The position numbers were made by a program, and so were the translations under genes. The notes under the pieces are model-generated. The model made no database searches and was not told the DNA's origin. It worked only from the letters and a program-made list of their open reading frames with translations. Of a stretch of DNA of 64,000 bases, positions 1-64,000 are shown one piece after another (the first letter of the stretch is position 1; each line of letters begins with the position of its first letter). The DNA is from Akkermansia sp. (GTDB taxonomy: Bacteria; Verrucomicrobiota; Verrucomicrobiia; Verrucomicrobiales; Akkermansiaceae), in NCBI GenBank assembly GCA_017555025.1, contig JAFZHC010000006.1, positions 1 to 64,000 of the forward strand. Direction: 5' to 3'.

Positions 1-146
1 CTTTGCATTTGAATATTTTATTTAGCATTAACATCTTGTAACGTGTGTTGCAAGCAAATGCAAGGCTGAACTACTGTTTTTTGTTTAAATTTGCTTTGTT
101 ACTGAAGCCTCCATTCATCAGCAAATCTGAAAAAGAGCCGGAGGGA

Positions 147-1001
147 TTACTGCTTTGATTTGGCCTTCAGCCGGCGCAATCTCAGCCCCAGATAGGCCAA
201 GCAGTAAAGTGCTGTAGAGAATATGCCGTTGAGAACGAGCGCATAGTCGGCTGTGGAGAGGCCGTCTTCATTTTTTTCGGGTGAGATGATGAACCAGAGC
301 AGACTGATGAGCAGGGGCAGGCCTATGCAGATGAGCGGTGTTTGCCAGCAGAATAGATGCACGCCTGCTCCCGATAGGCGAAAGCGAGTGATAAAACACA
401 GCAGGGATGGCAAAAGCAAGAGCAGAAGCAGTAATCCGGCCTCAGCTGCTGATACCCATTCACTTGTGCCATGATAGGCCAGTTCCGGATAAACTGAAGG
501 GGTGGGGGTAAGGGTGTCCAGCGTGCCGCTATCCGTCAGGTAAATGGCTCTACCATCTTTCAGCGCAACAAGCCATGGAGTGCAGGTGAGCGTGTATTGC
601 TTAAAATCACTTTGCAGAATAAGGGGCTTGGTTCGGCTGTAAATCGCTTGCACCGCATTTTCTCCACCTTCTTGAAGGATGGCGGCGCGGATAGATGCAT
701 ACGGTTCGCTTGGTAATGGAGTCGGCGAAAGTTCCAGGTGGCTTTGGTAGGTGCGCAGTTGCTCCGTTGTGGCCGGGAAGGAAAAATATTCCTGTTGCCA
801 TTCCTGCAATTGTTGGTCAAAACCATGTCGATGGTGCACCAGACCTTTTGGGGCTTCACCAAGCCAGGCCGCAGCCTGAGAGCTCCATGCTCGTTGAGTT
901 GAGTGATGGTTCAGCAGACTCATGCCGCCCATGGCGCTCAGCAAAAAAAGCAGAGGCAAGAGCAGCAGGTAGATGAAGGCTGATTTCAGAATGTTTTTCA
1001 T
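147..1001 (-). CDS. Hypothetical four-helix membrane protein
   Basis: I do not recognise a family. The 284-residue protein has a hydrophobic N-terminal helix (about residues 7-26, signal anchor or signal peptide), then a soluble, probably periplasmic stretch of about 155 residues. Three more hydrophobic helices follow (about 185-207, 217-240 and 252-275), and the C-terminus is basic. It follows the M3 peptidase gene with a 4-base ATGA overlap, so the two are almost certainly cotranscribed and translationally coupled. This suggests a role near the exported peptidase, but nothing in the sequence shows an activity. Confidence 0.7.
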   Translation of the reverse strand: MKNILKSAFIYLLLLPLLFLLSAMGGMSLLNHHSTQRAWSSQAAAWLGEAPKGLVHHRHGFDQQLQEWQQEYFSFPATTEQLRTYQSHLELSPTPLPSEPYASIRAAILQEGGENAVQAIYSRTKPLILQSDFKQYTLTCTPWLVALKDGRAIYLTDSGTLDTLTPTPSVYPELAYHGTSEWVSAAEAGLLLLLLLLPSLLCFITRFRLSGAGVHLFCWQTPLICIGLPLLISLLWFIISPEKNEDGLSTADYALVLNGIFSTALYCLAYLGLRLRRLKAKSKQ

Positions 1002-3190
1002 CGAGGCTGAAAAAGCTTAATCAGGGCATCCGGTTTCGGGTCGCGCCCCAGAAAATCGCGGATCTGCTGCATGGCCGGCACGCTGCTGCCCCGCTCCAGT
1101 ATGCAGCGGCGATAACGGGAGCCTACTGCCGGATTGAGGATACCCTCTTTTTTGAACTCGCTCATGGCATCTGCCGCCATCATCTCACACCATTTGTAGG
1201 TGTAGAGGCAGGCGGCGTAGCCTTCTGCCATGGTGTAAGTGAGGGTGCGAACTTCCGACGGAGCCTGCTCGGTATAGGGGAAGAGCCAAGGGGCGAGGAT
1301 TTCGGTTGTAACCTCATCGATGGGGCGTCCCTTGTATTTATCGTGATAGTGCATGTGGAGCTCCAGATCGAGTTTGCTGCACAAGAGCATACGCATATGT
1401 TGCTCAATCGGGTTGGAGCCGCGGCTTGAAGCCAGTTGTTGCGCCAGTTCAGCGGGCAGGGGCTCCCCCGTTTCGTAATGGTAGGCAAAGGTTGCCAAAG
1501 CCTCGGGCTCCCAAATCCAGCTTTCCTGCAGGTGGCTGGGCATTTCCACGAAGTCTCGCTCGACTTCAGCCGTGCAGTGCGGGCGAATTTCTCCGTGGCC
1601 GAGCATCATATGCATCATGTGCCCGAACTCATGGAACAACATGTATATCTCACCATGGCTGAAAAGGTGCGGACGCCCCGGCATGGGGGGTGTCAGGTTG
1701 GCCATGAGCGCGGCCAGATGAGGTTCGCCTACACCGCCATCAGGGGCGGGATTGCCGTCTCGCAGCGGTAAACACCATGCCTGAGCTCGCTTACCGGGGC
1801 GGGTGTAGAGGTCCATGTAAAAACTGCCCAGATGGGTGCCGGTGGCGGCATCTTTCACCGCAAAGCAACGTACACCAGGGTACCATACTTCCACATGTCC
1901 TTCGGGGCATATTTCACCCGGTTTGAGGCAGACGGTCGGTAACTCTTCGTAACGCAGACTCAGTACTTTGCTCCAAATATTAAACAGGCCGTTAATCACC
2001 TTGTCCGCCTGTAGGTAGGGGGTAATGGATTTTACGTTAAAAGAACTGCGGGCGGGCGGTAGCTGTGCGTTGAGGTAGGCTGTATCCCACGGGGCAACCG
2101 TGCTTAGTTCCTGACCGCTGGCTTGTGAATAGCGTTTCATTTCATCTGCAACATAGGCATCCCATGCCGGTTTGGAGGCTTCCAGCAGAGCATTCACAAA
2201 AGCGAGAGCTTGTTCGCCGTTGCCCATCATGCGGTGGGCCGCCTCTTTGTCGGCAAAGTTCTTGTAGCCCAGTAGAGTGGCCAGTTCATGGCGCAGTTCC
2301 AGAATGCGGTGAATAAGCGGTTCGGTATTCAGCGTTCGGTCAGTACCTGCGGAGGTCGTGCCGAGCCAGCACTGGCGGCGAGTTTCGGCAACTTTGCAAT
2401 ATCTCAACACAGCTCCGGCCGGCGAGGTGCTGAGGTTAATGAGCCATGCGGGTTTTTCCGGTGTAGCATAGCCGTGTTGACGGGCTGCAGCTGCGGCATT
2501 CTGCATCCATCGCTCCGGCATACCTTCCAGTTTGGTCGGGTCTGTAATAACGAGCTCCCACAGACCTGCCCCCATCTTGACATATTGGCTGAAACGAAAA
2601 CCCAGTTGAGAGAGCTCCTGCTCAATCTGCGCTTTGCGAACCTGCTTTTCGGGAGAGAGGGTGAGGCCGCTGTCATGCATGCCGGCAAGTGTCTGTTGAA
2701 TGAAGCGCTGTTTGGCCGGGCTGAGGTCTTTTACCCACGGGGCATTGGCAGTTTGCTGAAGAACTTTGGCTATCTGCGCACCGTGCAGCCCTTCCGCGCT
2801 GTAGGTAGTGGTTTCCTGCAGGAGTTTGTTCATCATATGCTGCATATCTTTGTTACCCAGCGAAATATGCAGATGGTAGACATAATTCATGGCCTGCTTG
2901 ATATTCTCGCCTGCTTCATACCATGCCAGAAAGGTGTTGTCGAACGTTGCCTGTTCGGGGGTAACGGCCACGATGGCGCTGAGGCGCTCTTGCGCCTGAC
3001 GGATGGCGGCCTGCACATCTGTGAGAGCCTGTTGCGGCGTCATTGCAGACCAGGACGGGTAGAGTGCCGTGCGGAAAAAGGGGTGATTCTCTTCCGTGGT
3101 GGCTGCGACGGGGAGCGGGGCTTGTTGTGCCGCGGAGACAACAGGAGCCAGCCCGAGCAGGGTCAGTATGGTCAGAGTGCAGAATTTCAT
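998..3190 (-). CDS. Exported M3-family zinc metallopeptidase (oligopeptidase/dipeptidyl carboxypeptidase type)
   Basis: This is a zinc peptidase that should cut short peptides, like oligopeptidase A/Dcp. The 730-residue length is normal for family M3. The zinc-binding motif HEFGH sits at residues 520-524, inside the longer LFHEFGHMMH context typical of M3A. Unlike the cytoplasmic E. coli enzymes, it begins with a clear signal peptide (hydrophobic residues 5-19, then VSAAQQA), so it probably works in the periplasm. The ATG at 3188-3190 starts the signal peptide and lies 9 bases after a TATAAT box. The membrane protein gene downstream overlaps by 4 bases. Substrate specificity (endo versus dipeptidyl carboxypeptidase) cannot be told from sequence alone. 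Confidence 0.93.
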   Translation of the reverse strand: MKFCTLTILTLLGLAPVVSAAQQAPLPVAATTEENHPFFRTALYPSWSAMTPQQALTDVQAAIRQAQERLSAIVAVTPEQATFDNTFLAWYEAGENIKQAMNYVYHLHISLGNKDMQHMMNKLLQETTTYSAEGLHGAQIAKVLQQTANAPWVKDLSPAKQRFIQQTLAGMHDSGLTLSPEKQVRKAQIEQELSQLGFRFSQYVKMGAGLWELVITDPTKLEGMPERWMQNAAAAARQHGYATPEKPAWLINLSTSPAGAVLRYCKVAETRRQCWLGTTSAGTDRTLNTEPLIHRILELRHELATLLGYKNFADKEAAHRMMGNGEQALAFVNALLEASKPAWDAYVADEMKRYSQASGQELSTVAPWDTAYLNAQLPPARSSFNVKSITPYLQADKVINGLFNIWSKVLSLRYEELPTVCLKPGEICPEGHVEVWYPGVRCFAVKDAATGTHLGSFYMDLYTRPGKRAQAWCLPLRDGNPAPDGGVGEPHLAALMANLTPPMPGRPHLFSHGEIYMLFHEFGHMMHMMLGHGEIRPHCTAEVERDFVEMPSHLQESWIWEPEALATFAYHYETGEPLPAELAQQLASSRGSNPIEQHMRMLLCSKLDLELHMHYHDKYKGRPIDEVTTEILAPWLFPYTEQAPSEVRTLTYTMAEGYAACLYTYKWCEMMAADAMSEFKKEGILNPAVGSRYRRCILERGSSVPAMQQIRDFLGRDPKPDALIKLFQPR

Positions 3191-3199
3191 GGCTTCCCC

Positions 3200-3205
3200 A
3201 TTATA
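3200..3205 (-). promoter_or_regulatory. -10 box of the M3 peptidase gene, leaderless spacing
   Basis: A perfect TATAAT on the minus strand ends 9 bases before the ATG at 3190. No good -35 hexamer is seen 17 bases upstream. The predicted transcript starts within about 3 bases of the start codon. Confidence 0.5.
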
Positions 3206-3269
3206 CAGTAAAGCTTATGAGCGCTCTATCTGTATTTCTGTCATTCTTGCACAAGCGAGCTTGTGCTCA

Positions 3270-3725
3270 TCAGACGGACCAGGGGGAAGCGTTGTAGGCG
3301 GCATCTGCAGCTGAGCTGACAAGCATGCGCACGCGGTCGACATCGACCACGCGCAGGAATCCGCGAGGAGTACGGGTTTCGGTGCGCTCATCATAATCGT
3401 GGTCAAAGATAACATCTCCGCTGCCATCGGGCTCTTCATTTACCTTCTGAATCATGCCGAGCATGAGGGGCCATTCCTGAATGTCACCGCTGCTTGTCAG
3501 CACAACAGCTCGTTTGGCGGTGAGCAGGTAGAGAGGGCCTGCCGTGGTTGCCGCCGTTTGAGGGGGGCTGCTCAGGAGTTTTTTGAACTTTGCCAGCAAA
3601 CCGAGGGGGCGCTGCGGCTGCGCTGTGGGAATGACCGCCAGAGGTCTGCCAACCCACAGCAATTCTTCTTGTGGGCGCAATGTTGCAGTTACACGAGCTT
3701 GTTCGTCGGTGCTGAGCTTGTCCAT
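3270..3725 (-). CDS. Small PH-like domain protein, hypothetical
   Basis: A 151-residue soluble protein. The pattern LRPQEELLWVGRP near residue 20, followed by YLLTAKRAVVL near residue 62, resembles bacterial pleckstrin-homology-like (bPH/YdbT-type) proteins, where a 'GRP...Y.LT..R....' pattern is usual. No membrane helix is visible, which is unusual because many bPH proteins are membrane-attached. It is a single-gene unit with a strong promoter whose -10 box is 6 bases from the ATG. The family call is by pattern only. Confidence 0.6.
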   Translation of the reverse strand: MDKLSTDEQARVTATLRPQEELLWVGRPLAVIPTAQPQRPLGLLAKFKKLLSSPPQTAATTAGPLYLLTAKRAVVLTSSGDIQEWPLMLGMIQKVNEEPDGSGDVIFDHDYDERTETRTPRGFLRVVDVDRVRMLVSSAADAAYNASPWSV

Positions 3726-3731
3726 GGCTTC

Positions 3732-3760
3732 AGACTAGCAGAGATGGTGAGTTCTGTCAA
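3732..3760 (-). promoter_or_regulatory. Leaderless promoter of the PH-like gene
   Basis: On the minus strand TTGACA (3755-3760), a 17-base spacer ending in TGC (extended -10), and TAGTCT (3732-3737) are followed by 6 bases and then ATG. Transcription should start at the A of the start codon. Confidence 0.75.
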
Positions 3761-3792
3761 TGTTTTGTTGTCTTGCTTTGGACGTTATTGGC

Positions 3793-3821
3793 TTGCAGAT
3801 GTTCGGTCTGTGTGTTATAAT
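3793..3821 (+). promoter_or_regulatory. Promoter of the YbjQ-family gene
   Basis: TTGCAG (3793-3798), 17-base spacer, TATAAT (3816-3821). It lies 28 bases before the ATG at 3850, giving a leader of about 20 bases with no Shine-Dalgarno sequence. Confidence 0.6.
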
Positions 3822-3849
3822 TCTCCCGCTGATAAAAATCATCACTACC

Positions 3850-4233
3850 ATGAATGAAAAGATTACACCAACACATCGTAAGGTTTCACTCCATCGCCGC
3901 TCCGGTGGTATTATGATGGTAACGACGGACACCGTACCCGGATGTACGATTGAAAAGACAATAGGTTTTGTAAGTGGCAGTAGTGCTCAGATGTTGGGAG
4001 TAGGGCGGAGCTTAACTGCCGGCTTTGGGCAATTGCTGGGTGGCGGCGATGTGCCGGATTATACTGCTCTGCTGGAAGAAGCTCGACAGATGGCGATTTC
4101 GCGCCTTATGCAGAAAGCTGCTGCGGTTGGAGCCAATGCTGTGGTTGGGCTGCGCCTCGCAACCGGCAACACCGGTTCATGTATGGTTGAAGTGTGTGCA
4201 TATGGCACAGCTGTGAAGCTTGGCAAGGAATGA
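3850..4233 (+). CDS. YbjQ/UPF0145-family heavy-metal-binding-like protein
   Basis: The protein fits the UPF0145 (YbjQ) family: a start resembling MMVTTDTVPGCTI, a glycine-rich FVSGSS segment, then EEARQMAISRLMQKAAAVGANAVVGLRL, the most conserved part, and a C-terminal strand ending in YGTAVKL. The ATG at 3850 is chosen because it follows the promoter by 28 bases; ATG codons at 3910 or 3913 would start nearer the usual family start and are possible. Homologues are thought to form pentameric rings; their role is not established. It overlaps the next gene by ATGA at 4230-4233. Confidence 0.85.
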   Translation: MNEKITPTHRKVSLHRRSGGIMMVTTDTVPGCTIEKTIGFVSGSSAQMLGVGRSLTAGFGQLLGGGDVPDYTALLEEARQMAISRLMQKAAAVGANAVVGLRLATGNTGSCMVEVCAYGTAVKLGKE

Positions 4234-4745
4234 TAGAGCTTCTTTTACAGAGAGAGGGGTGTGAATATTTCTTTGCCTGCCGGGAACGGCTTGATTTGCC
4301 TTTTATTTTGGAGTGGGCAGAGAAGTGCTTGAGTGAGAATCTTGACCCGGCAGTAGATGCCGCTATGCTGGAATTGGCGCCTTTTATGGGGAGAGAGCAT
4401 AACTCAGCCAACTGGAGTGAAGTGATAGATGCTATGGAGCGATTATGTCGGGCATTGGGGGTGATTCTGCCCGATGAAGAAGGTGCTCGTCGTTTGTGGA
4501 TTTTGCACGAACTGCGATATAATTCTGAGGCCCGTTTTTGCTTGGTTGACGGAGAGCCTTATCTCTATATCGATGGCTTATATTGCAGCCTGTTGTTTAT
4601 TTATGACTCGTGGTCGTCTGTTTGTTTAGCCGATGAGGAAAGTATATTAGCTCGATTGCGCAGCTCATTAGCTCTGCGTGTTATTGATGGTGAGTTCCGG
4701 GTTGTGGATTGCGCGGCCGATAGAGAGAAAAGGGGGCTTGGCTGA
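4230..4745 (+). CDS. Hypothetical acidic protein coupled to the YbjQ-family gene
   Basis: I do not recognise a family. The 171-residue protein starts at ATG 4230, overlapping the stop of the YbjQ gene (ATGA), which implies coupling. It is soluble and acidic, with no signal peptide or membrane helix. The only likely functional link is the partner gene. The gene ends 20 bases before the convergent GNAT gene. Confidence 0.65.
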   Translation: MIELLLQREGCEYFFACRERLDLPFILEWAEKCLSENLDPAVDAAMLELAPFMGREHNSANWSEVIDAMERLCRALGVILPDEEGARRLWILHELRYNSEARFCLVDGEPYLYIDGLYCSLLFIYDSWSSVCLADEESILARLRSSLALRVIDGEFRVVDCAADREKRGLG

Positions 4746-4765
4746 GTATGGCTTGCCCCGTTGTA

Positions 4766-5533
4766 TTAGCTGTCGACCTCCATCTGCCGGGCGCCATGCA
4801 CGTGGCTAACAAAGGAAGCGTAATCCTGCTCAAAAATAAGAGAGTCATGGCTACTGGTCTGCACCTGTTCAAAACCATAGCGGCGTGAAAACTCGGCTCC
4901 CTCAGGCGTTACATTATCGGTTATAATGCGCTGGCAACGGTGTTGCACAGGTTCGTAATGTTCAATGGCCAAGCTGAGAAGGTGGCGGGTGAGCCCCAGA
5001 CCTCGGTAAGCCGGTTCGGTGAGTACGCAGCAAAGGAACATGTGCAGCGGTTCTTCGGGGGCAGCCTGCGGGTCAACCAGACCGTCCAGAGTGAGCGTGT
5101 GGTCGTTGAAGCTGCCATTGCGCAGCGCTTCATAAATGTCGGCTTTCACCGGGAAGAGATTGACGAAGGCCACAATCTGCTCACCCATGACAGCGGCGAT
5201 GGTGGTGGCCGGATAGCGTTGGTACCAGCGGTAGGCCTCGGCAGGCGGCGTGATGTTATCTTCTCCGTAGTATTGGGCTTCCAGCGCCGCCATTTGTTCG
5301 AAATGTTGTTCGGTCAGTTCATCAGCTATGCGCAGGGTGGGGGATTTTTTAGCCAGTATAAACGAGAGCAGCGCCGCCGCAAACAGAACCACGCAGAGGG
5401 ATGTGGCGAGTACTTGTTTGGCTAATTCGATATTACCGTTTTTACCCGAACCGATGATGAAGTAGGCGGTGAAAGCCGCCACTACGCCGAGCAGCAGCAC
5501 CATGATGGAACTTTTGTTTGCCTGCCAGAACAT
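4766..5533 (-). CDS. Membrane-anchored GNAT acetyltransferase
   Basis: Residues about 11-30 and 40-58 are two hydrophobic helices forming an N-terminal membrane hairpin. From about residue 68 to the end it is a GNAT (N-acetyltransferase) domain. The acetyl-CoA binding loop is visible as YRGLGLTRHLL (R-x-x-G-x-G/A pattern), preceded by the strand LCCVLTEPA. The ATG at 5533 is preferred over an upstream GTG at 5566, because that GTG lies inside the stem of the rubrerythrin terminator-like hairpin. Acceptor substrate unknown. Fusion of GNAT to a two-helix anchor is not common. Confidence 0.75.
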   Translation of the reverse strand: MFWQANKSSIMVLLLGVVAAFTAYFIIGSGKNGNIELAKQVLATSLCVVLFAAALLSFILAKKSPTLRIADELTEQHFEQMAALEAQYYGEDNITPPAEAYRWYQRYPATTIAAVMGEQIVAFVNLFPVKADIYEALRNGSFNDHTLTLDGLVDPQAAPEEPLHMFLCCVLTEPAYRGLGLTRHLLSLAIEHYEPVQHRCQRIITDNVTPEGAEFSRRYGFEQVQTSSHDSLIFEQDYASFVSHVHGARQMEVDS

Positions 5534-5560
5534 ATATACGTGTAAGTCGGTATGGGAACA

Positions 5561-5584
5561 GCGCACAGGCCGAAGCCTGTGCGC
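5561..5584 (-). terminator. Hairpin after rubrerythrin gene
   Basis: A perfect 10-bp stem (GCGCACAGGC/GCCTGTGCGC) with a 4-base loop, 24 bases past the rubrerythrin stop. The U-tract after it is poor, so it may be an inefficient terminator or an mRNA-stabilising end. Confidence 0.55.
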
Positions 5585-5607
5585 TGTCTGTGAACCATTG
5601 ATGAAAA

Positions 5608-6150
5608 TTAGTAGTTCTGAGCCAGAATGGCGAAGTGAGCCTGCGGGTGGTCACATACAGGGCATACTTCAGGAGCCTTCTGACCGATGCAGATGTGGCC
5701 GCAGTTGGCGCACTGCCAGATGGTATCGCCCTCGCGGGAGAATACGATACCCTCCTCGATGTTGCTCAGTAGCTTGCGATAGCGCTCCTCATGCTGCTTC
5801 TCGATGATGGCAACTCCCTCCATCTTCTCGGCAATCTCATCGAAACCCTCAGCGCGAGCTTCCTCGGCATAGGTCTTGTACATGTCCGTCCACTCGAAGT
5901 TCTCACCGGCGGCTGCGTCGACCAGATTGGTCATGGTGTCGGGCATGCTGCCGCCGTGCAGGTACTTGAACCACAGCTTAGCGTGCTCTTTCTCGTTGTG
6001 AGCAGTTTCTTCAAAAATCTTGGAAATCTGTACATACCCGTCCTTCTTGGCGCGTGATGCGTAGTAGAGGTACTTGGTGTGTGCCTGAGATTCGCCGGCA
6101 AATGCTGCTGCCAGATTTGCTTCTGTTTTGGTACCTTTCAGATCTTTCAT
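5608..6150 (-). CDS. rbr: Rubrerythrin
   Basis: A non-haem di-iron peroxidase that reduces hydrogen peroxide in anaerobes. Residues 1-140 are a ferritin-like four-helix domain with the expected glutamates ([14 protein letters not shown] near residue 20; [14 protein letters not shown] near 48; [13 protein letters not shown] near 113). The C-terminus is a rubredoxin-like iron site with two CxxC knuckles (CANCGH near 147, CPVCDHP near 162). The 180-residue length is slightly below the usual 190. It is monocistronic, with its own promoter, and indicates an anaerobic or microaerobic life with oxidative-stress defence. Confidence 0.96.
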
Positions 6151-6200
6151 GGTGTGTATCGTGGTGTATGTAGTCCTCCGCGTATTCTGCGGCTGGCTTC

Positions 6201-6228
6201 AATATAGCACGGATTTTTAAAAAGACAA
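6201..6228 (-). promoter_or_regulatory. Promoter of rbr
   Basis: TTGTCT (6223-6228), 16-base spacer, TATATT (6201-6206) on the minus strand. The leader is about 43 bases and ends in ACACACC before ATG, without a correctly placed Shine-Dalgarno sequence. The same ACACACC precedes the nagA ATG. Confidence 0.55.
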
Positions 6229-6344
6229 GATTGAAATGATTCTAAAAGTTATGGATGTCATTTTTTTTTGCCTCAGAAATCAGGAAATGGGTATAGAGAG
6301 AGCGTAATTTTGGGAAGATAGGGATGGTTTGTGGGGAAATGAAA

Positions 6345-6370
6345 CAGAGCGCCTTGTGGAAGGCGCTCTG
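6345..6370 (-). terminator. Terminator of the kdsA-lptB operon
   Basis: A perfect 10-bp stem (CAGAGCGCCT/AGGCGCTCTG) with a 6-base loop, followed in the minus direction by a U-rich TTTCATTT run. It lies 35 bases after the lptB stop. Confidence 0.75.
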
Positions 6371-6404
6371 CATGATTTTTATTATTGCGGAAGACGGTAG
6401 GCAC

Positions 6405-7142
6405 TTACATCTTGAAGTGCTCGCCAAGGTAAATCTTACGGGTCTTGGGGTCGTTAGCAATTTCCTCAGCATTACCCTGTTTAATGACCTTGCCTTCGAA
6501 AAGAATATAGGCACGATCAACGATACCGAGTGTTTCGCGTACGTTGTGGTCGGTAATGAGGATGGAAAGACCATCTGTTTCGCGCAGGGAAGCAACGATG
6601 TGCTGAATATCCTGCACGGCGATGGGGTCCACACCGGCGAAGGGCTCGTCAAGCATGAGCAGACTGGGATTGCTGGCAAGGGCTCGGGCAATGGTGAGTC
6701 GGCGTTTTTCACCACCGGAGAGCTGAATGGCTTGGCTATTGCGCAGCTTCGTGATGTTGAAACGCTCGAGTAATTCGTTTGCTTTTTCCTTCTGTTGCTT
6801 GGCGGTGAGGTCCTTACGGGTCTCAAGGATGGCCATCAGGTTATCGATGACGGAGAGCTTTCGGAAGATGGATTCTTCCTGCGGCAGGTAGCCCATACCC
6901 AGACGGGCTCGCAGGTGCATAGGAAGCCCGGAGACGTCCTGCCCGGCAAACATAACGCTACCTTCGTCCGGACGCACCAACCCGGCAACCATGTAGAAAG
7001 AGGTGGTTTTACCGGCGCCATTGGGGCCGAGCAGACCAACGATTTCGCCGGCGTGAACCTCAAGACTCACGTGATCGGCAACTCTGCGCTCGTTGTACGA
7101 TTTGCAAAGTCCATTGGCTTTTAAAAGAATGTCGCTATCCAT
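6405..7142 (-). CDS. lptB: LPS export ABC transporter ATP-binding protein LptB
   Basis: The ATPase that powers lipopolysaccharide extraction from the inner membrane with LptF/LptG (not in this window). The full-length 245-residue ABC domain has Walker A GPNGAGKT (39-46), the LSGGEKRRLTIARAL signature (about 140-155), and Walker B LLMLDEPFAGVDP with the LptB-typical FAGVDP. The switch histidine is in LITDHNVRETL. It is the last gene of kdsA-lptC-like-lptA-like-lptB, with 5 bases to the gene before, which agrees with the classical lptA-lptB pairing. Confidence 0.95.
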   Translation of the reverse strand: MDSDILLKANGLCKSYNERRVADHVSLEVHAGEIVGLLGPNGAGKTTSFYMVAGLVRPDEGSVMFAGQDVSGLPMHLRARLGMGYLPQEESIFRKLSVIDNLMAILETRKDLTAKQQKEKANELLERFNITKLRNSQAIQLSGGEKRRLTIARALASNPSLLMLDEPFAGVDPIAVQDIQHIVASLRETDGLSILITDHNVRETLGIVDRAYILFEGKVIKQGNAEEIANDPKTRKIYLGEHFKM

Positions 7143-7147
7143 AAAAA

Positions 7148-9457
7148 TTACTTTTTCTTGTTGCTCGATTTGTTTTTCTCAATCTGCTCGTGAATCTTAG
7201 TGGCGGCAGTACTGTGGTGAGCTCCGCTGATGCGGGCATTGTTATTCTTGTCTACTGCTACTTGTGCACCTGCGCCGGAGGCAATGTGAGTATTGCGGGC
7301 ATCCTGAAGTGTTACCCGTTTGCCGGTAAGCTTTTTGTCGCCGGTTAAGCCATCAATAGTCAGCAAATCACCCGTAGCTCGCATGATGCGCCCGGAGGAA
7401 TCCTTACCGGCTATGGCTACGTTGCCGGCGGCTGTCGCTATGCGAATGCCGGCTACGGCATCGGTGCTGTCGCTTTCGGGCATCATTTCGACATGAATGG
7501 GGCCGGTACACTGCATGGAGGCCTGGGCGGTCTGAATGGTGCCGCCTGCATCCGTATCCGCCTGCTGCAAACCGGCATAGTTGAACACGAGGTGAGGATA
7601 GCGGCTGATGAGCGGTCGGTTTTTCTCAGCAGGACCGGGGGTCAGGGTAATGTGCAGTTTGCCGTTGGAGGACAAAATTCCGCTTTCTGACTGCATGCGT
7701 GAGCCGGGGCCGAGTTCCAGTTTGCCGGTTTCGCGGGTAAGCGTCATGTAATCGGAGCAGGCCACGGTTGTCTCCGTTTTTTTGCCGGGCAGTGTAGCGT
7801 TTACCCGGTCGCCTCTGAGCGTCAAATCGCCATTGGGAGCGAGATAAAGTGTAGACGTGCCTTCGCCGGCGCTGGCTGCCATTTTGTAGGTGTTGTGCTC
7901 GAGGCGGGTCGTATGTCCTGCTGATGAGGTCATCGTAGCCTCAGCTGTGAGGAAATTCAGATGAGCATCATCGGCCGCGAGTGTAAGCCCGCTTTCCTGA
8001 GCTTTGGCTGAGTAATGCAGCTCAATGCCGCCGGTTGCGCGGATTTCTGCCACATCCTTGTGAGCGGCAATGGCGAGGTTGACCATGCCTGTTTTTTCGC
8101 GATTAGGTATTCCTTCGGCAGAATCCGGCTGAAGGATAATATCAACTTTGCCGCCGGCCTGTATGCTGCTGAGAGCATCGCTCGCAGACAAGCCATTGGG
8201 GAAGGTAATGGTGTGCGTGGCTGCGGTGAAAGTGATAGTGCCGGATGTGCTGAAGGTGCCGTTGATGTTTTCTCCGCTGCGGCCGGAAGTCTGACGGCTA
8301 TAGTTGCCGGTGATATGGGTGCCTTTAAGGGTAATGTCGCCGTTTTGGGCCATGTGCAGCAATTCATCGGTGTGGAGTTGCTGCTCGCCATATACGAGAG
8401 TTGTCGTTTTGCCGGAAATGGTAGTTTCTCCGGTTTTGCCGTCATAAATAAGTTGTTCGCCTTTTATTTCAGCTGCCGGGCGGTCTTGCGTTGCCGGGCG
8501 GGTTACGCGAACATCACCACTTGCCGTAGCGTCGGCAATGCCTGTTACCTTTACATCGGTAAACTGGCGCATGAAGCCGGATTTCTCCTGCTCGGGCTTC
8601 TGAACAGCAAGGGTGAGGGTCATGCTTTGGCTGCCGGAAATAGTCCCTTCTGCGGTGCTGATGGTGGTAGGCCCTTCGAGGTAAAGGCTGTGGTCGGCTG
8701 CACGATAGCAGGCCGTGCCGTTCTCGTTGATGAGGGAACAGGGAGCGCCGTTTTTATCAGTCCATCTGATATCCAGACGGCTGCCCTCTATCAGAACATC
8801 ACCGTTAGTTGCGGCAAGGATACTGGCCGGTGCCGCCTGAGCTGTGGCCAGCGTCAGTTTGTTCTGCGCCTGTGAGAGCCTGAGCTCGGGGCATTGCTCC
8901 CCTTTTGCCTCCAGATAGATGGAGTTGCGATTGGTATCCACCACGGCTATTGTGGCCTTGATGTCGAGGGGGAACTGCTGTTCCTTGGCTGCAGATGCTG
9001 TGTTCTCAGCTGCGGAATGAGGAATGGCTGCTGCGGCACTCAGAGAATCGCCGTTGCTTTTGGGCTTTTTACTGTCTGAGCTGTCCGCTTTTTTGTTCTC
9101 TTCGGTTTTCGGGAAGTAAATGCAGAGATAATCCGTGCAGTGCAGTTGTAGGCGGCTGTCCGCTACTCTTACATTGCCGAGGTAGGCTACTAATGACTGT
9201 GAAGCATCGAAGTACATACCGCCATCGGCTACGGCCACGGTTTCTGCACCTTCGCGCTCAGGCATGGCTGTATCGGGATTTTCGCTCGTGGTCGGCAACT
9301 CCCCGAGCAGGAGGGTAATGGCTTCCTCGGTGCTCTTGCGCTGAAGATTCAGCTCGTTAATTGTCGAGGCGTGTTCTTCCCGCACGGTGGATACGTTATC
9401 TGCCTGAGTAATCAGAGCAGACGTCAAAAGTAGCAGAACAGCTGGCAGCGGTTTCAT
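7148..9457 (-). CDS. Large OstA/LptA-domain periplasmic protein
   Basis: Position between an LptC-like gene and lptB, and repeated OstA-like beta patterns, suggest the periplasmic LPS bridge. At 769 residues it is about four times the length of E. coli LptA. It has a signal peptide (residues 1-19, cleavage near TQA-D). Repeats of the type 'GDVLIEGSRLDIRW', 'SGDVRVTRPA..GEQLIYDGKTGETTISG', and 'GNVAIAG..RATGDLLTIDGLTGDKKLTGKRVTL' fit OstA/LptD-N strands that stack into a beta-jellyroll bridge. A lysine/serine-rich tail ends in KSSNKKK. Overlap with the upstream gene is 4 bases (ATGA). It may be a multi-module LptA or a fusion with another OstA-like protein; the symbol is left empty for that reason. 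Confidence 0.82.
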   Translation of the reverse strand: MKPLPAVLLLLTSALITQADNVSTVREEHASTINELNLQRKSTEEAITLLLGELPTTSENPDTAMPEREGAETVAVADGGMYFDASQSLVAYLGNVRVADSRLQLHCTDYLCIYFPKTEENKKADSSDSKKPKSNGDSLSAAAAIPHSAAENTASAAKEQQFPLDIKATIAVVDTNRNSIYLEAKGEQCPELRLSQAQNKLTLATAQAAPASILAATNGDVLIEGSRLDIRWTDKNGAPCSLINENGTACYRAADHSLYLEGPTTISTAEGTISGSQSMTLTLAVQKPEQEKSGFMRQFTDVKVTGIADATASGDVRVTRPATQDRPAAEIKGEQLIYDGKTGETTISGKTTTLVYGEQQLHTDELLHMAQNGDITLKGTHITGNYSRQTSGRSGENINGTFSTSGTITFTAATHTITFPNGLSASDALSSIQAGGKVDIILQPDSAEGIPNREKTGMVNLAIAAHKDVAEIRATGGIELHYSAKAQESGLTLAADDAHLNFLTAEATMTSSAGHTTRLEHNTYKMAASAGEGTSTLYLAPNGDLTLRGDRVNATLPGKKTETTVACSDYMTLTRETGKLELGPGSRMQSESGILSSNGKLHITLTPGPAEKNRPLISRYPHLVFNYAGLQQADTDAGGTIQTAQASMQCTGPIHVEMMPESDSTDAVAGIRIATAAGNVAIAGKDSSGRIMRATGDLLTIDGLTGDKKLTGKRVTLQDARNTHIASGAGAQVAVDKNNNARISGAHHSTAATKIHEQIEKNKSSNKKK

Positions 9458-9930
9458 TTTGCCTTGGTATTCTTATTGAAAACAGAGCTTTCTATGGTGG
9501 TCTTAACCGGCCCCTTCAATATGCCCTGATTGTTCTTTGTGCTGAAAATGACGCCGGTTCCCTGTGCGGTGAAACGCGGATGCTCCAACCTGGTAGGGGT
9601 GGGGGATTCCACAATCTTAGTACGGAAGCTGTAGCGAGCATCGGGGCAGATAACGGTGGTTGTTTCTGCATTTTCTGCATACAGCTGCGCCTTGATGCCG
9701 GTGAAAGCTACATCGGAGCGCGTGAGAATCTCCATGATGTCTCCCGTGAGCAGGGCAGACACGCGGTGGTTTTCGTAACGAGGCAGGGAAATTCCCTTAA
9801 TCTTACTGCCGGGCGGCAGGAGGCGCAGGCCGGGGAACTCACTAGACGTAATACCGTCTCCCGACAATTGCCCCGGGGCTACCGGGGCAAGCAGGGAGAG
9901 TGCACAAAGGATGGCAAGGCTGTATTTCAT
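9454..9930 (-). CDS. LptC-like exported protein
   Basis: A 158-residue protein with a signal peptide (residues 1-20, cleavage near APG-Q), then about 130 residues of alternating beta pattern, including DIMEILTRSDVAFTGIKAQLY and FRTKIVESPTPTRLEHPRFTAQGTGVIFSTKNNQGILKGPVKTTI. Its position between kdsA and the LptA-like gene, and the 'GTGVIFSTKNNQGILKGPV' ending, fit an LptC/LptA-type OstA fold. It lacks the uncleaved N-terminal anchor of E. coli LptC. One-base TGATG overlap with kdsA and 4-base overlap with the next gene show tight coupling. Confidence 0.65.
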   Translation of the reverse strand: MKYSLAILCALSLLAPVAPGQLSGDGITSSEFPGLRLLPPGSKIKGISLPRYENHRVSALLTGDIMEILTRSDVAFTGIKAQLYAENAETTTVICPDARYSFRTKIVESPTPTRLEHPRFTAQGTGVIFSTKNNQGILKGPVKTTIESSVFNKNTKAK

Positions 9931-10748
9931 CAGGCCATCTGGTCGTATGCCTTGCGTACGAGCTGCATATTGGTCAGGATGCGCTCGAGGTCATCCAGAC
10001 GTACCTGGTTGGGGCCGTCGGACATAGCGTTGTCGGGGTCGCTGTGTACCTCCATGAATACACCGTCGATGCCGGCTGCCATGGCGGCATTGGCCAGCAC
10101 GGGAGCGAGGTCGCGATCACCACCGGTGGCGCCACCCAGACCACCCGGGCGCTGTACGGAGTGAGTGGCGTCAAATACTACGGGACAACCGAACTGGCGC
10201 ATCCAGTACAGGCCACGCATGTCTACCACAAGGTTGTTGTAACCAAAGGTGGTACCACGCTCGCAGAGCATGTATTTGTCGCAACCGAATGCCTGCATTT
10301 TTTCGCAGATGTTCTTGCAGTCCCAAGGGGCAAGGAACTGGCCTTTCTTAATGTTGACGGGGCGGCCGGTCTTGGCGCAAGCCTCAAGAAGGTCACTCTG
10401 GCGGCAGAGGAAAGCGGGAATCTGCAGCAAATCCACATACTGAGCGGCATATTCAGCCTGCTCTTCTGTGTGTACGTCTGTTACCACAGGTACCTGCAGT
10501 TCTTTGCCGATTTCGGAGAGAATGCGGCAACCCTCGGCGATGCCAACACCACGGAAGCTCTTTACGTTAGTGCGGTTAGCCTTGTCGTAAGATGCCTTGA
10601 AGATGAAAGGTACGCCGAGACGGGTGCAGATTTCTTTGATGCTGCGAGCCATCTGCCAAGCAAAATCTTCGTTTTCGAGAGAGCAGGGTCCGAGCATATA
10701 GAAGGGAGCCTTGCCGCCGATTTCTACGTTCTGAATGTTGAAGGACAT
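9930..10748 (-). CDS. kdsA: 3-deoxy-8-phosphooctulonate (Kdo-8-P) synthase
   Basis: Condenses phosphoenolpyruvate and arabinose 5-phosphate to Kdo 8-phosphate, the first committed step to the inner-core sugar of LPS. Family signatures are all present in the 272 residues: GPCSLENEDFA near 17, FKASYDKANRTNVKSFRG near 52, TDVHTEEQAEYAA, QIPAFLCRQSDLL, KKGQFLAPWDCKN, and VVFDATHSVQRPGGLGGATGGDR near 200. The ATG at 10748 gives the usual N-terminus; earlier in-frame codons lie inside the promoter. It heads an operon with the LPS transport genes, so precursor synthesis and export are made together. Confidence 0.96.
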   Translation of the reverse strand: MSFNIQNVEIGGKAPFYMLGPCSLENEDFAWQMARSIKEICTRLGVPFIFKASYDKANRTNVKSFRGVGIAEGCRILSEIGKELQVPVVTDVHTEEQAEYAAQYVDLLQIPAFLCRQSDLLEACAKTGRPVNIKKGQFLAPWDCKNICEKMQAFGCDKYMLCERGTTFGYNNLVVDMRGLYWMRQFGCPVVFDATHSVQRPGGLGGATGGDRDLAPVLANAAMAAGIDGVFMEVHSDPDNAMSDGPNQVRLDDLERILTNMQLVRKAYDQMA

Positions 10749-10776
10749 GAGTAAATATGCGTTAAATGATGTTCGT

Positions 10777-10805
10777 ATTATGCCGTAATTGTTACGCAAA
10801 GTCAA
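10777..10805 (-). promoter_or_regulatory. Promoter of the kdsA-lptB operon
   Basis: Minus strand: TTGACT (10800-10805), 17-base spacer, CATAAT (10777-10782). The leader is about 21 bases with no Shine-Dalgarno sequence. Confidence 0.6.
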
Positions 10806-10860
10806 TGAGATTTCGCGCACAGACGGCGTCTTTCTTCAAAAAGCAATACTTTGAGGGCGG

Positions 10861-11619
10861 TCAGGAGAGTAACAACAGGCGTACCGGGTTGTAGAGCATG
10901 GCTCTGAGCGCTGCCGCTATGCGGTTGGCCTCGTGTTCCGGCAGAGTGGCTGCTACGTAAAAAGTGTAGGCGAGAGTGTTGTTATATTTTTGCTCTCCAC
11001 CGGCGCGGATGCCGTCTTTTTGGGTGTTGCCGCGTGCCAGCATAGCAAAACCGGGGCGATTACCCAGCGGCAGGATATCGGCGACCTGACTGCGCGAGGT
11101 GTGAGCATCGCACACAACGATGTGGGGCGCGAAGTTCTCGGGGACTGCGGTGGGCGTTGCTGTCTCCTTGGCTATGCGGTAGATACTCTTGTGCGCGGCG
11201 TCTCTGATGGCGGTAATTTGCTTACCGTTCTGCTCAAAAAGCAGCACATCGATATTGCCGGATGGCTCCAGCCAGGAGGGGCAGCCGGTGCATGCTTTCA
11301 CAACCGCGCGAATGATGTAGTCAAAAAGGGAATAGCGATTTTCCAGCAGCTTTTCGCATTGTACGGCAATAGGCATGCTGATGGCCGCCAGCGCACTCAT
11401 ATCCACTTCATCATCGTAAACGTAATAGCCATCTTTGGGCGCACGAGTGGGTGGGATGGCAAAATCTGCCAATGTGGTGCAACCTCGCTTTTGCGGGGCG
11501 TTGCCGACCTGCTGCACATCTGCGGCCATGATTCGCCCTCGCGGGCCGGTGCCGCTGAGTGTGGCGGGGTTAATGCCGCGTGAGGCACACAATTTGGCAG
11601 CAAGGGGAGATATGAGCAT
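10861..11619 (-). CDS. Degenerate E2-like acyltransferase with E3-binding domain but no lipoyl domain
   Basis: Residues 1-36 match the peripheral-subunit (E3)-binding domain of 2-oxoacid dehydrogenase E2 proteins (ISPLAAKLCASRGINPATLSGTGPRGRIMAADV). Residues about 65-252 follow the E2 catalytic domain to its usual end, NPVRLLLL. Two parts are missing: there is no lipoyl domain before the E3-binding domain, and the catalytic DHRxxDG near the C-terminus is replaced by ATLPEHE. It therefore should not catalyse acyl transfer. No E1 or E3 gene is near. It could be a structural E2-core protein (as Protein X is in other organisms), a repurposed trimer, or a decaying gene, although the reading frame is intact. 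Confidence 0.72.
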   Translation of the reverse strand: MLISPLAAKLCASRGINPATLSGTGPRGRIMAADVQQVGNAPQKRGCTTLADFAIPPTRAPKDGYYVYDDEVDMSALAAISMPIAVQCEKLLENRYSLFDYIIRAVVKACTGCPSWLEPSGNIDVLLFEQNGKQITAIRDAAHKSIYRIAKETATPTAVPENFAPHIVVCDAHTSRSQVADILPLGNRPGFAMLARGNTQKDGIRAGGEQKYNNTLAYTFYVAATLPEHEANRIAAALRAMLYNPVRLLLLS

Positions 11620-11653
11620 GTCGGTTTAGGTGATAGAGGAGTGATAAAGGTAA

Positions 11654-11679
11654 GACAGCCCCCGTTCCCGGGGGCTGTC
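11654..11679 (-). terminator. Terminator of nagA
   Basis: GACAGCCCCC/GGGGGCTGTC, 10-bp perfect stem (11-bp with the closing G-C), 6-base loop. It is followed in the minus direction by a T-rich TTACCTTTATC. It separates nagA from the E2-like gene. Confidence 0.8.
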
Positions 11680-11691
11680 AATAGGTTAAAC

Positions 11692-12834
11692 TCAGGCTGT
11701 GAAACGTACTTCGCCGTCGATGATGGTCATCACGGTATCGTACTCAGCATCCAGCATGACGAGGTCGGCGGTGTAGCCGGGGGCTACTTTGCCCAGGTCG
11801 TACAGGCCGAGAGACTGAGCGGCATTCCAGGAGGTGGCTTTCACCAGCTCGCTGAGCGGCTTGCCCGTAATCTCCTGAACGTTCTTGAGGCCCTTGGCGA
11901 AACGCAGGGTGGAACCGGCCAGGTTGCCGCTCTCCAGACGAGCTACGCCGCCCTTCACGATAATGGGCAGACCACCCAGCTGGCCGGGGCCATCGGGCAT
12001 CCAAGAGCAGGCCAGAGAGTCGGTAATCATGATGAGCTGCGAGATGTCCTTGTTGGTGAAAGTCAGGTTAAGCATGTCTTCACACAGATGAATCTTGTCG
12101 CAGATAATTTCAATCTTCACATCTTTATCCAGCATGCCGGAGCCAACCAGACCGATTTCGCGGTGGTGCTGGGGGCTCATCTGGTTGCAGAAGTGGGTGA
12201 GGTGCTTCAGGCCGGCTGCTTTGGCCTTCTTAAAGTCAGCGTAGCTGGCAGCAGAGTGGCCGGCAGAGCAGGTGATGCCAATGGCGCTGGCCTTGGCGAT
12301 GAAGTCAACGGCGCCGGGCATCTCGGGTGCCATGGAGATGTAGAGCACGGGGTAAATGTCGTTGAGCATGCTGACTTCTTCGAAATCGGCAGGGCGCACG
12401 AAAGCGGGGTTCTGGGCACCGCACTGGCGAGGGTTAATGTAGGGCCCTTCGAGGTGTACGCCGGGGGTCTTGGCGCCGTTAGGGCTTTCGGCATATTCCT
12501 TGACCACGCGGCATACGTCAGCCAGCGTGTTGGTGCCAAGTGTCAGGGTGGTGGGCAGCCAAGTGGTCACACCTTCCTTCATCTTGCAGTCGGCAATGGT
12601 GCGGATGCTCTCCACCTTGCAGTCGCATGTGTCGCAGCCGCCTGCGCCGTGGGAGTGGATGTCGATGAAACCGGGCATGAGCATGTTGCCGCCGGCATCA
12701 ATGGTCTTGTCTGCTTCAGCGGTCTCGCCGGGCATGAGCACGGCGGCAATCTTTGTGCCGTTGATGAGTACAGACCCTCCCACGATGTCTACGCCGGGGG
12801 AGATGATACGTGCATTTGTGATGAGCGTTTTCAT
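11692..12834 (-). CDS. nagA: N-acetylglucosamine-6-phosphate deacetylase
   Basis: Removes acetate from GlcNAc-6-phosphate, feeding amino sugars from mucin, chitin or recycled peptidoglycan into glycolysis or back to cell-wall synthesis. The 380-residue amidohydrolase has the DIHSHGAGG metal motif (about 59), HLEGPYINP with the metal-binding glutamate (about 128), CSAGHSAASYADF (about 196), THFCNQMSP (about 217) and the catalytic aspartate in MITDSLACSW (about 274). NagB and other nag genes are not in the window. It is monocistronic, with its own promoter and terminator. Confidence 0.96.
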   Translation of the reverse strand: MKTLITNARIISPGVDIVGGSVLINGTKIAAVLMPGETAEADKTIDAGGNMLMPGFIDIHSHGAGGCDTCDCKVESIRTIADCKMKEGVTTWLPTTLTLGTNTLADVCRVVKEYAESPNGAKTPGVHLEGPYINPRQCGAQNPAFVRPADFEEVSMLNDIYPVLYISMAPEMPGAVDFIAKASAIGITCSAGHSAASYADFKKAKAAGLKHLTHFCNQMSPQHHREIGLVGSGMLDKDVKIEIICDKIHLCEDMLNLTFTNKDISQLIMITDSLACSWMPDGPGQLGGLPIIVKGGVARLESGNLAGSTLRFAKGLKNVQEITGKPLSELVKATSWNAAQSLGLYDLGKVAPGYTADLVMLDAEYDTVMTIIDGEVRFTA

Positions 12835-12890
12835 GGTGTGTAGATAGTTCAGATAGGGAGATGGAATGACCTCCCCTGTTTTCTGCTTCT

Positions 12891-12919
12891 ATTCTACCGT
12901 TCGTTCGCTCCGCTGGCAA
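12891..12919 (-). promoter_or_regulatory. Promoter of nagA
   Basis: Minus strand: TTGCCA (12914-12919), 17-base spacer, TAGAAT (12891-12896). The leader is about 50 bases and ends ACACACC-ATG. The remaining bases to the rnd stop at 13048 hold no gene; an imperfect hairpin at about 12961-12989 may end rnd transcripts. Confidence 0.65.
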
Positions 12920-13047
12920 GTGAAAAACGGGTCAGAAGAGTAAAAAAGAAGATTATTGTTGCGCAAATGCCTATTGCAGGCTTGCGCTTTTTGATTTATT
13001 GGTGACTGAAGTGATTGCTTGCTGTAGCCGGGAGGAGGGGCAGCAAA

Positions 13048-14106
13048 TCAGCCCTCCAGCAGCTGGCGTTGCCAGGACATAAGATGTTGCAGGCCGCGCT
13101 CTGCGTCGTTGGCAATGCTTTCGAGTTGGCTGCGAGTGGCAATGAGGCAAGGCTCCAGCCCCAGAGTCTCGGCTAAGGCATTGCGGCGCTTGGACCAATG
13201 CTCCAGCCTTTCTTCAAATTCGGGGTCGGTTTCGTGGCGCGTGCGCTTGGGCGGGTGCGGGTAATCTTCCTCGTCCAGCAGCTGAAAGCGTTCAACAGCC
13301 TTGCGGAATCTGTTGGCGCGGTGGCTATGGAAATAATGGGGCGGGTATACGCTGCGGAATTCCTGCAAGGCATGGCTCCATCGAATAAGCTCATCATTGG
13401 TACAAACCATGAAGGCGGGGCGGTCCCAGCTGGCTGCTTCTTCGTCGCGCCAGTTCCACAGCTCACGCAGAGCTGCCAGTCCGCGGGCTTCGAGATTGCC
13501 GCTGCCTTTAATGCGCCATGGTTCATTGCCGCTGGCCTGATGACGTTCGCGGCCTTTTTGCATTTGCAACCGGCAGCTCTCGATGAACCAGTCGTAGCGC
13601 CCTGCTTTTTTGAGGCGCTCCACTAGGATGTCTGCCATGCCGAGCATATACTTAACATCGCCTTGAGCGTATTCTTTCATCTCATCGCTCATGGGGCGCT
13701 GTCCCCAGTCGGCTTTCTGGTTCTTTTTGCTGAGTGCCACCCCAAAGAAATGCTCTACTAGTGCCGCCAACCCGAATTGCCGGAAGCCCAACAGACGCGC
13801 AGCAATCTGAGTGTCGAGGATGAGGCGGGGAAGGGTGCCGAATGCATTTTGTAGCAAGCTCATGTCATAGTCGGCGCCATGCATCCAGATGTCGGTTCCT
13901 TCCATCCACACAGCAAACAGGCGCAAATCTTCAATCGCAAGAGGGTCAATAATGGCGACGCCTTGTTCATCAGCATACTGTATAAGGCACAGTTTTTCGT
14001 GGTGCCGGTGCATGCTATCGGCTTCCAGGTCGAGTACAGTACGTCCTGCCGGTTGTGCCATGGCTCGGGTTTTCCATTCAAACAGTGCCTGAGAGTCAGT
14101 AATCAT
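13048..14106 (-). CDS. rnd: RNase D (3'-5' exoribonuclease)
   Basis: Trims 3' ends of tRNA and other stable RNAs. DEDD exonuclease motifs are present: Exo I LDLEADSM (about 26-33), LCLIQYAD, Exo II HGADYDMSLLQ (about 77), and Exo III EYAQGDVKYMLGMADIL with tyrosine and aspartate of the DEDDy type (about 165). The C-terminal third is helical and ends in a short HRDC-like region, as in RNase D, giving 352 residues (E. coli has 375). The ATG at 14106 lies 11 bases after the -10 box; an in-frame GTG at 14127 overlaps the promoter spacer and is rejected. Confidence 0.9.
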   Translation of the reverse strand: MITDSQALFEWKTRAMAQPAGRTVLDLEADSMHRHHEKLCLIQYADEQGVAIIDPLAIEDLRLFAVWMEGTDIWMHGADYDMSLLQNAFGTLPRLILDTQIAARLLGFRQFGLAALVEHFFGVALSKKNQKADWGQRPMSDEMKEYAQGDVKYMLGMADILVERLKKAGRYDWFIESCRLQMQKGRERHQASGNEPWRIKGSGNLEARGLAALRELWNWRDEEAASWDRPAFMVCTNDELIRWSHALQEFRSVYPPHYFHSHRANRFRKAVERFQLLDEEDYPHPPKRTRHETDPEFEERLEHWSKRRNALAETLGLEPCLIATRSQLESIANDAERGLQHLMSWQRQLLEG

Positions 14107-14117
14107 GAACGCGCCGC

Positions 14118-14146
14118 ATGCTATCACATTCTAACTCATTTGGCAA
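14118..14146 (-). promoter_or_regulatory. Near-leaderless promoter of rnd
   Basis: Minus strand: TTGCCA (14141-14146), 17-base spacer ending TGA, TAGCAT (14118-14123), then 11 bases to ATG. Predicted leader is 3-5 bases. Confidence 0.6.
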
Positions 14147-14168
14147 GTGTAAAATTTCCACTAAAGAC

Positions 14169-14197
14169 TTGCCTCCTGCAAATGTTTATGCTAGTCT
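14169..14197 (+). promoter_or_regulatory. Leaderless promoter of the gamma-carbonic anhydrase gene
   Basis: TTGCCT (14169-14174), 17-base spacer ending TGC, TAGTCT (14192-14197), 6 bases, ATG. This is the same hexamer and spacing as at the PH-like gene. Confidence 0.7.
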
Positions 14198-14203
14198 CGC
14201 CTC

Positions 14204-14713
14204 ATGGCTATTGAGCAGTTCCGCGGGCAGATGCCTCAAATCAGTAATCCGGCATTTATTGCCGCCAGTGCAGATGTTATCGGTAGGGTAGAGGTGGCAG
14301 CAGATGCCTCTGTATGGTACAATGCCACTATCCGGGGTGATGTTTCTCCCATTTCCATAGGGAGAGGCAGTAATGTGCAGGATAATTGCTGTTTGCATGT
14401 GGATTATGAGCTCGGGTGCCATATCGGGGAGTATGTAACGGTTGGTCATAGTGTAACATTGCATGCCTGTACTGTTGAGGATAAATGCCTGATAGGTATG
14501 GGGGCTGTGGTGCTGGATGGTGTTGTGGTGGGGCACGGTTCCATTGTGGGGGCTCATGCTCTGGTGACCAAAGGTACCATTATTCCGCCTCATAGTCTGG
14601 TGCTTGGTTCGCCTGCTAAGGTGGTAAAACAACTTTCCCCCGAGGTGGAGGAGCAGAATTACCACCACGCGTTCGGTTATATTGAGCTGGCTCGCGAGTT
14701 TTCTGCCCGCTGA
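14204..14713 (+). CDS. Gamma-class carbonic anhydrase-like (YrdA/PaaY family) protein
   Basis: A left-handed beta-helix protein of 169 residues built from hexapeptide repeats from about residue 20 to 135. It contains the family core WYNATIRGDVSPISIGRGSNVQDNCCLHVD, then HIGEYVTVGHSVTLHACTVEDKCLIGMGAVVLDG. The metal-binding histidines are in the expected places (CCLHVD, VTVGHSVTLHAC). Family members bind zinc or iron and may hydrate CO2, though many have no measured activity. A monocistronic gene with a leaderless-type promoter. Confidence 0.9.
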   Translation: MAIEQFRGQMPQISNPAFIAASADVIGRVEVAADASVWYNATIRGDVSPISIGRGSNVQDNCCLHVDYELGCHIGEYVTVGHSVTLHACTVEDKCLIGMGAVVLDGVVVGHGSIVGAHALVTKGTIIPPHSLVLGSPAKVVKQLSPEVEEQNYHHAFGYIELAREFSAR

Positions 14714-14790
14714 ATTGGTTCATGACGCGAAAAGCGGCGCGGTGGGAAAACGAAAATAGATTGCAAGACATAAAAGGATAGTCTCGGTAC

Positions 14791-14818
14791 TTGACTTTCG
14801 TGTGTGCGGGCGTATAAT
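14791..14818 (+). promoter_or_regulatory. Near-leaderless promoter of gcvT-gcvH-gcvP
   Basis: TTGACT (14791-14796), 16-base spacer, TATAAT (14813-14818), 9 bases, ATG at 14828. The leader can be only about 0-3 bases, so there is no room for a glycine riboswitch. Confidence 0.8.
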
Positions 14819-14827
14819 ACCGCTCTC

Positions 14828-15913
14828 ATGAACGCCGAAGAATCTATCAAGAGCACGCCGCTGTGTGACAAGCACGTGGCGCTCGGAGCCAAGATGGTGC
14901 CCTTCGCCGGCTGGAATATGCCGGTGCAGTACGCAGGTATTTTAGCTGAGCATAATGCTGTGCGCACCGATTGCGGTGTGTTCGATATCTCTCACATGGG
15001 TCAGTTCCTGGTGAGCGGGGAGGGCGCAACGGAGTGGCTCAACGGCATGTTCACCAATAATCTGAACAAGCTGGTGGACGGTATGGGGCAGTACTCCATG
15101 ATGCTCAATGAAAAGGGTGGCGTAATTGATGATCTTATTATTTATCAGGTGGCCAAGGATGACTTCTTCGTGGTGGTAAACGCCAGCATGATTGATGAAG
15201 ACTACGCTTGGCTTTCTGCCCGCAAGCCCGAGGGCATTTCCCTCGTGAATAAGAGCGACGCTTATGTTGGTTTGGCTATTCAGGGCCCGAACAGCGAGGC
15301 TGTGTTCGCTAAGATGTGCCCCGGCGTTGAGCTGCCTGTTCGCAATGGTATTCTGCAATTCGATGCCGATGGGGATGCCTGCGTGGTATGCCGTACCGGC
15401 TACACCGGCGAGAATGGTTTTGAGTTCTTCTGCCCCGCTGAGCAGGGTGTGAAGTGGTTTGAGAAGAGCATTGCCTGCGGTGCTCAGCCCTGCGGTCTGG
15501 GCGCTCGTGACAGCCTGCGCTTGGAAATGTGCTACTCTCTCAATGGTTCCGACCTCTCTCCTGAGAAGACTCCGCTGGAGGCCGGCCTGTCATGGTGCTG
15601 TGACCTGACCAAGGATTTTGTCGGCGTAGAGGTATTGCGCGAGCAGAAGGCCTCCGGTCGTCCCACTGCTCTGGTGGCTATCGAATACACCGGTAAGGGC
15701 GCACCTCCCCGCCACGGCTACGAGGTTCAGCTGCCCGATGGTACCCCGCTGGGCGAGATTTGCAGCGGCGTGCTGTCCCCCTCTCTGGGCAAGGGCATTG
15801 CCATGCTCTACGTGCCGGCTGCTCACTGCAAGGTGGGCACGGAGGTGAACGTGATTGTGCGCAACAAAGCTGTTCCTGCCGTTATCGTGAAGAAACCTTT
15901 CCTTAAAAAATAA
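14828..15913 (+). CDS. gcvT: Glycine cleavage system T protein (aminomethyltransferase)
   Basis: Transfers the one-carbon unit from aminomethyl-lipoyl-GcvH to tetrahydrofolate, releasing ammonia. The 361-residue protein has the usual start (TPLCDKHVALGAKMVPFAGWNMPVQY) and the folate-site segment VFDISHMGQF (about 51). YTGENGFEFF (about 195) and LGARDSLRLEMCYSLNGSD (about 222) follow, then the barrel domain ending in LGKGIAMLYVP. The ATG at 14828 is supported by homologous N-terminus and by the promoter; an in-frame GTG at 14804 is inside the promoter. It is followed after 21 bases by gcvH. Confidence 0.97.
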   Translation: MNAEESIKSTPLCDKHVALGAKMVPFAGWNMPVQYAGILAEHNAVRTDCGVFDISHMGQFLVSGEGATEWLNGMFTNNLNKLVDGMGQYSMMLNEKGGVIDDLIIYQVAKDDFFVVVNASMIDEDYAWLSARKPEGISLVNKSDAYVGLAIQGPNSEAVFAKMCPGVELPVRNGILQFDADGDACVVCRTGYTGENGFEFFCPAEQGVKWFEKSIACGAQPCGLGARDSLRLEMCYSLNGSDLSPEKTPLEAGLSWCCDLTKDFVGVEVLREQKASGRPTALVAIEYTGKGAPPRHGYEVQLPDGTPLGEICSGVLSPSLGKGIAMLYVPAAHCKVGTEVNVIVRNKAVPAVIVKKPFLKK

Positions 15914-15934
15914 CCCCTGAACCATACACATACT

Positions 15935-16318
15935 ATGAGCAATCCCGCTGAATACAAGTACTCCTCCGAGCACGAGTGGATCAGCCCCGCCGTGGACGGC
16001 GTGGTGACCCTCGGCATCACCGACTTTGCCCAGGCTGAGCTGGGTGAGGTTGTATACGTTGACCTTCCCTCTGTTGGCGATACGTTCTCCAAGGAGGACA
16101 GCATTGGTGCTGTAGAGTCCACTAAAGCAGCTTCCGACATCTACACTCCCGTTTCCGGTGAGATTGTAGAGGTGAATGAGGCTCTGGACGCTGAGCCCAA
16201 CACGGTGAACAGCGATGCCTTCGGTGCCGGTTGGATTTGCAAGATTAAGCTGGACGACGCTTCCGAGCTCGATGAGCTGATGGATGCCGCCGCCTACACC
16301 GACTTCTGCAACAAGTAA
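15935..16318 (+). CDS. gcvH: Glycine cleavage system H protein (lipoyl carrier)
   Basis: The mobile lipoyl carrier that shuttles the aminomethyl group between GcvP, GcvT and the dihydrolipoyl dehydrogenase. The 127-residue protein has the full family pattern: HEWISPAVDGVVTLGITDFAQAELGEVVYVDLP, then the lipoylated lysine K64 in GAVESTKAASDIY, and the C-terminal EPNTVNSDAFGAGWICKIK. Starts 21 bases after gcvT without a Shine-Dalgarno sequence. No lipoyl synthase or lpd gene is in this window. Confidence 0.97.
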   Translation: MSNPAEYKYSSEHEWISPAVDGVVTLGITDFAQAELGEVVYVDLPSVGDTFSKEDSIGAVESTKAASDIYTPVSGEIVEVNEALDAEPNTVNSDAFGAGWICKIKLDDASELDELMDAAAYTDFCNK

Positions 16319-16326
16319 ATAACCCC

Positions 16327-16392
16327 GCAAAGCCTTGCAGGTGGTGCAGTACCGGTGTAGTGCCGGTTCACGAAGCCCCCGCAAGGCTTTGC
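16327..16392 (+). promoter_or_regulatory. Long nested hairpin between gcvH and gcvP
   Basis: A perfect 12-bp outer stem (GCAAAGCCTTGC/GCAAGGCTTTGC) encloses a second stem-loop (ACCGG...CCGGT). It is followed by a weak U-run (CCTCTTTTC). It could lower gcvP expression relative to gcvTH (partial terminator) or protect the gcvTH mRNA 3' end. Confidence 0.65.
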
Positions 16393-16426
16393 CTCTTTTC
16401 TGGTTGAACGTATTTCACTCTTTTCT

Positions 16427-19255
16427 ATGATTACAGCCCAGACTTCGTTTATTCCCCGCCACATCGGCCCGAATGCTGCGGATACCGCCGCCATGCTGGC
16501 TACCATCGGCTTTGATTCTCTGGATGCCATGACCGATGCCATCGTGCCGGCTGACATCCGCTTGAAGGCTCCTCTCGACCTGCCTGCTCCCATGGCAGAG
16601 CAGGAGGCTCTCGCTGCTCTGCAGCAGATGCTCTCTGCTAACAAGCCCGTACGAAGCCTCATCGGTCAGGGGTACTATGGCACTTTTCTTCCCGCTGTGA
16701 TTCAGCGCAATGTGTACGAGAATCCCAGCTGGTATACTGCATATACACCCTACCAGCCTGAGATTGCTCAGGGGCGCCTGGAGATGCTCATGAACTTCCA
16801 GACGATGATTGCCGGCCTTACCGGGCTGCCCATCGCCAACGCCTCCATGCTAGATGAAGGCACTGCCGCCGCCGAAGCTGTGCACCTCTGTGTGAGCGAG
16901 AAGCGCAAGAGCGACACTTTCTTCGTGGCCGACACCTGTTTCCCGCAGACTATCGACGTTATCCGCACCCGTTGCGAGACGACCGGCGTGAAACTTATTG
17001 TGGGCGACTGGAAGAGTTTTGAGCCCGCCTCTGTGCCCACGCTGGCCGGTGTGCTGGTGCAGTACCCGGATAACTTGGGTGCTGTGGAGGACTACGCAGC
17101 CTTCTTCGAGAAGTGCCATGCCGTCAAGGTGCTGTGCTGTGTAGCTGCTGACCTGCTGGCTCTTACCGTGCTGAAGGAGCCCGGCGCCTTTGGTGCTGAC
17201 GTGTGCGTGGGTACTACCCAGCGCTTCGGCATTCCTATGGGCTACGGTGGCCCCGCTGCTGCCTACATGGCCTGCACCGACGCGCTCAAGCGCAAACTGC
17301 CCGGTCGCTACATCGGTAAGTCCATCGACCGCGATGGCAAGCCCGCCTACCGTCTGGCTCTGCAGACGCGCGAGCAGCACATCCGTCGCGAGAAGGCTAC
17401 CTCCAACATCTGTACTGCTCAGGTGCTCACCGCTCTGCTGAGCACCTTCTACGCCATGTACCAAGGCCCCGAAGGTCTGAAGAATGTGGCTACCACTGCC
17501 CATCGTCTGGCTGCCGGTTTTGCCGCCTCTGCTACCGCTGTCGGTTACAGCCCGGTCGCTGCTACCTACTTCGATACCGTGGCTGTGAGCACCCCCGGTA
17601 AGGCTGAGGCTCTCGTGGCTGCTGCCCTGACCGCCGGCTACAATATCCGCAAGGTTGATGCTGACACCATTTCCGTATCCTTCGACGAAACAACGACGGA
17701 TGCCGATCTGGCTGCCATCTGCACGGCTCTGGGGCTGCCCGCCGCTGAGGTTCCCGCTGCACCGGTATGGGGTGCTGAGTGGAACCGCACCAGCGCATTC
17801 TGCACCGAGACCTGCTTCAATTCCTTCCACTCCGAGACGGAGATGATGCGCTACATCCACACGCTGGAGTGCAAGGACCTTGCTCTGAATGAGGCTATGA
17901 TTCCTCTGGGCTCCTGCACCATGAAGGCCAATTGCGCCGCTATCATGATGCCCATCACCTGGGCCGGTGTGACCGAGCTGCACCCCTTTGCCCCCGCCGA
18001 CCAGTGCCAGGGTATGCGTGCTATGCTTGAGCAGCTTAAGCAGTGGCTGGCTGTAGTGACCGGCTTCCACGGTGTATCCCTGCAGCCGAACTCCGGCGCT
18101 GCCGGTGAGTTTGCCGGTCTGCTCACCATTCACCGCTATCAGGTAGCTCAGGGCGAGGGGCACCGCAACGTGTGCCTTATCCCGAACTCAGCTCACGGCA
18201 CCAATCCTGCCTCGGCCGCTATGGCCGGCTTTACCTGTGTGCCGGTGAAGTGCGATGAGCTTGGTAACATCGATGCCGCTGACCTGAAGGCTCAGGCCGA
18301 GAAGCACCGCGATAACCTTGCCGCCCTCATGGTGACCTATCCCTCCACCCACGGTGTGTACGAGAGCGGTGTGGCCGACCTCTGCCGCATCATCCACGAG
18401 AACGGTGGTCAGGTGTACATGGACGGCGCTAACATGAATGCTCAGTGTGGTCTGACGAACCCCGGCACCATTGGCGCCGACGTCTGCCACCTCAACCTGC
18501 ACAAGACCTTCGCCATGCCTCACGGCGGCGGCGGTCCCGGCGTAGGCCCCATCTGCTGTGCTGAGCACCTCACTCCCTACCTGCCGGGGCACATTTGCGA
18601 CGACAGCCAGGCTCACTCCGCTGTGTCCTCTGCCGAGTACGGTTCTGCCGCTATTTGCCCCATCACCTGGATGTATCTGGCCATGATGGGCTTCGAGGGT
18701 CTCAAGAAGGCCTCTCAGATGGCTATCCTCAACGCTAACTACATTGCCAAGCGTCTGGAGAATCACTTCCCGACCCTGTACTCCGGTGCTAATGGTCTGG
18801 TGGCTCACGAGTGTATCCTCGATACCACTATCATGCTCCGCAAGAGTCACCTCTCTGTGGATGATATGGCCAAGCGCCTCATGGACTACGGCTTCCACGC
18901 TCCCACCATGAGCTTCCCTGTGCACGACACACTCATGGTAGAGCCCACGGAGTCCGAGAGCAAGTACGAGCTTGATCGCTTCATTGATGCCATGATTGGC
19001 ATTCGTGGCGAAATGGATGCCGTGGCCAATGGCACTGTACCGGCTGACGACAACGTGATGGTGAATGCTCCGCACACCGCGCTTGCCGTGACCGCCGATG
19101 AGTGGAACCACGCATATAGCCGCGCTCAGGCCGCATATCCCGCAGCCTGCCAGCGCCTGCACAAGTTCTGGCCTTCCTGCTCCCGTGTGGAGAACGCCTG
19201 GGGCGACCGCAACTTCTGCTGCACTTGCGATACCCTCGCAGAGCAGCAGGGCTAA
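16427..19255 (+). CDS. gcvP: Glycine dehydrogenase (decarboxylating), P protein
   Basis: PLP enzyme that decarboxylates glycine and loads the aminomethyl group on GcvH. The 942-residue length matches the one-chain (homodimer) form with both N- and C-terminal halves. Visible motifs are GYYGTFLPAVIQRNVYENP (about 82), PLGSCTMKANCAA (about 498), and the PLP-lysine region HLNLHKTFAMPHGGGGPG with K693. The C-terminal glycine-rich GPGVGP segment is intact. Strong bias to GCC/CTG/GGT codons suggests high expression. It begins 108 bases after gcvH, past a large hairpin, and no separate promoter is obvious. Confidence 0.97.
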   Translation: MITAQTSFIPRHIGPNAADTAAMLATIGFDSLDAMTDAIVPADIRLKAPLDLPAPMAEQEALAALQQMLSANKPVRSLIGQGYYGTFLPAVIQRNVYENPSWYTAYTPYQPEIAQGRLEMLMNFQTMIAGLTGLPIANASMLDEGTAAAEAVHLCVSEKRKSDTFFVADTCFPQTIDVIRTRCETTGVKLIVGDWKSFEPASVPTLAGVLVQYPDNLGAVEDYAAFFEKCHAVKVLCCVAADLLALTVLKEPGAFGADVCVGTTQRFGIPMGYGGPAAAYMACTDALKRKLPGRYIGKSIDRDGKPAYRLALQTREQHIRREKATSNICTAQVLTALLSTFYAMYQGPEGLKNVATTAHRLAAGFAASATAVGYSPVAATYFDTVAVSTPGKAEALVAAALTAGYNIRKVDADTISVSFDETTTDADLAAICTALGLPAAEVPAAPVWGAEWNRTSAFCTETCFNSFHSETEMMRYIHTLECKDLALNEAMIPLGSCTMKANCAAIMMPITWAGVTELHPFAPADQCQGMRAMLEQLKQWLAVVTGFHGVSLQPNSGAAGEFAGLLTIHRYQVAQGEGHRNVCLIPNSAHGTNPASAAMAGFTCVPVKCDELGNIDAADLKAQAEKHRDNLAALMVTYPSTHGVYESGVADLCRIIHENGGQVYMDGANMNAQCGLTNPGTIGADVCHLNLHKTFAMPHGGGGPGVGPICCAEHLTPYLPGHICDDSQAHSAVSSAEYGSAAICPITWMYLAMMGFEGLKKASQMAILNANYIAKRLENHFPTLYSGANGLVAHECILDTTIMLRKSHLSVDDMAKRLMDYGFHAPTMSFPVHDTLMVEPTESESKYELDRFIDAMIGIRGEMDAVANGTVPADDNVMVNAPHTALAVTADEWNHAYSRAQAAYPAACQRLHKFWPSCSRVENAWGDRNFCCTCDTLAEQQG

Positions 19256-19277
19256 GCGTACGCCGCTGCTTTTGTTG

Positions 19278-19313
19278 AATCCCTGCGCCACCTCCCGTGG
19301 CGCAGGGATTTTT
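19278..19313 (+). terminator. Terminator of gcvTHP
   Basis: A perfect 14-bp stem (AATCCCTGCGCCAC/GTGGCGCAGGGATT) with a 5-base loop, followed by TTT. One of the strongest rho-independent terminators in the window. The roughly 200 bases after it before the DUF4143 remnant are A+T-rich and hold no gene. Confidence 0.9.
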
Positions 19314-19517
19314 GCGTGCGCGGGACTGATAAATGCACGTGTAAGGCCAAAAGTCCTTTGCAAAAATGCATTTGCGGTGAAGAAAATAATGAAAACAGAA
19401 TAAGTTATGAATATTTACGAGGTTTTTGAAAAATGAGCTTGAAATAATGGAGAGAAAAAGTTGACATTTGAGGTCGATTCTGCTGCCCTTTCCGTGAAGG
19501 AAAGAAAGGAGAAAGCA

Positions 19518-20411
19518 ATGAAGCGTTGGTGCATCGATGAGCTGAGTGAGTTCGGGCGGCAGCACTATAAGAATGTGGTTTATGTGCGTTTTGATCGCGA
19601 TGACTTTGTGCGCCAATCTTTCGAGAAAGATTACGACATCCCCCGCTTGATGGACACGCTGCAGGTGCATAGCCGTGTGCAGGAAGCTCTGTTGGCCGAC
19701 TATCGCAATGACTTCAGTAAACATGCTACGGATGCCGAGACTCATTACATTACGCAGATATGGGACTCCGTGCCCGAGCAGCTTGCTCGTGAGGATAAGC
19801 GCTTTGTGCATGCTGATGTAGGACCGCGTGTGCGGGCTCCGCTACTGCGTGCTCCTATCCGCTGGCTGGACGACGCTGCGCTGGTGCAGATAGTACCGCG
19901 CGTCAAAAAGCCCGAAATGCCTCTCTCCGCATACAAGGATGGTGCCTACAAGATGTTCTTCCTCGATGTCGGCTTGCTGGGCGCGGCCTGTAAGTTGCCT
20001 CCATCAGTCATACTGGAGGGTAACAGCATTTTCGGTCAGTTCAAAGGAGCACTTACGGAGCAGTACGTGCAGCAGCAGTTGCGCTCAGAATGCAGTATTT
20101 CTCCCTATTATTGGAGCGCCGAACGAGCTCAGGCTGAGGTGGATTTTCTTATCGAGAGCGATTACCGCATCTTCCCGGTCGAGGTGAAGGCTGAGTTGAA
20201 CTTGCAGGCTAAGAGCCTTCGCAGCTTCTGCAAGCGGTATCGCTACCCGGTTGCTTTGCATATATCTATGAGCTCTCACCAGGTCAGTACTGTGCACATT
20301 GCACCCGGCAAGGCAGACCCTCAGGGGCATACTTACACGGTGGTAGATATTCCGCTCTATGCGGTCGCCTCAGCTCCGGCCGAGGCGGGTGAGCTGAAGG
20401 TGGAGACTTGA
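19518..20411 (+). pseudogene. Truncated and internally deleted DUF4143-type AAA ATPase
   Basis: The C-terminal part fits ATP-binding proteins with a DUF4143 domain: QEALLADYRNDFSKHA, then PIRWLDDAALVQIV, PLSAYKDGAYKMFFLDVGLLGAAC, and the nuclease-like ending VDFLIESDYRIFPVEVKAE. The N-terminus starts just after where the P-loop should be (DELSEFGRQHYKNVVYVRFDRDD), so Walker A is absent. The middle jumps from DTLQVHSR to VQEALLADY, losing the Walker B and DEIQ region. Since ATP binding is impossible, I call it a pseudogene kept in frame; reading is open from TTG at 19461, and ATG 19518 has the only ordinary GGAG Shine-Dalgarno-like sequence noted. Full-length relatives are about 400 residues or more. 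Confidence 0.72.
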
Positions 20412-20536
20412 TAGCACAAGTCGGCATTTTGTGCACTGTTGTTCATTTTATGGGGGCGAGCCGTCCATCTCCCGCTTGCTCTGCGCTTGGATGCAAAAAA
20501 CTTTGTATATTGTAGATTGATGGTTGTAGTTTTTCC

Positions 20537-20565
20537 TTTACCTTTCCTAAAAGATATTGTAGACT
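20537..20565 (+). promoter_or_regulatory. Leaderless promoter of the Sel1-like gene
   Basis: TTTACC (20537-20542), 17-base spacer, TAGACT (20560-20565), 7 bases, ATG at 20573. Confidence 0.65.
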
Positions 20566-20572
20566 CTAGAAC

Positions 20573-21133
20573 ATGGACGCCACCTCTCTTCTTGCTACTG
20601 AAATTGATTATGAGAAATATGATGACGATGATGCCTATATCGTCGCTTACAATGAATTGATTGAACAGCTGCGTGCTTGTGCCAAGGCTCATGCTCAGGG
20701 TACAGATGGCTGTGAGCAGAATATCGAAACTGCCGTTGCCTGCTGGCAGAAGGCAGCTGAGCTGGAAGATCCTGAGTCTCTTTGTGCTCTTGCTGACTAT
20801 TATCTTTCCTCCGGCGATGATGACGGAGCCATTAACTGGCTGCATAAGGTAGTGCAGGTGTATGACTTGGAGCAGCCTCTCTGCTCTCTTATCGCTCTGC
20901 TTCACAAGCGCAATAGTGAGGAAGATCGCTCCGAGCTCGATTCTCTCTATCGCACCCTAGTCTCGGGTTTTCCCAGCGCTGAACACCACTACGACTACGC
21001 TCGCTACCTCCTCTCGGTAGACTCTGCTCCGCACTCCCTTACCCGTCGCAAGGCTGTTCGCTTCCTTGAGCTTGCCTCCGCAACCGGTCATGCTGATGCT
21101 GCGGAGCTCCTCGACCGCCTCGGTCGTCGCTAA
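20573..21133 (+). CDS. Sel1/TPR-like helical repeat protein
   Basis: 186 residues, acidic, all-helical. Repeat-type segments are IETAVACWQKAAELEDPESLCALADYYLSSGDDDGAINWLHKV (about 50-95) and the last helix pair RKAVRFLELASATGHADAAELLDRL (about 159-183). The 'A...W..KAAE....ESL..LA..Y' pattern is that of Sel1-like repeats, which form scaffolds for protein contacts. There is no signal peptide, so it should be cytoplasmic. It converges with the Ser/Thr kinase gene 108 bases downstream. The partner is unknown; a link with the kinase is only a guess from position. Confidence 0.7.
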   Translation: MDATSLLATEIDYEKYDDDDAYIVAYNELIEQLRACAKAHAQGTDGCEQNIETAVACWQKAAELEDPESLCALADYYLSSGDDDGAINWLHKVVQVYDLEQPLCSLIALLHKRNSEEDRSELDSLYRTLVSGFPSAEHHYDYARYLLSVDSAPHSLTRRKAVRFLELASATGHADAAELLDRLGRR

Positions 21134-21174
21134 GTTTGCGTTGCCTCTTTGTTTGGCTTTACTCGGTTTCTCTC

Positions 21175-21209
21175 GGCTCGCTGGCTTTTCGCTAAGCGAG
21201 CCGGAGTTT
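21175..21209 (+). terminator. Terminator of the Sel1-like gene
   Basis: GGCTCGCT/AGCGAGCC stem with a 12-base loop followed by GGAG and six T. It lies between convergent genes and can serve the plus strand. Confidence 0.75.
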
Positions 21210-21241
21210 TTTCTGAGTAGTCCAAGGCTGCGAATTTCTAC

Positions 21242-22441
21242 TCACTTTGTTTCGTTGAGTAAACCTCGGAGCTTTTGTTCTAATTCTTTAAGAAGCTTTT
21301 CTCGAGCCTGATTTTGCTGTTCTCCGGGTATTTGCTGCTTTTGGGCTTCTTTCAGGTAATGAATCAGGTCTTGCCAATATTGTTCATAAATTCGCCCGGC
21401 CTGCTCTTTGATGGCGGGTGAATTGCTTCCGTTCTGCCCGGAGGAGTCGTAGATTACGGTCCCATCTTCTAAAATAATGCATTCCGGGATGTTTTCCGTT
21501 GTTATGGAGGCGGAGGGTGGTATATTGTAGGTATTGTTCGGCTGTCTGTTGTCTGCTTGTTTTTCATGGTGTAGCGCCTGCAGACTGAGCCCTCCGATGA
21601 TGCCCCCCAGCAGCAGGCTTGCCGGAAGAAAGAACAGGGTCTTGTTGCGGGTGGGTGTGCGTAGCTCCTGAAGCCATTCCTGCGCCGAGACGTAGCGATC
21701 GGCCACTTCGGGGGCGGCTGCTTTTCGGAGGGTTTTCAGGAAACGACGAGGATAACATTTCTTGCTCTCTCTCGGCAGCAGATGTAGGAAGCTCTGAGCT
21801 AGTGCATACAAATCGGACCACGCGCCCACACGCCCATTGGGGCTGAATTGTTCAGGTGCCGCATATCCGGGGGAGCCTACCGGAGTGAGAGTGTGATTTG
21901 CGGTTCCCAGATGGGCGGAGCCGAAGTCGATGATAGTCGGTTGTCCGTCGTCGCGGATAATGAGATTAGAGGGTTTGATATCGCGGTGGATGATGCTGTT
22001 ACCATGCAGGTAGTGCAGCGTATGCAGCAATTGTTCGAGGATAGTCTGTACGGCTGCTGCGTTGTCGGCAATTTGCGGCATTCTGGTTCGCAGCGTGCTA
22101 CCCTCCACATACTCCATCACCAAGTACGCCGTGCCGGAGCCTTCAAAGATATCATAGATTTTCACCACATTCGGGTGATTCAGGCCGGCGAGTATGCGGG
22201 CCTCTCGGCAGAATGTTGCTAGCGAGCGGGGGTAGAGTATCTCATCCATCGGCTCGACTTCTGAGCTGCCTGCAGCACGCATGCAGAGCCCCATGGGAAA
22301 GTGCTCCTTGATGACCACTTCACGCTCCAGAGCACGATCATAGGCCAGATAGCTGATGCCGCCTCCTCCCTGACCCAGTACAGCACGAATCTCACAACTG
22401 CCCAGTACGGTTTTCTCCGGTAGAGCGGGGGAGTTCATCAT
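21242..22441 (-). CDS. Membrane Ser/Thr protein kinase (PknB-like) with periplasmic coiled coil
   Basis: The 399-residue protein has an N-terminal Hanks-type kinase domain (about 12-270). It contains the glycine loop VLGQGGGGISY, the lysine in VVIKEHFP, catalytic HRDIKPSN (about 154), metal-binding DFGSA (about 172), and the P+1 region GSPGYAAPEQF. A single hydrophobic segment (about 275-297) is followed by about 100 residues outside, including a charged coiled-coil end (YLKEAQKQQIPGEQQNQAREKLLKELEQKL). So it can carry a signal across the inner membrane. It is 17 bases downstream of the HTH regulator gene, so probably in one unit. Targets unknown; neighbours on both sides are candidates. Confidence 0.9.
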   Translation of the reverse strand: MMNSPALPEKTVLGSCEIRAVLGQGGGGISYLAYDRALEREVVIKEHFPMGLCMRAAGSSEVEPMDEILYPRSLATFCREARILAGLNHPNVVKIYDIFEGSGTAYLVMEYVEGSTLRTRMPQIADNAAAVQTILEQLLHTLHYLHGNSIIHRDIKPSNLIIRDDGQPTIIDFGSAHLGTANHTLTPVGSPGYAAPEQFSPNGRVGAWSDLYALAQSFLHLLPRESKKCYPRRFLKTLRKAAAPEVADRYVSAQEWLQELRTPTRNKTLFFLPASLLLGGIIGGLSLQALHHEKQADNRQPNNTYNIPPSASITTENIPECIILEDGTVIYDSSGQNGSNSPAIKEQAGRIYEQYWQDLIHYLKEAQKQQIPGEQQNQAREKLLKELEQKLRGLLNETK

Positions 22442-22458
22442 CGCTCGGAATGATATAA

Positions 22459-22899
22459 TTAGCTATTTGACGGAAGAATCACCTTGCGGCTGCGTAGTTC
22501 CGCTGTGACTGTTCTGTCCTTGCTTTCTGCCACTAGTGCAGCAATCGCCTGAGCCACTAGTGTCTCCAAGGTTACGCCTCGGGCGGCTGCTCGTTCCGCC
22601 AGCCGGGCATACTGCTCGGGTGCCAGCTGTACCGTCAGAGAGAGAGAGGCATTGACATTCACCCCCGGAACTTCCGTGGGGGCAGCTCCGCCGGAAGCGG
22701 ACAATGACGGCATCTGTACCATTACCTTTTCCAGTAATTGTAACTTGAGCGGTGGAATGTTCTTCTGGCTCATCCAGTTGCGTACCGTTATTTCGGATAC
22801 GCCGCATTGCTCTGCCACCCAGCGGTAGTCCAGCCCGTGGCTCTTGAGCCACTTCTTCACCATCGCTTTGAATTCCGACTGATTCGCCTCCTGCGTCAT
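22459..22899 (-). CDS. HTH regulator with C-terminal ribbon-helix-helix-like module
   Basis: Residues about 8-50 form a helix-turn-helix of XRE type (KKWLKSHGLDYRWVAEQCGVSEITVRNWMSQKNIPP). The C-terminal part, about 85-125, has a strand followed by two helices (LTVQLAPEQYARLAERAAARGVTLETLVAQAIAALV), as in CopG/Arc-like or toxin-antitoxin-related folds. The same module is found in the next small protein encoded upstream. It has a leaderless-type promoter and precedes the kinase gene by 17 bases. Its likely role is control of its own kinase unit or of the divergent SPFH operon; that is inference. Confidence 0.72.
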   Translation of the reverse strand: MTQEANQSEFKAMVKKWLKSHGLDYRWVAEQCGVSEITVRNWMSQKNIPPLKLQLLEKVMVQMPSLSASGGAAPTEVPGVNVNASLSLTVQLAPEQYARLAERAAARGVTLETLVAQAIAALVAESKDRTVTAELRSRKVILPSNS

Positions 22900-22906
22900 G
22901 CTTCTG

Positions 22907-22934
22907 AGTTTACCACATACTCCTTGATTGTCAA
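22907..22934 (-). promoter_or_regulatory. Leaderless promoter of the HTH regulator-kinase unit
   Basis: Minus strand: TTGACA (22929-22934), 16-base spacer ending TGG, TAAACT (22907-22912), 7 bases, ATG. Confidence 0.7.
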
Positions 22935-22963
22935 GACAACACTCCTGCCGTATTAATCTGCTG

Positions 22964-23203
22964 CTATTGTAACAATTTTCCTACAGCCTGAGCCACCATT
23001 GCCTCAGGGGTGCCACCCTCCAGCATTGCTCGTTTTGCCAGTACGGCATATTCCTCCGGTGTTAGTTCTATTCGGATGTTTCGTGAGATTGTCGCATTGA
23101 GCGATTCTATTAGAGATGTTTTGTCGCTCTCCTTTTTAGCTCCGCTGATTCTGCTGTTTTCTTCATAACTATCAGCAATTAAAGTCTTGGTTATGGTTGT
23201 CAT
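22964..23203 (-). CDS. Small protein sharing the regulator's C-terminal module
   Basis: 79 residues. The last 45 (NATISRNIRIELTPEEYAVLAKRAMLEGGTPEAMVAQAVGKLL) align with the C-terminal module of the HTH regulator (NASLSLTVQLAPEQYARLAERAAARG-TLETLVAQAIAALV). The HTH part is missing and is replaced by a polar N-terminus. It could be a ribbon-helix-helix regulator of its own or a modulator that pairs with the HTH protein. It has its own leaderless-type promoter and is divergent from the SPFH operon. Confidence 0.65.
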   Translation of the reverse strand: MTTITKTLIADSYEENSRISGAKKESDKTSLIESLNATISRNIRIELTPEEYAVLAKRAMLEGGTPEAMVAQAVGKLLQ

Positions 23204-23209
23204 GCCCTA

Positions 23210-23238
23210 GTTATAGCACGAAAAAAAAGATTTGTAAA
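23210..23238 (-). promoter_or_regulatory. Leaderless promoter of the 79-residue regulator-like gene
   Basis: Minus strand: TTTACA (23233-23238), 17-base spacer ending TGC, TATAAC (23210-23215), 6 bases, ATG. Confidence 0.65.
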
Positions 23239-23260
23239 CTATCTTTCTGAGATTTTGTTG

Positions 23261-23288
23261 TTGACAAAGTAGTAAAACGAGATAATAT
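23261..23288 (+). promoter_or_regulatory. Promoter of the SPFH operon
   Basis: TTGACA (23261-23266), 16-base spacer, TAATAT (23283-23288). It is divergent from, and about 23 bases away from, the promoter of the small regulator-like gene, so a common operator in between is possible. Confidence 0.65.
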
Positions 23289-23292
23289 ATAC

Positions 23293-23458
23293 GCGGAAGT
23301 CGACGCTGAATCTCAAGAAATGTCGCTGAGGTTCATGTGGACTTTTCCGCAACATTAACCTGAAACGAGTAGAAAAAGATAATGATGAAGCAAACGAGTT
23401 GCAACAAGTTGCCGGTATCAGCCGGCAGTTCGACGGATTTACCCCTTTACTTCAGGGG
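23293..23458 (+). ncRNA. Structured 5' leader (possible cis-regulatory RNA) of the SPFH operon
   Basis: Between the promoter and the first ATG at 23494 the roughly 200-base leader holds three hairpins. (1) GCGGAAGT (23293-23300) pairs with ACTTTTCCGC (23341-23350, two-base bulge), and encloses a second stem TGAATCTCA/TGAGGTTCA (23307-23315/23327-23335). (2) TGCCGG/CCGGCA is at 23410-23427. (3) CCCCT/AGGGG at 23442-23458 is followed by a U-rich TTCTTTCTG. No matching riboswitch class is recognised. It could be an attenuator or a small RNA. Confidence 0.4.
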
Positions 23459-23493
23459 AGGTTCTTTCTGATAAGCTAAAATTAATTGGTAAT

Positions 23494-23796
23494 ATGAAAA
23501 AGATAAAAAAACTTTTGCTGACAACCGTGGCTATTCTTTTAACGGCTTGCGGTCCTGCTACATACGATATAGAAAACCCGGAGGAGAGTGTAGCTAAGAT
23601 GCTCGAACCTCTCACTTCGGCAGAAAAAGAGAAATTCGTGAATGCAATTGGGAAGATTACTTTCAAGCGCATTCGGGAAGAAAACATGTCTCTTATGGAA
23701 TTTGCGAAAATTTCTAAAGATCCGGAAAAGATGAAGGAACTTATGCGCTGTATTGATGGCAAGACAGTAGATGAGATTATCGAGTTGGCTCAATAA
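23494..23796 (+). CDS. Small lipoprotein heading the SPFH operon
   Basis: 100 residues. A signal peptide MKKIKKLLLTTVAILLTAC ends in a lipobox LTAC with the cysteine at residue 19. The mature part is short, charged and helical (ESVAKMLEPLTSAEKEKFVNAIGKITF, MKELMRCIDGKTVDEIIELA). The '.LS..EKEKF..AI..I' pattern recalls a group of small lipoproteins of unknown function. It is first in the operon, 45 bases before the first SPFH gene. No function can be assigned. Confidence 0.75.
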   Translation: MKKIKKLLLTTVAILLTACGPATYDIENPEESVAKMLEPLTSAEKEKFVNAIGKITFKRIREENMSLMEFAKISKDPEKMKELMRCIDGKTVDEIIELAQ

Positions 23797-23841
23797 TACA
23801 ACTTTCCAATAACAATCCAAACTGAAATTATATAAACTATT

Positions 23842-24651
23842 ATGGACTTTATTCATACAGTTCCGCAAGGCTATGAGGCAATCGTTGTCATGTTCGGCAA
23901 GCCTGTCAGGAGATGTAAAAGCGGTCTGAATTGCTGTATTCCCTTTCTACAGAGCTTCTACAATGTTACCGATAATCGTAACTGGACAGAAACTCGTAAG
24001 GATGACGATGGCACGCTGATTGAGATTACTGAACAGATTTCAGATTATCCCCGTAAACCTTTTATCACTAGTGACGGAGTAAACATTACTGTTGATGTAG
24101 TGGCCTACTGGCGTATCAACGACGTAATGAAGGCCGTCTTTGCTGTTGATGAGCTCCACCGCAGTATTGAGGAAAAAATCCTGACAGAAGTTCGTACATT
24201 TGTTGGCGAACGCAGCATGAAGCAGCTGCTGAGTGATCGTGTTAATCTCTCACATGCTATTGTTACCAAAATTGCAGGTGAGGTTGCCAAGTGGGGCATT
24301 AGCATGACTTCGGTCGATATTCAAACAATAACGATGTCGAAAGACGCCCAGGCTGCGATGCTTCAGGAAATGGAGGCAGAGCGAAGAGCCCGTGCTATCA
24401 GGCATGAGACTCAGGGTAAGGCTGCGGCTATTCAGATGGAAGCGGAGGCTCATCGAAAGGCTTTGCAGATGAAAGCAGAAGCCCAAAAGGCTTATCTTGA
24501 GGAGCTTGCCTCCATCATTGGGCAGGAGGGCGCTCTTCAAGTGTTGCTCAGTCAGCAGGCTTTGGATGGTTACAAGATTATTAGTGAGACGGAGGATTCT
24601 ACAGTCTATCTGCCGAGTAACATGATGACTGCGCTTAACATCAATAATTAA
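23842..24651 (+). CDS. SPFH (stomatin/prohibitin/flotillin-type) protein, copy 1
   Basis: Forms membrane-associated ring scaffolds in related proteins. The 269 residues start directly with the SPFH1 strand (VPQGYEAIVVMFGKPVRRCKSGLNCCIPF). The core strand region FITSDGVNITVDVVAYWRIND and SVDIQTITM follow, then a charged helix AAMLQEMEAERRARAIRHETQGKAAAIQMEAEAHRKALQMKAEAQKAYLEEL (about 175-228). The usual N-terminal membrane helix or hairpin is absent, so attachment must come from a partner, most likely the NfeD-like protein encoded in the operon. Copy 2 follows after 57 bases and aligns without gaps. Confidence 0.92.
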   Translation: MDFIHTVPQGYEAIVVMFGKPVRRCKSGLNCCIPFLQSFYNVTDNRNWTETRKDDDGTLIEITEQISDYPRKPFITSDGVNITVDVVAYWRINDVMKAVFAVDELHRSIEEKILTEVRTFVGERSMKQLLSDRVNLSHAIVTKIAGEVAKWGISMTSVDIQTITMSKDAQAAMLQEMEAERRARAIRHETQGKAAAIQMEAEAHRKALQMKAEAQKAYLEELASIIGQEGALQVLLSQQALDGYKIISETEDSTVYLPSNMMTALNINN

Positions 24652-24708
24652 GCATAGTCGGAGGTTTTAATAACATTTCAAATAATAAGAAAATCAATTT
24701 ACACTATC

Positions 24709-25518
24709 ATGGACTTTATTCGCACTATTCCGCAAGGGCACGAGTCAATCGTAGTAATGTTCGGCAAGCCTGTTAAGAAATGCAGGAGTGGGCTTGCAAT
24801 GTGCATACCTTTCATTCAACATTTCTACAATGTTAATGAAGAACGTGGTTGGAAGCACACTTGCCATGCAAGTGACGGTACCTTAATTGAGATTACTGAG
24901 CAGATTTCTGATCTTAATGAGGTTCCATTCATCACTAAGGATGGAGTAAATGTTAATGTTGATGTTGTATGCTACTGGCGCATCAATGATGTAATAAAGG
25001 CTGTATATGCTGTTGACCATCTGCACAGAAGCCTTAAAGAAAAAATCCTTGCAGAAGTTCGCATTCTTGTTGGTGAGCGTACTTTGCAGCAGCTGTTAAG
25101 TGATCGTTCTACTCTTTCTCAGGGGATTGTTACCAAAATTGCAGGTGAGGTTGCCAAGTGGGGCATTAGTGTGACTTCTGTTGACATTCAAACAATTGAA
25201 ATGGATGAAGCGGTTGAGGCTGCTATGCTCCAGGAAATGGAAGCCGAGCGCAAGGCCCGGGCCATTAAGCTTGAGACACAAGGCAGGGTGGAAGCTATTC
25301 AAATGGAGGCTGAAGCTCAGTGTAAGGCTCTGATGATTAAAGCTGAAGCTCAGAAGGCGTACGTTGAAGAGCTTGCTGACATTGTTTCACCGAAAGGCGC
25401 CTTGAAGATTCTCCTTAGCCAGCAGGCTTTGGATGGCTACAAGGTTATTAGTGAGACGAAGGGAGCAAAGGTTTACCTTCCGAGCAACATGACGGGCGTT
25501 CTTAATATCAAAAACTAA
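24709..25518 (+). CDS. SPFH (stomatin/prohibitin/flotillin-type) protein, copy 2
   Basis: Same 269-residue length as copy 1, aligned end to end without gaps, with most positions identical (for example FITKDGVNVNVDVVCYWRIND, VTKIAGEVAKWGIS.TSVDIQTI, LSQQALDGYK.ISET). Differences gather at residues 45-75 and in the charged helix. This suggests a tandem duplication with divergence toward a two-subunit ring, as prohibitins 1 and 2 alternate in eukaryotes; that comparison is inference. It also lacks the N-terminal membrane segment. Starts 57 bases after copy 1, without a Shine-Dalgarno sequence, and is followed by the NfeD-like gene after 15 bases. Confidence 0.92.
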   Translation: MDFIRTIPQGHESIVVMFGKPVKKCRSGLAMCIPFIQHFYNVNEERGWKHTCHASDGTLIEITEQISDLNEVPFITKDGVNVNVDVVCYWRINDVIKAVYAVDHLHRSLKEKILAEVRILVGERTLQQLLSDRSTLSQGIVTKIAGEVAKWGISVTSVDIQTIEMDEAVEAAMLQEMEAERKARAIKLETQGRVEAIQMEAEAQCKALMIKAEAQKAYVEELADIVSPKGALKILLSQQALDGYKVISETKGAKVYLPSNMTGVLNIKN

Positions 25519-25533
25519 CTAAATATTATTACT

Positions 25534-26013
25534 ATGTATATACTTGCTGATTTTCTTTGGATAAGTGATGGTGTGTTCCTGCATTGGCTGCTGGCAATTG
25601 CCCTGACAGCATTGGTGCTGGACGTCTTTTTTCAGACCGAGGTTGTTTCTTGGGGGGCTCTTGTGGCGTTTGCTATCTGGGCAACCTGCAAGTGCGATTT
25701 ACCCACACAGTGGTCTGTTTTGTTATTTATCGTATTTTTGGGAATTGCAATCGCTTTGTACTGCGCGGTTTGGAAGCAGCTCCTCTCTCGCTTTACAAAT
25801 AAGGTTCTGATGAAGAATGCTCCCAAGGAGGTATTGGACGGCTATGTTGGCGGTAAGGGAGAGATTTGCGGCGAGGGTAGCAACATGTGTGTGAAATATA
25901 ACACGGAATTGCATATCGTTGCAGAGGAATGCCGAGATGGGCTGACAGCCGGCGATAAGGTTATTATCTGCGAGTTTAAAGATGGCTATGCCGTTGTAAA
26001 ACCGATTCAGTAA
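25534..26013 (+). CDS. NfeD-like membrane protein (short type)
   Basis: 159 residues. Three hydrophobic helices (about 15-35, 38-54, 60-83) are followed by a soluble C-terminal domain (about 98-159) with the OB-fold pattern of NfeD: GYVGGKGEICGEGS..VKYNTELHIVAEECRDGLTAGDKVIICEFKDGYAVVKP. SPFH and NfeD genes are classical neighbours in bacteria (YqiK/NfeD, QmcA/YbbK) and bind each other through the OB fold. This is the short type without the ClpP-like protease domain. It should anchor the two soluble SPFH proteins at the inner membrane. Confidence 0.85.
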   Translation: MYILADFLWISDGVFLHWLLAIALTALVLDVFFQTEVVSWGALVAFAIWATCKCDLPTQWSVLLFIVFLGIAIALYCAVWKQLLSRFTNKVLMKNAPKEVLDGYVGGKGEICGEGSNMCVKYNTELHIVAEECRDGLTAGDKVIICEFKDGYAVVKPIQ

Positions 26014-26100
26014 CTAAATTAGTTCATAGCAGAGCAGCAGACTGCATGTGCGGTCTGCTGCCCTGTAGCCCTTATGACAATCATACAACTATAAAGCTAT

Positions 26101-29100
26101 ATGGCGAAGAAGAAGAAGAACAATGGGTGCGGCTGTCTCCTTTTCGTTTTGTTGGCTGCGGGCGGTGGCTGGTATTGGTACAGTAGCTGCGATTCTCTCC
26201 TTAATGAAGGGGCTGAAACAAATAAAGAAGCCGGTGTACGAGCTGAGATTCCGGTAACTACCACCAATGCCGCCGGGGAAAACGAAGAAGAACAGGCCGG
26301 CTCTGAAGTACCAAAAGAAAACACAACATCAGCCGCTCCTGAACCTGAGATTTCACCTGCAGAACAGTCTGAATTGTTAACGCCTTTGCACATGGCTATC
26401 TGCAATAATGACTCGGGACTTTTGGGTGAGATTAATGCTATACGCGCCCTGATAACGCACCTGGATAAGGCGGAAATGGCTCAATATTTGGCAGATAAGG
26501 GTATTACCCCCGATAAATACCTTGCAACTACGTTGAAAGCTATTGAGCAGGGGGACGCAGATTTGGTTATTCGATTGCTGGCATGCGGCGTGCCGACAGA
26601 TAAAAAAGATGAAAATAATGTTTCGCCGCACAGTCTGCTTTTGAGAAAGTCAGATCTAACGCCTGACATCATACATGTTCTTGTTGCTGCAGATATTACA
26701 GACCCGAACAAACTGAATGAGAAGGGCAAAAACATTCTCCTTGAGGCGTGGGAAAACAATACTGCACCCGCTGTGTTGGAAGTATTGAAAACGCTGGGCT
26801 GTACTTACGGTAGCAAGCTGCACACGGCTGTTATCTACGGAGATATCGAAGCCGCTACGAAGGCTATCAACGAAGGGCAATCCGTCAATGATGTCGGTGA
26901 GCATGGTTATTCACCTATATGCATGTCTTTGAATTGCAGAAACAATGAATTGTTCAAATTACTGCTTAATAAAGGTGCTGATTTGAATCAATTTGTCGGT
27001 AACGCCCATTTCACTTTGTTGGATTGTGCTATTCTGTTGAAAAATGTGGAGGCCGCTAAGTTGCTCATTGAGGCAAAAGCGGATGTCAACCGAGTACACG
27101 AGAAGAATAAAAACTGGGCGCCGCTTGTTCGTGTCTGCAAGAAAAAAGAAACACAAACACTCATACCTGTACTTATTGCAGCAGGCGCTGATATTACAGT
27201 AACTGACAGTAATAAGAACACAGCATTACACCTGATTTGCGAATCCATTTACGACGGGCAAAGCGTAGAAGCCCTACGAGCAATTCTCTCCAAAAATCCG
27301 GATATTCACCAGACAAACGAGATAGGGTATACGCCGTTGCTCAAACTGGCCAGCAAGTTCCACAAGGCATATGGCGAGAATCCCGAGTGTGATAAGCAAG
27401 CTGTAGTCGAAGCCTTAAATGAATTGCTGAAGGCCGGTGCTGACCCCTACGCAGCTCATTTGGCGGGAAATACTTCTGCGTTTTTTGACTTACGGGGATA
27501 TGATGAACCTGTTACCGCACTTAAATATGCAGAGCTTTGTAACGCGACGGAGTGTATCGAAATTCTCAAGACTGCGTGTGAAAATACCAAGCCCGGAATC
27601 GCGTCTAAACTTTCCGGTGCAATCTCTGTGAAAGAAGCTGTGGCCATGTTGAAGAAATATGACCTGCTTGATGAATACAATCCAACCGTCACCAATCCGT
27701 TCTTCACAGAAATGGCTTATCAGGAGGTTTCGGATATGGAGTGCATCATGAGCATGATGTTTTTAAAGGCTCCGCCTCCCTGCTATTACAAACGCCGGGT
27801 CAAGGAATTTGAAAAGCATATTGAGATGCTCGATGACAAGATGGAAACAATCAATGATTACGCTTACCTGAGCGCAATCTACATCTTGTCAGACTGGGTG
27901 ACTACCTATGCATCAACCAGCCCTCAGCGCCAAATTCTGGAAAAAGTGACCATTGCTTTTATTGCTGCAGGACATGATATCAATAAGGTATCAACGAAAG
28001 CGGATGATGAAAAGTTGCTCACCAGCAAGGAAACACCGTTGATTACAGCTACTCGATGCAATAACGCAGATATGGTTCGGCTGCTGCTGGAGCTCGGTGC
28101 AGACCCCAACATAAAAAATGAAGAGGGAGCTACTGCTCGCGATATAGCCACAGCCAATAACAGAACCAATGTGTTAAAGGTTTTGGATGAATTAGCTCCC
28201 GCCCCTGAAACAACGCCGGTTCCTGAAGCATCTGTACAAGAACCGGTCTCTGAGCCCATTAGCCCGTTGACAGAAACAGAACAAAAGAGCCAGACAAAAG
28301 CTGTATCCTCAGAAGCTCTTGTAAAATTACAACCTCTGTATGATCGTTTGGCCCGGCTCAAGTGCAAGGAGGAATATTCTGCATTGTGCCAGAAACGCCT
28401 GCTGATGCTCCTTGATAACATTCGTAACGGAGGTGACATCAACATGTCTACCGAAGAAACGAAAGGAAACAGCGCATTGCATTACTCCTGCTCACTGGGT
28501 AGCCTCAGCATCACAACCTGGTTGCTTGAAAATGGAGCTGATCCTAACGCCAAAACGGCAAAAGGTGCCAGTCCGATAACTTGTGTGGGTACTGATAACC
28601 GCGATGCTATCATCGCCCTTCTCAAAAAGTATGGAGCGCATGCTGGTGACGGAGATGCCGATACCGGCAAGAGTGAATCTACGCCGGAAGAAAAGGCCGA
28701 GCCCGCTGCTCTGTTCAATGAGGATAACACGCCAACAGATGAAACTACGAATAATGTTGTCAGCAAGCGTTTCTCTCTCATGACAATGCCTGATGTTTCA
28801 CTGGCTGCCTTCATGGATGTATTCGCCAATGAAGTCATCGAGTTGAAGAGCAATAAAGTGGTTTCTGTTACTGCACTACATGAAAAAGCTCAGCGGCAGA
28901 ACGAGACATGGCCGTCTCGCGCCGTTAAATTGCTTGACATGGGGATTTTCGGGCGACGCATAGAAGCGAACGTGGCCTTGGTGTATAAAAACTCAACCAA
29001 CGGCAAGTCAATCTCCGCATACAATAAAGTCGTTATGCTGCTTGATGAACACGGTAAGATTTGCGGTATGTCTGAAACATTCTCCAGCAAACGCTCCAAA

Positions 29101-29166
29101 CTTTCCAGAAAATACAAGTCCGTGAAATTCACTGGTGAAGATCCCGTATTTGTAGGCTCTGAATAA
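26101..29166 (+). CDS. Giant membrane-anchored ankyrin-repeat protein
   Basis: 1021 residues. A lysine-rich start MAKKKKNN precedes one hydrophobic helix (about 9-28), which by the positive-inside rule places the rest in the periplasm. A Glu/Pro/Ala-rich linker (about 40-90) leads to ankyrin repeats in several groups: about 260-460 (LFKLLLNKGADLNQF, AAKLLIEAKADVNRV, LIPVLIAAGADITVTDSNKNTALHLIC), about 640-700 (TPLITATRCNNADMVRLLLELGADPNIKNEEGATARDIA), and about 780-850 (SALHYSCSLGSLSITTWLLENGADPNAKTAKGASPI). The last 115 residues form a separate domain I cannot name (FSLMTMPDVSLAAFMDVFANEVIELKS...). Such repeats bind proteins. It is in the middle of the SPFH operon, 87 bases after the NfeD-like gene. 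Confidence 0.85.
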   Translation: MAKKKKNNGCGCLLFVLLAAGGGWYWYSSCDSLLNEGAETNKEAGVRAEIPVTTTNAAGENEEEQAGSEVPKENTTSAAPEPEISPAEQSELLTPLHMAICNNDSGLLGEINAIRALITHLDKAEMAQYLADKGITPDKYLATTLKAIEQGDADLVIRLLACGVPTDKKDENNVSPHSLLLRKSDLTPDIIHVLVAADITDPNKLNEKGKNILLEAWENNTAPAVLEVLKTLGCTYGSKLHTAVIYGDIEAATKAINEGQSVNDVGEHGYSPICMSLNCRNNELFKLLLNKGADLNQFVGNAHFTLLDCAILLKNVEAAKLLIEAKADVNRVHEKNKNWAPLVRVCKKKETQTLIPVLIAAGADITVTDSNKNTALHLICESIYDGQSVEALRAILSKNPDIHQTNEIGYTPLLKLASKFHKAYGENPECDKQAVVEALNELLKAGADPYAAHLAGNTSAFFDLRGYDEPVTALKYAELCNATECIEILKTACENTKPGIASKLSGAISVKEAVAMLKKYDLLDEYNPTVTNPFFTEMAYQEVSDMECIMSMMFLKAPPPCYYKRRVKEFEKHIEMLDDKMETINDYAYLSAIYILSDWVTTYASTSPQRQILEKVTIAFIAAGHDINKVSTKADDEKLLTSKETPLITATRCNNADMVRLLLELGADPNIKNEEGATARDIATANNRTNVLKVLDELAPAPETTPVPEASVQEPVSEPISPLTETEQKSQTKAVSSEALVKLQPLYDRLARLKCKEEYSALCQKRLLMLLDNIRNGGDINMSTEETKGNSALHYSCSLGSLSITTWLLENGADPNAKTAKGASPITCVGTDNRDAIIALLKKYGAHAGDGDADTGKSESTPEEKAEPAALFNEDNTPTDETTNNVVSKRFSLMTMPDVSLAAFMDVFANEVIELKSNKVVSVTALHEKAQRQNETWPSRAVKLLDMGIFGRRIEANVALVYKNSTNGKSISAYNKVVMLLDEHGKICGMSETFSSKRSKLSRKYKSVKFTGEDPVFVGSE

Positions 29167-29203
29167 GCAACATCCTAATATAAACCAACACACATATACA
29201 AAT

Positions 29204-29812
29204 ATGAACAACAAAAACAAAACAACAATCGCCGGTATTCTCTCAATCAGCATCATGGCTGCTCCTTTAACCTCCTGTTCTCTTGATGATACAGGGATGA
29301 CCCAAATTCAGGGGTCGACTCTGGGGGCATTGGGTGGTGCTGTGGTAGGTGGTGCCATTGGATTAGCTGTTGGTGGTGACACCAAATCTGTAGTAGCCGG
29401 CGCTATTGCCGGTGGGCTTCTGGGTGGTGCAGCCGGTCTGCAGTGGGCAAACTCTATCGTGAAAGAGAAAGCCTCTTATGCCTCCATGGAAGAATACATC
29501 AACGATAACCAGAAGCAGCTCGATAATCGTATTACTGATGTGAAGAAGGCTAATTCTGACCTCTCTAACCAGATTGCTCAGTTGAAAAAAGATAAGACCG
29601 CTGTTTCCAAGGCAAACATTGCTAAGCAGAATGCCAAGCTGACGGAAAATCTTGCTCTGATTGATACTGACATTACCACCGCTAAGGACGCCGCAAAAGA
29701 AGCATCGGGTGCGGAACTTACCGAGCTGAATCAGAAGATTGATGCCCTGAGCAAGGAAAAAGCAAGTCTTCAGGCCAATATCAGTGAGCTTGATTCTCTT
29801 TCTTCCATTTAA
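29204..29812 (+). CDS. Glycine-zipper lipoprotein with coiled coil
   Basis: 202 residues. A signal peptide with lipobox PLTSC (cysteine 25) is followed by a glycine-zipper segment (about 37-80: GSTLGALGGAVVGGAIGLAVGG...GAIAGGLLGGAAGL) of the kind that can insert in or span a membrane. The last 110 residues are a long charged coiled coil (about 95-200: QLDNRITDVKKANSDLSNQIAQLKKDK...LNQKIDALSKEKASLQANI). Likely anchored in the outer or inner membrane leaflet, with the coiled coil reaching into the periplasm. It shares the coiled-coil plan with the next lipoprotein. Confidence 0.85.
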   Translation: MNNKNKTTIAGILSISIMAAPLTSCSLDDTGMTQIQGSTLGALGGAVVGGAIGLAVGGDTKSVVAGAIAGGLLGGAAGLQWANSIVKEKASYASMEEYINDNQKQLDNRITDVKKANSDLSNQIAQLKKDKTAVSKANIAKQNAKLTENLALIDTDITTAKDAAKEASGAELTELNQKIDALSKEKASLQANISELDSLSSI

Positions 29813-29837
29813 TTCCTCTTTCAGGATTTAAATTCAG

Positions 29838-30182
29838 ATGAGCCGTAACCTTATCATCGCCGTTGTTTCTTGTGCCGCTTTTGTGGGGCTCTGTTCATGC
29901 AGCACCACAGGAGATCCTACCCAAGGGGGGATTTTTTGGTCGCCAACCAAGGCACAAGAGCGTCAGAACGCTTTGTTGAGTGCCATGACGGAAACTCAAT
30001 CACAAGTAGATACGCTAGAGGCAGAGCGCAGTCAACTTCTTCAGCAAAAAAACAGCTTGAAGAGACTGATTCAACAGTTGCGTACGCAAGCTGCACAAAC
30101 TCCCAATTCGGCAGAAGCAGTAGAATTGAACGCTCGTATCTTGAAACTGGAAAGTCAGCTTGAAAATCTTTCCACCATTTGA
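29838..30182 (+). CDS. Small coiled-coil lipoprotein
   Basis: 114 residues. The lipobox is GLCSC, with the lipidated cysteine at residue 21. The mature part is a coiled coil (about 40-112: SQVDTLEAERSQLLQQKNSLKRLIQQLRTQ...VELNARILKLESQLENL). The ending resembles that of the glycine-zipper protein (both end in a leucine/serine heptad with 'L..L.SI/STI'), so the two may pair. Last gene of the SPFH operon, 25 bases after the previous one, followed by a strong terminator. Confidence 0.82.
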   Translation: MSRNLIIAVVSCAAFVGLCSCSTTGDPTQGGIFWSPTKAQERQNALLSAMTETQSQVDTLEAERSQLLQQKNSLKRLIQQLRTQAAQTPNSAEAVELNARILKLESQLENLSTI

Positions 30183-30223
30183 TGTCTTGAGACATTTATA
30201 ATTCTCGTACTCATCAACAACAA

Positions 30224-30259
30224 TGCGTCGGATATCTCAGAATGTCCGGCGCATTTTTT
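30224..30259 (+). terminator. Terminator of the SPFH operon
   Basis: TGCGTCGGA/TCCGGCGCA stem (9 bp, one G-T pair), 12-base loop, followed by six T. Marks the end of the seven-gene unit. Confidence 0.85.
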
Positions 30260-30532
30260 AACGCTTGTTCTGAATATGCTAACTATACTTATTTGTAGAT
30301 GCTACTGATTTTATTCTACTATTAGCTACAAATTACAAAAAGTCGATGATATAAAGGGTAACGAATAAATGCATGGAGATAATAATAGAAAAGGACAGCT
30401 CGAGTTTCTCCCATTGGTTAAATATATGATATCGTAGTATGTAAAGAATTATGGTGAATTAGACGTTTTATGGATGCGAAACAAGATGGAACACCATTTA
30501 AAGGCATAAGAAAAGAGAAGTAGAATAATGTA
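30260..30532 (+). other. A+T-rich gene-free spacer
   Basis: About 270 bases between the SPFH operon terminator and the recQ terminator. Stop codons are frequent in all frames. I see no promoter with good spacing, repeat or RNA structure in it. Confidence 0.6.
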
Positions 30533-30562
30533 AGCCCCCGCTATGATTTCATTGCGGGGGCT
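30533..30562 (-). terminator. Hairpin after recQ
   Basis: AGCCCCCGC/GCGGGGGCT, 9-bp perfect stem, 12-base loop, 31 bases after the recQ stop. The U-tract on the minus strand is weak (TTACATTATTC). Confidence 0.65.
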
Positions 30563-30592
30563 GATTACAGATTGGCAAATAAACTTCCCCCA

Positions 30593-32740
30593 TTACACCT
30601 GCTCGTAGTCCTGAATCAATTCCACGAAGGCGCGGAGGACGTGTTGTTTGGCCCAGGGGCCGACGCCTTTGAGGCGGGAGGCGGCCTCGATGGTAGTGGG
30701 TTTGATGGTGGCGAGGGAGCGGAGGGTTTCGGTGCTGAGCACGCGGTAGACGGGCATGCGGTATTCGGCGGCGAGGTCGCGGCGTAGATCGCTGAGGTGC
30801 TCGTAGAGAGCCTTGTCGAGGCGTCCCATTTGCATGGCATTCAGCACGCGCTCGGAGCGGTTGCGGATGGTAGAGGTGCGCACCTGTTTGATGGCGGTAC
30901 TGCTCCAGATGCGGCGAGTGAGGCGTGCCTGTTCTTGTTCTTTCATGACGCTTTCCCCTTTTGCCGTGAGGGTAATGAGGGGCAGTTCGCCCCCGGTGGT
31001 AGCGATGAGGCCTCCCTCTTGCAGGGAGCGGAAGAGGGCGCGAAGTTTGGCTCCGGTCATGTGCGACAGTAGGCCGTAGGTGCTCAGTCGGGTGAGTTGC
31101 GGGGGGAGGGTAGCTCGTTGCGAGCCTCGCAGCATGTCGGTTATCTTAGCACGGCCGAAGATGCCCTGCCATGTGCCATCGGGCATGCGTCGACTGGCTC
31201 TTGCTACGCCGGCCAACGCTTTGCGTACAATGATGAGGTCTTCGCCATCAATATCTTCTACGTCTCCCGGTTCCTCAGCGTTGCAGACATCACAATGTCC
31301 GCAGTCGCCCGAGGAGGTCTCGCCGAAGTAGTCGAGAATCCACCGTTGACGACATCCCGCGCTGTAGGCGTAGCGGGTCATGGCCTCAATTTTTTGGTGG
31401 TCACGGCGTGCTTTTTCCTCGATGGCGTTCGTATCAATCGGGAGGGCTGCAAAGGGGGTGGCCTGATTGGTGAGGCGGGTGAGCTTAGTATTGCTACCGG
31501 GTACATCGGAGCGCGTGATGGCACCGGCGTGGATGAGAGCGGAGAGAGCAGTACCAACAGCCATGGGGTTCACTTCCTTGCCGAGTTCTGCCGCCATGTG
31601 CTCCACGGTCATTTGCAGTTCGCCTTGGGAATTGCACCGGCTGCGCAGCAAATGATAGACGCTGCGGATGGTTTGCACGGAGGGGTTGCTCCCCTCGAAA
31701 AAGAATTCCTGCGTTTTGAGATCTGCGTGGTTGAAGAGCAACTCACAGGCTGAGAGTTCTCCGTCTCGCCCGGCTCGGCCTGCCTCTTGGTAGTAGGCTT
31801 CCACACTACCGGGTATTTCGAAATGGAGCACGAAACGCACGTCGGCGCGGTCAATACCCATGCCGAAGGCGTTGGTAGCCACGACTACGTCAGCACGGCC
31901 GGAGATGAAGGCATTTTGTGAGAATTCACGCTCTTCGTCGGTCATGCCTGCGTGGTAGGCGACTGCGTTGGAGCCGCAGCCGCTGATTTCCTCGAAAACA
32001 GTCATGACGTTTTTGCGCGTAGAGCAGTAGATGATGCCTTTGCGCCATTTGGTTATCACCTGACGTATGCGCTCAAATTTGGCTTGGCGATTTTCGCAAT
32101 GGGTGATGGCGAAGTCGAGATTGTCGCGCCCGAAACCGCTGATGATAATGGCAGGCTCGTTGAGCTGTAAGGTGTTCAGGATATCCTGCCGTACGGCATC
32201 GGTAGCGGTGGCCGTAAGGGCTACTGTTTGAGGGTAACCTAATTCGCTGCGTACGCGCCCTAGGCGCAGGTAGTCCGGGCGGAAATCGTGTCCCCATTGG
32301 CTCAGGCAATGGGCTTCATCGATAGCCAGCAGGCTTACCTGCATGCTGCGCAGGAGGTTCATGAATCCTTCCTGCCCAAAGCGTTCCGGTGCAACATAGA
32401 TGAGGCGGAGCTCTCCGTTGCGAAGTGCGCTCATGACTTGCCGGTATTCATCCGCTCCCAATGAGGAGTTGACTGCCGCTGCCGGTACGCCGCGTGCTTG
32501 CAGGGCGTCCACTTGGTCTTTCATGAGGGCAATGAGCGGGCTGACGACGACAGTAAGCCCCTCGCGGCAAAGTGCCGGGAGCTGGTAACACAGGGATTTG
32601 CCGCCGCCGGTGGGCATGATAGCGAGAGCATCCCGTCCTGCCATAATGGCGTCTACAATGGCATCTTGCCCGGAGCGCAGTCCGTCAAAGCCGAAGACGG
32701 AGCGAAGGACGTCGTGCACATCTGCTATCTGTTGTACCAT
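30593..32740 (-). CDS. recQ: ATP-dependent DNA helicase RecQ
   Basis: 3'-5' helicase of recombination and replication restart. The 715-residue protein has the SF2 motifs: GGGKSLCYQLPAL (Walker A, about 40), DEAHCLSQWGHDFRPDYLRLG (about 138), ALTATAT, AFGMGIDRADVRFVLHF (about 290) and YYQEAGRAGRDG (about 312). A zinc-binding region with cysteines is in CRQRWILDYFG...CGHCDVC (about 455-480). A winged-helix region and a C-terminal HRDC domain (about 635-710) complete the standard RecQ plan. The ATG lies 8 bases after a TATAAT box. Confidence 0.95.
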   Translation of the reverse strand: MVQQIADVHDVLRSVFGFDGLRSGQDAIVDAIMAGRDALAIMPTGGGKSLCYQLPALCREGLTVVVSPLIALMKDQVDALQARGVPAAAVNSSLGADEYRQVMSALRNGELRLIYVAPERFGQEGFMNLLRSMQVSLLAIDEAHCLSQWGHDFRPDYLRLGRVRSELGYPQTVALTATATDAVRQDILNTLQLNEPAIIISGFGRDNLDFAITHCENRQAKFERIRQVITKWRKGIIYCSTRKNVMTVFEEISGCGSNAVAYHAGMTDEEREFSQNAFISGRADVVVATNAFGMGIDRADVRFVLHFEIPGSVEAYYQEAGRAGRDGELSACELLFNHADLKTQEFFFEGSNPSVQTIRSVYHLLRSRCNSQGELQMTVEHMAAELGKEVNPMAVGTALSALIHAGAITRSDVPGSNTKLTRLTNQATPFAALPIDTNAIEEKARRDHQKIEAMTRYAYSAGCRQRWILDYFGETSSGDCGHCDVCNAEEPGDVEDIDGEDLIIVRKALAGVARASRRMPDGTWQGIFGRAKITDMLRGSQRATLPPQLTRLSTYGLLSHMTGAKLRALFRSLQEGGLIATTGGELPLITLTAKGESVMKEQEQARLTRRIWSSTAIKQVRTSTIRNRSERVLNAMQMGRLDKALYEHLSDLRRDLAAEYRMPVYRVLSTETLRSLATIKPTTIEAASRLKGVGPWAKQHVLRAFVELIQDYEQV

Positions 32741-32748
32741 GCGTGCGC

Positions 32749-32777
32749 ATTATATCAGATGGCAGACTTTGTTGCAA
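32749..32777 (-). promoter_or_regulatory. Leaderless promoter of recQ
   Basis: Minus strand: TTGCAA (32772-32777), 17-base spacer ending TGA, TATAAT (32749-32754), 8 bases, ATG. Confidence 0.75.
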
Positions 32778-33940
32778 CCTTGAAATAGGGCTTCTTTTCC
32801 GGTGGAAGGTGGGTGAGATTAAAATGATTTTTATATTATTGTTTTAAAGAAAAAGGGGAAAAGCCACAGCAGAATCTGTTGTCGAAGATAGTTACAAATA
32901 ATAAGAAAAAATATGATAATAGCAATTAAATAAATATAACAACAAATAAAAAAGAGATATGAAAATATATGATAAAAAGTGGAAGAAAATCAGAAAATTA
33001 TCATAATATTAGTAAAAGAATTAATTGTAAATGTTTTCTTCTTTCTGGCAACTAATGAGATGTATAAGACTCGATGTAAACTATAGCGCAAAGGTGGGAT
33101 ATGAACAGATGACGATAAGTGTGTATGGAGGGTAGCGGTGAGACGACTTTTCGTTAAGCTCTGGAGAAAATTCAAAGTCTGTTTTCTTCAAAAAACAGCA
33201 AAAATGCACCCATTGAAACAATAGGAGTATTTTGCGCATGAGTGGAATCGTGTGTACATTAGGTGGCGAAAATCAAAATCTCAAGATAGATAAAAATAGC
33301 CCTCAAAGTACATCTGAGATGTGAAAACAGAAAAAAATCGAGCATGCACCTTTAATTTTAGGGCAGGGGAGTGCTGCGGAAACGTGATTTTGGAGAATAG
33401 AAAAACTGAGTTTTGTTGGAGATGTTGTCTGTGAAGCGCTTTTCAAAATTCTTGAAAAAGTGAGCCTTTCTGCGGGAGTAAACGAAAAATTCCATTCAAT
33501 TTTTGATAGAAAATCTGGTAAACTGGTTTGACTATTTTCTTTTAGAAAATCGCGAGAAAAAGCCTGAAATGCTGTTCTTGATTGTCCTGTAATGGAGTAA
33601 ACTGCACGTAGTAAATAGGATAATACTACAAAAAACAGAGTGAATATTGAGGTGAAATCTTCTCTTTCGCGTGTCTGGATGGGATTTTATACAGCTGAAG
33701 AATAAGTGAAAAATGGGATAAAATAGCCTGAAAATACCGTTAAAATACAATAAAATAATAAAGGGCGATTTACAAGCGGCTGAAAAGAATTTACTGTGCT
33801 TCTGTACAATCTATTAATATACAAACGATTGTGGCTGTTTGCTTTCTTCTTTTCTTGAATTGTATTGTTGCGGGTGGGGTGAGTTGCGAAAGGCCTGTGC
33901 TAAGGGCAATCCGGATGTGTGGAAAGCGCTTGAAGAATAC
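32778..33940 (+). other. 1.16-kb A+T-rich region without a supportable gene
   Basis: The longest gene-free stretch in the window. It is strongly A+T-rich, with homopolymer A/T runs and stops in every frame; a 72-codon open frame at 33532-33750 (minus) has no coding character. An ATTTTCT-ttt-AGAAAAT inverted repeat lies at 33533-33549, beside a TTGACT. I see no DnaA-box cluster, tRNA, CRISPR or IS ends. It may be the eroded remains of an inserted element, or hold an unannotated RNA. Confidence 0.55.
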
Positions 33941-33968
33941 TTGACAAAGCGAGGAGCCATTCTATAAT
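33941..33968 (+). promoter_or_regulatory. Leaderless promoter of the PH-like membrane protein gene
   Basis: TTGACA (33941-33946), 16-base spacer, TATAAT (33963-33968), 6 bases, ATG at 33975. Both hexamers are consensus. The six bases are GGAGGC, which would be too close to the ATG for a Shine-Dalgarno site. Confidence 0.85.
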
Positions 33969-33974
33969 GGAGGC

Positions 33975-35309
33975 ATGGTATATAAAACTCAACGACTGAA
34001 TGTGCGCAGTATGAGAATGATGTTGCTGCGGCATGGTGTGATTTTCTGGGTGCTGATGGTGGCGGGATATTATCTGTTGGAGATGGCAACAGAAGGTTCT
34101 GCTCTGGTAGAGTTGAATCCATGGGTGCTGGCGGCGTTTGCCTTGCCGGCTCTGGGGCTCGCGATATTGGGTATGCGGCGTATGATGCGTTACCGTGGGC
34201 AGTGGGAAAACCTCTTTTTTACCCTGACGGAGGGCGGTGTTCTCTATGAATGCGAGCAGGAGCAGCTGCGTATGTTTATACCGTGGTCACTTGTTACGAT
34301 GGCGCGTCGCTCGGGTAATGTGGTGAATTTGTTTTTACGTAATGGTCGTTCTCTGTCCTGCATACTGGAAGGCGTGGAGGAGAGACGTCAGCGCGAGTTT
34401 TTCACTTTTGCGTTAACGCATGCGGGGAAGGGGAATGATAAGCAGTTGACGCCGCCGCCTGCGGAGCTGATGTCAGGTGAGCCGCTGAGATTTAGTGCGA
34501 CGAAGGTTCAGGTGCTTGAGGTATCAGACGCCATGTGCATGATTAATTGGACGCGCCGGACGATGCTGCTATTGCTGGTGCGCATGATGATTTTGGGTGC
34601 GGTGCTGATTTATGCTGCCTATACTGCTAATTTCTGGCTTGCGTTGGTTGGATTACTCTTTTTCCTCTCCTGTGTTTATCGGGCAGTACATCCCGGTATC
34701 AGGCAGTCTCGCAGAGGTGCAGGAGTTGGGGTTGACGTTTATGTGCAGGGAATGGATTTTCTTCAGGTAAAAGATGATGGCCTGTGGATGAGTGTGCGCG
34801 ATGTGAAACCGCAGAGTGCCATACGCCTGAAGTATTGCGATTTTTATTCATTCGATAAGGCAGCCTCAGTAGCTCTGGATATCGGCCAGCCCCGGCCGCT
34901 GCAATGGCCGGAGCCTGTTACCGGTCCTTTGCGTCGCTTTTCTGCTCGCATGTTGGTCGGGTTGGTGTTGGCTGTGCTGATTGCAGCCGGGGCTGCATTT
35001 TCACAAAGCCGTTTCGTGCATCTATACTGCGCAGTAAATGATATTAACGCGGATTATCACACCCGAGCTCTGGCAGGTGTTAGCGAGGAGAGTGAGGCTA
35101 CGGTGTCACTATCTCACCGTTTCACTAACACGACTTGGTTAAAGACAAGAAACGTGCGCAAGCGTCGGGATGTGGCATTTATTGCAATATGGTATCCTGA
35201 AGGGCGCAATGTTGCCCTCTGGCTGGATATTAAAGGGAAGGTAATAGCAACTGATTTTGAGGAGGAATGCGAGATTGAGGCTGAGTCCTGCGAGGAGTCT
35301 GTCAATTGA
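33975..35309 (+). CDS. Membrane protein with two PH/YcxB-like segments
   Basis: 444 residues. Two hydrophobic hairpins (about 18-60 and 190-232) are each followed by a soluble domain. The first domain (ENLFFTLTEGGVLYECEQEQLRMFIPWSLVTMARRSGNVVNLFLRNG) has the pattern of YcxB-like/bPH domains. The second, (GVDVYVQGMDFLQVKDDGLWMSVRDVKPQSAIRLKYCDFYSF), looks like a related copy. A last membrane helix (about 325-345) precedes a 100-residue outer domain ending in an acidic tail. Function unknown. Monocistronic, convergent with the methyltransferase gene. Confidence 0.7.
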   Translation: MVYKTQRLNVRSMRMMLLRHGVIFWVLMVAGYYLLEMATEGSALVELNPWVLAAFALPALGLAILGMRRMMRYRGQWENLFFTLTEGGVLYECEQEQLRMFIPWSLVTMARRSGNVVNLFLRNGRSLSCILEGVEERRQREFFTFALTHAGKGNDKQLTPPPAELMSGEPLRFSATKVQVLEVSDAMCMINWTRRTMLLLLVRMMILGAVLIYAAYTANFWLALVGLLFFLSCVYRAVHPGIRQSRRGAGVGVDVYVQGMDFLQVKDDGLWMSVRDVKPQSAIRLKYCDFYSFDKAASVALDIGQPRPLQWPEPVTGPLRRFSARMLVGLVLAVLIAAGAAFSQSRFVHLYCAVNDINADYHTRALAGVSEESEATVSLSHRFTNTTWLKTRNVRKRRDVAFIAIWYPEGRNVALWLDIKGKVIATDFEEECEIEAESCEESVN

Positions 35310-35327
35310 GTGACCTTTATTCCGGCT

Positions 35328-36854
35328 TTATAGACCGATTAACTTGCGGTGCAGGGCTGTGAGTTCTGCATCTCTGCCGGGCTGAGCCAACGCGATGAGC
35401 TGCTGCTCAAATTCACCGGCACGTCGAGGAATGGGGAATTGTGCCAATTCCCTCACCTTGAACTGAGGGAAGGTACGCCTTTGCAGTTTGCCGAAGGTGG
35501 CTGCAAACCAGAGAGAGGTGAGAGGCGAGTTGATGAGTGCCAGTAGAGCCAGCGGGTGCAATCCCCTGAAGTTATGCACAATGTGGCAGTTGAGGTCGCA
35601 GGCGGCAGGGGCTTCGGTATAAGCGGCGTGGATGCAGTAAGGTAATTTCGCCGGAATTTGCCGAACCAGAATGCGTGGCGCTGAGAAGTCGACCTTGGGG
35701 CGCATGGCCGCCAGATGGGCACCCATGCGCAGGTAGAGCCCCCTGGAGTGTGCCAGTTCAAAGCGCTTAACATCCCGCCCGTCGAGCCATGGTAAATCGC
35801 CCGGGCCGGGAGGGCCTGTATGGTGAAATGCTCGCGCTTTAATTTGCTCCGCCGTTTGTGGTGGAGTACCTTTGCCGCGTTCGTATACTTTGAGCCCGCT
35901 GGAGATGGTTGCGAAGTGGCTGAGTGGCTGGGAGGACTCGTTGATGGCTCGAAGTAATTCAGCTTGCTCCTCATTCAGCGCGAGCGGTGCTATAATGGCA
36001 TCTCCCTTGCACAGTTCGTGAGCCGGCAGAGTGCAGGAGACTGAAGTGCCGTCTTCCTTGAGTTCAGTGAAGTGCAGGGTGTCCGGTTGAGCTTGGCGCC
36101 AAGAGGTGATGCAGGCATCTACTGCGGCGCCATCGAAAATCTGCCCGCGGATATTCGTGATGTGCAGATCGGCGGCGTTGCTGAGCAGGTGGCGGCGTAG
36201 CGGTGTAAAGCTTCGGATGGTCAGCCAGGTGTTGGGGATGAGGAGTGCTGCACGGCCACCCGGGCGTAACAACCTGTAACATAACTCCGTAAAAAGACCG
36301 TAGAGGTTGAGCTGATATCGGGCAAGAGGGTAGTGCTCCCGCAGCCAGCGGTCTTCAGCGGGCGGGAGCTTGTGCCCCCGTGTGAAGACATAGGGTGGAT
36401 TGGCGATGATGACATCGAAGCCGCCTGTGGTAGCGATTTCCGGGTAAGCCTGTTCCCATGCTATGGGGTGAGTGCAGATGTTGCTGTCACTCACCAGAGC
36501 GTTACCTTGACGTATGTTGCCGCCGCCCCATGGCGCCAGAGCGGCTCGGGTGCTTGCTACGGCTTGGTCAGATATATCCACCCCGCACAGATGGTGAGAT
36601 AAATCGGGTGAGGAAATGCCAAGTGAGGTGTACTCGGCCAACAATAGTTCTGCAGCTGCGCAGAGCAGGGCTCCCTTGCCGCAGGCCGGGTCGAGCACCC
36701 GTAAGGTTGCTAGTGCTGCCGCATGTGCCTGCGGTTGATTGCAGAAGTTCCGGCGAAGCTCTGCCAGTGTGCGGCCCAGACTGCGTGCTGCCAGCTCACG
36801 AGCCCATGCCGGTGGGGTGTAAAAGCTGCCGGTTTTCTTGCGCTCGGTGCTCAT
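35328..36854 (-). CDS. Orphan N6-adenine DNA methyltransferase (Eco57I/TaqI-type)
   Basis: 508 residues. The N-terminus GSFYTPPAWARELA and the SAM site LDPACGKGALLCAAAELL (about 53-70) are followed by the target-base motif IIANPPYVF (NPPY, about 150), as in gamma-class adenine methylases. The C-terminal half (about 300-490) has the specificity-domain pattern of TaqI-like/type IIG enzymes: ISSGLKVYERGKG, WLDGRDVKRF, ILVRQIP, LALLALINSPLTSLWF. No endonuclease domain is present in the protein or next to it, so it is either a solitary methylase for gene control or the rest of a restriction system. Confidence 0.87.
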   Translation of the reverse strand: MSTERKKTGSFYTPPAWARELAARSLGRTLAELRRNFCNQPQAHAAALATLRVLDPACGKGALLCAAAELLLAEYTSLGISSPDLSHHLCGVDISDQAVASTRAALAPWGGGNIRQGNALVSDSNICTHPIAWEQAYPEIATTGGFDVIIANPPYVFTRGHKLPPAEDRWLREHYPLARYQLNLYGLFTELCYRLLRPGGRAALLIPNTWLTIRSFTPLRRHLLSNAADLHITNIRGQIFDGAAVDACITSWRQAQPDTLHFTELKEDGTSVSCTLPAHELCKGDAIIAPLALNEEQAELLRAINESSQPLSHFATISSGLKVYERGKGTPPQTAEQIKARAFHHTGPPGPGDLPWLDGRDVKRFELAHSRGLYLRMGAHLAAMRPKVDFSAPRILVRQIPAKLPYCIHAAYTEAPAACDLNCHIVHNFRGLHPLALLALINSPLTSLWFAATFGKLQRRTFPQFKVRELAQFPIPRRAGEFEQQLIALAQPGRDAELTALHRKLIGL

Positions 36855-36897
36855 GGGGGAGGCTGCGGGTGAAGTGGGGAGCCTTAGCTAAAAAGAG

Positions 36898-36925
36898 CCA
36901 CCCCTCGGTGCGCACCAAGGGGTGG
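36898..36925 (-). terminator. Terminator of the TIGR04073-type gene
   Basis: CCACCCCT/AGGGGTGG outer stem with a further GGTGC/GCACC inner palindrome, followed in the minus direction by CTCTTTTT. Lies between the TIGR04073-type gene and the methyltransferase start. Confidence 0.75.
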
Positions 36926-36994
36926 GAGAGAATGTTATTTGTCCTTTTTCATCGGCGGGTCAGGTCGCGATCCCGGCTCAGCCGATGGTGCGGA

Positions 36995-37426
36995 TTACTG
37001 GCCGGAAATCTGGCTGTAGGGAACCTTGCTCTGGAAGCCGAGCTCCTCGGGGAATTCGGTGAAGCCGGACCAAGTGTTGTACTCCTTCAGGCCGCTACGA
37101 CCGCAGCTGCCCTGATAGGGAGGACGGTAGGTGCACTTGTAGGTGGGAGCCCAGAAGGTTACCAGCTCGTACAGACCATAGCCCATGCGGGTGAAGGTGC
37201 GGGAGAAGCCTTCGATGATGCCTACGGAGAAACCGGCGTAGTTGCCCTCTTCGGAGTTCCAGCGAATCATGGTCACGGGCAGCTCTTCGATGCCGTAGAA
37301 AATGTTGCTGATGGCGCGGCCAAGCTTGCGGGTGGCCGTGTACTCAGACGCGGGCGGCGCCTGAATGTCGGCATACGTCGTGCCGACCATAGCGAGAAGA
37401 AGTGTTGAAAGGAGTAAGCGCTTCAT
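36995..37426 (-). CDS. Exosortase-associated TIGR04073-family exported protein
   Basis: 143 residues with a signal peptide (residues 1-19, cleavage near TYA-D). The core RKLGRAISNIFYGIEELPVTMIRWNSEEGNYAGFSVGIIEGFSRTFTRMGYGLYELVTFWAP matches what I know of the TIGR04073 family, small exported proteins noted in genomes with exosortase/PEP-CTERM sorting, frequent in Verrucomicrobiota. The role is unknown. No exosortase gene or PEP-CTERM protein is visible in this window. The ATG at 37426 is preferred over one 15 bases upstream, because it starts the signal peptide and follows the promoter. Confidence 0.8.
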   Translation of the reverse strand: MKRLLLSTLLLAMVGTTYADIQAPPASEYTATRKLGRAISNIFYGIEELPVTMIRWNSEEGNYAGFSVGIIEGFSRTFTRMGYGLYELVTFWAPTYKCTYRPPYQGSCGRSGLKEYNTWSGFTEFPEELGFQSKVPYSQISGQ

Positions 37427-37436
37427 AACGTCACTA

Positions 37437-37465
37437 TTCATAGCATAATGTCACGCATTGTGCAA
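37437..37465 (-). promoter_or_regulatory. Near-leaderless promoter of the TIGR04073-type gene
   Basis: Minus strand: TTGCAC (37460-37465), 17-base spacer ending TGC, TATGAA (37437-37442), 10 bases to ATG. Confidence 0.55.
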
Positions 37466-37523
37466 GCAAAAAGGAAATTTTTAGGCGAAAAATGGGCGTT
37501 TTTTTCGTGTCGGAGCCTAAAAA

Positions 37524-37545
37524 AGCCGCAGCTGAAGCTGCGGCT
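37524..37545 (-). terminator. Terminator of the ahbD-ahbC unit
   Basis: AGCCGCAGC/GCTGCGGCT stem with a 4-base loop, followed in the minus direction by TTTT, 28 bases after the ahbC stop. Confidence 0.78.
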
Positions 37546-37572
37546 GACAGAAATGACGCACTATGGCGAAGT

Positions 37573-38811
37573 TCAGAGCGAAATCGGTGTATTGCGCTCT
37601 TCTTCGGTGAGGTAGCAACCGGGGTCGCTGCCGAACCAATGCCCGTTAGCAAAGGCTGCTCGGGTGCGGAATCCACCGCCGCACAGGGCAAAGTGGCGGC
37701 AAGTGGCGCAAGGACCGCTGAGGAGTTTCTGGCGCTCCAGAGGATCATCAGAGCCGCGGAGCTTTTGCAGTTCAGCGGCCGAGGGCTCGGCTGCGGCCTC
37801 CCACACATCAGAGAACTTCTGAGTTTTCACGTTACCCAGCGTAACGCTCTGCCAGAACTGGTCGGGGTGAATGTTGCCTTGTGTATCGATATTAGCAATG
37901 CCGCGGCCGGATGAGTTGGCGCCGCCGCCGTTCCACCCCAGCAGGCGCAGGGTTTGGGCAGCCAGCGGAGAACCCTCTCGCAACTGGCGCAAGAGGATGT
38001 AGATGCCATCTGCCGGCTGGGTTACGGTAAGCAACTCGCGGGTTTGACCGCTCTTGTGCCAGGCCTCGGCTCGGGCAATCAGCATATCGAGAGCAGCCCG
38101 GGCTTCCTCCGGGTGCAGGCTCGCTACATCAACCCCTCGGCCGGTGGGTACCAGATGGTAGAAACATACGCGCTGAATGCCCTCGCGCTCAATGAAGTTG
38201 AGAATTTCCTCCATGCTCTGCACGTTGTTACGTGTGAGCGTAAGGCGCAGCCCTGTTTTCTGGCCTACTTCTTCGCAGCGCTTGAAGCCGCGGATGGCAC
38301 CATCGAATGCACCGGCAACGCCGCGGAAGGAGTCGTGCACCGCGCCGATGCCGTCAAGCGAAATACCTACATAGGCTACCCCCAACTTCTTGAAAAGAGC
38401 AGCGTGCTCGGGGGTGATGCGGGTGCCGTTGGTGGAAATGGTGACTTTGAGGCCGCGGGCGGTAGCGTGCTCCAGCAACTCGGGCAGGTGAGGGTGCAGC
38501 AGCGGTTCGCCGCCGGAGAGCAGCAGGGCGTTCACCTTGTAGTCCGCAAGGTCGTCAATTACACCCAGACATTGATCGAGCGTGAGTTCACCGGGGTATT
38601 TCTGCGCGTGAGAGTCGGCATAACAGTGCACGCAGCGCAGGTTGCAGGTACGGGTGATATTCCACACCACAATGGGCTTACGCGTGCGGGAAGAAGTGGG
38701 AGAGCAGGCTGCGGTGCTGGCATGAGGGGAGGCGGAGCCGTGCCCCAGTCCGTAACGAATGTGGTCTGCGGGCTGTTCAGCGCCGCACCAGAGGCGTGTG
38801 ATATTAATCAT
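37573..38811 (-). CDS. ahbC: Radical SAM 12,18-didecarboxysiroheme deacetylase (AhbC-like)
   Basis: Third step of the siroheme-dependent route to heme: removes two acetate side chains from 12,18-didecarboxysiroheme to give Fe-coproporphyrin III. The N-terminus MINITRLWCGAEQPADHIRYG is typical of AhbC. The radical SAM cluster motif CNLRCVHC is at about 57-64, SGGEPLLHP at about 99, and a C-terminal SPASM-like cluster is in CATCRHFALCGGGFRTRA. A 20-residue Ser/Thr/Ala linker (about 24-43) before the domain is somewhat long. It is 39 bases downstream of ahbD; ahbA/B are not in this window. Confidence 0.87.
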   Translation of the reverse strand: MINITRLWCGAEQPADHIRYGLGHGSASPHASTAACSPTSSRTRKPIVVWNITRTCNLRCVHCYADSHAQKYPGELTLDQCLGVIDDLADYKVNALLLSGGEPLLHPHLPELLEHATARGLKVTISTNGTRITPEHAALFKKLGVAYVGISLDGIGAVHDSFRGVAGAFDGAIRGFKRCEEVGQKTGLRLTLTRNNVQSMEEILNFIEREGIQRVCFYHLVPTGRGVDVASLHPEEARAALDMLIARAEAWHKSGQTRELLTVTQPADGIYILLRQLREGSPLAAQTLRLLGWNGGGANSSGRGIANIDTQGNIHPDQFWQSVTLGNVKTQKFSDVWEAAAEPSAAELQKLRGSDDPLERQKLLSGPCATCRHFALCGGGFRTRAAFANGHWFGSDPGCYLTEEERNTPISL

Positions 38812-38850
38812 TGTCGGTGGAAAAACTGAGGTGTGAGTACGGGAAAATGA

Positions 38851-39909
38851 TTATCCGCGCAGGGCGGCGGGTATGTAATTGCAAAGTGGTTCCGCAGCCA
38901 TCATATCGCCGCAACTGCCATAGGCGCGGGCTCGGGAACCACCACAGATGCGACGGTATTCGCACCGGCCGCATTTGCCGCCCAAGGCATCATCATTGCG
39001 CAGTTGTACGAAGATGGGGTGCGTGCGGTACAGCGTAGCCAAATCATCGGTGCGCACGTTGCCCGCAGTAAGGGGCAGGAAGCCGCTTGGTTGTACTTCA
39101 CCTGTGTGAGAGATGAAGAGAACTCCTTTGCCGTCGCGGGTGGGAATCATGTGGCGCGGGGGCTGCCCTCCCTGTTTGGCGGCCTGCATGAGAACACGGC
39201 GGTAGTGGTGGCCCTCGGTTGTCTTGATGGCAAAAGGCAGCTCGTGGCGAAGGCTCTCAAGGCGCTGCCATACAGTCTCGAGCTCTTCTGCAGTGGGCAG
39301 GTCATCGGCCGTGGCTCGCCCGGTGGGTACGAGTACAAAGACGCTCCATACATCGGGCTTCAGCTCGCGCATGAGCTCGATGAAGGCGTCCATTTCGCCC
39401 AGCGTGCTCTTGGCCAGCGTGGTATTAATCTGCAGCTGAATGCCGGCTGCCATGGCGGCGCGAGCCGCCTGCAGGGTGCGCTCAAAGGTATGAGGTACCC
39501 CGCGGAAGCGGTCATGCGTGGCCTGAGTGGCGCCATCCAGACTGAGGCTCATGCTGACGACACCGGCAGCTCTGAGGGCTGCAAAGTCGGCATTTACCAG
39601 TCTGTTCGTGGCTGCCGGGCTCAGGGCAACTCTCAGTCCGCGCTCGGTAGCACGAGAGATGATGTCAAAGATATCGCGCCGCATCATGGGGTCGCCACCC
39701 GTCAGTACGAGCATGGGCGGAGCGAGTTCTGCAATCTGATCCACCAGAGTCATTGCCTCCTCATGAGTGAGTTCATCAGGGTGAGCCTGCGGTTGAGCGA
39801 TGGCTCGGCAATGTTTACAGGCCAAGGCACAGGCTCGTGTAACCTCCCAGAAGAGGATAAACGGACGCTCGGCAAAATCTACCGTGGGGATGTGCGGGTG
39901 GGAGGCCAT
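38851..39909 (-). CDS. ahbD: Radical SAM Fe-coproporphyrin III decarboxylase (AhbD-like heme synthase)
   Basis: Final step of the alternative heme route: oxidative decarboxylation of two propionates to the vinyl groups of heme b. The 352-residue protein begins ERPFILFWEVTRACALACKHCRA with the CxxxCxxC cluster motif (about 27-34). TGGDPMMRRDIFDII (about 69) follows, and an auxiliary-cluster C-terminus CGRCEYRRICGGSRARAYGSCGDMMAAEPLC (about 314-344) fits AhbD. AhbD and the related NirJ are close; pairing with an AhbC gene supports AhbD. No cytochrome gene is in the window. Confidence 0.87.
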   Translation of the reverse strand: MASHPHIPTVDFAERPFILFWEVTRACALACKHCRAIAQPQAHPDELTHEEAMTLVDQIAELAPPMLVLTGGDPMMRRDIFDIISRATERGLRVALSPAATNRLVNADFAALRAAGVVSMSLSLDGATQATHDRFRGVPHTFERTLQAARAAMAAGIQLQINTTLAKSTLGEMDAFIELMRELKPDVWSVFVLVPTGRATADDLPTAEELETVWQRLESLRHELPFAIKTTEGHHYRRVLMQAAKQGGQPPRHMIPTRDGKGVLFISHTGEVQPSGFLPLTAGNVRTDDLATLYRTHPIFVQLRNDDALGGKCGRCEYRRICGGSRARAYGSCGDMMAAEPLCNYIPAALRG

Positions 39910-39939
39910 GGCCGGAGGTGGCTTGCTTGGAGTTATCTG

Positions 39940-40395
39940 TTACTGCTGGGAGAAGGTTTGCAGGAGGGACTGCAGCGCCTGCATTCGCTGCTGCTGAACG
40001 GTGGGAGTGCTCGTTGTTGTGGGAGTGGTGGCGGGCACGGTGGTGGCATTGTAAGTGGTGTTGCCGGTAAGGAGGGACTGCAGCTTGCTGAGGGTACCGG
40101 AGGTCAGGGACTCCTTCAGGCACTCGGTGTACTTCTTACCACCTTGCCAGTTGTTGAAGGTGAAGCGGGCAGAATTGGGAATGGCGTCCTCGCTCTTGGC
40201 TACGCGAAGGCGCTGGAACCCGCGGGAGAAGTAGTCATACTCGTTGTCAGCACCGTAATACATCATGCCGGTGAGTTCTTCGGAATTGATGAGGGTGGCG
40301 GTGTTGGGGGTGAAGAGCTCGGTGCGGCTTACGGTTTTAACGGCACAGGAGCTCAGCGCCATGGCCAGAATCAGTACGGGAATGAGCTTTTTCAT
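39940..40395 (-). CDS. Lipoprotein upstream of ahbD-ahbC
   Basis: 151 residues with a lipoprotein signal MKKLIPVLILAMALSSC (cysteine 17). The mature N-terminal part (SRTELFTPNTATLINSEELTGMMYYGADNEYDYFSRGFQRLRV) looks folded. The last 50 residues are Thr/Pro/Gln-rich and low-complexity (NATTVPATTPTTTSTPTVQQQRMQALQSLLQ). I recognise no family. Only 30 bases separate it from ahbD, so they may share a transcript, but a link with heme synthesis is not shown. Confidence 0.75.
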   Translation of the reverse strand: MKKLIPVLILAMALSSCAVKTVSRTELFTPNTATLINSEELTGMMYYGADNEYDYFSRGFQRLRVAKSEDAIPNSARFTFNNWQGGKKYTECLKESLTSGTLSKLQSLLTGNTTYNATTVPATTPTTTSTPTVQQQRMQALQSLLQTFSQQ

Positions 40396-40405
40396 AACGC
40401 GGCTC

Positions 40406-40434
40406 TATATACCACAGGTGGGGGCAACTGTCAA
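40406..40434 (-). promoter_or_regulatory. Near-leaderless promoter of the lipoprotein-ahbD-ahbC unit
   Basis: Minus strand: TTGACA (40429-40434), 17-base spacer ending TGG, TATATA (40406-40411), 10 bases to ATG. Confidence 0.7.
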
Positions 40435-40600
40435 GAAAAAGCACGGTATGTTGCGTAATCGCTGACTCTTGTTTATGTTGTGCTTTGTTGTTGTTGATGA
40501 TGATTGATGATGAGAGAGTAATGTATAATAATGATGGTTTGTATGTCGGTTGGAGGTGGTGTGCATTCTTTGATAGCTGCCGGATATTAGAATTTCAACA

Positions 40601-40629
40601 TTTACAACGATGCAGGAATATGCTTTAAT
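40601..40629 (+). promoter_or_regulatory. Leaderless promoter of the MATE gene
   Basis: TTTACA (40601-40606), 17-base spacer ending TGC, TTTAAT (40624-40629), 9 bases, ATG at 40639. Confidence 0.6.
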
Positions 40630-40638
40630 AGAGGGGTC

Positions 40639-42132
40639 ATGAGTGTTGGAGACGGGCGAGAAGGAAAGGTACGCGCCGCGCTGCATGGTAAAGGGCAGCT
40701 CGGCGGCAGACTTGCCGGCCTCAGTTTGCCCCGGCAGATTGTTCGTATTGCGCTCTGGCCCTTGTTGGAACAGGTGATGAGTTTCATCTGTGCCTCTACC
40801 TCTCTTTATCTGGCGACCCACATGGGAACGGAAGACCATGTGACGGAGCAGATAGCATCGGGCATTGGTGTGACGGGCTATGTGATGTGGCTCGGCTTTC
40901 TCATGCAGGGGGCTGTCGGCATGGGGGCTACGGCTATTGTAAGTCGTATGACGGGAGCTCGCAAATTCGGTGAAGCTAACTATGCCGCTAATCAGGCAGC
41001 CTCGTTGGGCCTGTTGGCAGGTGTGCTCTCGGCTTTCCTCATGTACCTGACGGCAGATTTTCTGGTCACTAAGGTACTGACGTTGGGTGCCTATGCGCAG
41101 GAGGTGGCGCTTACCTACATGCACACCGGGTGCTGGGTGGCAATTTTCTCGGGGATTGTGTTTGCGGTGAATGCGGCATTGCGAGGTGCGGGCGATACGC
41201 GCACTCCGTTCTTCATTATGTTGGCGGTGGATGGCCTCAATATTGTTTTCAGCTTACTGTTCGTACATGTATTCGGGTGGTTTATTGAGGGGCTTGCGCT
41301 GGGCATGATTGCCGGTATGGCTCTGGCGGCTGCAACGCTGGTGGGAATCCTGATTTGGCGCACGGTAAAGATGCGCCGTTGTATGGGCGGCGCGGAGCTG
41401 GATGTCTATGTTGCCGGGCAGAGTGCTACTTATGTGCCGCCGATTTTCTTGCGCTTGCGCGACCTTGTGCCGAGCATGGACACGATGGGGCGCATCTTGA
41501 AGATTGGTCTGCCCCAGGCGCTTGAGATTGGTGGTATATGGCTCATTCAGATTTATGTGCTGCGTGTTATCTCCGGGCTGGGAGATGCTTATGTGGGTGC
41601 CCATAACATCGCCATTCGTATTGAGAGCATGAGCTTTCTGCCCGGCTTTGCCATTGGTATGGCGGGGGCTACTCTGGTAGGGCAGTACTTAGGCACGGGT
41701 AGTGTGCGCATGGCGCTGGAGACGGTGCGCAAGTGCGTGCGCTACAGCGCTGTGTTCATGGGGCTGATGGGAGTGGTATTTTTCGCGTTCCCTGAGTTGT
41801 TTGTAAAGATTTTCGCCTCTAACTCAACGGGGTTGTTGCAGGCTACAGTGCCTGTGGTGCAGGTGTTCTTGCTGGTAGAGCCGTTTTACGCTGCTATGCT
41901 GATGCTGAAGATGTGCCTGCGTGGGGCCGGGGATACCCGACGGGTGATGTATGTTTCCTACGGCTGTATGGGCTTTTTCCGCATGGGATGCTTGTTCCTG
42001 TGGAACCTCTTCTGGCCGGAGACTCTCTCTTTGGTGGGGATTTGGTTGTTGTTCACAGTAGATTTGGTGGTTGAATATCTCATACTCAATCGCATGCTAG
42101 TCGGTCTGAAATGGGCCAGACGCAAGGTGTGA
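40639..42132 (+). CDS. MATE-family efflux transporter
   Basis: A 497-residue, 12-helix multidrug/toxin exporter (Na+ or H+ driven in the family). Two six-helix halves are seen, about 35-235 and 285-490, with an extra 40-residue loop between them (KMRRCMGGAELDVYVAGQSATYVPP...). The repeated family pattern ALRGAGDTRTPF (about 187) and CLRGAGDTRRVMY (about 427) and QGAVGMGATAIVSR (about 90) identify it. The first 30 residues before helix 1 are polar. The substrate cannot be predicted. Monocistronic with its own strong terminator. Confidence 0.93.
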   Translation: MSVGDGREGKVRAALHGKGQLGGRLAGLSLPRQIVRIALWPLLEQVMSFICASTSLYLATHMGTEDHVTEQIASGIGVTGYVMWLGFLMQGAVGMGATAIVSRMTGARKFGEANYAANQAASLGLLAGVLSAFLMYLTADFLVTKVLTLGAYAQEVALTYMHTGCWVAIFSGIVFAVNAALRGAGDTRTPFFIMLAVDGLNIVFSLLFVHVFGWFIEGLALGMIAGMALAAATLVGILIWRTVKMRRCMGGAELDVYVAGQSATYVPPIFLRLRDLVPSMDTMGRILKIGLPQALEIGGIWLIQIYVLRVISGLGDAYVGAHNIAIRIESMSFLPGFAIGMAGATLVGQYLGTGSVRMALETVRKCVRYSAVFMGLMGVVFFAFPELFVKIFASNSTGLLQATVPVVQVFLLVEPFYAAMLMLKMCLRGAGDTRRVMYVSYGCMGFFRMGCLFLWNLFWPETLSLVGIWLLFTVDLVVEYLILNRMLVGLKWARRKV

Positions 42133-42159
42133 ACCCAAAGTGACGTTTTTATCAAATAA

Positions 42160-42196
42160 CAAGAAACCGCAGCCTGTAACGGACTGCGGTTTCTTG
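42160..42196 (+). terminator. Terminator of the MATE gene
   Basis: Perfect 13-bp stem CAAGAAACCGCAG/CTGCGGTTTCTTG with an 11-base loop. It lies between convergent genes (MATE and tmk) and could serve both. Confidence 0.85.
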
Positions 42197-42248
42197 CTTA
42201 AAAAGTTTGAGTGTTGTTAATCTGAAAGTATCGCCTTTTGGGGCTTAT

Positions 42249-42866
42249 TTATACGTTCAGTTCTTCTCGAATGAGTTTTTGAACTTCAGCCTGTATTTCC
42301 TCGATGCTGCCATCGGCTTCGATGCGGAAGAGCCAGGGCATTTCCATAGCTGAATAGATGTTGGCGCAGGCTTGCAGGAAAGGTTCATTTTCAAAAGCAT
42401 CTTTCCCGTTGCCTCGGGCATTCATGCGTTCCATGGCCATTTCGACAGGTATATCCAACCAGAAAGCTATGTCGGGGATGGTGGCAAACTCCTCATTCAT
42501 TTCGCGAATCGCCTCAACATTGACGCCGGTGGCGCCTTGATAAGCCATCATGGAGAGGTAGTAGCGATCCAATAACACCCAGGCTCCGCGCTGCAGCGCC
42601 GGCTCGATGAGCTCACGTACATGCTCGCGACGATCTTGCAGCAGACAGTTGATTTCTTCGGCGATGCTCAGGCGCTCTCCGCTCAGGGCTGCATTACGTA
42701 CCTTCATGCCCCATTCACCGCGGGTCGGTTCGTAATCTGTTATAACTTCTTTTCCCTGAGCACGCAGGTATTCGGCCAATAATTTAATTTGGGTAGACTT
42801 GCCCGTGCCGTCTATGCCTTCAAAGACGACCAGGCAGCCCCTTAGGTGAGGAGAATCAGGTTCCAT
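42249..42866 (-). CDS. tmk: Thymidylate kinase
   Basis: Phosphorylates dTMP to dTDP. The 205-residue protein has the P-loop VFEGIDGTGKSTQIKLL (about 14-30), the DR(Y) motif LDRYYLSMMAYQGATG (about 98-112) and a LID-type region MERMNARGNGKDAFENE. The ATG at 42866 is 10 bases after a -10 box. An in-frame TTG at 42911 lies upstream of the -10 box, within the promoter region, and is rejected. Confidence 0.93.
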   Translation of the reverse strand: MEPDSPHLRGCLVVFEGIDGTGKSTQIKLLAEYLRAQGKEVITDYEPTRGEWGMKVRNAALSGERLSIAEEINCLLQDRREHVRELIEPALQRGAWVLLDRYYLSMMAYQGATGVNVEAIREMNEEFATIPDIAFWLDIPVEMAMERMNARGNGKDAFENEPFLQACANIYSAMEMPWLFRIEADGSIEEIQAEVQKLIREELNV

Positions 42867-42876
42867 TGCGGGCAAG

Positions 42877-42905
42877 AGACTAGCACAGCGGGGGGTACCA
42901 TGCAA
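42877..42905 (-). promoter_or_regulatory. Near-leaderless promoter of tmk
   Basis: Minus strand: TTGCAT (42900-42905), 17-base spacer ending TGC, TAGTCT (42877-42882), 10 bases to ATG. Confidence 0.65.
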
Positions 42906-42946
42906 GCCCAAAAATTGAATTTCTTAGTGTAATGGATGAAAAAAGC

Positions 42947-42978
42947 GAAAAGGTGCACCTCTTCAGATGCACCTTTTC
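42947..42978 (-). terminator. Terminator of rpsU
   Basis: GAAAAGGTGCA/TGCACCTTTTC, 11-bp perfect stem, 10-base loop, followed in the minus direction by a C and six T. Typical rho-independent terminator. Confidence 0.88.
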
Positions 42979-43004
42979 CGAAAATTTTCCCGAACAGGGG
43001 GGAT

Positions 43005-43244
43005 TTAAGCCTCAACAGCGGGGGTTACGGCAGCAGCGGGAATTTCTTCCTTGTTGGTGAAGCGCCACTTAACCTTGTTGCGCTTGTTGGCGGAGCGAGC
43101 CTTGCGGCGCTTCTCGTCCATGGGGCTCTCGAAAGCGCGACGACGGCGCATCTCTTCGAGAATACCTTCGGTATCCAGCTTGGTCTTCAGGCGCTTCAGA
43201 GCGCGGTCGATCGGTTCTCCTTTACGTACGATAACGGAACGCAT
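43005..43244 (-). CDS. rpsU: 30S ribosomal protein S21
   Basis: Small basic ribosomal protein near the anti-Shine-Dalgarno end of 16S rRNA. 79 residues: VIVRKGEPIDRALKRLKTKLDTEGILEEMRRRRAFESPMDEKRRKARSANKRNK is the S21 pattern; a 15-residue tail rich in Ala/Glu follows (E. coli S21 has 71). The ATG at 43244 gives the family N-terminus. The leader carries CAACAACAACAACAG and no Shine-Dalgarno sequence. This is notable because S21 itself influences Shine-Dalgarno-dependent initiation. Confidence 0.93.
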   Translation of the reverse strand: MRSVIVRKGEPIDRALKRLKTKLDTEGILEEMRRRRAFESPMDEKRRKARSANKRNKVKWRFTNKEEIPAAAVTPAVEA

Positions 43245-43289
43245 GATGTCTGTTGTTGTTGTTGATATATTGTCCGGGAACGGGCAGGC

Positions 43290-43318
43290 AGGATACAGCA
43301 TTCAGCCCCCTGTGTCAA
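43290..43318 (-). promoter_or_regulatory. Promoter of rpsU
   Basis: Minus strand: TTGACA (43313-43318), 17-base spacer, TATCCT (43290-43295). The leader is about 40 bases and ends in repeated CAA. Confidence 0.65.
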
Positions 43319-43372
43319 GTTTTTTATCGTGCTTTTGTAATTTTTTTTGTGTTTTAAGAGTCATGCAGCAAA

Positions 43373-45724
43373 TCAGAGTACGGTATACCCCTGATTTGTG
43401 ATGGTTGTATGGAGGATGGAGAGGGGGATATCCCGGGTGGTGGTGAGGGTGACCTGCTTAGCTTTGAAATCAGCTCGGCAATCGGTAACACCGGGTATGG
43501 CAAGCAGGGCGCGGGTTACGTGAGCTTCGCAATGTGGGCACATCATGCCGTCTACTTTGATGATAATGGTATTCATATATGATGGGAGTGAAGGAGTGAA
43601 ACGGCGCAGGCGCAGAGCATTGCTGACAACGTAAAAGCTGCTGAGCCCCATGGCTGCTGCTGCCGCTGCTGGGTGCAATAACCAGCCGGTAAGAGGGTAG
43701 AAGGCTCCGGCAGCCAGAGGGATGGCCAAACAATTGTAGAGTAGTGCCCAGAAGAGATTTTGGCGAATGTTACTCAGTACAGCTCTGCTGAGCTGCAGAG
43801 CGCTGACGACATCCATCAGGTTGCTGCGTACCAGAATAATGCCGGCGCTCTCCATGGCGATGTCGGTGCCGGCACCGATAGCTATACCGACATCTGCCCG
43901 CATGAGAGCCGGGGCGTCGTTGATGCCGTCCCCCACCATGGCAACGTGGTAGCCTTCGGCTTGTAATCGGCGTACCTGAGCATCTTTGTGCTGAGGAAGA
44001 GAATCAGCGTATACGTGTTCTATGCCAACTTGCTGGGCGATGGCGGTGGCTGTATGGATGTTATCGCCGGTTATCATAGCTACATGCAGCCCCATGCGTT
44101 TGAAGGTCGATATGACTGCCGGAGCCTCCGCCTTAATGGAGTCTGCTACTGCTAAGGTGCCAATGAGTTTTTTTCCGCGGGCGAAGAAAAGAGGTGTTTT
44201 GCCGTCGGCTGCAAGGGGCGCTGTATCGGGGGTGGTAATGCCAAGCTCGTGCATGAACGCGGCGTTACCTGCTGCACATGGGATATCCTGCAGGGTAGCG
44301 GTGAGGCCTTTGCCGGGATGGTAGGTGTGGTTAGTTGCGGTGGGGTGAGAGGTCGCCCGAGGGAGTTGGCGCACCGCTTCCGCAAGAGGATGGTTGCTGT
44401 CTGCCTCCAGCGCTGTTGCAAGGTTCAGAAGTTCTTCAGATGTGTGGCCGAGGGCGGGCAGGATATCGGTTACGGTAGGATGTCCGGAAGTGATGGTGCC
44501 GGTTTTATCCAGTATGATGGCGGTGGCGTTGTGGGTATTTTCCAGCGTTTCTCCATTGCGGAAGAGGATGCCGAGCTCTGCTCCCTTGCCCGTGCCAACC
44601 ATGATGGCTACGGGTGTGGCAAGTCCCAGCGCACAGGGACAACTGATGACCAGAACGGCAATGGCGCAGGAGATGGCAAAGCCGATGTGAGCCCCCAAGA
44701 ACAACCAGAGAGCCGCAGTAAGAAGCGAGATGGTAATTACAATCGGTACAAATACCCCGGAAATACGGTCTGCCAAGCGAGAAATCGGGGCTTTGGTGGC
44801 TGCGGCGTCGCCAACTAGTGAGATAACTTCGGATATAACGCTATTGGCTGTTGATTGAATTGCTCTGGCTGTCAGCGCACCATGCTGGTTGAGGGTGCCG
44901 GCGTATATTCGGCTGCCGGGTGTTTTTTCGACAGGCAGACTTTCGCCGGTGAGGGCGGATTCATCTACCGAGGAATGTCCGTCTGTCACGATAGAGTCCA
45001 CCGGGATGCGGGTTCCCGGTTTGATGAGGACGATATCGTCGGGTTTGACTTGGTCAGCCGGAATGGTTGTTGGTTGCCCGTCCCGGCTGATGGTTGCGGT
45101 GTGCGGCAGGAGGGCAAGGAGGCTTTCCAAGGCTGTACCTGTGCGGGCTGTGGCTCGACTTTCCAACCATTTTCCCAGCGTGATGAAGGTTACAATCATG
45201 GCCGCACTTTCGAAATAGTAGCCGACTCGGTGGTGGAACCAGAAATTAGCCAGGCCATCAACCATGGCTGCTCCTGCTCCGAGCGCAACTAAGGTGTCCA
45301 TGTTTGCCGCTCTTTTTCGCACGCCTTGCAGTCCGTTGATAAAGAAATAGCGGTTGAGAAAAAGGATGGGCGCGGCAAGCAGCAGTTGTACTAGGGACGA
45401 GCAGTTATGGTGCCATAAGTGATGTACTGCAATCAGCGGAAGTAAGAGGCCGAGGGAGAAGAGAAAACGTTGTTTCAGAACATCACTTTTTTGGAGCGGC
45501 AGAGCGGTTTGTTCCTGTGTGGGCTCTGCATGGTACCCCGCAGCTTCGACGGCATTGATAATCGCATCGGTAGATAATTCCTCAGAGTGTTGCACACGCA
45601 TGTTGGCCGTTAACAAGTTAACTTGCACGCATCTGACGCCGCTCAACTGCGCCACAGCTCGCTCCACCCGAGCTGAGCATGCCGAGCAATTCATGCCACT
45701 CACCCTGAAATTCTCCTCCTTCAT
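43373..45724 (-). CDS. copA: Copper-exporting P1B-type ATPase with HMA domains at both ends
   Basis: Pumps Cu+ out of the cytoplasm. The 783-residue protein has an N-terminal heavy-metal-binding domain with GMNCSAC (about 10-16) and transmembrane helices. An actuator with LTGES (about 242), the ion-binding CPC in ISCPCALGLATP (about 360), phosphorylated DKTGT (about 405), HPLAEAV, and GDGINDAPAL (about 600) follow. A second metal-binding domain, (KVDGMMCPHCEAHV, about 715-730), sits at the extreme C-terminus, like a fused CopZ chaperone. No separate regulator or chaperone gene is near. An IS element is inserted about 100 bases upstream of the start. Confidence 0.93.
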   Translation of the reverse strand: MKEENFRVSGMNCSACSARVERAVAQLSGVRCVQVNLLTANMRVQHSEELSTDAIINAVEAAGYHAEPTQEQTALPLQKSDVLKQRFLFSLGLLLPLIAVHHLWHHNCSSLVQLLLAAPILFLNRYFFINGLQGVRKRAANMDTLVALGAGAAMVDGLANFWFHHRVGYYFESAAMIVTFITLGKWLESRATARTGTALESLLALLPHTATISRDGQPTTIPADQVKPDDIVLIKPGTRIPVDSIVTDGHSSVDESALTGESLPVEKTPGSRIYAGTLNQHGALTARAIQSTANSVISEVISLVGDAAATKAPISRLADRISGVFVPIVITISLLTAALWLFLGAHIGFAISCAIAVLVISCPCALGLATPVAIMVGTGKGAELGILFRNGETLENTHNATAIILDKTGTITSGHPTVTDILPALGHTSEELLNLATALEADSNHPLAEAVRQLPRATSHPTATNHTYHPGKGLTATLQDIPCAAGNAAFMHELGITTPDTAPLAADGKTPLFFARGKKLIGTLAVADSIKAEAPAVISTFKRMGLHVAMITGDNIHTATAIAQQVGIEHVYADSLPQHKDAQVRRLQAEGYHVAMVGDGINDAPALMRADVGIAIGAGTDIAMESAGIILVRSNLMDVVSALQLSRAVLSNIRQNLFWALLYNCLAIPLAAGAFYPLTGWLLHPAAAAAAMGLSSFYVVSNALRLRRFTPSLPSYMNTIIIKVDGMMCPHCEAHVTRALLAIPGVTDCRADFKAKQVTLTTTRDIPLSILHTTITNQGYTVL

Positions 45725-45816
45725 GCGCCGCTTATTTTACTTTATACCCCCTCTGCAGAAAAGGCGGATTTTTGTCAGCCTGAAGCTTTTAGGGTATCTG
45801 CCAATCCGATACAGCA

Positions 45817-45825
45817 CCCATGTGT
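45817..45825 (+). repeat. Target-site duplication, left copy
   Basis: CCCATGTGT, identical to 47224-47232, directly flanks the IS left end. Confidence 0.9.
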
Positions 45826-47223
45826 CATAGCTGTCCAAAATAGTTGCGCATCGAAAAAGCGAGGTGCCAATATCAAAGGTTAACATACGCAATCATCCGT
45901 TTTTTGCAAATAGATCCCCCTGGTGCAAATCAGGGGGCTTTGCATGTATGCTCTTATAGGGGTTGTAAAGCCAATACCATAGATTGGTTTTATTGAGTAA
46001 ATTCAGCCGTAGAAAAACAACAAGATTGGATGTATTCCACTTAATTTTTCTCTGTTTTGCAAGTGTTTGAAGATATCTGACCAGCAGGAATGCTATCATC
46101 GCTGTCCAGACTTGTATTAACACCGCATTTGCACTTGTTCCCATAAAGCTTTTAATTCGCAGTAGTTGTTTGATTTCCTTGAAAAAGCTTTCAATGTACC
46201 AGCGATCTCTGTAAAGAGCTGCAATTTGGTGACAGTCCAGCTCAAAATCATTGCTGAGCAGCTCTACATCATAATTTCCTTCGTCGTTGTGCGCTACAAC
46301 GCGACGCAGGATGTCTTTGTAGATTTTACTTTGCTCACCTTGCATGGCGATAACCTCATCCTTTAGCACATTTTGATGTTCATCGGGCAAATCCCACTCT
46401 TGAATGGTCAAAAAATTGATACTTTTGGTGTGGCGAACTACAAACTTGACACCGCAGCTGTCCCAATGTTGCAAGAGCTTAAAATCCACATATCCCCGGT
46501 CTGCAACCACGATACAGCCTTTAGGCAGATTAATCTCGCGGGCGGCAATACAGTCCGGTACATTGGCGTTTGTCAAATGCACAAAATCCGGGGTTGCCTG
46601 CTCAAAATCCAATACAGTGTGCAGTTTGATTCCCCTTTTTTCGTGTTGATACGTAGCCCAAGGAAAGGAATTGAGCGAGAGGGTGATGGTGGAGGAATCC
46701 AAAAGCTTGATGCGTCTGTGTACTTCCGGAATGTTGTAGCCTTGTTTGAGATGCTGTCCCAAAGATTTTCTGATGACATAATAGGCATCTCGAAATACTT
46801 CCCAGCGACGATGGTGATTCTGATAGGCTATGGTGGACTTTGAGGGCGCCTGCTGTCCGCCTAAGTGGTTGATACTCCCTTGTAAGCTGATCATAAGTCC
46901 AGCGATATCCCGAATACCTCTGCAACCAGCAATGTGACTGAGAGTCATCCACACAAGGTGATCCCAGGAGTTGAACTTTTTGGTGTTTCTGTCGGAATTG
47001 TAAGTCTTGACGATGGAAGAAAATGAAGTATGGCTTATCATATCATTGACAAGCTGTGCACACAATGGTAGGTTACTGTCTGGAGATTGGTTCATTTTTT
47101 AGCACCGCCAGTTTAATAGCTGGCACCCCAGAACTCAATCTCCATTTTTGTTTTCTTTTTCTTCGTTGATATTTTTCCTCTCATCACTCCCTCTTTCTTT
47201 AGAACGCTTTTTGGACAGCTATG
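45826..47223 (-). mobile_element. Complete IS4-family insertion sequence (1398 bp)
   Basis: Both ends carry a perfect 15-bp inverted repeat CATAGCTGTCCAAAA (45826-45840 and, inverted, 47209-47223). A 9-bp direct repeat CCCATGTGT flanks the element. One intact transposase gene on the minus strand fills most of it. The perfect target duplication and ends suggest a recent, probably still mobile insertion. It sits in the divergent spacer between copA and the GtrA-type cluster. Confidence 0.95.
45893..47095 (-). CDS. IS4-family DDE transposase
   Basis: 400 residues, apparently complete. Catalytic aspartates are in LLDSSTITL (about 130) and ADRGYVDFKLL (about 198). The glutamate lies in the IS4 signature YRDRWYIESFFKEIKQLL (about 292-309), that is Y-(2)-R-(3)-E-(6)-K. 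The N-terminal region (SWDHLVWMTLSHIAGCRGIRDI) is that of the IS4 subgroup with DUF4372/DUF4096-like starts. It cuts and pastes its own element; no passenger gene is present. Confidence 0.95.
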   Translation of the reverse strand: MNQSPDSNLPLCAQLVNDMISHTSFSSIVKTYNSDRNTKKFNSWDHLVWMTLSHIAGCRGIRDIAGLMISLQGSINHLGGQQAPSKSTIAYQNHHRRWEVFRDAYYVIRKSLGQHLKQGYNIPEVHRRIKLLDSSTITLSLNSFPWATYQHEKRGIKLHTVLDFEQATPDFVHLTNANVPDCIAAREINLPKGCIVVADRGYVDFKLLQHWDSCGVKFVVRHTKSINFLTIQEWDLPDEHQNVLKDEVIAMQGEQSKIYKDILRRVVAHNDEGNYDVELLSNDFELDCHQIAALYRDRWYIESFFKEIKQLLRIKSFMGTSANAVLIQVWTAMIAFLLVRYLQTLAKQRKIKWNTSNLVVFLRLNLLNKTNLWYWLYNPYKSIHAKPPDLHQGDLFAKNG

Positions 47224-47232
47224 CCCATGTGT
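47224..47232 (+). repeat. Target-site duplication, right copy
   Basis: CCCATGTGT, identical to 45817-45825, directly after the IS right end. Confidence 0.9.
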
Positions 47233-47253
47233 TCGTCATGTCTTATTTATGGC

Positions 47254-47282
47254 TTGACAGAATAGAAATAGATGGGTAGAAT
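47254..47282 (+). promoter_or_regulatory. Promoter of the GtrA-type cluster
   Basis: TTGACA (47254-47259), 17-base spacer, TAGAAT (47277-47282). The leader is about 10 bases. It is only 22 bases outside the IS target duplication, so the insertion kept this promoter intact but removed whatever lay further upstream. Confidence 0.75.
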
Positions 47283-47299
47283 GAGCAAATACTTCAGTT

Positions 47300-47713
47300 A
47301 TGCCTGCTTATGCTCAGATAATGTCCGAATTTCGGGGACTTGTTTTGACTTTCTTTCGCTATTTGATTGCGGGAGGGGCGGGCTTTTTGCTTGATTATAC
47401 TATCTTTGCTTTGTGTTATGAGGTGTTTGGCTGGAATTATCTTGTTTCAGCGACTTTGGGGTTTGTTGCCGGTTTGATTTTGGTATATATCACAAGTAAC
47501 AAGTGGGTATTTTCCAGTCGCAGAATGGCTGCGCATCAAACGGTTGAATTCCTCGTATTTACAGTCATCGGTCTGGTAGGATTGGGGCTTACAGTACTGT
47601 TTATGTGGTTATTCACCGATGTGTTAGGTGTTTATCCGTTAATTTCGAAGTTGCTTACTACTGCTTTGGTGCTCATGTGGAATTTCTTTGCCCGTAAGCT
47701 GATTTTATATTGA
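47300..47713 (+). CDS. GtrA-family membrane protein
   Basis: 137 residues with four hydrophobic helices and the GtrA pattern: [54 protein letters not shown] near the N-terminus and [20 protein letters not shown] at the end. GtrA proteins are thought to flip undecaprenyl-phosphate sugars across the inner membrane. The next two genes in the same unit fit a cell-surface glycan role. There is no GtrB-type glycosyltransferase in the cluster. Confidence 0.92.
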
Positions 47714-47732
47714 TTTTAATCTAATTTCTTGT

Positions 47733-49304
47733 ATGTCGAAAAAGGTACTGATTATTGGAGGCGGGCCTGCTGGTCTGACAGCTGCTCTTGAACTTGCTCG
47801 AAAGGGTAATTATGACGTAACCGTTTTTGAAAGGGAAGGGCAATTGGGTGGTATTTCCCGAACGCTCGAGTACAAGGGTAATCGCATAGACATAGGTGGT
47901 CATCGATTTTTTTCAAAGTCCGACACCGTGATGAATTGGTGGGCTGAAATGATGCCTCTTCAGGGCGCTCCTTCTTGTGATGATCTTCAATTGCAACGCT
48001 CTGTGAATCTTGTCGCCGGTGGTCCCAATCCGGAGAAAGAGGATAGAGCTATGTTGGTCAGAACTCGCCTGAGCCGTATTCTGTTCCTTAGAAAGTTCTT
48101 CAATTATCCTGTTTCTCTTAGTGTTGATACGTTACTCAATCTAGGAGCTGTTCGTGTCATTAAAATGGGATTCAGCTATTTGGCGTCTATGCTGCACAAG
48201 CGAGAGGAAAAATCGCTGGAGGATTTTTTCATTAATCGTTTTGGTAAAGAACTGTATAAAACTTTCTTTCGCGATTATACAGCAAAAGTATGGGGCGTGC
48301 CCTGTAACCAGATTGGGGCTGATTGGGGGGCTCAACGAGTAAAGGGGCTGTCCGTTGTGAAGGTTTTGCTGCACGCATTGAGCAAGCTTGCCTTTTGGAA
48401 AAAACAGGATAATAAGAAGGGCGAGACGTCTCTTATCGGCGAATTCTGGTATCCCAAATATGGCCCTGGTCAGTTGTGGGAGACTGCAGGTGCGGAGGCA
48501 GAAAAGCTTGGAGTGCGCATTCTACGTGGTTATGATGTTGAATCTGTGAAGGTAGAAGGCGAACGGGTGGCTTCGTTGGTAGCCAGAAATATTGCAACCG
48601 GAGCTACAGAAGAAATAACAGCAGATTATGTAATTTCGACAACCTCAGTACAGGAGCTTATTCGGAAAATGGGTGAGGTAGTACCCGCTGATGTACAATC
48701 TGTAGCGAAATGTTTGGTTTACCGCGATTTTATGACGGTGGGATTGTTGCTTGATAAGTTGAAACTTAAGAGCAAGAACATGAATACCACCGTGGGTACA
48801 CATGGTGTGGTGCCGGATAACTGGATATATGTGCAGGAATCGGATGTAAAGGTAGGGCGTTTGCAAATATTTAACAACTGGAGTCCTTATCTTGTAAGCG
48901 ATCGAAGTAAGGCGTGGGTTGGCATGGAGTATTTCGTCAACGAAGGTGATGAGCTTTGGAGTATGGATGATGAGTCATTCTGCAATTTTGCAGAATCCGA
49001 ACTTGAAAAAATCGGAGTGATTGATCGTAAAGATGTAGTTGAACATTGCGTGTTCCGCATACAGAAGGCTTATCCTGCATATTTTGGTAGCTATAAGGAT
49101 TTTGCAACGATTCGCACTTGGGTAGATAAAATCGACAACTTATATCTTGTTGGGCGTAATGGTATGCATCGCTATAACAATATGGATCATTCCATGCTCT
49201 CTGCTATAGAGGCGGTAAAACACATATGCGGTTCATCCGACGCGTCCGACAAAACCTCCATCTGGAATGTAAATGCCGAGAAGGAATACCATGAGTCAAA
49301 GTAA
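47733..49304 (+). CDS. FAD-dependent oxidoreductase of the UDP-galactopyranose-mutase/protoporphyrinogen-oxidase-like group
   Basis: 523 residues. N-terminal dinucleotide site [21 protein letters not shown] (about 5-25) is followed by [26 protein letters not shown] (about 40-65), the pattern seen in FAD enzymes next to glycan genes. A C-terminal FAD motif is in [26 protein letters not shown] (about 468-493). [28 protein letters not shown] is typical of this UGM-like/NAD(P)-binding group. The substrate is unknown, probably a lipid-linked or nucleotide sugar. It is 19 bases after gtrA and overlaps the next gene by 14 bases. Confidence 0.87.
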
Positions 49305-50685
49305 TTGGCGACTTTTTTCTTGGGCCGTATTAGCATTATCCTTTCTGGGATGGTGCTATTTTGGCTTTTTCCAAATTAGTTACATATCAGGAGGGGATGT
49401 CTCTACTAATTATGTACCCGCTATGGACAGCGGGTACATATGTGACTGGCATAGTGCATTGTTTTATACGGAGCTGAGTTGGGGAGTGCGCATCGCTCGC
49501 TTCTTTGTTCCTGATATCTCGGCTTCTGATGTAATGAAGGGTGTTGGAAAAGTAGCTTTTTTCTTCTTATCTCTATCTATCCATTATATCGTATATGAAT
49601 TATTGAAAAAACATCGAATATATTTGATGTTACTGCCATTGCTTTTTATTGCTCTATTGTTTTTTAACAAGGTGTTGTCAATTGGGTATTGGGGTAATCT
49701 TAGTTATTTTTTTCTAGTTGCGTTAGGTTGTTTTTTCCCTTTATGCAAACTATTAACATCTTCTCGCTGTTTTGTTAAGTTATGTGGTATTGTTGGCGTT
49801 ATAATTTTATGTGTTCATGTTATTGAGTTTCGGCGAAATGCGTGGTTGGTCTTGCCTTTTGTAATATTTTTTATAACTCGATTAATAGGGAATGGATGGA
49901 AGAAGCAGGTTATAAGTACTTTATTAATGCTATTAACGGTGGCTTGTGTTGATTCTGTAGTTATTCATATAATCCACCCCAAGGTGATGCACTCTACTTC
50001 CGTGATGTTGATTGCAGATACTAAAATTGCCTCAATTTTATGCAATCAACGTGAACGCGAAAAAATGTGGCTTATGGAACATTGTTCAGTTAAAAGCCCG
50101 TCACGAACGGAATACAAGTTGCGAGCAAATTCTAATATAGCTCCGGTAGATGAGTCTCAGTATGATATTATCAGGAGAGTGGCTTTAACAGATTCTCAGT
50201 GGCATGATTTGTCGGAACGTTATGTTCAATATTGGAAATCATTTCCTCGAGAAATGTTGTATGCACGGTTGCTTTCTGTAGTTCATTTATTTTGGAGTGT
50301 TAAAACTCCTGAATGGCTTCAGTCTCATTTGGTGAGGCTTTATCCGCATCTTTCAGAGCGTAATTTTGGATATGCAGACGGACCTGTCTGGGAAAATACA
50401 TTACCCCCATTTATTACTGTAACTTTGTGGTTGAGTGTAGTTGTTCTTACTGTTATCTTGGTCTGCTACACCAAAAAGAAAAACGGACATATATGTCAAT
50501 TGGATGCGGGGATTATGTTGTCTTGTGCAGTTGCCTTTGTTTACATAGCTTCGCATCTAGTTATCGTGCCCGCTCCTTTTATCAGATATTTTGCTCCTGC
50601 GAATTTTGTATTCGTTATGTTAATTCCGCTTATCGTTTTGCGTCTCATCAATATATATATTGATACAAAGCGAGAATTGGCCTAA
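49291..50685 (+). CDS. Polytopic membrane protein, GT-C glycosyltransferase candidate
   Basis: 464 residues, about 10 hydrophobic helices, and two longer loops. The first loop (about 30-60: [32 protein letters not shown]) contains acidic and aromatic residues (CDWHS) in the place where GT-C enzymes have their catalytic acid. The second lies at about 250-360. The base composition is A+T-rich compared with neighbours (many TTT/TTA/ATT codons), which is common for serotype-type genes acquired by transfer. In Gtr clusters the third gene is a polytopic transferase specific for the strain. I could not match a family. ATG 49291 overlaps the FAD gene. Confidence 0.65.
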
Positions 50686-50713
50686 ACACTTAGGACGAGG
50701 GGGATTAAGGACA

Positions 50714-51733
50714 TTATGCCTTAATCAAATTCTTCATTGTCTGCATTTTTGCTGCTGTTTCCTGCCATTCGCTTTCTTCATTAGAGTCGGGCATGAGGCC
50801 GCCGCCGGCGTATAGGCGACAGAAGTTGCTGAATATCTGCATGCAGCGTAGAGAGACGTAAAGTTGCACTTGCCCCCAGCCCCAAGGGCCCAGATAGCCG
50901 GCGTAACAGGAGCGCTCGATATCAGGGTAGGTTAACAACAACTCGCGGGCCGCAGCTACCGGCGAGCCACATACTGCCGGTGTGGGGGGGAGTTGATCTA
51001 ATAGGAGGAGCAGGCGCCCCGGCGGCATGCGCAGGCTGAAGCGGGTGCAGAGGTGCTCGATATTGCCGGCTCGCAGGTTTTCGGGGGAAGACTCGGTGAG
51101 CTCATTGGCCAGAGGAGTGAGGACATCGCGCATGAACTCGGCCACGAGGGCTTGCTCTTGGCGGTTCTTGGCATCCCACGGCAGGGTGCATGGTATGCGA
51201 GTGCCGGCTAATGCCATGGTGTGCCATTGCTCGCCTTGCCCTGTAATGAGCTGTTCGGGCGTGCAGAAGAGCCAGGTACCGTGACGCGGGGTGTGTACCA
51301 GCGCTTTAAAAGCCGCTGGTTGTTGTTGGCAAGCATCGAGCAGCGCCTGATAAGGGGAGAAATTGCTGTCGATGTTTTCATCAGCTGTGCGGGCTAATAC
51401 GATTTTCTTTACTTGCCCGCTACGTATAAAATCGCTGTACAGCTTGAACTGTGCGGAATACTCCTCGCGGCTTGTTGCGTTGCGCTGCGGGGAAAAACGC
51501 ATTTCTTCCCAAGCCTCCGGTGCGGGGATATCATCCAACTCTGCCGGAATAAACAATTGTTCCCCGTCAAAGGTTGACAGTATAAAGCCGTTACGAAAAA
51601 TAAAGTCTTGTTCCGTTCTGCCATCTTCAGCCATGCAGAAGTGAAGCTTTGTTTCTCCGGGAAGCGCGTATAACGCAAACGCGCAGCGCCTACGGCACAA
51701 CGCATCTACTTTCATGGCATCCCTCGTTTGCAT
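50714..51733 (-). CDS. menF: Isochorismate synthase (MenF/EntC-type)
   Basis: Converts chorismate to isochorismate, the first step to menaquinone (or a siderophore). The 339 residues show the chorismate-binding pattern: VKKIVLARTADENI (about 108), MALAGTRIP (about 175), CGSPVAAARELL (about 260), RSCYAGYLGPWG (about 278), LYAGGGLMPDSNEESEWQETAAKM (about 306). The N-terminal part is short. No menD, menH or ent genes are near, so menaquinone is only the more likely pathway. Its ATG at 51733 lies 6 bases from the -10 box; ATG 51715 is an alternative. Confidence 0.88.
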   Translation of the reverse strand: MQTRDAMKVDALCRRRCAFALYALPGETKLHFCMAEDGRTEQDFIFRNGFILSTFDGEQLFIPAELDDIPAPEAWEEMRFSPQRNATSREEYSAQFKLYSDFIRSGQVKKIVLARTADENIDSNFSPYQALLDACQQQPAAFKALVHTPRHGTWLFCTPEQLITGQGEQWHTMALAGTRIPCTLPWDAKNRQEQALVAEFMRDVLTPLANELTESSPENLRAGNIEHLCTRFSLRMPPGRLLLLLDQLPPTPAVCGSPVAAARELLLTYPDIERSCYAGYLGPWGWGQVQLYVSLRCMQIFSNFCRLYAGGGLMPDSNEESEWQETAAKMQTMKNLIKA

Positions 51734-51739
51734 GCGCTC

Positions 51740-51768
51740 AGTCTACCACAATTGAGCATATTTGGCAA
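51740..51768 (-). promoter_or_regulatory. Leaderless promoter of the isochorismate synthase gene
   Basis: Minus strand: TTGCCA (51763-51768), 17-base spacer ending TGG, TAGACT (51740-51745), 6 bases, ATG. Confidence 0.72.
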
Positions 51769-51826
51769 GTGTGCTAAAATTTAAAATCCATAGTTAAGGC
51801 CGATTTTCGGGGATTGTCAAAAAAAT

Positions 51827-51851
51827 ACCGCCCGGTTTGTTGCCGGGCGGT
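51827..51851 (-). terminator. Terminator of the sulfatase gene
   Basis: ACCGCCCGG/CCGGGCGGT stem with a 7-base loop, followed in the minus direction by TATTTTTT. Confidence 0.88.
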
Positions 51852-51877
51852 GATGGTATAAAGCTGTATCTGCGGTT

Positions 51878-54136
51878 TTAGGGGAGGCTTTTAAAGGCCT
51901 CGGCAGGAATGGGCTCAACCGGAGTTTGTTTGCCGTTGTGCGGCCCTCTGTTCCATTGCAGTTGCAGGGTGCCGGGGGCGGATGCTCCCTGCACAACAGT
52001 AATGGCGATAGGGTGTAAACCGGCTTTCAACGGAATACCTTTTTTACCGGTACGCTCGCCATCAAGCTCGACGGTGTTAGCCGCGGAAGACTCGGTGGCT
52101 GTCGTGCCGGGGGTATAGTTGAAGTCGGCATCCACAAGGTTGAAGTTATGCAGCTTCACAAAGGCTTTGCTGCCCGGAACATCGCTGAGAGTGAGGTAGA
52201 AATGCCAGTGATTTCCATCATTCGGAACATTGATATAGCCCGTGTAGGTGGTGATGGTACCGGCCGGTAAGGTCGCTCCATTAGGGCTAGCGAGCTGTTG
52301 TTCTGCAGTTGTTGTGAACTGAGTGGTCGGCACCCAAGGCGCCGCAGCCTGTACTTGTCGCATGACAAGACCTGTTTGCAAATGAGTGCCCTGGGTGGGG
52401 GGATTGGCAGGAACTAAGTTCTTGTCGTAACTACGGAAGCCGCCGCAGCTGTTTCGACGGGCAGGAGCCTGAGGGGCTCGGTGGTAATCGTAAGCTCGGC
52501 GGTTCCACAGGGCAAGATTATTGAGGAACTGTTGCATTTGCGGACAGTTGCCCTCGGCAAGAGGGGTGCTTTCGTGCGGGTCGGCCTCGGTATCGAAGAG
52601 TTCCCAGTTTTCTACGCCAGATTTGACTCCTGTGCGCAGGGCTTTAAGCCAACGGTTGCTACGGTTATCGAAGAAGATGAGAACCTGCTGTTCACCGCGT
52701 ACGCGTCCTTTTTTGTTGGCGGTGTAGTCGCGGTACTGAGCCATGCCGCCCCCGAAGGCGTACTCGGCATACAGCACTCGGCCGGGGGTGCTGCTGAGGG
52801 TGTCGTTACCTTGCAGCAGGGGGAGCAGGGAGTCGCCATCGCAACGCATGGGGGCGGGAACGCCTGCCAAGTCAGCAACTGTGGCCATCCAGTCCTGAAA
52901 CTGGGTGGGGGTGTTGCTGATAAGGCCGCTCTTGATGATGCCGGGGGCGTAGACCACGCAGGGAACACGCAGTCCTCCGTCAAAGACATCGCGCTTGATG
53001 CCATCATGGTTTCCGTAGCTGCGGAAGAAAGACGGATCTTGTGCCGGAGCCGGGTGCCCGGCAAAGCCGCCCACGGCTCCGGGTTCATCGTGAGAACCAT
53101 TGTCGCTGGTAAAGATGAAGACTGTGTTGTCGGCAATGCCCAAATCTTCGCACAGCTTCACGAGGTCTCCGATGCTTTCATCCACACGGGTAATCATAGA
53201 AGCATGACGACGGGCAGTCATGAGTTTGTGGGCCGCATTGTTGCCGTAGCGGTTACGTGCATAGTCCTGCCAGGCTTCGCGGTACTGAGGGTGGATGAAA
53301 GAATCCCATTCAGCCGGACGTGCCGTATTAATCATTTGTCCCGGAGTTCCCAGCCATTGTACACCGCCATTCAGCCCACCTCCGGCAGGGTAGGGGCCGG
53401 CAGGGATGCCGAGACGGGCGTGCGGCGCCACATGAGTGAGCGCGAGGAAGAAGGGCTTGCTGCCATCTGCTTGTCTTTGGTCGGTTATCCACTTCTTGGC
53501 GCGTGCTGTGAACAGGTCGGTGCAGTAGCATCCATCCAGTTGATCGGTAATCATTTCATCGCCGTCCCAGATGGCATTGCGATGAGTTTCGGGATCGGCG
53601 TTGTTCTCTTCCTTCGGGTAATGGCGGTGACCGGCTAAGTGATTATTGTAGCCGAAGAAGAAATCGAAACCTCGTTTTGTAGGCCATGCCGGGCAGGTTG
53701 AGGGTGTGCCCCCGCTTTCATGCCCACCGCCTATGCCCCATTTGCCGATGAGGGCTGTGCTGTACCCTGCGGCTTTCAGTACGCTGGCAATGGTGTGGCT
53801 ATTTTCCAATGCTGCGTCAAAGCTGTTGTTGCGTATGACCTCTGCGTGACCTTGATGCAGCCCTGTAAACAGGGAGGCGCGAGCCGGCGCACAAACGGGG
53901 GCGCATGTATAGTGGCGACGTAATTGCGCTCCTTCTGTAGCAAGGCGGTTGAGGACCGGTGTATCGATGCGTGGTGTGTCTGCGTGCTCTGAGGGTTGGT
54001 TCAGACCAAGATCGCCCCATCCCATATCGTCAACAAGTACCAATATGATGTTCGGTTTTTGAGGAAGTTCTGCAGCCGGAGCCAGCCAGCCAAAACCAAG
54101 AACTGCCAGTAAACCTGTAAAAAATGTTCGCTTCAT
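51878..54136 (-). CDS. Exported sulfatase with C-terminal carbohydrate-binding-like domain
   Basis: Type I (formylglycine) sulfatase, probably acting on sulfated host or dietary glycans. A signal peptide (1-21, cleavage near AAE) is followed by the metal-site LVDDMGWGDLG (about 34) and the activation motif CAPAR in CAPVCAPARASLFTG (about 83), whose first cysteine must become formylglycine. Asp-Asn residues are in FIFTSDNGSHDEPG (about 340). After the sulfatase fold (to about 545) comes a 200-residue beta domain (YTGYINVPNDGNHWHFYLTLSD...GLHPIAITVVQG..APGTLQLQWNRG) like PA14/GLEYA-type binding domains. The maturase (anSME) is not in this window. Monocistronic. Confidence 0.93.
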   Translation of the reverse strand: MKRTFFTGLLAVLGFGWLAPAAELPQKPNIILVLVDDMGWGDLGLNQPSEHADTPRIDTPVLNRLATEGAQLRRHYTCAPVCAPARASLFTGLHQGHAEVIRNNSFDAALENSHTIASVLKAAGYSTALIGKWGIGGGHESGGTPSTCPAWPTKRGFDFFFGYNNHLAGHRHYPKEENNADPETHRNAIWDGDEMITDQLDGCYCTDLFTARAKKWITDQRQADGSKPFFLALTHVAPHARLGIPAGPYPAGGGLNGGVQWLGTPGQMINTARPAEWDSFIHPQYREAWQDYARNRYGNNAAHKLMTARRHASMITRVDESIGDLVKLCEDLGIADNTVFIFTSDNGSHDEPGAVGGFAGHPAPAQDPSFFRSYGNHDGIKRDVFDGGLRVPCVVYAPGIIKSGLISNTPTQFQDWMATVADLAGVPAPMRCDGDSLLPLLQGNDTLSSTPGRVLYAEYAFGGGMAQYRDYTANKKGRVRGEQQVLIFFDNRSNRWLKALRTGVKSGVENWELFDTEADPHESTPLAEGNCPQMQQFLNNLALWNRRAYDYHRAPQAPARRNSCGGFRSYDKNLVPANPPTQGTHLQTGLVMRQVQAAAPWVPTTQFTTTAEQQLASPNGATLPAGTITTYTGYINVPNDGNHWHFYLTLSDVPGSKAFVKLHNFNLVDADFNYTPGTTATESSAANTVELDGERTGKKGIPLKAGLHPIAITVVQGASAPGTLQLQWNRGPHNGKQTPVEPIPAEAFKSLP

Positions 54137-54145
54137 TGTACTGTT

Positions 54146-54174
54146 ATTGTAGCAGAATGTATGAATGTGTGCAA
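54146..54174 (-). promoter_or_regulatory. Leaderless promoter of the sulfatase gene
   Basis: Minus strand: TTGCAC (54169-54174), 17-base spacer ending TGC, TACAAT (54146-54151), 9 bases, ATG. Confidence 0.68.
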
Positions 54175-54303
54175 GGCGAAATCGATGGGTATCCCCGTAT
54201 ATACTGAGACATTTCGGTTTGCCCGAGGTTCAGAGAAGTGATGCCGACCGGGCTCTGATTAGAAGTAAAGTGTTAAAAAATCGTGTCATTAAGCACTATA
54301 TGC

Positions 54304-54332
54304 TTGCTTTTGTGTGTGTATGTAGCTAAAAT
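54304..54332 (+). promoter_or_regulatory. Promoter of tig
   Basis: TTGCTT (54304-54309), 17-base spacer, TAAAAT (54327-54332). The leader to ATG 54367 is about 28 bases, A/U/C-rich, with no Shine-Dalgarno sequence. Confidence 0.6.
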
Positions 54333-54366
54333 GCGCCAGCGAAAAATTTTTCAAACCTCTAGCATT

Positions 54367-55680
54367 ATGGAAATTAGCACCAATAAAATTAGTGATTGCC
54401 AGGTGAGCCTGAGCGCCACCGTGCCGGCAAGTGATGTGGCTTCCGTGAAGGACAGCATTATGACTTCCTACATGAAGAACGCTCGTCTGGCAGGCTTCCG
54501 CCCCGGTAAGGCTCCTAAGAGCGTGATTGCCAAGCGCTACGCTTCTGAAATTAACGAAGAGCTCGAGTATCGTCTTAAGAGCGACATTCAGGAGAAGTGC
54601 CTGGATGAGAATCCTGATTTGAAGGTGCTGGATTTCGGTACTCCCGAGGGTAGCCTGAAGGAGGACGGCTCCTACACCCTTACTGCCACGCTGACCGTAG
54701 TGCCTGAGTTTGAACTGCCTGAGTACATGGGTATTGAGGTGAGCGTGCCGAGCACGGAGGTGACCGAGGCTGAAATTGACGAGACTCTTCAGAAGTATGC
54801 TGAGAGCTCTGCTAAGCATGAGGTCGTGGAGCGTGCCAGCGCCAAGGGGGATATCGTGGTTGTAGACTTCAAGACCACCTGTGAGGGCAAGCCGACTGCC
54901 GAGTATTGCGGCAAGAGCGTTGGTTTCCTTGAGGGCCGTGAGGATTACTGGGTAAGCCTGGAGGACGATCGTTTCATCCCCGAGCTTGCTGATGGTCTTG
55001 TAGGCGTAAGCGCCGGTGAGACCAAGGATATCGTTGCCAGCCTGAAGGAAGATTTCCCCATTTCTGACCTTGCCGGTAAGGAGGTAACCTTCTCCTGCGT
55101 TGTTAAGGCCGTGCGTGAGAAGCAGGTTCCTGAGATTTCTGCCGAGCTGTTTGCTACCGCTCTGCCCGGTAAGAGCTTGGAGGAGATTCGTGACATCGTG
55201 CGCGATAATCTTAAGAGCAGCAAGGAGCGCAGCAATGATGAGGCTAAGGCCGATCAGATTTCCGAGAAGCTTGCTGACCAGCTTTCTTTTGCTCTGCCCG
55301 CCGATCTGGTAGAGCGTGAGAATGAGAACACCGTTCAGCGCAAGGTATATGCCGCCATTCAGAGTGGCGACTATGAGGCCGCTAAGGATATGGATGCCCT
55401 TCGCGAGAGCGCCAAGGCCGAGACTGAGCGTAACCTCCGCGTGTATTTCGCCCTGCAGGAGATTGCTCGTCGTGAGATGATTACTGCCAGCGATAACGAA
55501 ATGCTCAACGCTATCAGCAACATGGCTGAGCAGGCTCGCGAGAAGAGCCTCAAGGGCTTTATTCGTAAGCTGCAGCGTGAGAACCGCATGACCGGTATTC
55601 GTCTTAGCATCATTACCTCCAAGGTAATGGATTTGCTGGCTCGCAATGCCAAGGTAGTTGAGGCTGCCAAGGCTGAGTAA
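54367..55680 (+). CDS. tig: Trigger factor (ribosome-associated chaperone/PPIase)
   Basis: Binds near the ribosome exit tunnel and protects new chains. The 437 residues show the ribosome-binding tip in LAGFRPGKAPKSVIAKRYASEI (about 38-60), the FKBP-like region (about 150-250: KGDIVVVDFKTTCEGK...GLVGVSAGETKDI), and the long helical C-terminal arms (about 260-430). ATG 54367 gives the family start MEISTNKISDCQVSL; earlier in-frame codons are before the promoter's transcription start. Strong bias to frequent codons suggests high expression. clpP/clpX, often next to tig, are not adjacent here. Confidence 0.95.
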   Translation: MEISTNKISDCQVSLSATVPASDVASVKDSIMTSYMKNARLAGFRPGKAPKSVIAKRYASEINEELEYRLKSDIQEKCLDENPDLKVLDFGTPEGSLKEDGSYTLTATLTVVPEFELPEYMGIEVSVPSTEVTEAEIDETLQKYAESSAKHEVVERASAKGDIVVVDFKTTCEGKPTAEYCGKSVGFLEGREDYWVSLEDDRFIPELADGLVGVSAGETKDIVASLKEDFPISDLAGKEVTFSCVVKAVREKQVPEISAELFATALPGKSLEEIRDIVRDNLKSSKERSNDEAKADQISEKLADQLSFALPADLVERENENTVQRKVYAAIQSGDYEAAKDMDALRESAKAETERNLRVYFALQEIARREMITASDNEMLNAISNMAEQAREKSLKGFIRKLQRENRMTGIRLSIITSKVMDLLARNAKVVEAAKAE

Positions 55681-55710
55681 CGTTCATAAACGCACTTTAA
55701 TTTTGAAGAT

Positions 55711-55745
55711 CGCAGAGCAGGGTACGCCCGCTCTGCGACCTTTTA
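55711..55745 (+). terminator. Terminator of tig, shared with the LemA-like gene side
   Basis: CGCAGAGC/GCTCTGCG stem (extended by bases around AGGGTACGCCC), followed by ACC and TTTT. Located 30 bases past tig and directly next to the convergent LemA-like stop. Confidence 0.8.
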
Positions 55746-56306
55746 GTTATTCGATGGAGGTTTATACGAACTGACCTCAGCTACTGCTTTAAATCCCAGT
55801 ACCGGAGCGAATAAACGAGTGAGTGGCTCATTAATTGCCGCGTTGTAATCACGCACTCTGCGGTTATAGTTTTTACCTACCTCCGCCTGTAGATTGCGAG
55901 AGACTGACATGGCATGGTACAATCCCAGTAACTGCTCGCTTTCTTTCATTTTCGGCGTTGTTTCCAGCGTATAGGCGGAATAACGAATCATGCGTTGCAA
56001 TTTTCTTTCTGCGTCTGCCAACAAAGGGGCAGAACCGATGGGGGGAGCAGTTCCCATCGCCTCCAACGCGCGTTGGCTGTCCTCTGTCCACCTCCTCATA
56101 TCCCGGGGGAGCATATCCTCCTGAGTGAGAAAACTGGCAAAGACGGCTGTAAAATCACCAAGACAAGCGTTTCTTTGCTGCGTTGCTGCATTCCAGCGCA
56201 CCCATGCGTGCTGAACATTTGCGTATAAATGTCGCAGTCTTGTATATGCTGCCGCTATCCATGCTGCAACCGCCACCAGTAAACTTAAAGCCGCTATGTA
56301 TTCCAT
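55743..56306 (-). CDS. LemA-like membrane-anchored protein
   Basis: 187 residues. One N-terminal membrane helix (about 3-21) is followed by a helical-bundle domain with the LemA ending ESEQLLGLYHAMSVSRNLQAEVGKNYNRRVRDYNAAINEPLTRLFAPVLGFKAVAEV (about 125-180). The middle has diverged from typical LemA proteins (the 'NQRDLIPNLV' segment is not conserved). Function of the family is unclear. The ATG at 56306 is 9 bases after a -10 box. Confidence 0.78.
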   Translation of the reverse strand: MEYIAALSLLVAVAAWIAAAYTRLRHLYANVQHAWVRWNAATQQRNACLGDFTAVFASFLTQEDMLPRDMRRWTEDSQRALEAMGTAPPIGSAPLLADAERKLQRMIRYSAYTLETTPKMKESEQLLGLYHAMSVSRNLQAEVGKNYNRRVRDYNAAINEPLTRLFAPVLGFKAVAEVSSYKPPSNN

Positions 56307-56315
56307 ACAGTTTAT

Positions 56316-56344
56316 CTTATATTCCAACCTGCACATGCAGGCAA
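56316..56344 (-). promoter_or_regulatory. Leaderless promoter of the LemA-like gene
   Basis: Minus strand: TTGCCT (56339-56344), 17-base spacer, TATAAG (56316-56321), 9 bases, ATG. Confidence 0.6.
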
Positions 56345-56385
56345 GTTTATAGAAAAAACAGGTGGAATATTGGTGTCTTCTTCTC

Positions 56386-59300
56386 TTACATCTCCTGCAG
56401 GAATTTAAGGGCTTCGCGGAGCTTTTCGTGGGGGCGGGTTTTGGAGAGTCGGGGGAATCGGCGGTCGAGGAGGATGTAGTCCTTGTTGCGGGTAAGCATG
56501 AGCTTTTGCCCGGCGATTTCGACGGAGGTGATGTTGCGGTGGGAGGCCAGAATTTTAATCTTGTGTGAGATGAGGAGGTTGCGAGCGGGGCGAGGCAGGG
56601 GGCCGAAACGGTCTATCCATTGGCGCTCCAGGTCGTCAACATTATCTGTGGTGAGAGCTTTGGCCAGCTGAGTGTAGCATGCCATGCGGGTTTGTGTGCT
56701 TTCCACCCAGGCTTCGGGGATAAATGCGCCAATGAGTTTGTCTGCATCGGGGCGGGTGGTGAGTACGGCTTCGCTCACACAGAGGAAGTCTGCTTTAAGC
56801 TGAGCATCTGCACGTACGGTAGGGGCTTTGCCCTGCAGCCGTTCAATGGATTGCCGCAGTAATTGGCAGTACAGTTCGAAGCCGATGGCGGCGATATGGC
56901 CGCTTTGCTGGGTGCCTAGCAAGTTGCCGGCTCCGCGAATTTCGAGGTCGCGCATGGCTATCTTAAAGCCGCTGCCCAGTTCGGTGTATTGTTTAATGGC
57001 GGCTACGCGCTTGCGAGCGTCTGAGGTACAGAGCGCATCCGGCGGGAGTAACAGATAGGCGTAGGCACGGTGCCCGCCGCGTCCCACGCGTCCGCGTAGC
57101 TGGTAGAGGTCTGCCAGCCCGAAGCGGTCTGCTCGGTCGATGATGATGGTGTTGGCGTTGGGAATATCGATGCCACTCTCAATGATGGTTGTTGACAGCA
57201 GCACATCTGCTTTACCTGCCACAAAGTCGCGCATCACACATTCCAAATCTCCTTTATCCATTTGCCCGTGGCCGATGACAATTCGGGCGCGGGGGACGAG
57301 TTTTTGCAGGGTTGCTGCGGTCTGGTGGATGCTTTGTACGCGGTTATGCAAGAAAAAGACCTGCCCATTGCGGGCGAGTTCGCGCTCTATGGCGCGGGCT
57401 ATGAGCTCCTCGCTGTAGGGGCATACCGCAGTTTGTACGGGTAGGCGGTTAAGCGGAGCCGTGTCGATGGTGCTCATGTCTCTTGCGCCCATGAGCGCCA
57501 CATAAAGCGTGCGCGGAATGGGGGTTGCGGAGAGCGTAAGCATGTCTACCATTCGGAACATGCGCTTGAACTGCTCCTTATGGCGCACGCCAAAACGTTG
57601 TTCCTCATCAATGACGGCCAGCCCCAGATTTTTGAAACTTACGTTTTTGGATATGAGTCGGTGGGTGCCAATCACAATATCAACGTCACCTCGCCTCATG
57701 CCTTCTATGATTTCAGCCGCTTTTTTTGCCGGAGTAAAACGACTGAGCAGCTCAATGCGAACGGGATATTCGCTCATGCGGCTGCGGAAGGTTCGGTAGT
57801 GCTGGTCTGCCAGTACCGTGGTGGGGGCCAGTACGGCAGCCTGGCGCCCGCCGGTTACACATTTGAAAGCTGCGCGGATGGCAACTTCTGTTTTACCGAA
57901 ACCGACATCGCCGCAGATGAGGCGATCCATGGGGCGCGGTGCCTCCATGTCTGCTTTGCATTGGTTAATGGCTCGCAACTGGTCGGGGGTCTCCCGGTAG
58001 GGGAAGGAGCTTTCAAACTGCCACATCCATGAGGAGTCGGCAGGGTGAGCGTAGCCGGAATTACTTTCTCGCTCTGCCTGTACTTCGAGCAATTGGGCGG
58101 CATAGTCTTGCACGGCTCGTTCGGCGGCTTGACAGGCCCGCTTCCATCGGGCATCACCCAAGCGGGAAAGCTCGGGTGTTTTAGCTCCAAGCCCCACATA
58201 TTTACTCACCAGATGGCTTTGTTGCAGGGGGATACGCAGCAATACTCCTCCTGCATATTGGATATGTAGTTCCTGCTCGCCTGTCTTATCATCCTGCACA
58301 ATCCCGACAAAGCGTCCCAAACCATGTGCTGAGTGAATTACGAGGTCGCCCGGAGCAATTTCACGCAGGGGGGCTTGTGCTCGTTCGCGGCGTAAACGGT
58401 CTTCTCGGTCATCACGTTTGCGGGCGCGGGGGGATGAGTAGCGTCCGAACAGTTCTGCGGCAGAGAGTACTGCCAAGCCGGCACCGGGAACGGTAAAGCC
58501 GAAGGGTAGGTCGCCATCCCGGCTTTGTACGGCTCGCCAGGCCTCATCTTCGCCACATATTTCTTCAAAGCGATTTTTCTCACCTTCATGGGGGAAATAC
58601 ATCACCATACGCCACTTTTGCTCGCGCCATTGCAGCAAGCTGCGGCGTGCAAGTTCGCGGCGAGCCTCTTGCATGACGAAGTCGCCGGTATCAAAGCTAC
58701 CCAGCGGTGTGCCGAAGAATGCCAGATTGTCTTTCTCGTTCAGCTTATCCAGCTCAGGAGCCACGTCTACTACATCCGGCGGGGTTTCGAAGATGAGCAC
58801 ATTGCCGGGTTCACCACAACCGGGCAGGGAGACTATCCAGTCATCCCGATTGATAAGGTCACGCAGCGGTCGGTCTGCCGGGGGCTCATCCAAGACTAAT
58901 TCGGCATCCGGTAACTTACGGAAGGAGAGCTGACTGTCAATGTCAAAAGCGCGAATGCTTTCTATCTCATCGCCGAAAAACTCAATGCGAAGCGGCCAGG
59001 GCGATTGCAGGGGGAATACATCCAGAATACCGCCACGCAGGCTCCATTGGCTGCGTGCCGTCACTTGTTCGACTCGCTCAAACCCATGGGCGGATAGGGC
59101 GGCGCTCAGAGCATCGGGGGCATATTCGTCACCTACTTTCAGGTATATGGCCGTGTCATCGGCTGTATTGCTGAAAGCCGGTACCGGCTGATTAAGAGCT
59201 GTGGCTGTCACTACCACCACTTGCGGCGCCTGTGGTGGCGAAGAAATTGCACGGAGGGCTTCTAAGCGTTCTGCTGCCAAATCCGGGTCGCTCAGACCAT

Positions 59301-59556
59301 TGTTGACATGTATTTCCCGCTCGGGGATGAAGATGCAGGGCGTTTCCCACAGCGGGAGTTCCGCCGCTATGCGCTCCTGCATGGGCAACGCATCTGCTAT
59401 AGCCCATATCCGGCGGGGTGTGCGGCTTTGCGCTGCAACCAGTGCTACGACAAACGCATGCGCTGCCGGGCAGGTGCGGGGAAATACCAGAGGGGCTTCT
59501 CTGGTGTTGTCAGTGTACAACCGACCGAGCTCAGCGGCGAACGCTGGGCTTCGCAT
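56386..59556 (-). CDS. mfd: Transcription-repair coupling factor Mfd
   Basis: Removes stalled RNA polymerase from DNA damage and recruits UvrA. 1056 residues: a UvrB-like N-terminal region (about 1-330), an RNA-polymerase-interaction domain (GDLVIHSAHGLGRFVGIVQDD, about 402), and RecG-type helicase motifs GDVGFGKTEVAIRAAF (about 546), VIDEEQRFGVRHKE (about 650) and QLRGRVGRGGHRAYAYLL (about 830). The C-terminal TRCF domain ends the protein. About 90 residues shorter than E. coli Mfd, mainly in the N-terminal part. ATG 59556 is preferred over TTG 59583 but homologues may decide. It is downstream of fabH, after a terminator. Confidence 0.95.
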   Translation of the reverse strand: MRSPAFAAELGRLYTDNTREAPLVFPRTCPAAHAFVVALVAAQSRTPRRIWAIADALPMQERIAAELPLWETPCIFIPEREIHVNNGLSDPDLAAERLEALRAISSPPQAPQVVVVTATALNQPVPAFSNTADDTAIYLKVGDEYAPDALSAALSAHGFERVEQVTARSQWSLRGGILDVFPLQSPWPLRIEFFGDEIESIRAFDIDSQLSFRKLPDAELVLDEPPADRPLRDLINRDDWIVSLPGCGEPGNVLIFETPPDVVDVAPELDKLNEKDNLAFFGTPLGSFDTGDFVMQEARRELARRSLLQWREQKWRMVMYFPHEGEKNRFEEICGEDEAWRAVQSRDGDLPFGFTVPGAGLAVLSAAELFGRYSSPRARKRDDREDRLRRERAQAPLREIAPGDLVIHSAHGLGRFVGIVQDDKTGEQELHIQYAGGVLLRIPLQQSHLVSKYVGLGAKTPELSRLGDARWKRACQAAERAVQDYAAQLLEVQAERESNSGYAHPADSSWMWQFESSFPYRETPDQLRAINQCKADMEAPRPMDRLICGDVGFGKTEVAIRAAFKCVTGGRQAAVLAPTTVLADQHYRTFRSRMSEYPVRIELLSRFTPAKKAAEIIEGMRRGDVDIVIGTHRLISKNVSFKNLGLAVIDEEQRFGVRHKEQFKRMFRMVDMLTLSATPIPRTLYVALMGARDMSTIDTAPLNRLPVQTAVCPYSEELIARAIERELARNGQVFFLHNRVQSIHQTAATLQKLVPRARIVIGHGQMDKGDLECVMRDFVAGKADVLLSTTIIESGIDIPNANTIIIDRADRFGLADLYQLRGRVGRGGHRAYAYLLLPPDALCTSDARKRVAAIKQYTELGSGFKIAMRDLEIRGAGNLLGTQQSGHIAAIGFELYCQLLRQSIERLQGKAPTVRADAQLKADFLCVSEAVLTTRPDADKLIGAFIPEAWVESTQTRMACYTQLAKALTTDNVDDLERQWIDRFGPLPRPARNLLISHKIKILASHRNITSVEIAGQKLMLTRNKDYILLDRRFPRLSKTRPHEKLREALKFLQEM

Positions 59557-59618
59557 GACGTAGCTTGTGAGTCGCAATGACAAAAGAAAAAGAGAAAAGG
59601 AAGCCCACCGGTCGAAAA

Positions 59619-59670
59619 GAACAAGTGCGGCTCGCTCCTCCGTTGGAGAAGTGCAAGCCGCAGCCTGTTC
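59619..59670 (-). terminator. Terminator of fabH
   Basis: An imperfect long hairpin: GAACA/TGTTC and TGCGGCT/AGCCGCA stems enclose an inner CTCC/GGAG loop. It is followed in the minus direction by TTTT. Confidence 0.7.
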
Positions 59671-59694
59671 TTAATGATGGTAAGTCTGTCCCTT

Positions 59695-60711
59695 TTACAG
59701 GCGAATGGCAGCACTACTCCATGTAAGGCCGGCACCGAAGGTGACCATCAGCACAATGTCGCCCTTCTTGGCTTTGCCGGAGCGAATGGCTTCATCCAGA
59801 GCGATGGCGCAAGCTGCGCCGGAGGTGTTGCCGTACTTCTGAAGGTTGATGAAAACTCGCTCTACCGGGATGCCCAGACGCTGCGCTACAGCATTGATGA
59901 TGCGCAGGTTGGCCTGGTGGGGGATAACCACATCCACTTCTTCGGGCTTAATGCCTGTACGCTCAATCAGAGAGAGGGCAGAGTCCTTCATGTGAGCCAC
60001 CGCGTAGCGGAACACTTCGTTACCGCGCATGGCCAGCGTGTAGAGCTTTTCGTGGATGTTTTCTTCCGTGGTGGGAATGGCTGAGCCACCACCGGGTACC
60101 AGCAGCAAATCAGTCAGCGTGCCATCAGAACCAATGTCAGAGGCAAGAATGGCGCTATCACCATCAATGCCTGTACCTGTGCGCAGCACAGCAGCACCGG
60201 CGCCGTCGCCGAAGAGTACGCAGGTGCTGCGGTCTTCCCAGTTGACGATATGGCTGAGCTTTTCAGAGGAAATAATGAGAGCTGTTTTTGCCTGACCGCA
60301 GCCAATGTACTGCACAGCTGTTTTCAGCGCGAAGAGGAAGCTGGAACAAGCAGCAGAAATATCGAAAGCCGCAGCATTCACCGCGCCGATGTTGGCTTGC
60401 ACATAGCAGGCGGTGGAGGGGGTGAATGTATCCGGCGTTACGGTGCCGACGATGATGAGGTCAATTTCTTCGGGCGTTACGCCTGCAGCTTCCATGGCCT
60501 TCTTGGCGGCCTGGGTGGCCATATCACTGGTTTTTTCGCCGGGGGCTGCAATGCGGCGCTCCTCAATGCCGGTGCGCTCGATAATCCACTCATTGGAGGT
60601 TTCCACCATCTTCTCCAAATCAGAGTTGGTCAGGCGGGTTTCAGGAACATAAGAACCGGTACCGATGAGAGCCACCGGCAGGCGTTTGAAAGGCTTGGTG
60701 AGATCGTTCAT
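59695..60711 (-). CDS. fabH: 3-oxoacyl-ACP synthase III (KAS III)
   Basis: Starts fatty-acid synthesis by condensing acetyl-CoA with malonyl-ACP. 338 residues with the KAS III triad: cysteine in AFDISAACSSFLFAL (about 118), histidine in VVIPHQANLRIINAVA (about 255), and asparagine in YGNTSGAACAIALDEA (about 285). The N-terminus VALIGTGSYVPETRLTNSDL is typical. ATG 60711 gives this start; reading is open upstream to 60816 but without family likeness. The usual plsX or fabD neighbours are absent. Confidence 0.95.
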   Translation of the reverse strand: MNDLTKPFKRLPVALIGTGSYVPETRLTNSDLEKMVETSNEWIIERTGIEERRIAAPGEKTSDMATQAAKKAMEAAGVTPEEIDLIIVGTVTPDTFTPSTACYVQANIGAVNAAAFDISAACSSFLFALKTAVQYIGCGQAKTALIISSEKLSHIVNWEDRSTCVLFGDGAGAAVLRTGTGIDGDSAILASDIGSDGTLTDLLLVPGGGSAIPTTEENIHEKLYTLAMRGNEVFRYAVAHMKDSALSLIERTGIKPEEVDVVIPHQANLRIINAVAQRLGIPVERVFINLQKYGNTSGAACAIALDEAIRSGKAKKGDIVLMVTFGAGLTWSSAAIRL

Positions 60712-60867
60712 AGCTTGTGCAATTCGGTATGATGATAGAGTCTCTCCCTCTTGGGAACAGCTCGATTCTATCATAAAGCTAGAGGGAACGCTAGCTTTTT
60801 CTGCGATTTCTATCAAAAAATAGTAATTTTTCGGGAAAACTGATTAAAAAAGAGCTTCTTTTGTCTC

Positions 60868-61080
60868 TTATTTGTGAAGATGTGAACGCGGAATGGGAAT
60901 TGTGTCTATCAGGTTATTACCGTCTTCGCCAATCAACTGCAAGCCTTCCGCCGTTTCGCGAATGCCGAGTTTGTCAAAAGACGGAAAATCTTCGCTATAC
61001 CGACTGGTAGTAACGACCATCGGGTAGTTCGATAGTCAGTTTTTTATCAAACCATAAAGGTATTAAGAAGGCGAAGAGTC
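60868..61080 (-). pseudogene. Possible frameshifted 3' remnant of an unknown gene
   Basis: The 440-base spacer between fabH and the outer-membrane-protein gene is not empty. On the minus strand an open frame of 50 codons (61020 to 60868) reads MVVTTSRYSEDFPSFDKL and goes on with GIRETAEGLQLIGEDG. Just upstream another frame reads LWFDKKLTIELPDG up to the same point. Joined by one frameshift near 61017, they look like the end of one protein. I do not recognise the family, and the coding claim rests only on protein-like composition. Confidence 0.35.
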
Positions 61081-61219
61081 AGACCTGCCGAGGCCTCGGG
61101 TATGTGGCTTATCGGCAGATATCTGTTTAGCACAAGTTTGAAAGTTGCACATGTCTATGGGAAGTCATGAGTTCCGGAATTGTTCAATAATGTGTTGGTG
61201 CGCATATGTAATATAACAC

Positions 61220-61248
61220 TTGCGGAATAGTGCAAGAGGTGCTAGAAT
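61220..61248 (+). promoter_or_regulatory. Leaderless promoter of the outer membrane protein gene
   Basis: TTGCGG (61220-61225), 17-base spacer ending TGC, TAGAAT (61243-61248), 6 bases, ATG at 61255. Confidence 0.7.
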
Positions 61249-61254
61249 GCTCTT

Positions 61255-62151
61255 ATGAGAGTGACTGCTATTATTGCTGCGTTTGCTGCGATTGTGGGTG
61301 CTGCACAGGCCGGAGGATGGCACTATGGTTTGCCGGATTCAGGCTTGGCTCCCAGCTATGGCAAGATGGAATTTTATACCCGCATGGCGGAGCGCCATGG
61401 TGAGGCTTCAGACTTCAGCCTGCAAAGTTATGCTTTGACCATTCCTCTGGCTGATCCTCGCAAGACCGGATTCGGCGATACGTTGCTCAATATGCAGCTG
61501 GATGCCAAAGTGAGCATTATAAATGGCGGTGGGACTTTTCGGCTTGAAAATGAAACCCTATACAACCTTGCGCTGCCCATTACGTTTATCACTCCGATGG
61601 GGAATGGTAATAGGTGGACATATGGTGCTGCACCTGAAATGGCTGCCGATAGCGAAACCATTTCCAAAGGCCTGGATTTAACGCTGTATGCTTTCTACAC
61701 CATTAAGAACAGCGAACATTTTAATTATTCGCTGGGGCTGGCTGCCTCTCCTCGCTTTGCCGAGTATCTGGTGCTGCCGATGGTACGTTTTGAGTGGACC
61801 CCGAATGAGCGTTGGTCGGTAGATTTGAATATGTATGAGCTCCGGGCTCTTTATCATGCTACGAATCGTTTGGCTGTTGGCCCTTTCATGTCAGCCCGTG
61901 GTGGTGTGTGGGCTGTGGAAACGGAGCGGGGAGCCCGCATGTTGCGTGTGCGTTCTCTGGTGGCGGGTGTTACGATGGAGTATGATTTCTCTCAACCCGG
62001 GCAGACTAAGCGCGTGATTACGGCAGCGCTGGGCTCGCCCATTACTTCGCATGCTCAATTCTGTAATCGCACCGCCGGTAAGGATGCATACGAAAGCCAT
62101 CACTACAAGCCCGGTCTGTACATCGCGGTGGGGGTGGATTTTCGTTTCTGA
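61255..62151 (+). CDS. Outer-membrane beta-barrel protein candidate
   Basis: 298 residues with a signal peptide (1-19, cleavage AQA-G). The mature protein is made of alternating strands with aromatic belts (KMEFYTRMAERHG, FSLQSYALTIPL, YNLALPITFITPM, LDLTLYAFYTIKN, FNYSLGLAASPRF) and ends in a strand with terminal phenylalanine (GLYIAVGVDFRF), the usual BAM recognition ending. I cannot name the family; the barrel may have about 12 strands. It converges with the DUF1287 genes, and its stop is 10 bases before theirs. Confidence 0.72.
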   Translation: MRVTAIIAAFAAIVGAAQAGGWHYGLPDSGLAPSYGKMEFYTRMAERHGEASDFSLQSYALTIPLADPRKTGFGDTLLNMQLDAKVSIINGGGTFRLENETLYNLALPITFITPMGNGNRWTYGAAPEMAADSETISKGLDLTLYAFYTIKNSEHFNYSLGLAASPRFAEYLVLPMVRFEWTPNERWSVDLNMYELRALYHATNRLAVGPFMSARGGVWAVETERGARMLRVRSLVAGVTMEYDFSQPGQTKRVITAALGSPITSHAQFCNRTAGKDAYESHHYKPGLYIAVGVDFRF

Positions 62152-62161
62152 TGCGTTTACT

Positions 62162-62722
62162 TCAGAATTTTACCCGGTAATGCCCGGTGAGGGGGAATGT
62201 GAAGAGGCAATCTTCTTCCTCGGTACCAGCCCCGATATTGTGGATGATGAGCGGTATGCCGTCTTCATTTTTGCGGTCGCTTACAATCATGATGTGAGGC
62301 AGGCTGCCGCCAACGGTGCAGGTAACTAAGTCTCCGGGGCGGTAATCGGTCGGTTTGTTTGTTACCGGTAAGCTCCATCCCCTACGCTTAAAGAATGTCT
62401 GGAGGTTGGGCACCCGTCGGTGGTCGATGTTTTTGTCGGGGCGCTTTAGCCCCCAGCGTTTAGGGTAACAGGAAAAATGTTGTTTCATGTCCTCGTGCAC
62501 CTCTCTTTGCAGGTCAAATCCTTTGAGTCGCAGGGCTCGAATAACCACATCGGTGCACACCCCTCGTTCTATCGGTACATCACCGCCGGGGTAACTGAGC
62601 CGTTCGTATGACCCATCATATTCAACGGTAACGCCTATCTGACGTCGTGCCAGTTCGGGCAGGTCGGTAGAGGCGAAAGCTGCACCGGTCAGCGCAGTAA
62701 GTAGTGCAAGGACTGTTTTCAT
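62162..62722 (-). CDS. DUF1287 exported protein, copy 2
   Basis: 186 residues with a signal peptide (1-17, AFA-S). The DUF1287 core begins ARRQIGVTVEYDGSYERLSYPGGDVPIERGVCTDVVIRALRLKGFDLQ with an invariant-looking GVCTDVV cysteine. KRPDKNIDHRRVPNLQTFFKRRGW and PGDLVTCTV..LPHIMIVSDR..DGIPLIIHNIGAGT follow, a Cys-His-type arrangement like NlpC/P60 or transglutaminase-like hydrolases. A cell-wall peptidase role is possible but untested. It follows copy 1 after 20 bases. Confidence 0.85.
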   Translation of the reverse strand: MKTVLALLTALTGAAFASTDLPELARRQIGVTVEYDGSYERLSYPGGDVPIERGVCTDVVIRALRLKGFDLQREVHEDMKQHFSCYPKRWGLKRPDKNIDHRRVPNLQTFFKRRGWSLPVTNKPTDYRPGDLVTCTVGGSLPHIMIVSDRKNEDGIPLIIHNIGAGTEEEDCLFTFPLTGHYRVKF

Positions 62723-62742
62723 GTTATCGGCAGGAGCTGGAA

Positions 62743-63414
62743 TTATTTATAAACAGGGCGATAGTGCCCGGTGAGGGTAAAAGTGAAGAGTTGAGGGTTT
62801 TCTCGTGTGCCATTGCCCAGATTATGAATAACCATGGGGGTGCCGTTGGAGGTAGCCCTGTCACTCACCACCATAATGTGAGGGCGCCCGCTGCTTACCC
62901 GGCAGGTTACAATATCCCCCGGTTTGTAATCGGCCGAATTGTTGCTTACGGGCAGACTCCACCCCTGGCGGGTAAAATAAACCTGCAGGTTGGGTACCCG
63001 GCGGTGGTCGATATTTTTATCAGGGCGCTTGAGCCCCCAGTTTTTCGGGTAAAGGGAGAAGTTGCGTTTCATATCCTCATGTACTTCCTTTTGCAGATCA
63101 ATACCCTTGAGCCTCATGGCTCGGATGACGACATCGGTGCATACTCCCCTCTCTATCGGAACATCACCACCGGGGTATGATAGTGATTCATAGGACGGGT
63201 CATATTTAATCGTTACGCCTATTTGACGGCGAGCCATAACTGCCAGATTGTCAGGTTCTGCCGGTAGCTCAGTATAACTGAAATTCCCGGGCAGGTATTG
63301 CTGAATGAAAGGCTCATACTTCTTGTAGGCCGGCCAGAAGTGAATAATCAGCGGTATGGCAACGGCTAACAGAATGTGAAATACAATAAGTGAAATGATG
63401 ATTCGTTTTTTCAT
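62743..63414 (-). CDS. DUF1287 membrane-anchored protein, copy 1
   Basis: 223 residues. The core is almost the same as in copy 2 (ARRQIGVTIKYDPSYESLSYPGGDVPIERGVCTDVVIRAMRLKG; LKRPDKNIDHRRVPNLQVYF; PHIMVVSDRATSNGTPMVIHNLGNGT). Its N-terminus, however, is a longer hydrophobic anchor (about 5-24: IIISLIVFHILLAVAIPLIIHFW) followed by a 35-residue linker. Start ATG 63414 is chosen because it lies 22 bases after the preceding stop; longer starts would overlap that gene. Tandem duplication with one anchored and one freely exported product. Confidence 0.85.
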   Translation of the reverse strand: MKKRIIISLIVFHILLAVAIPLIIHFWPAYKKYEPFIQQYLPGNFSYTELPAEPDNLAVMARRQIGVTIKYDPSYESLSYPGGDVPIERGVCTDVVIRAMRLKGIDLQKEVHEDMKRNFSLYPKNWGLKRPDKNIDHRRVPNLQVYFTRQGWSLPVSNNSADYKPGDIVTCRVSSGRPHIMVVSDRATSNGTPMVIHNLGNGTRENPQLFTFTLTGHYRPVYK

Positions 63415-63436
63415 GAGCTGGGTAATGAGGTGAAAA

Positions 63437-64000
63437 TTAAGATTTTTTGCGGTCTGCATGAGTACCGGTCTGGCCGGCCTCTCGTTCGAGTGCGCGTTGT
63501 TTCCAGAGCGGAATGTTAGCCTTGCGTGCTTTTGCCTTGCGCTTTCTCTCACGTTTTTCGGCTGCGCGTGCCTGTTCTTCGGCAAGCCTTTGTTCAGCTT
63601 CGCGTGCTATACGAGCGTCTTCTATGCGCTTCTGAACCCTCGATGAATGTTCATCGCCGGCTGAGGTAATAGTCCAGGGGCAGCGCGGGTCGGTGCCCGA
63701 TTCAGTGATGGGCAGGCATACCATATCCGAATCAATGAAACGAATCTGGCGATACAGCAAATCCTTAATAGTGGCCAGAAGGCTCTTGGGCGGAAAGAGC
63801 CCGGTGCGAGCCAGCTCAATGGTGAAAGCTATGCGTATATGCTTGGCCTGTAGGCTCATGCGGGCAATGTCTCGCAGAGAAATACCCTCGGCCGGCTCTT
63901 CTTCCGGCGCACAGATGGCAGCAGCCCTCAGCAGGAAGAGGCAGTCCTTCACCTTGCGGCAGAGTTTATCCACCAAATCTCTCACCTTGGGGCGCGCATT
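63437..64000 (-). CDS. Hypothetical protein with basic coiled-coil tail (5' end outside window)
   Basis: At least 187 codons are open to the window edge, so the true start is probably beyond 64000; a GTG at 63985 exists. The N-terminal part seen (VDKLCRKVKDCLFLLRAAAICAPEEEP..., IARMSLQAKHIRIAFTIELARTGLFPP) looks helical and may be the end of a regulator. The last 70 residues are a charged helix (RIEDARIAREAEQRLAEEQARAAEKRERKRKAKARKA). No signal peptide or known motif is visible in this part. It lies 22 bases before the DUF1287 pair, probably in one unit. Confidence 0.65.
   Translation of the reverse strand, partial: NARPKVRDLVDKLCRKVKDCLFLLRAAAICAPEEEPAEGISLRDIARMSLQAKHIRIAFTIELARTGLFPPKSLLATIKDLLYRQIRFIDSDMVCLPITESGTDPRCPWTITSAGDEHSSRVQKRIEDARIAREAEQRLAEEQARAAEKRERKRKAKARKANIPLWKQRALEREAGQTGTHADRKKS

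Follow-up and report, generated by a model that had tools for sequence, protein, structure and literature searches.

A kinase-linked SPFH–NfeD/ankyrin/lipoprotein operon in Akkermansia: a candidate exchangeable envelope-stress cassette

Results

A seven-gene operon opposite a kinase and two regulators

In a gut Akkermansia, seven same-strand open reading frames (A–G, 23494–30182, +) encode lipoproteins, an SPFH pair, a short NfeD and a large ankyrin protein, and face a divergent head of one kinase and two small regulators, R1 and R2. Genome comparisons indicate that the same head and operator-like block stand before exchangeable envelope cargo across Akkermansia. We tentatively interpret head and cargo as the two parts of a kinase-gated, exchangeable envelope-stress (protein-quality) cassette, a reading to which we give a little under an even chance. 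Positions refer to the window, the whole 64,000-nucleotide stretch of DNA analysed (Table 1).

Table 1 Features of the head, the cargo and their borders in the window
Feature	Position	Strand	Description or basis
Inserted unit relative to the G228 empty site	21125–30602		homology stops at 21124, resumes at 30603
Ser/Thr protein kinase, last head gene	21242–22441	-	399 aa; Pfam Pkinase 4e-36
R1 regulator	22459–22899	-	146 aa; HTH-like N-terminus, weak HTH matches
R2 small regulator	22964–23203	-	79 aa; nearest the shared promoter region
Promoter/operator-like block GTAAACTATCTTTCTGAGATTTTGTTGTTGAC	23234–23290	+	-35 TTGACA 23261–23266, -10 TAATAT 23283–23288
Gene A, DUF6694 lipoprotein	23494–23796	+	100 aa; PF20404 2e-7, lipobox LTAC
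Gene B, SPFH/Band_7 without N-terminal TM helix	23842–24651	+	269 aa; Pfam, open-frame length
Gene C, second TM-less SPFH	24709–25518	+	269 aa; Pfam, open-frame length
Gene D, short NfeD (by fold)	25534–26013	+	membrane helices and OB-fold; AlphaFold and Foldseek
Gene E, ankyrin/NTF2 protein	26101–29166	+	1021 aa; GCGC hydrophobic anchor, ankyrin repeats, ankyrin tail, NTF2-like end
Ankyrin-tail domain of gene E	28327–28632	+	102 residues; lineage-expanded subfamily
NTF2/SnoaL-like C-terminal domain of gene E	28744–29157	+	model and structure matches
Gene F, glycine-zipper coiled-coil lipoprotein	29204–29812	+	202 aa
Gene G, short coiled-coil lipoprotein	29838–30182	+	114 aa
Rho-independent-type terminator	30222–30255	+	14-bp hairpin and U run, -20.4 kcal/mol, z -6.8

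The sequence-only reading of this region had described one promoter, one terminator and seven closely spaced genes in an A+T-rich segment. The gene count and spacing are real, with gaps of 45, 57, 15, 87, 37 and 25 nt from A to G, and so is the base composition (cargo GC 0.45 vs 0.53 in the remaining window). Akkermansia RGIG7740 (G217) is a second species with all seven cargo genes in order: DUF6694, SPFH, SPFH, NfeD, ankyrin/NTF2, glycine-zipper (GlyZ) and coiled-coil lipoprotein (ccLP). Its cargo GC is 0.48 vs a background of 0.57, and the head lies near background in both genomes (0.52 in the window, 0.57 in G217). Since the G217 operon is spread over two contigs, broken by a contig end within the ankyrin gene (L092, then L091), we infer its continuity. 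The cargo proteins of the two species are 59–85% identical. Their dN/dS of 0.06–0.17 (NG86, genes with computable dS; 0.06 for B, 0.08 for C), read against a dS of 1.4–1.7 that is near saturation and is saturated for A and D, points to purifying selection on the cargo genes. Together, the synteny, promoter block and terminator found in G217 strongly indicate that A–G form one operon. The proposed linkage of ankyrin and lipoprotein genes to SPFH/NfeD thus recurs in other genomes, complete in G217 and partial in several more.

The single terminator was likewise borne out, and G217 has an equivalent strong hairpin of different sequence. The single promoter at 23261–23288 fared less evenly: a generic promoter scan was not above chance (11 sites vs 12.5 expected) and was discarded as promoter support in favour of comparative evidence, which places the site within a block conserved between genomes. 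Upstream of A, the window and G217 have GTTGAC and GATA-ATATATAC in common. The consensus over the intervals between R2 and cargo is TGTAAATTATCTTTTtGAgATTTTnTTGTTGACA, frequently with a second TTTTGAGATA at the -10 position. When a 32-base pattern was searched through 76 whole genus genomes with up to 3 mismatches, 11 of them gave 12 matches in total, every one at an R1 locus; G206 carries the locus twice. The reversed pattern returned 0 matches in the same 76 genomes. The block scored above the best of 1250 shuffles at 18 of 25 loci, the same loci from which the consensus was derived. Confinement of the matches to R1 loci argues for a locus-specific promoter/operator-like element, to which R1 or R2 is predicted to bind.

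Insertion of the whole unit at a restriction hotspot

Comparison with relatives shows the entire 9.5-kb unit, head and cargo, to be inserted beside recQ. In G228, the Sel1-type gene (window 20573–21133) lies directly before recQ and only 294 bp separate the two homology points, leaving an empty site. The nearest relatives by RecQ identity are G199 (92%), G073, G209, G227, G216, G060 and G228 (84%). None of them carries the window SPFH pair; G199 comes closest, with a distant SPFH under the same head at another genomic place. The same interval holds an EcoRII-type enzyme, a cytosine methylase and Vsr in G209, and an HpaII-type enzyme, a methylase and Vsr in G216. Between recQ and the next gene leftward lies an Eco47II-type pair in G227 and a type IV-like restriction enzyme in G199. 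The unit therefore sits in a restriction hotspot. A transposon-like or otherwise mobile element was rejected, as there is no integrase among the inserted genes and there are no terminal repeats. The earlier suggestion of an acquired, regulated module is supported by the empty site in G228, the restriction-modification genes of relatives at this position, the operator-like block, and the inclusion of kinase and regulators in the unit.

A genus-restricted head with exchangeable cargo

The divergent kinase, R1 and R2 belong to the unit as a genus-restricted head, judging from their distribution. About 25 genus genomes encode R1 homologues of 52–85% identity, and further ones encode weaker homologues; across the 289 phylum genomes scanned, R1 was confined to the genus Akkermansia. 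At the approximately 20 R1 loci that were read out, the kinase is present and R2 usually is; R2 is weakly conserved, at 22–65% identity to the window protein. The C-terminal segment of R1 can be aligned with R2 (profile matches between the two). The kinase consists of a kinase domain with intact catalytic motifs (glycine loop, Lys, HRD, DFG and APE), one TM helix at residue 269 and a predicted extracytoplasmic tail of ~110 aa.

The genes facing the head at these loci are all of envelope type, yet they differ. Six cargo types were distinguished: (i) the seven-gene A–G operon (window, G217); (ii) four genes, one of them CsgG-like (G042, G227, G203), with SPFH-NfeD-ankyrin next in line in G203; (iii) a coiled-coil lipoprotein, a two-helix protein and a TM protein (G208, G193, G211, G212, G206, G220), the last ankyrin-tailed in several loci; (iv) an ankyrin lipoprotein with DUF6694 (G195, G197); (v) a zinc-ribbon protein with SPFH and DUF6694 (G199); and (vi) ankyrin/NTF2 with GlyZ (G204). 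Between G215 and G195/G197 the flanks are conserved on both sides and the cargo is different; G217 and G206/G220 have a common kinase-side flank and different cargo. The window head is nearest that of G208 (R1 84%, kinase 75%, R2 65%), which carries different cargo, whereas in G217 the cargo genes are mostly 73–85% identical to those of the window but the kinase is only 48% and R2 29–31% identical. Head and cargo thus have different histories.

TM-less SPFH proteins beside an NfeD

Two SPFH proteins had been recognised in B and C, and both are clear Band_7/SPFH matches (1e-31 and 2e-30; 110 and 106 bits, cut-off 23.6) that are 71% identical to each other. The description needs one correction: a search of both for an N-terminal hydrophobic segment found none, and each protein begins directly at the SPFH domain. 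A wrong start masking a TM helix was rejected, as the open frames of 271 and 286 aa offer just 2–17 extra residues. With no room for a helix, the NfeD is likely to be the membrane link of the pair.

The assignment of gene D as NfeD holds by fold and fails by Pfam; neither Pfam nor NCBIfam gave a match reaching cut-off. Its AlphaFold model (pLDDT 82) has three helices and a five-strand barrel, and the best Foldseek match in the PDB is E. coli QmcA–YbbJ (8z5g), followed by the NfeD domains 2exd, 3cp0 and 3wwv, which supports the NfeD identity of the modelled protein. One homologue of gene D matches NfeD at 0.003.

TM-less SPFH–NfeD pairs are widespread in Akkermansia and also occur in other Verrucomicrobiota-related lineages and one gammaproteobacterium, in most cases alone. 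For most pairs in the phylum, none of the neighbouring genes encodes an ankyrin protein, lipoprotein or kinase. An ankyrin gene directly follows NfeD in the window, G217, G203, G223, G030, G115 and L176, and lies one gene further on in G235. Ankyrin frames number roughly 45–50 in the window genome, ~2% of genes, which puts this adjacency above chance, though the genomes are kin. In L112, a membrane-anchored Hsp70 gene lies directly upstream of SPFH–NfeD.

The ankyrin/NTF2 protein and the lipoproteins

Gene E had been read as a 1021-residue, single-helix ankyrin protein facing the periplasm. The ankyrin part stands (Pfam, 9e-36). A basic N-terminus precedes the hydrophobic segment, and since the membrane helix (~residues 9–27) is short and below the hydropathy threshold used, the single-helix, periplasm-facing topology is probable rather than certain. 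The cysteine content is 2.25%, vs 0.7–1.5% for ankyrin lipoproteins from related cassettes, and together with the short helix this makes the periplasmic placement of gene E insecure. Export of the ankyrin class finds support in the clear lipoprotein signals predicted on the related proteins L223, L226, L219 and L222.

The C-terminus of gene E, a part absent from the earlier description, is predicted to adopt an NTF2-like fold. It has no Pfam match; its model (pLDDT 95.6) matches 3er7, SnoaL2 and ketosteroid isomerase structures at a TM-score of ~0.65. The ankyrin-tail subfamily is common to other cargo proteins and one kinase, and in G227 the kinase itself carries the tail as a fusion. As a marker of kinase loci the tail was rejected (46 of the 76 genus genomes have 1–11 copies). 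Against the NCBIfam models of ankyrin Dot/Icm effectors (AnkH, AnkY and others), gene E scored 78 bits vs a cut-off of 600, a match attributable to the ankyrin repeat itself.

Lipoprotein signals are found on A, F and G. The small lipoprotein described as the first gene is one, and can now be assigned to DUF6694 with a match that passes the cut-off; its homologues occur in further cargo operons. F and G are, as claimed, lipoproteins with glycine-zipper and/or coiled-coil sequence, the glycine-zipper match of F lying below cut-off. Homologues of F adjoin NTF2-domain genes in >12 genomes. In seven genomes, complete ones among them, an NTF2-GlyZ-ccLP triad precedes same-strand genes that encode a membrane protein of 389 aa, a GrpE-like protein and two Hsp70s, a cluster found in the present analysis. 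The triad lies beside MreB in two further genomes.

Discussion

In the envelope-stress cassette that we tentatively propose, the extracytoplasmic tail of the kinase would sense envelope trouble and the cytoplasmic kinase domain would phosphorylate R1 and/or R2, which would then leave, or activate, an operator overlapping the cargo promoter. Docked to the membrane via NfeD, the TM-less SPFH pair would serve as a holdase or microdomain ring. SPFH–NfeD, the anchored ankyrin/NTF2 protein and the glycine-zipper and coiled-coil lipoproteins may jointly stabilise or sort damaged envelope proteins. Kinase sensing, the R1/R2–operator interaction, the periplasmic orientation of gene E and the proteostasis role are what we infer from these comparisons. 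Both cargo halves are Hsp70-linked elsewhere, NTF2-GlyZ-ccLP in seven genomes and SPFH–NfeD in one, and S. aureus FloA–NfeD is described, in work cited in PMC13086221, as stabilising unfolded proteins under stress. These Hsp70/GrpE links and the FloA–NfeD report make envelope proteostasis our best guess for the cargo, held with moderate confidence. Counting against the stress cassette are the restriction-site location, the cysteine content of gene E, the mostly solitary SPFH–NfeD pairs and the poor conservation of R2.

The main rival reading is defence at the envelope against phages or competitors, in which the kinase would detect infection or an attack on the membrane and, in response, induce variable effectors of the surface or periplasm. 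The recQ interval suggests defence, being occupied by restriction systems in close relatives (G209, G216, G227, G199) and empty in another; cargo content differs from relative to relative, a pattern familiar from defence genes, and the best PADLOC matches of the kinase are the PD-T4-6 and mad6 models. Those matches, however, are due to the generic kinase domain, no cargo protein specifically matches a known defence effector in PADLOC, the flanks on the kinase side of other R1 loci show no visible enrichment in defence genes, and the cargo is linked to Hsp70/GrpE and MreB rather than to nucleases or pore formers. We consider a defence role unlikely. A known PADLOC defence system was rejected: matches were limited to generic kinase, ankyrin and coiled-coil models, with no system-specific effector or full gene set.

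It also seems improbable that the operon is a genomic accretion, in which SPFH–NfeD and the ankyrin-NTF2-lipoprotein genes have come under one promoter in this lineage but have no joint function. The two modules usually occur apart, ankyrin genes are common enough for chance neighbours to arise, and the cargo is A+T-rich; but G217 retains the seven-gene order, promoter block and terminator despite its synonymous divergence, and SPFH–NfeD is followed by an ankyrin gene in the further genomes named above. The static scaffold of the sequence-only reading, in which the periplasmic ankyrin protein would tie a cytoplasmic SPFH–NfeD ring to lipoproteins of the outer membrane, has a compatible topology in the NfeD helices, the basic N-terminus of E and the lipoprotein signals of A, F and G. 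We nevertheless regard it as very doubtful: its parts are interchangeable between genomes, and a TM-less SPFH depends on NfeD for any membrane contact. As SPFH–NfeD is usually alone and the triad usually accompanies Hsp70/GrpE, the operon looks like two modules joined together and not like a machine dedicated to scaffolding.

Several parts are familiar. SPFH–NfeD operons are already known (PMC2636767, PMC13086221), including ones with duplicated SPFH genes (PMC2636767). As in QmcA–YbbJ, FloA–NfeD and FloT–YuaF, SPFH here lies beside a short NfeD with a matching fold; unlike in those classic operons, the SPFH proteins of the window have no N-terminal membrane helix and the pair sits within a kinase-associated ankyrin/lipoprotein operon. 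In a 2009 SPFH survey the helix was absent only in SPFH8 and SPFH9, both without NfeD, so a TM-less SPFH with NfeD falls outside that scheme. B and C share the Band_7 domain with the FtsH modulators HflK/HflC, and hflK is their best NCBIfam model, but they differ in having no TM helix and an NfeD partner; assignment as HflK/HflC was rejected at 60–70 bits vs an equivalog cut-off of 159. The Hsp70 cluster of Akkermansia has the same NTF2, glycine-zipper and coiled-coil lipoprotein order; the window differs in lacking the chaperone genes and in carrying the NTF2 domain as a fusion to a large ankyrin protein. With the recQ-site restriction-modification systems the unit shares the interval, in mutually exclusive occupancy, but it encodes envelope proteins and no nuclease or methyltransferase. 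In the collection of papers searched, none has SPFH, NfeD and ankyrin together and none has DUF6694. The cassette is built on known parts; to our knowledge, an arrangement of exchangeable cargo under its own operator is new and has not been described.

The role of bacterial SPFH–NfeD is disputed. Here the pair lies beside a recognisable switch, and the other half of the operon is Hsp70/GrpE-linked in relatives, which makes the window operon a direct test case for a stress or protein-quality role. The restriction hotspot is evidently able to house an envelope cassette. Cargo exchange beside a constant head amounts to a natural experiment in which one regulator and operator meet varied envelope effectors. 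It is possible, at rather less than an even chance, that the locus is a genus-specific expression site, at which lineages of Akkermansia, a genus relevant to gut health, would swap stress or defence effectors under constant, phosphorylation-gated kinase-R1-R2-operator control.

The recQ-adjacent interval and its surroundings

We compared the interval beside recQ in the window with its counterparts in L266, L268, L269, L270 and L272. It is empty in the Akkermansia relative G228; the interval is a hotspot, at which close relatives carry differing restriction-modification systems. At window 19518-20411, the reading frame spans 297 aa; at the same place, relatives encode an ATPase-like protein of 434–456 aa with a start further upstream. 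A truncation or frameshift may have shortened the copy in the window.

Ankyrin, MreB and chaperone associations

Ankyrin-repeat proteins are very abundant in the Akkermansia lineage of the window (roughly 45–50 frames in its whole genome, G000), in which a 102-residue ankyrin-tail subfamily is expanded. In the relative G227, the C-terminus of the head kinase is fused to this ankyrin-tail domain.

Features located in the window and in compared genomes
Feature	Stretch	Positions
Interval compared at recQ	window	20573-32740
Head kinase of G227	L226	404-1894
Hsp70-domain gene directly preceding an SPFH-NfeD pair; product with C-terminal membrane helices	L112	4932-6647
Adjacency of MreB and the NTF2-GlyZ-ccLP triad (first genome)	L109	3737-4753
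Adjacency of MreB and the triad (second genome)	L110	7468-8481

A conserved seven-gene cluster was found at the Akkermansia loci L098, L100, L101, L103, L105, L106 and L107, with complete genomes among its carriers. It encodes, in order, an NTF2-domain protein, a glycine-zipper lipoprotein, a coiled-coil lipoprotein, a 389-aa membrane protein, a GrpE-like protein and two successive Hsp70 proteins, and looks like an envelope-linked chaperone operon.
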